Below, in pieces: positions 1 to 7,555 of a stretch of DNA of 7,555 bases. The DNA comes from Fusobacteriota bacterium. Lineage in GTDB: Bacteria; Fusobacteriota; Fusobacteriia; Fusobacteriales; Fusobacteriaceae. The position numbers and the translations under genes were made by a program. The DNA is taken from positions 1 through 7,555 of the forward strand of contig QNYN01000187.1 in the NCBI GenBank assembly GCA_003973585.1, read 5' to 3'. Below the pieces are notes generated by a model. The model saw only the letters and a program-made list of their open reading frames with translations. It was not told the DNA's origin and did not search any database. How positions within the stretch are numbered: the first letter of the stretch is position 1; every line of letters begins with the position of its first letter.

Positions 1-2
1 TA

Positions 3-83
3 GTTGTATGGAAAGAAAAACCTTTTATAACTATTCAAGATCCAACTTTTGTAATGATAAATGGTGAATTTATAAAAAAATAA
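3..83 (+). CDS. 3' end of a gene, possibly an amidohydrolase-family enzyme (partial)
   Basis: The frame is open from the window edge and encodes 26 residues before a TAA at 81-83. The tail reads VVWKEKPFITIQDP, then TFVMINGEFIKK. A 'VVW..KPF' strand followed by a 'V.INGE' strand resembles the last beta-strands of metal-dependent amidohydrolases of the imidazolonepropionase-like type, where the C-terminus returns to the small beta-sandwich domain. That assignment rests on a short motif and is tentative. It is supported as a true gene end by the hairpin terminator 28 bases downstream. The start and all catalytic residues lie outside the window. Confidence 0.5.
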   Translation, partial: VVWKEKPFITIQDPTFVMINGEFIKK

Positions 84-111
84 TAGAACAAAACGATATA
101 TAAAATAATAC

Positions 112-146
112 AAAAAGTGAGACTTCATTAAGAAATCTCACTTTTT
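112..146. terminator. Bidirectional intrinsic terminator
   Basis: A perfect 11-bp stem is formed by AAAAAGTGAGA (112-122) and TCTCACTTTTT (136-146), with a 13-base loop. The A-run on the left arm and the T-run on the right arm give a U-tract on either strand. It can therefore end both the + strand gene at 3-83 and the - strand transcript from yjdM. Confidence 0.85.
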
Positions 147-297
147 ATTTAGGATTCAAACCTAAAAGATTTGATTTTAATTTTTTTTCTACAGGTCTAT
201 CGCCTATCCAAGGCTTTAGAATTATTTTGTTGAATGAATCATTGTTTATGACTTTAACAAGCTGATTATTTTTATATTTTTTTAACAAATTCTGTTT
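145..297 (-). pseudogene. Orphan open tail downstream of yjdM, possible gene remnant
   Basis: On the - strand a frame is open from about 297 down to a TAA at 145-147, which touches the terminator stem. Its last part reads QLVKVINNDSFNK, IILKPWIGDRPVE, KKLKSNLLGLNPK. It has no ATG; the only early alternative start is a TTG at 286-288 inside the end of yjdM, with no ribosome binding site that I can see. The residue mix (W, G, D, R, P) looks protein-like. Codons such as GTC, AAC, TTC, GGC, CAG and CTT are commoner than in neighbouring genes. It could be the 3' stump of a gene lost by deletion, or chance. I do not recognise the family. Confidence 0.25.
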
Positions 298-610
298 TTA
301 ATTCCATAGATCCTATTCCATCTATTTTACATTTGATATCATGGTCAGCATCAACTAATCTAATATTTCTTACTTTAGTTCCTTTTTTTATAACTAAAGA
401 ACTTCCTTTAACTTTAAGGTCTTTAATTACAGATACAGTATCACCATCAACTAATATATTTCCGTTAGAATCTTTAAATACTTTTTCAGCATTTTCTTCA
501 GCTAAAACCTCAGGATTCCACTCGTATCCACACTCTGGACAAACCATAAGACTTCCATCTTCATATGTGTATTCTGAATTACATTTTGGACAATTTGGTA
601 AAGTTTTCAT
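272..610 (-). CDS. yjdM: Zinc-ribbon protein YjdM/PhnA
   Basis: The product is 112 residues, the full family length. An N-terminal zinc ribbon has C7-x2-C10 and C24-x2-C27 in the contexts [13 protein letters not shown] and VCPECGYEW. It is followed by the conserved C-terminal SH3-like domain: [20 protein letters not shown], then [11 protein letters not shown] and CKIDG, ending EFVKKI. The sequence is strongly like E. coli YjdM. The old name PhnA linked the family to phosphonate use, but that function is not established for this family and no phosphonate gene is nearby. The start ATG (608-610) has AAAGGAG at 620-626, nine bases away. It is divergent from glsA and is followed by the terminator at 112-146, so it is probably monocistronic. 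Confidence 0.95.
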
Positions 611-654
611 AATTTTTGACTCCTTTATATATTTATTTTTTTTAACTACCAGTT

Positions 655-683
655 ATTTTATAATATTTATTAAAAAAAATCAA
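655..683 (-). promoter_or_regulatory. Candidate promoter of yjdM
   Basis: Read on the - strand, TTGATT (678-683) and TAAAAT (655-660) are separated by 17 bases and lie about 45 bases upstream of the yjdM start. The match to sigma-70 elements is fair. AT-rich sequence gives such matches easily, so confidence is moderate. Confidence 0.5.
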
Positions 684-779
684 GGGCAGCTGGTTATGAT
701 AGAACCTTTTAAATAAGGAGCTCATGTGATAAACTAAGAATTATAAAAGATACAGAATCACTTTTAAGGGAGGGGAAAA

Positions 780-1694
780 GTGGAAGAAATTTTAGAAAAG
801 ATAGTTAATAAAAATAAAATTAAAACAAAATTTGGAAATGTAGCAAATTATATCCCAGGATTAGATAAGGCCAATAGAGATGACTTAGGAATATGTCTTA
901 TCGATATAGAAGGAAATAAATCTGTATATGGAGATTATAATAAAAAGTTTACAATTCAAAGTGTGTCAAAACCAATAGCTTTAATGTTAGCAATATTAGA
1001 TAATGGCATAGATTATGTATTTTCAAAAGTAGGTACAGAGCCAACTGGAGATGCTTTTAATTCGATGATTAGGCTAGAAACGGCAGAAATGAAAAAACCA
1101 TATAATCCTATGATAAATGCAGGAGCTGTTGCTGTTTCTTCTATGATAAAAGGAAAAAATAAAGAAGAAAAATTTCAAAGGTTATTAGATTTTTTTAAAT
1201 TAATTACTGAAAATGATAGTCTTTCTTATAATAAAGAGATATATGAAGGGGAAAAAAGAACTGGTAATAAAAATAGAGCCATGGCTTATTTTATGAAGGA
1301 TCAAGGGATTATAGATAGTTCTGTAGAAGAAACTTTAGATGTGTATTTTAAACAATGTTCTATAGAGGTAACTACTGTTGACTTAGCCATGATAGGATTG
1401 TTTTTGAGTAAAAATGGTATTTTATCTACAGGGGAACGAATAATATCATCATATGAAGCTAAAATTATAAAATCATTAATGATGACTTGTGGAATGTATG
1501 ATGGATCTGGAGAATTTGCTCTAAATGTTGGAATTCCTTCTAAAAGTGGTGTAGGAGGAGGAATAATGTCGGTTGTTCCTAATATGATGGGAATTGGAAT
1601 TTATGGGCCTTCTTTAGATAAGAAAGGAAATTCAATTGGTGGAAACGGTATCTTAGAAGATTTATCAAGGGAACTTGATTTGAGTATATTTTAG
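780..1694 (+). CDS. glsA: Glutaminase (serine-dependent, GlsA family)
   Basis: It hydrolyses L-glutamine to glutamate and ammonia in the cytoplasm. At 304 residues it has the full bacterial length, as a single penicillin-binding-protein-like fold. Visible active-site elements are the SxxK motif S61-V-S-K64; N113 in NPMINAGA; E158 and N165 in EGEKRTGNKN; Y189 in VYFKQCSIEVTT; Y240 in TCGMYDGSG; and the glycine-rich KSGVGGGIM near 255-263. These correspond to the Ser, Lys, Asn, Glu and Tyr residues known from the glutaminase family. The start is GTG at 780, chosen because GGGAGG (768-773) lies six bases upstream and the protein then begins as family members do. It heads a + strand cluster, with 16 bases to the next gene. 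I see no convincing promoter in 684-767. Confidence 0.96.
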   Translation: MEEILEKIVNKNKIKTKFGNVANYIPGLDKANRDDLGICLIDIEGNKSVYGDYNKKFTIQSVSKPIALMLAILDNGIDYVFSKVGTEPTGDAFNSMIRLETAEMKKPYNPMINAGAVAVSSMIKGKNKEEKFQRLLDFFKLITENDSLSYNKEIYEGEKRTGNKNRAMAYFMKDQGIIDSSVEETLDVYFKQCSIEVTTVDLAMIGLFLSKNGILSTGERIISSYEAKIIKSLMMTCGMYDGSGEFALNVGIPSKSGVGGGIMSVVPNMMGIGIYGPSLDKKGNSIGGNGILEDLSRELDLSIF

Positions 1695-1710
1695 AGATAA
1701 AAGGAGAATT

Positions 1711-2436
1711 ATGGAAAAACGAAACGAGTTTTTATTGGAAAACAAGATACATTCTAGCTATTATGAATTTTTTACTCTAGAAATAGTAGAAAAAATAGAA
1801 GTTATTTTTAGTAAAATTGAAAATTATACTCCTAGTAAAGAAGATGTTTTTAAAGTATTTAGAAAAGATTTAAATGATGTCAAAGTGGTTCTTTTGGGAA
1901 TGGATCCATATCCACAAAAAGGTGTTGCCACTGGAAGATCTTTTGAAGTGAAAAAAGATAATTGGGCTGATAAAGGGGTAAATACATCACTAAAAAATAT
2001 TCTGAAATTAATATATAAGACATATATGGGAGAAATTCCTACAATAAAATTATTAAGGGAAAAAATAGAGTCAGAAGAATTTAATATATTATCACCGAAA
2101 GATCTTTTTAATAGCTGGGAATCACAAGGTGTTTTATTACTTAATGTAGGGTTAACTGTTGAAATAGGAAAATCAGGTAGTCATATTAAATACTGGAAGC
2201 CTATAACAGAAAAATTACTTAGATATTTAGAAATGAAAAATAAAAATTTAATATTTTTATTGTGGGGACAAAAAGCGATTAATTATAAAAAAAATTTAAA
2301 AAATTCAGTAATTATAGAACACAATCATCCTGCAATATGTGGTAATTTAAAAAATCCAAATGATTTTTTAAATGGAGAAAGTTTTGAAAAGACAAAAAAT
2401 ATTATTGAGTGGCGAGGAATCAAAGGAGGAAAGTAG
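1711..2436 (+). CDS. ung: Divergent family-1-like uracil-DNA glycosylase
   Basis: The product is 241 residues, a little longer than E. coli Ung. It would remove uracil from DNA to start base excision repair. The five family-1 blocks can be followed: VVLLGMDPYPQKGVATG (59-75; water-activating Asp D65 and uracil-pocket Tyr Y67), SFEV (77-80), VLLLNVGLTV (141-150; uracil-reading N145), FLLWGQKA (182-189) and HNHPAICGN (204-212; catalytic His H206). Two blocks differ from the canonical forms. GQDPYH is GMDPYP, and the DNA-intercalation loop HPSPLS is HPAICG, so the usual intercalating Leu position is Cys210. The order, spacing and key catalytic residues still fit an active enzyme. AAGGAG at 1701-1706 precedes the ATG. 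It is probably co-transcribed with glsA, and its TAG overlaps the next gene's start. Confidence 0.85.
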   Translation: MEKRNEFLLENKIHSSYYEFFTLEIVEKIEVIFSKIENYTPSKEDVFKVFRKDLNDVKVVLLGMDPYPQKGVATGRSFEVKKDNWADKGVNTSLKNILKLIYKTYMGEIPTIKLLREKIESEEFNILSPKDLFNSWESQGVLLLNVGLTVEIGKSGSHIKYWKPITEKLLRYLEMKNKNLIFLLWGQKAINYKKNLKNSVIIEHNHPAICGNLKNPNDFLNGESFEKTKNIIEWRGIKGGK

Positions 2437-3290
2437 TGAAATATTTTTTATTTATAGATCATCCAAAAGGAAATTTAGATACTATTTCAGAAGAGACAGA
2501 AGAAAGGATTAGAAGTTATTTTGATAGAATAGATACTATAAAAACTAAAGTTAATATAAAAGGGAAAGAATATCAAGGGGTTATTGATTATGGTGTTTTT
2601 GCAAATTTAACAAATTTTGATTGTTTTCATTGTGTAGAGCATTGTTGTGGGGATGCTCCAGAAATATTTAATAAAAAAATTAGAAAATTTATATTAGAGA
2701 ATAGTGAAAAATATAATACATTAACAAAAACTTTTGATATTTTAGAAGAATTAGGACATTCTTCAGAAGAGATTGAAGATATGGTATTAAATGAAAAAGT
2801 GTTAGTTGCAGAGGAATATTTAGAAAATGAGATAGATTTATGTCCTTGTGCATATACTCCTAAAAATGGTCAAACTTTATGTTCCCTTCATTCAATTTGT
2901 TTAGATAAAGGTTTAGGAGCTAAAGAAATCATTGAAAATAAACCATTTATATGTAGTATATGGCCCCTTGAGATGATTTTAGATGAAGATAAAAATATTT
3001 TATATATAACTTTACCTGATGATTTTACAAATAACTTTACTTTAGAAAATTATTACACTAAGTCATGTATAAATATAGATTTTGCAATGAGTCCTGTCTT
3101 TAGAAGGGAAAACCCAGATGGCTTTTTAGAAGAAGATTTTATCCCTTTTATTTTTAGTTATGGGGAAACACTAAAGAATATATTGGGAAATGAGGTATAT
3201 TCTTTAATAAAAGAAAAATTAATAGAAGAAGAGCTAATAACAGAAGATAATTCCCATCAAAAAGAACAACTTTTTAAAATTTTGGTATAA
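2436..3290 (+). CDS. Cysteine-rich protein, YkgJ/DUF3109-like, function unknown
   Basis: The product is 284 residues from the GTG at 2436, whose first base is the last base of the ung TAG. This start is preferred over an in-frame GTG at 2409 because AGGAGG (2424-2429) sits six bases upstream of it. Ten cysteines occur, mostly clustered: C63 and C66 in FDCFHC, C70-C71 in EHCCGDAPEIF, C136 and C138 in LCPCAY, C149 and C155 in TLCSLHSIC, C173 in KPFICSIWPLEM, and C211. The pattern CC, then CPCAYT, then C.LH, then KP..C..WPL resembles YkgJ-type cysteine clusters and DUF3109 proteins, which are thought to bind Zn or Fe-S. No signal peptide or membrane segment is evident. Tight overlap with ung suggests translational coupling, but no functional link is known to me. 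No clear terminator follows. Confidence 0.8.
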   Translation: MKYFLFIDHPKGNLDTISEETEERIRSYFDRIDTIKTKVNIKGKEYQGVIDYGVFANLTNFDCFHCVEHCCGDAPEIFNKKIRKFILENSEKYNTLTKTFDILEELGHSSEEIEDMVLNEKVLVAEEYLENEIDLCPCAYTPKNGQTLCSLHSICLDKGLGAKEIIENKPFICSIWPLEMILDEDKNILYITLPDDFTNNFTLENYYTKSCINIDFAMSPVFRRENPDGFLEEDFIPFIFSYGETLKNILGNEVYSLIKEKLIEEELITEDNSHQKEQLFKILV

Positions 3291-3325
3291 AATAGTACAA
3301 AAAGACTTATTTCAGATTAAAATTA

Positions 3326-3355
3326 TTGATTTTTTATCGCCGTTTATAGTATAAT
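3326..3355 (+). promoter_or_regulatory. Promoter of ilvA
   Basis: TTGATT (3326-3331) and a perfect TATAAT (3350-3355) are separated by 18 bases, and transcription should start near 3362. This places the in-frame GTG at 3360 at or before the start point, which supports the ATG at 3393 as the true ilvA start. Confidence 0.8.
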
Positions 3356-3392
3356 ACAGGTGGAAATAAAAAAATTAAGTAGGGGGCTAAAA

Positions 3393-4601
3393 ATGGACAA
3401 AGTTAAATTAGAAGACATTGTAAAAGCACAAAAAATATTAAAGCCTGTAATTAAAGATACACCTTTATTAGAATCAAGACAATTGTGTAAGATGACAGGG
3501 GGAAATATTTATTTAAAAGCAGAGAATTTACAGTTAACGGGTTCTTTTAAAATAAGAGGTGCTTATAACAAAATAAGTAACTTAAGTGAAGAAGAAAAAG
3601 AAGCAGGGGTTATTGCATCTTCAGCTGGGAACCATGCTCAAGGAGTAGCACTTAGTGCAACAAAGTTAGGGATAAAATCAACTATAGTAATGCCTGAAAT
3701 AGCACCTTTATCAAAAGTAGCAGCAACTAAAAATTTTGGTGCAGAAGTAGTATTACATGGTTCTGTATATGATGATGCTTATGGTAAGGCATGTGAAATT
3801 CAAAAGGAAACAGGAGCAACTTTCTTACACCCTTTTGACGATAAATATGTTATTGCAGGGCAAGGAACAATAGGATTAGAGATATTAGATCAATTAGAAA
3901 ATGTAGATGTAGTTTTAGTGCCTATTGGAGGGGGAGGAATTTTAGCAGGAATTTCTACTGCTATAAAGGCTATTAATCCTAAAGTAAAAGTAATAGGTGT
4001 AGAGGCAGCATATGCTCCTTCTATGAAAAGTGCAATAGAAAGAGGACAAGTATATACAATAGATACAAGGGCAACTATAGCAGATGGAATTGCAGTTAGA
4101 AGAGCAGGAGATTTAACTTTTGAGATTATCAAAGAAAATGTAGATGAATTTGTAACAGTAACAGAAGAAGAAATAGCAAGGGCAGTATTACTTTTATTAG
4201 AAAGGGATAAAGTTGTTGCAGAGGGAGCTGGTGCAGTAACTGCTGCTGCTGTTATGAATAATAAGTTTGATTTTAAAGGGAAAAATGTAGTTGCAGTAGT
4301 ATCAGGTGGCAACCTAGATGTAAACCTAATGGAAAGAATAGTAAATAAAGCATTAATAAGTGAAAATAGAAGATATACATTAAAGGTTAAATTAGTAGAT
4401 AAAGCAGGAGAAATGACAAAATTATTAGGAGTTATAGCAGAATTAAAAGCAAATATTTTAACATTAAACCAAACAATGTATAAAAATGCACTTGCTATAG
4501 GAGAACAAGAGGTAAAATTAACTTTAGAAACTTTTGATAAGGTTCATATAGATGAAATTGTAAGTAAATTAATAGCAGCAGGATATGAGATATTAGACTA
4601 A
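3393..4601 (+). CDS. ilvA: Threonine ammonia-lyase with C-terminal ACT domain
   Basis: A PLP enzyme that converts L-threonine to 2-oxobutanoate and ammonia, feeding isoleucine synthesis or threonine catabolism. It is 402 residues, the length of the short TdcB-like form with one ACT domain, rather than the roughly 510-residue E. coli IlvA. Visible motifs are the PLP lysine K53 in TGSFKIRGA, the substrate loop SSAGNHAQG (77-84 region), the phosphate-binding glycines in PIGGGGILAG (177-186) and VSGGN near 304. An ACT domain covers about 328-402, starting at RYTLKVKLVDKAGEM. The ATG at 3393 has AGGGGG at 3381-3386, six bases upstream; an upstream in-frame GTG at 3360 coincides with the predicted transcription start and is rejected. 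The gene stands alone, with its own promoter and terminator. tdcB would be an equally fair symbol. Confidence 0.95.
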   Translation: MDKVKLEDIVKAQKILKPVIKDTPLLESRQLCKMTGGNIYLKAENLQLTGSFKIRGAYNKISNLSEEEKEAGVIASSAGNHAQGVALSATKLGIKSTIVMPEIAPLSKVAATKNFGAEVVLHGSVYDDAYGKACEIQKETGATFLHPFDDKYVIAGQGTIGLEILDQLENVDVVLVPIGGGGILAGISTAIKAINPKVKVIGVEAAYAPSMKSAIERGQVYTIDTRATIADGIAVRRAGDLTFEIIKENVDEFVTVTEEEIARAVLLLLERDKVVAEGAGAVTAAAVMNNKFDFKGKNVVAVVSGGNLDVNLMERIVNKALISENRRYTLKVKLVDKAGEMTKLLGVIAELKANILTLNQTMYKNALAIGEQEVKLTLETFDKVHIDEIVSKLIAAGYEILD

Positions 4602-4619
4602 AAATAGAAGAATATTGAA

Positions 4620-4659
4620 AAAAGTACCCATTATCTTAAGAGAGATAGTGGGTACTTTT
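4620..4659. terminator. Shared terminator between convergent ilvA and coaBC
   Basis: A 16-bp stem pairs 4620-4635 with 4644-4659, with one T-G wobble (4631/4648) and an 8-base loop TTAAGAGA. The arms begin AAAAGTACCCA and end TGGGTACTTTT. A-runs and T-runs flank both sides, so it can work in both directions. It lies 18 bases after the ilvA stop and 9 bases after the coaBC stop. Confidence 0.92.
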
Positions 4660-4668
4660 AATATGGTT

Positions 4669-5841
4669 TTATTTAAGTTGTTCTAGGATTTTGAAAGCTA
4701 AATCTTCCTTTTTTGTTTGAGGTACTTCTAATATAGAATCATTAGTAATAAAAAATACATGGTTAGTATTTTTACCAAATGCTTCAGTTGAGTTTCCAAC
4801 AATAAGATCTAAATTTTTCTTTTTTAATTTTGTAGTTGCATTTTCTATTAAATCATCTGATTCAGCAGCAAATCCAATAAGTTTTTGGTTTTCTTTTTTT
4901 CTTTTTCCCATTTCTAGTAAAATATCTGGATTTCTTGTTAATTCAAATACTAAATCTCCATCTTTTTTCTTAATTTTAGAAGGAGAGTATTCTTTTATTC
5001 TATAATCGGCAACAGCAGCACATGCAATTCCAATATCAGAGTTATCAAAATATTTAAAAACAGCATCATACATTTCCATAGCACTTCTAACATTTATAAC
5101 TTCTATATTAGAAGGAGGAGTAATATTAGTAGGGCCACTTATGAGGGTCACTATAGCTCCTAGTTGTTTTGCAGCTTCAGCTAAGGCATATCCCATTTTA
5201 CCTGTAGATCTATTACTCAAATATCTAATAGGATCAATAGCCTCTTCTGTAGGGCCTGCAGTAATAACAATTTTTTTCCCTTTTAAAAATTGCTCTCTTT
5301 CTTTAGCTAAAAAATGAGTATTTATAATATCAATTATGTCACTTTCTTTTTTCAATCTTCCCTTTGCATTCCAGTCACATGCAAGATTTCCAGTATCTGC
5401 ATCGATAAAATTGTAACCATAAGTTTCTAGTTTTTTTATATTATCCTTTAAAATAGGATTGTTATACATATTTACATTCATAGCTAGAGCAAAAAAAGTT
5501 GGAGCTGTAGTTGCAGAGATTATAGTAGAGAGCATATCATCAGCAATACCATTTGCAACTTTTCCAATAATATTATAAGTAGCAGGAGCAATCAAGACTA
5601 AATCAGCCCAGTCTGCTAAACTAATATGTTCTACATCAATATTTGATTTTTCAGCCCACATATCAACAGAAACACGATTTTTAGAAAGGGTCTCTAAAGT
5701 AAGCGGAGTAATAATCTCAGTGGCGTTTTTAGTCATAACAACTTTCACATTATATCCATTTTTCTTTAGTAAAGAACAAATATTTGCTGATTTATATGCT
5801 GCAATTCCACCAGTTATTCCTAAAAGTATATTTTTTTTCAT
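4669..5841 (-). CDS. coaBC: Bifunctional phosphopantothenoylcysteine decarboxylase / phosphopantothenate-cysteine ligase
   Basis: It makes 4'-phosphopantetheine from 4'-phosphopantothenate, cysteine and a nucleotide (CTP in the common form), in two steps of coenzyme A synthesis. It is 390 residues, near the usual 400. The N-terminal CoaC flavoprotein domain (1-180) shows GITGGIAAYK (8-17), catalytic H72 in VEHISLADWADLVLIAPAT, the MNVNM motif (121-125; N122) and active-site C155 in GNLACDW. The C-terminal CoaB domain (188-390) begins GKKIVITAGPTEE and has N210 in YLSNRSTGKMG, AAVADY (275-280) and SPSKIKKK with the conserved lysine near 289. MNVNMY replaces the commoner MNVNMW, a mild change. 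The ATG at 5839-5841 is preceded by AGGAG (5850-5854, - strand) at eight bases. It is convergent with ilvA and divergent from the metal ATPase. Confidence 0.97.
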   Translation of the reverse strand: MKKNILLGITGGIAAYKSANICSLLKKNGYNVKVVMTKNATEIITPLTLETLSKNRVSVDMWAEKSNIDVEHISLADWADLVLIAPATYNIIGKVANGIADDMLSTIISATTAPTFFALAMNVNMYNNPILKDNIKKLETYGYNFIDADTGNLACDWNAKGRLKKESDIIDIINTHFLAKEREQFLKGKKIVITAGPTEEAIDPIRYLSNRSTGKMGYALAEAAKQLGAIVTLISGPTNITPPSNIEVINVRSAMEMYDAVFKYFDNSDIGIACAAVADYRIKEYSPSKIKKKDGDLVFELTRNPDILLEMGKRKKENQKLIGFAAESDDLIENATTKLKKKNLDLIVGNSTEAFGKNTNHVFFITNDSILEVPQTKKEDLAFKILEQLK

Positions 5842-5890
5842 AAAAGTCTCTCCTCTTTAAAGATATTTAAATAATTTTTTTATTCTCTTT

Positions 5891-5899
5891 AGTATATCA
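5891..5899 (-). promoter_or_regulatory. Extended -10 promoter element of coaBC
   Basis: On the - strand the sequence reads TGATATACT: a TGn extension followed by TATACT, about 50 bases upstream of the start codon. No good -35 hexamer is present 17 bases further upstream (only T-rich sequence), which fits an extended -10 promoter. A perfect AT-only palindrome, TATAAAATTTTATA (5900-5913), sits just upstream. Confidence 0.55.
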
Positions 5900-5936
5900 T
5901 ATAAAATTTTATAAAAAAAGTTAATGAAAAGTAATA

Positions 5937-5954
5937 TATGAATTGACATTCATA
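5937..5954. promoter_or_regulatory. Upstream operator, ArsR/SmtB-like
   Basis: TATGAA-TTGACA-TTCATA: two 6-base arms with a 6-base centre that is exactly the -35 hexamer. With one more base on each outer side the repeat reads ATATGAAT-TGAC-ATTCATAT (5936-5955). A bound dimer would cover the -35. The arm sequence fits the TGAA...TTCA core of ArsR/SmtB-family metal sensor sites. Confidence 0.65.
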
Positions 5955-5971
5955 TGAAATTATAATATTAT
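5943..5971 (+). promoter_or_regulatory. Promoter of the metal ATPase
   Basis: A perfect TTGACA -35 (5943-5948) and TATTAT -10 (5966-5971) are separated by 17 bases. Transcription would start near 5978, some 36 bases before the ATG. This is the strongest promoter match in the window. Both elements are embedded in inverted repeats, described separately. Confidence 0.85.
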
Positions 5972-5988
5972 ATGAATAGTTATTCATA
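5971..5988. promoter_or_regulatory. Downstream operator, ArsR/SmtB-like
   Basis: TATGAATA-GT-TATTCATA is a perfect 8-2-8 inverted repeat, equivalently TATGAA-N6-TTCATA. It starts on the last base of the -10 and covers the predicted start point. It has the same arms and spacing as the site 34 bases upstream. Repressor binding here would block transcription of the ATPase. Confidence 0.72.
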
Positions 5989-6013
5989 CATATATATAAA
6001 GGAGTTTAAGAAT

Positions 6014-7555
6014 ATGAAAAAAGAGGTGTTATACAAGATAAAAAACCTCCATTGTGGAGGATGTGCAGGTAAAATTGAAGCAGCAATAGGAGATTTACCC
6101 TATGTAGAGAATGTTAATCTTAATTTTATGAAAAAAACTTTATTCATAGAATTAAAGGAAGTAAAAGAAGATTTATTAGAAGTGTTAAATAAGTTAGCAG
6201 ATAAGATAGAAAGGGGAACTATTATAGAAGAGATAGAATTAGCTCCTCAAAAAACAGAATTTACCTATGAAATTGAAAATTTACATTGTGGAGGGTGTGC
6301 TAGTAAGATAGAGGCAGCAATTAATGACTTAGAGTATATTAAGTCCGCTAATTTAAATTTTATGAAAAAAACTTTAAAAATAGAAATCAACAAAGAAAAA
6401 GTAGGAAATATAGATTTTTTAACAGAAATAAGGATTATAGCAGATAGGTTAGAATCTGGAACTGTAATATTAGAAATTGAAGAAGAGCAACATGAAGACT
6501 ATGTAGAAGTAGAAGAGGGAAAAAATAATATAGATACAACAAAAAAATCGTATAAAGAAGAGATTTTAATTGGAATAGCTCTTTTATTATTTTTTCTAGG
6601 GACTTTTGGTATTGAGAATACAATATTAAAATTAGTGGTATTAATTGTAGCTTATATAATTTCTGGTGGAAATGTAGTTTTAAATTCAATTAAAAATATA
6701 GCTCGTGGTAACTTTTTTGATGAAAATTTCCTTATGACTATTGCAACAATTGGTGCTTTTTTTGTAGGAGAACATTCAGAAGCTGTGGCAGTAATGCTAT
6801 TCTATCAAATTGGAGAATATTTCCAAGGTAGAGCTGTTAATAATTCAAGAAAATCAATAGAAGGATTAATGAATATTAGACCTGACTTTGCAAATGTTAA
6901 AGTAGGAGATGTAATTAAAAAAGTAAAACCTGAAAGTGTAAAGATAAATGATATAATTGTAGTAAAACCTGGAGAGAAACTTCCATTAGATGGTGTTATA
7001 ATAAGTGGAAATGCTACTTTAGATACATCTGCATTAACTGGAGAATCATTACCAGTAGATGTGAAGTCTGGAGACAAAGTTTTAAGTGGAAGTATAAATA
7101 AAAATGGTGTAATTGAGATAAAAGTTGAAAAAGATTTTTATCATTCTACAGTAAATAAAATTTTAGAATTAGTAGAAAATGCAAGTAATAAAAAAGCTGA
7201 TACAGAAAAATTTATCACTAAATTTGCAAAGTATTATACACCAATTGTAGTTTTTGGTGCAGCTATTATAGCAATAGTGCCACCGATATTTGTAGGAGAT
7301 TTTAATACATGGCTTTATAGAGCATTGATATTTTTAGTAATTTCATGTCCATGTGCTTTAGTAATTTCAATTCCTTTAGGATTCTTTAGTGGAATAGGTG
7401 CCGCCTCTAAAAAAGGAATATTAGTAAAAGGTGGAAACTACTTAGAGGCTTTAAATAAAGTCTCAGCAATAGTTTTTGATAATCTATACTTTACTCCCAA
7501 TCCTAAAGGAATTGAAATTACTAAAGCACATGGACATGAAATTACTAAAAATATC
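6014..7555 (+). CDS. Zn/Cd-type P1B heavy-metal-translocating ATPase, two HMA domains (3' end missing, terminus aberrant)
   Basis: A membrane pump that would export Zn2+/Cd2+ (possibly Co2+ or Pb2+). 514 residues are seen, with no stop. AAGGAG (5999-6004) precedes the ATG by nine bases. In order: HMA domain 1 (about 4-70) with H13-C14-G-G-C17; HMA domain 2 (about 82-150) with H91-C92-G-G-C95; an acidic, His-containing linker (154-170); paired membrane helices around 184-220 and 238-270; the actuator domain with TGES (342-345); and helices around 405-427 and 437-458 carrying the metal-site motif C445-P-C447 in ISCPCALVISIPLGFF. CPCALVIS with a following IPLGFF is typical of the zinc/cadmium subgroup rather than copper pumps. 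The phosphorylated aspartate should be D489 in IVFD, but the expected KTGTLT does not follow. The frame reads NLYFTPNPKG instead and then enters an inverted copy of upstream sequence. Residues after 489 are probably not authentic. Confidence 0.92.
   Translation, partial: MKKEVLYKIKNLHCGGCAGKIEAAIGDLPYVENVNLNFMKKTLFIELKEVKEDLLEVLNKLADKIERGTIIEEIELAPQKTEFTYEIENLHCGGCASKIEAAINDLEYIKSANLNFMKKTLKIEINKEKVGNIDFLTEIRIIADRLESGTVILEIEEEQHEDYVEVEEGKNNIDTTKKSYKEEILIGIALLLFFLGTFGIENTILKLVVLIVAYIISGGNVVLNSIKNIARGNFFDENFLMTIATIGAFFVGEHSEAVAVMLFYQIGEYFQGRAVNNSRKSIEGLMNIRPDFANVKVGDVIKKVKPESVKINDIIVVKPGEKLPLDGVIISGNATLDTSALTGESLPVDVKSGDKVLSGSINKNGVIEIKVEKDFYHSTVNKILELVENASNKKADTEKFITKFAKYYTPIVVFGAAIIAIVPPIFVGDFNTWLYRALIFLVISCPCALVISIPLGFFSGIGAASKKGILVKGGNYLEALNKVSAIVFDNLYFTPNPKGIEITKAHGHEITKNI
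6122..6142 (+). repeat. Direct repeat in HMA domain 1 (copy 1 of 2)
   Basis: This 21-base stretch, encoding the core of LNFMKKTL in the first metal-binding domain, recurs identically at 6356-6376, exactly 234 bases (78 codons) downstream. It reflects tandem duplication of the HMA domain within the gene. Confidence 0.9.
6356..6376 (+). repeat. Direct repeat in HMA domain 2 (copy 2 of 2)
   Basis: Identical partner of 6122-6142. Flanking HCGGC and KIEAAI blocks also repeat with the same 78-codon period but with synonymous changes, so the duplication is not brand new. Confidence 0.9.
7327..7383 (+). repeat. Left arm of a 57-bp perfect inverted repeat
   Basis: This is authentic ATPase coding sequence, covering the metal-site helix IFLVISCPCALVISIPLG. 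Its exact reverse complement forms 7499-7555. The two arms are separated by 115 bases (7384-7498). Confidence 0.98.
7499..7555 (-). repeat. Right arm of a 57-bp perfect inverted repeat, ending at the window edge
   Basis: Base for base the reverse complement of 7327-7383 (paired positions sum to 14882). Identity stops at 7498/7384 and runs to the last base of the window, so its true extent to the right is unknown. Read in the ATPase frame it gives NPKGIEITKAHG and then HEITKNI, which is unlike any P-type ATPase at this position. It is most likely a fold-back copy. Confidence 0.97.

Follow-up and report, generated by a model that had tools for sequence, protein, structure and literature searches.

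Known types of inverted chimera

Several kinds of chimeric molecule have been described in which a sequence runs on into an inverted copy of a nearby part of the same locus, and they are summarised here from excerpts of the respective reports. Among chimeras of multiple displacement amplification (MDA), 85% were inverted (406/475), and in 337 of those 406 the parts lay within 10 kb (PMC1855051). Sharing of bases at the junction is usual but not obligatory: 76.8% of MDA junctions share at least 2 bp, and 93.5% of the inverted chimeras with parts within 10 kb share junction bases (PMC1855051). The distance between parts peaks at 250–300 nt, and a chimera can consist of two or more parts (PMC4595205). 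A second type arises during library preparation, when self-priming of a hairpin gives reads with reverse-complement ends, more so in AT-rich reads; these palindromes were seen in short reads of historic or ancient DNA, and the hairpin begins at a short natural inverted repeat (PMC3946424). The third is the foldback read of long-read sequencing, described mainly for ONT data. There, more than 11 bp of non-mapping sequence separates the parts in a minority of the foldback and chimeric reads, and the intervening sequence of foldbacks is enriched in simple repeats (PMC12870357). Inverted-repeat chimeric reads after sonication have been described as well (PMC10908179). None of the papers that the literature search brought up dealt specifically with fold-backs at metagenome contig ends.

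The window (the whole stretch of DNA that was analysed, 7,555 nucleotides of contig QNYN01000187.1 from a Fusobacteriota bacterium) ends in an arrangement of this general kind, inside a gene for a heavy-metal ATPase. Its last part is made up as follows.

6014–7482, plus strand: ATPase gene, genuine part (two Pfam HMA domains and E1-E2_ATPase; NCBIfam heavy-metal ATPase models; identity to protein P0001)
7327–7383, plus strand: left arm, encoding the CPC metal-site helix and aligned with relatives
7384–7482, plus strand: spacer, normal coding part, by alignment to the related loci L001 and L002
7483–7498, no strand assigned: junction segment of 16 nt, neither gene nor arm, for which no source was found
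7499–7555, minus strand: right arm, the exact reverse complement of 7327–7383, ending at the last base of the window

The last 57–73 bases are very probably an inverted chimera that arose in amplification or library preparation and was kept at a contig end, and not genome sequence. Like the MDA inverted chimeras (PMC1855051, PMC4595205), the structure is inverted, lies within one locus, contains an exact copy and joins parts separated by about 100 nt (7482 to 7383). Unlike most of them, it has 16 nt between gene and arm and, since 93.5% of the comparable chimeras share bases at this point, the junction would be of a rarer kind if it were made by MDA (PMC1855051). The likeness to the interrupted palindromes of library preparation is that, in AT-rich DNA, the 3' part reads as the reverse complement of a stretch further upstream on its own strand; the difference is that the short natural inverted repeat with which such a hairpin begins was not found in the window (PMC3946424). 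With ONT foldbacks the window shares the turn onto the other strand within one locus, and some of these also carry extra non-mapping sequence, but the 16 nt here, unlike the foldback inserts, are not a simple repeat (PMC12870357). None of the three (MDA, library preparation or ONT) is singled out by these comparisons.

The ATPase gene and its relatives

Judged by its sequence, the host gene is a ZntA/CadA-type heavy-metal (P1B) P-type ATPase of a Psychrilyobacter-like member of the Fusobacteriaceae, an assignment that applies to the gene and not to the window's reading of the gene end. The frame from 6014 encodes two HMA domains, an E1-E2 ATPase domain and the CPC motif (Pfam, NCBIfam). The NCBIfam heavy-metal ATPase models match the truncated window protein, with none of the curated heavy-metal cut-offs being reached. 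The closest protein found, P0001, is a full-length protein of 787 aa with 98% identity over 95% of the query, and comes from a JGI contig of 10,912 bp; the next named relatives after it are from Psychrilyobacter. At the DNA level, the nearest of the 61 genomes searched show about 71–82% identity over parts of 3393–7326. The plasmid search gave 81 records, every one of them in the 60–80% identity band, and no relative of P0001 was found among the viral contigs.

The window tracks its relatives through GATAA (7478–7482), where the catalytic Asp codon is followed by the first bases of another codon, and diverges from them thereafter, so that the genuine part of the gene ends with the Asp codon at 7478–7480 followed by a shared AA. 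At the point of divergence P0001 reads DKTGTITKG. The DKTGT motif lies exactly 44 residues after CPC in 120/120 homologues (the best 120 of 7988 scored), and it has the same 44-residue spacing in all nine distinct related DNA loci that cover the site. Six of these are of the Fusobacteriaceae type (L001, L002 and L024–L027), the others being L006, which is distant, and L004 and L005; the last two, from Faecalitalea, read DKTGTMT at the site. Locus L003 ends before the site and is outside this count. The motif and the domains downstream of it are missing from the window's version of the gene, while P0001 has them.

In the window, threonine ammonia-lyase, coaBC and the ATPase gene are adjacent (within 3393–7326), a gene order that differs from that of the related genome G057, as the matches there are about 210–225 kb apart. 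The window also encodes a divergent uracil-DNA glycosylase-like protein (1711–2433), which scores above the Pfam cut-offs and below the curated NCBIfam ones, and a 284-aa protein with several Cys motifs (2436–3287) that has no Pfam or NCBIfam match at E 0.001.

Geometry of the inverted repeat

The preliminary description reported a perfect inverted repeat of 57 bp with a spacer of 115 nt, and recounting gave the same values, with 57 of 57 positions complementary and a spacer of 115 nt. The bases adjoining the inner ends of the two arms mismatch, so there is no extension on that side, and since the right arm is cut by the window edge, 57 nt is a minimum for the arm size. In 100 first-order Markov sequences with the window's length and base transitions, the longest perfect inverted repeat measured 13–20 nt, and this maximum of 20 nt excludes a chance origin of the 57-nt repeat. 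The remaining inverted pairs listed for the window, of 29–32 nt, are merely 71–86% complementary. Complete identity over the 57 positions means that there has been little time for the arms to diverge. The repeat gives a strong predicted hairpin (z −15.1), which is simply a consequence of the inverted arm, and Rfam returned no matches at gathering scores. The open reading frame continues through the right arm to the window end.

It had also been proposed that the left arm is the original and the right arm the copy. This agrees with the relatives examined, which have normal ATPase sequence at the place of the right arm and none of which contains that arm. On this alignment the left arm is the original sequence, and the right arm is probably a chimeric copy. 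A continuation beyond the window had been predicted for the case of a fold-back, namely aatgctctataaagcc; it is indeed the reverse complement of 7311–7326, and the place for which it was predicted lies beyond the window.

The spacer and the junction segment

Between the arms, the spacer had been thought to be in coding orientation up to the catalytic Asp. This stands for 7384–7482, but not for the 16 nt at 7483–7498, which match neither the relatives of the gene nor the sequence that continues the left arm. The segment is 16 nt long, or 18 nt with the shared AA counted in. Compared without gaps to the rest of the window, it reaches 12/16 at best, a value that 431 of 500 shuffled 16-mers reached or exceeded. 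No source for it emerged from ungapped comparison with the window and six related loci, nor from an exact-word search of the window and L001–L003. A run of 9 nt that recurs at corresponding positions in L001 and L002 was judged to be due to chance. In eight related genomes the 18-nt version is matched with two mismatches at best; three such places lie in two of these genomes, and since the reversed control pattern also gave three, these too are matches by chance.

Gene and arm thus do not adjoin, as 16 nt intervene, and the base sharing that is usual at MDA junctions is not seen between them. A clean one-step fold-back is therefore an incomplete description of the junction. The simplest description would be a two-step join, consisting of the gene to 7482, the 16-nt segment, and an inverted copy that starts at 7383 and runs back to 7327.

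Search for the junction in other sequences

An exact search with 32 nt across the junction found nothing in genome_contigs, which has one genome per species, and nothing in viral_contigs. The protein search with residues 471–514, which include the chimeric tail, considered 13 candidates and returned P0001 alone (E 0.46, 100% identity over 43% of the query), leaving the tail unmatched, although clustering of the protein collection at 90% identity and the restriction of the DNA scans to exact matches could hide a second sighting. Coverage of 43% is what would be expected, given that the first 19 residues of the 44-residue query are normal. Perfect inverted repeats of at least 12 nt within 400 bp of the site were absent from all seven related loci scanned, a set that comprised L001, L002, L024–L027 and L006 and left out L004 and L005.

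A separate observation concerns L003, a related contig from a metagenome (DDQV01000066.1), which ends at 9332, inside the region that matches the left arm. No inverted copy of at least 18 nt is present at this contig end, and its position is probably a coincidence, or else reflects a conserved stretch that breaks assembly.

Inverted repeats at contig ends

The frequency of such structures was estimated in 719 IMG/VR loci (6.16 Mb) drawn with six arbitrary patterns, which are viral contigs and not contigs of this sample, and whose locus ends are not all true contig ends. A first run of the scan covered 479 loci with 958 locus ends, and the last run all 719. Only one locus of the 719 (L326) has a perfect inverted repeat of at least 40 nt within 1.5 kb. 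Its repeat (L326:13819–13935) has 54-nt perfect arms with a 9-nt loop and lies 3 nt from the end, which is a true contig end, as the locus spans 3080–17017 of a 17,017-base contig. It looks like the contig-end fold-back of the window, the alternative being an AT-rich natural hairpin. Running counter to a restriction to ends, perfect inverted repeats occur inside L555 (30 nt, 3676 bases from a locus end) and L229 (29 nt, 820 bases), and several short palindromes are interior in the loci of this set. As in L326, a contig terminus is involved in L448, where a perfect 38-nt palindrome (L448:1–38) starts at base 1, a contig start. The single event of at least 40 nt, in L326, makes for weak statistics, yet it falls where an artefact predicts it.

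Origin of the inverted arm

An inverted chimera of the kind favoured here would have formed from a 3' end that halted just past the catalytic Asp codon (about 7482) and was freed in amplification or library preparation. This end would first have gained or copied the 16-nt segment, and would then have annealed at 7383 to the other strand of the locus and served as a primer, copying 7383 back to 7327. The assembler would have taken up the chimeric reads, and the contig would have stopped there; the window end is presumably the contig end. In keeping with such an event, the second segment repeats, in inverted form, a stretch lying close by in the locus (57/57, 115 nt), and the junction is missing from independent assemblies and from relatives (genome_contigs, viral_contigs, the relatives examined and the protein search). 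The preliminary description had favoured a fold-back chimera or an artefact of the contig end. Without being proven, this gains support from the full-length protein with 98% identity, the relatives that have no arm, the junction without a match and the arm that reaches the last base. What has to be modified, given the 16-nt junction segment, is the clean one-step form of the fold-back; the artefact itself stands. The 57-base mirror copy is thus probably not a biological feature.

Among the alternatives, a real and very recent inverted duplication fares best, although we consider it unlikely. Template switching inside the cell (through a hairpin, or MMBIR-like, with a short insert) would in that case have placed a reversed copy of the CPC-helix region behind the catalytic Asp codon and disrupted the ATPase in the strain. 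Its strongest argument is the 16-nt insert at the junction, as multi-step replication repair leaves short inserts to which this segment is similar, and the uninterrupted reading frame, which crosses the arm and reaches the window end, also fits. These points are set against the existence of P0001, full-length and 98% identical, the absence of the exact junction from the collections searched, and the coincidence of the arm with the end of the sequence. Furthermore, instability in bacteria is to be expected of a long inverted repeat whose spacer is short. That a two-step template switch with a 16-nt intermediate took place in a wild Psychrilyobacter-like cell, so that an inverted duplication replaces the catalytic loop of the metal-efflux ATPase and has been retained by a fraction of the population, appears distinctly unlikely.

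The CPC regions are conserved among P-type ATPases, and the right arm might on that account belong to a second, paralogous ATPase copy adjoining the gene in the opposite orientation. This we regard as very improbable. The perfect identity (57/57) stops abruptly, and beyond the arm the reverse reading in the left-arm frame is IPLGLGVKYRLSK, where the closest relatives have IPLGFFSGIG; both observations contradict a paralogue. In addition, close relatives, when aligned, differ at many of the arm bases.

The invertible (phase-variable) segment flipped by a recombinase, which had been listed earlier as an option and is suggested by the 115-nt segment flanked by two inverted arms, is scarcely credible and is contradicted by the data, as the spacer to 7482 is normal gene in coding orientation, the right arm fills the place of an essential region (the conserved phosphorylation region of the relatives), 7/7 scanned relatives are without the arms, and, as already remarked in the preliminary description, no recombinase is in view, none being among the NCBIfam matches of seven window proteins, one of which (2436–3287) is unmatched.

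Significance for annotation

With an inverted chimera as the preferred reading, the significance of the repeat is limited to quality control. Annotation of the ATPase should leave out the last 73 bases, and these should not be entered as an inverted repeat element either. Chimeras can usefully be flagged by perfect inverted arms extending to the end of a contig, and L326 is a similar case among the IMG/VR contigs.
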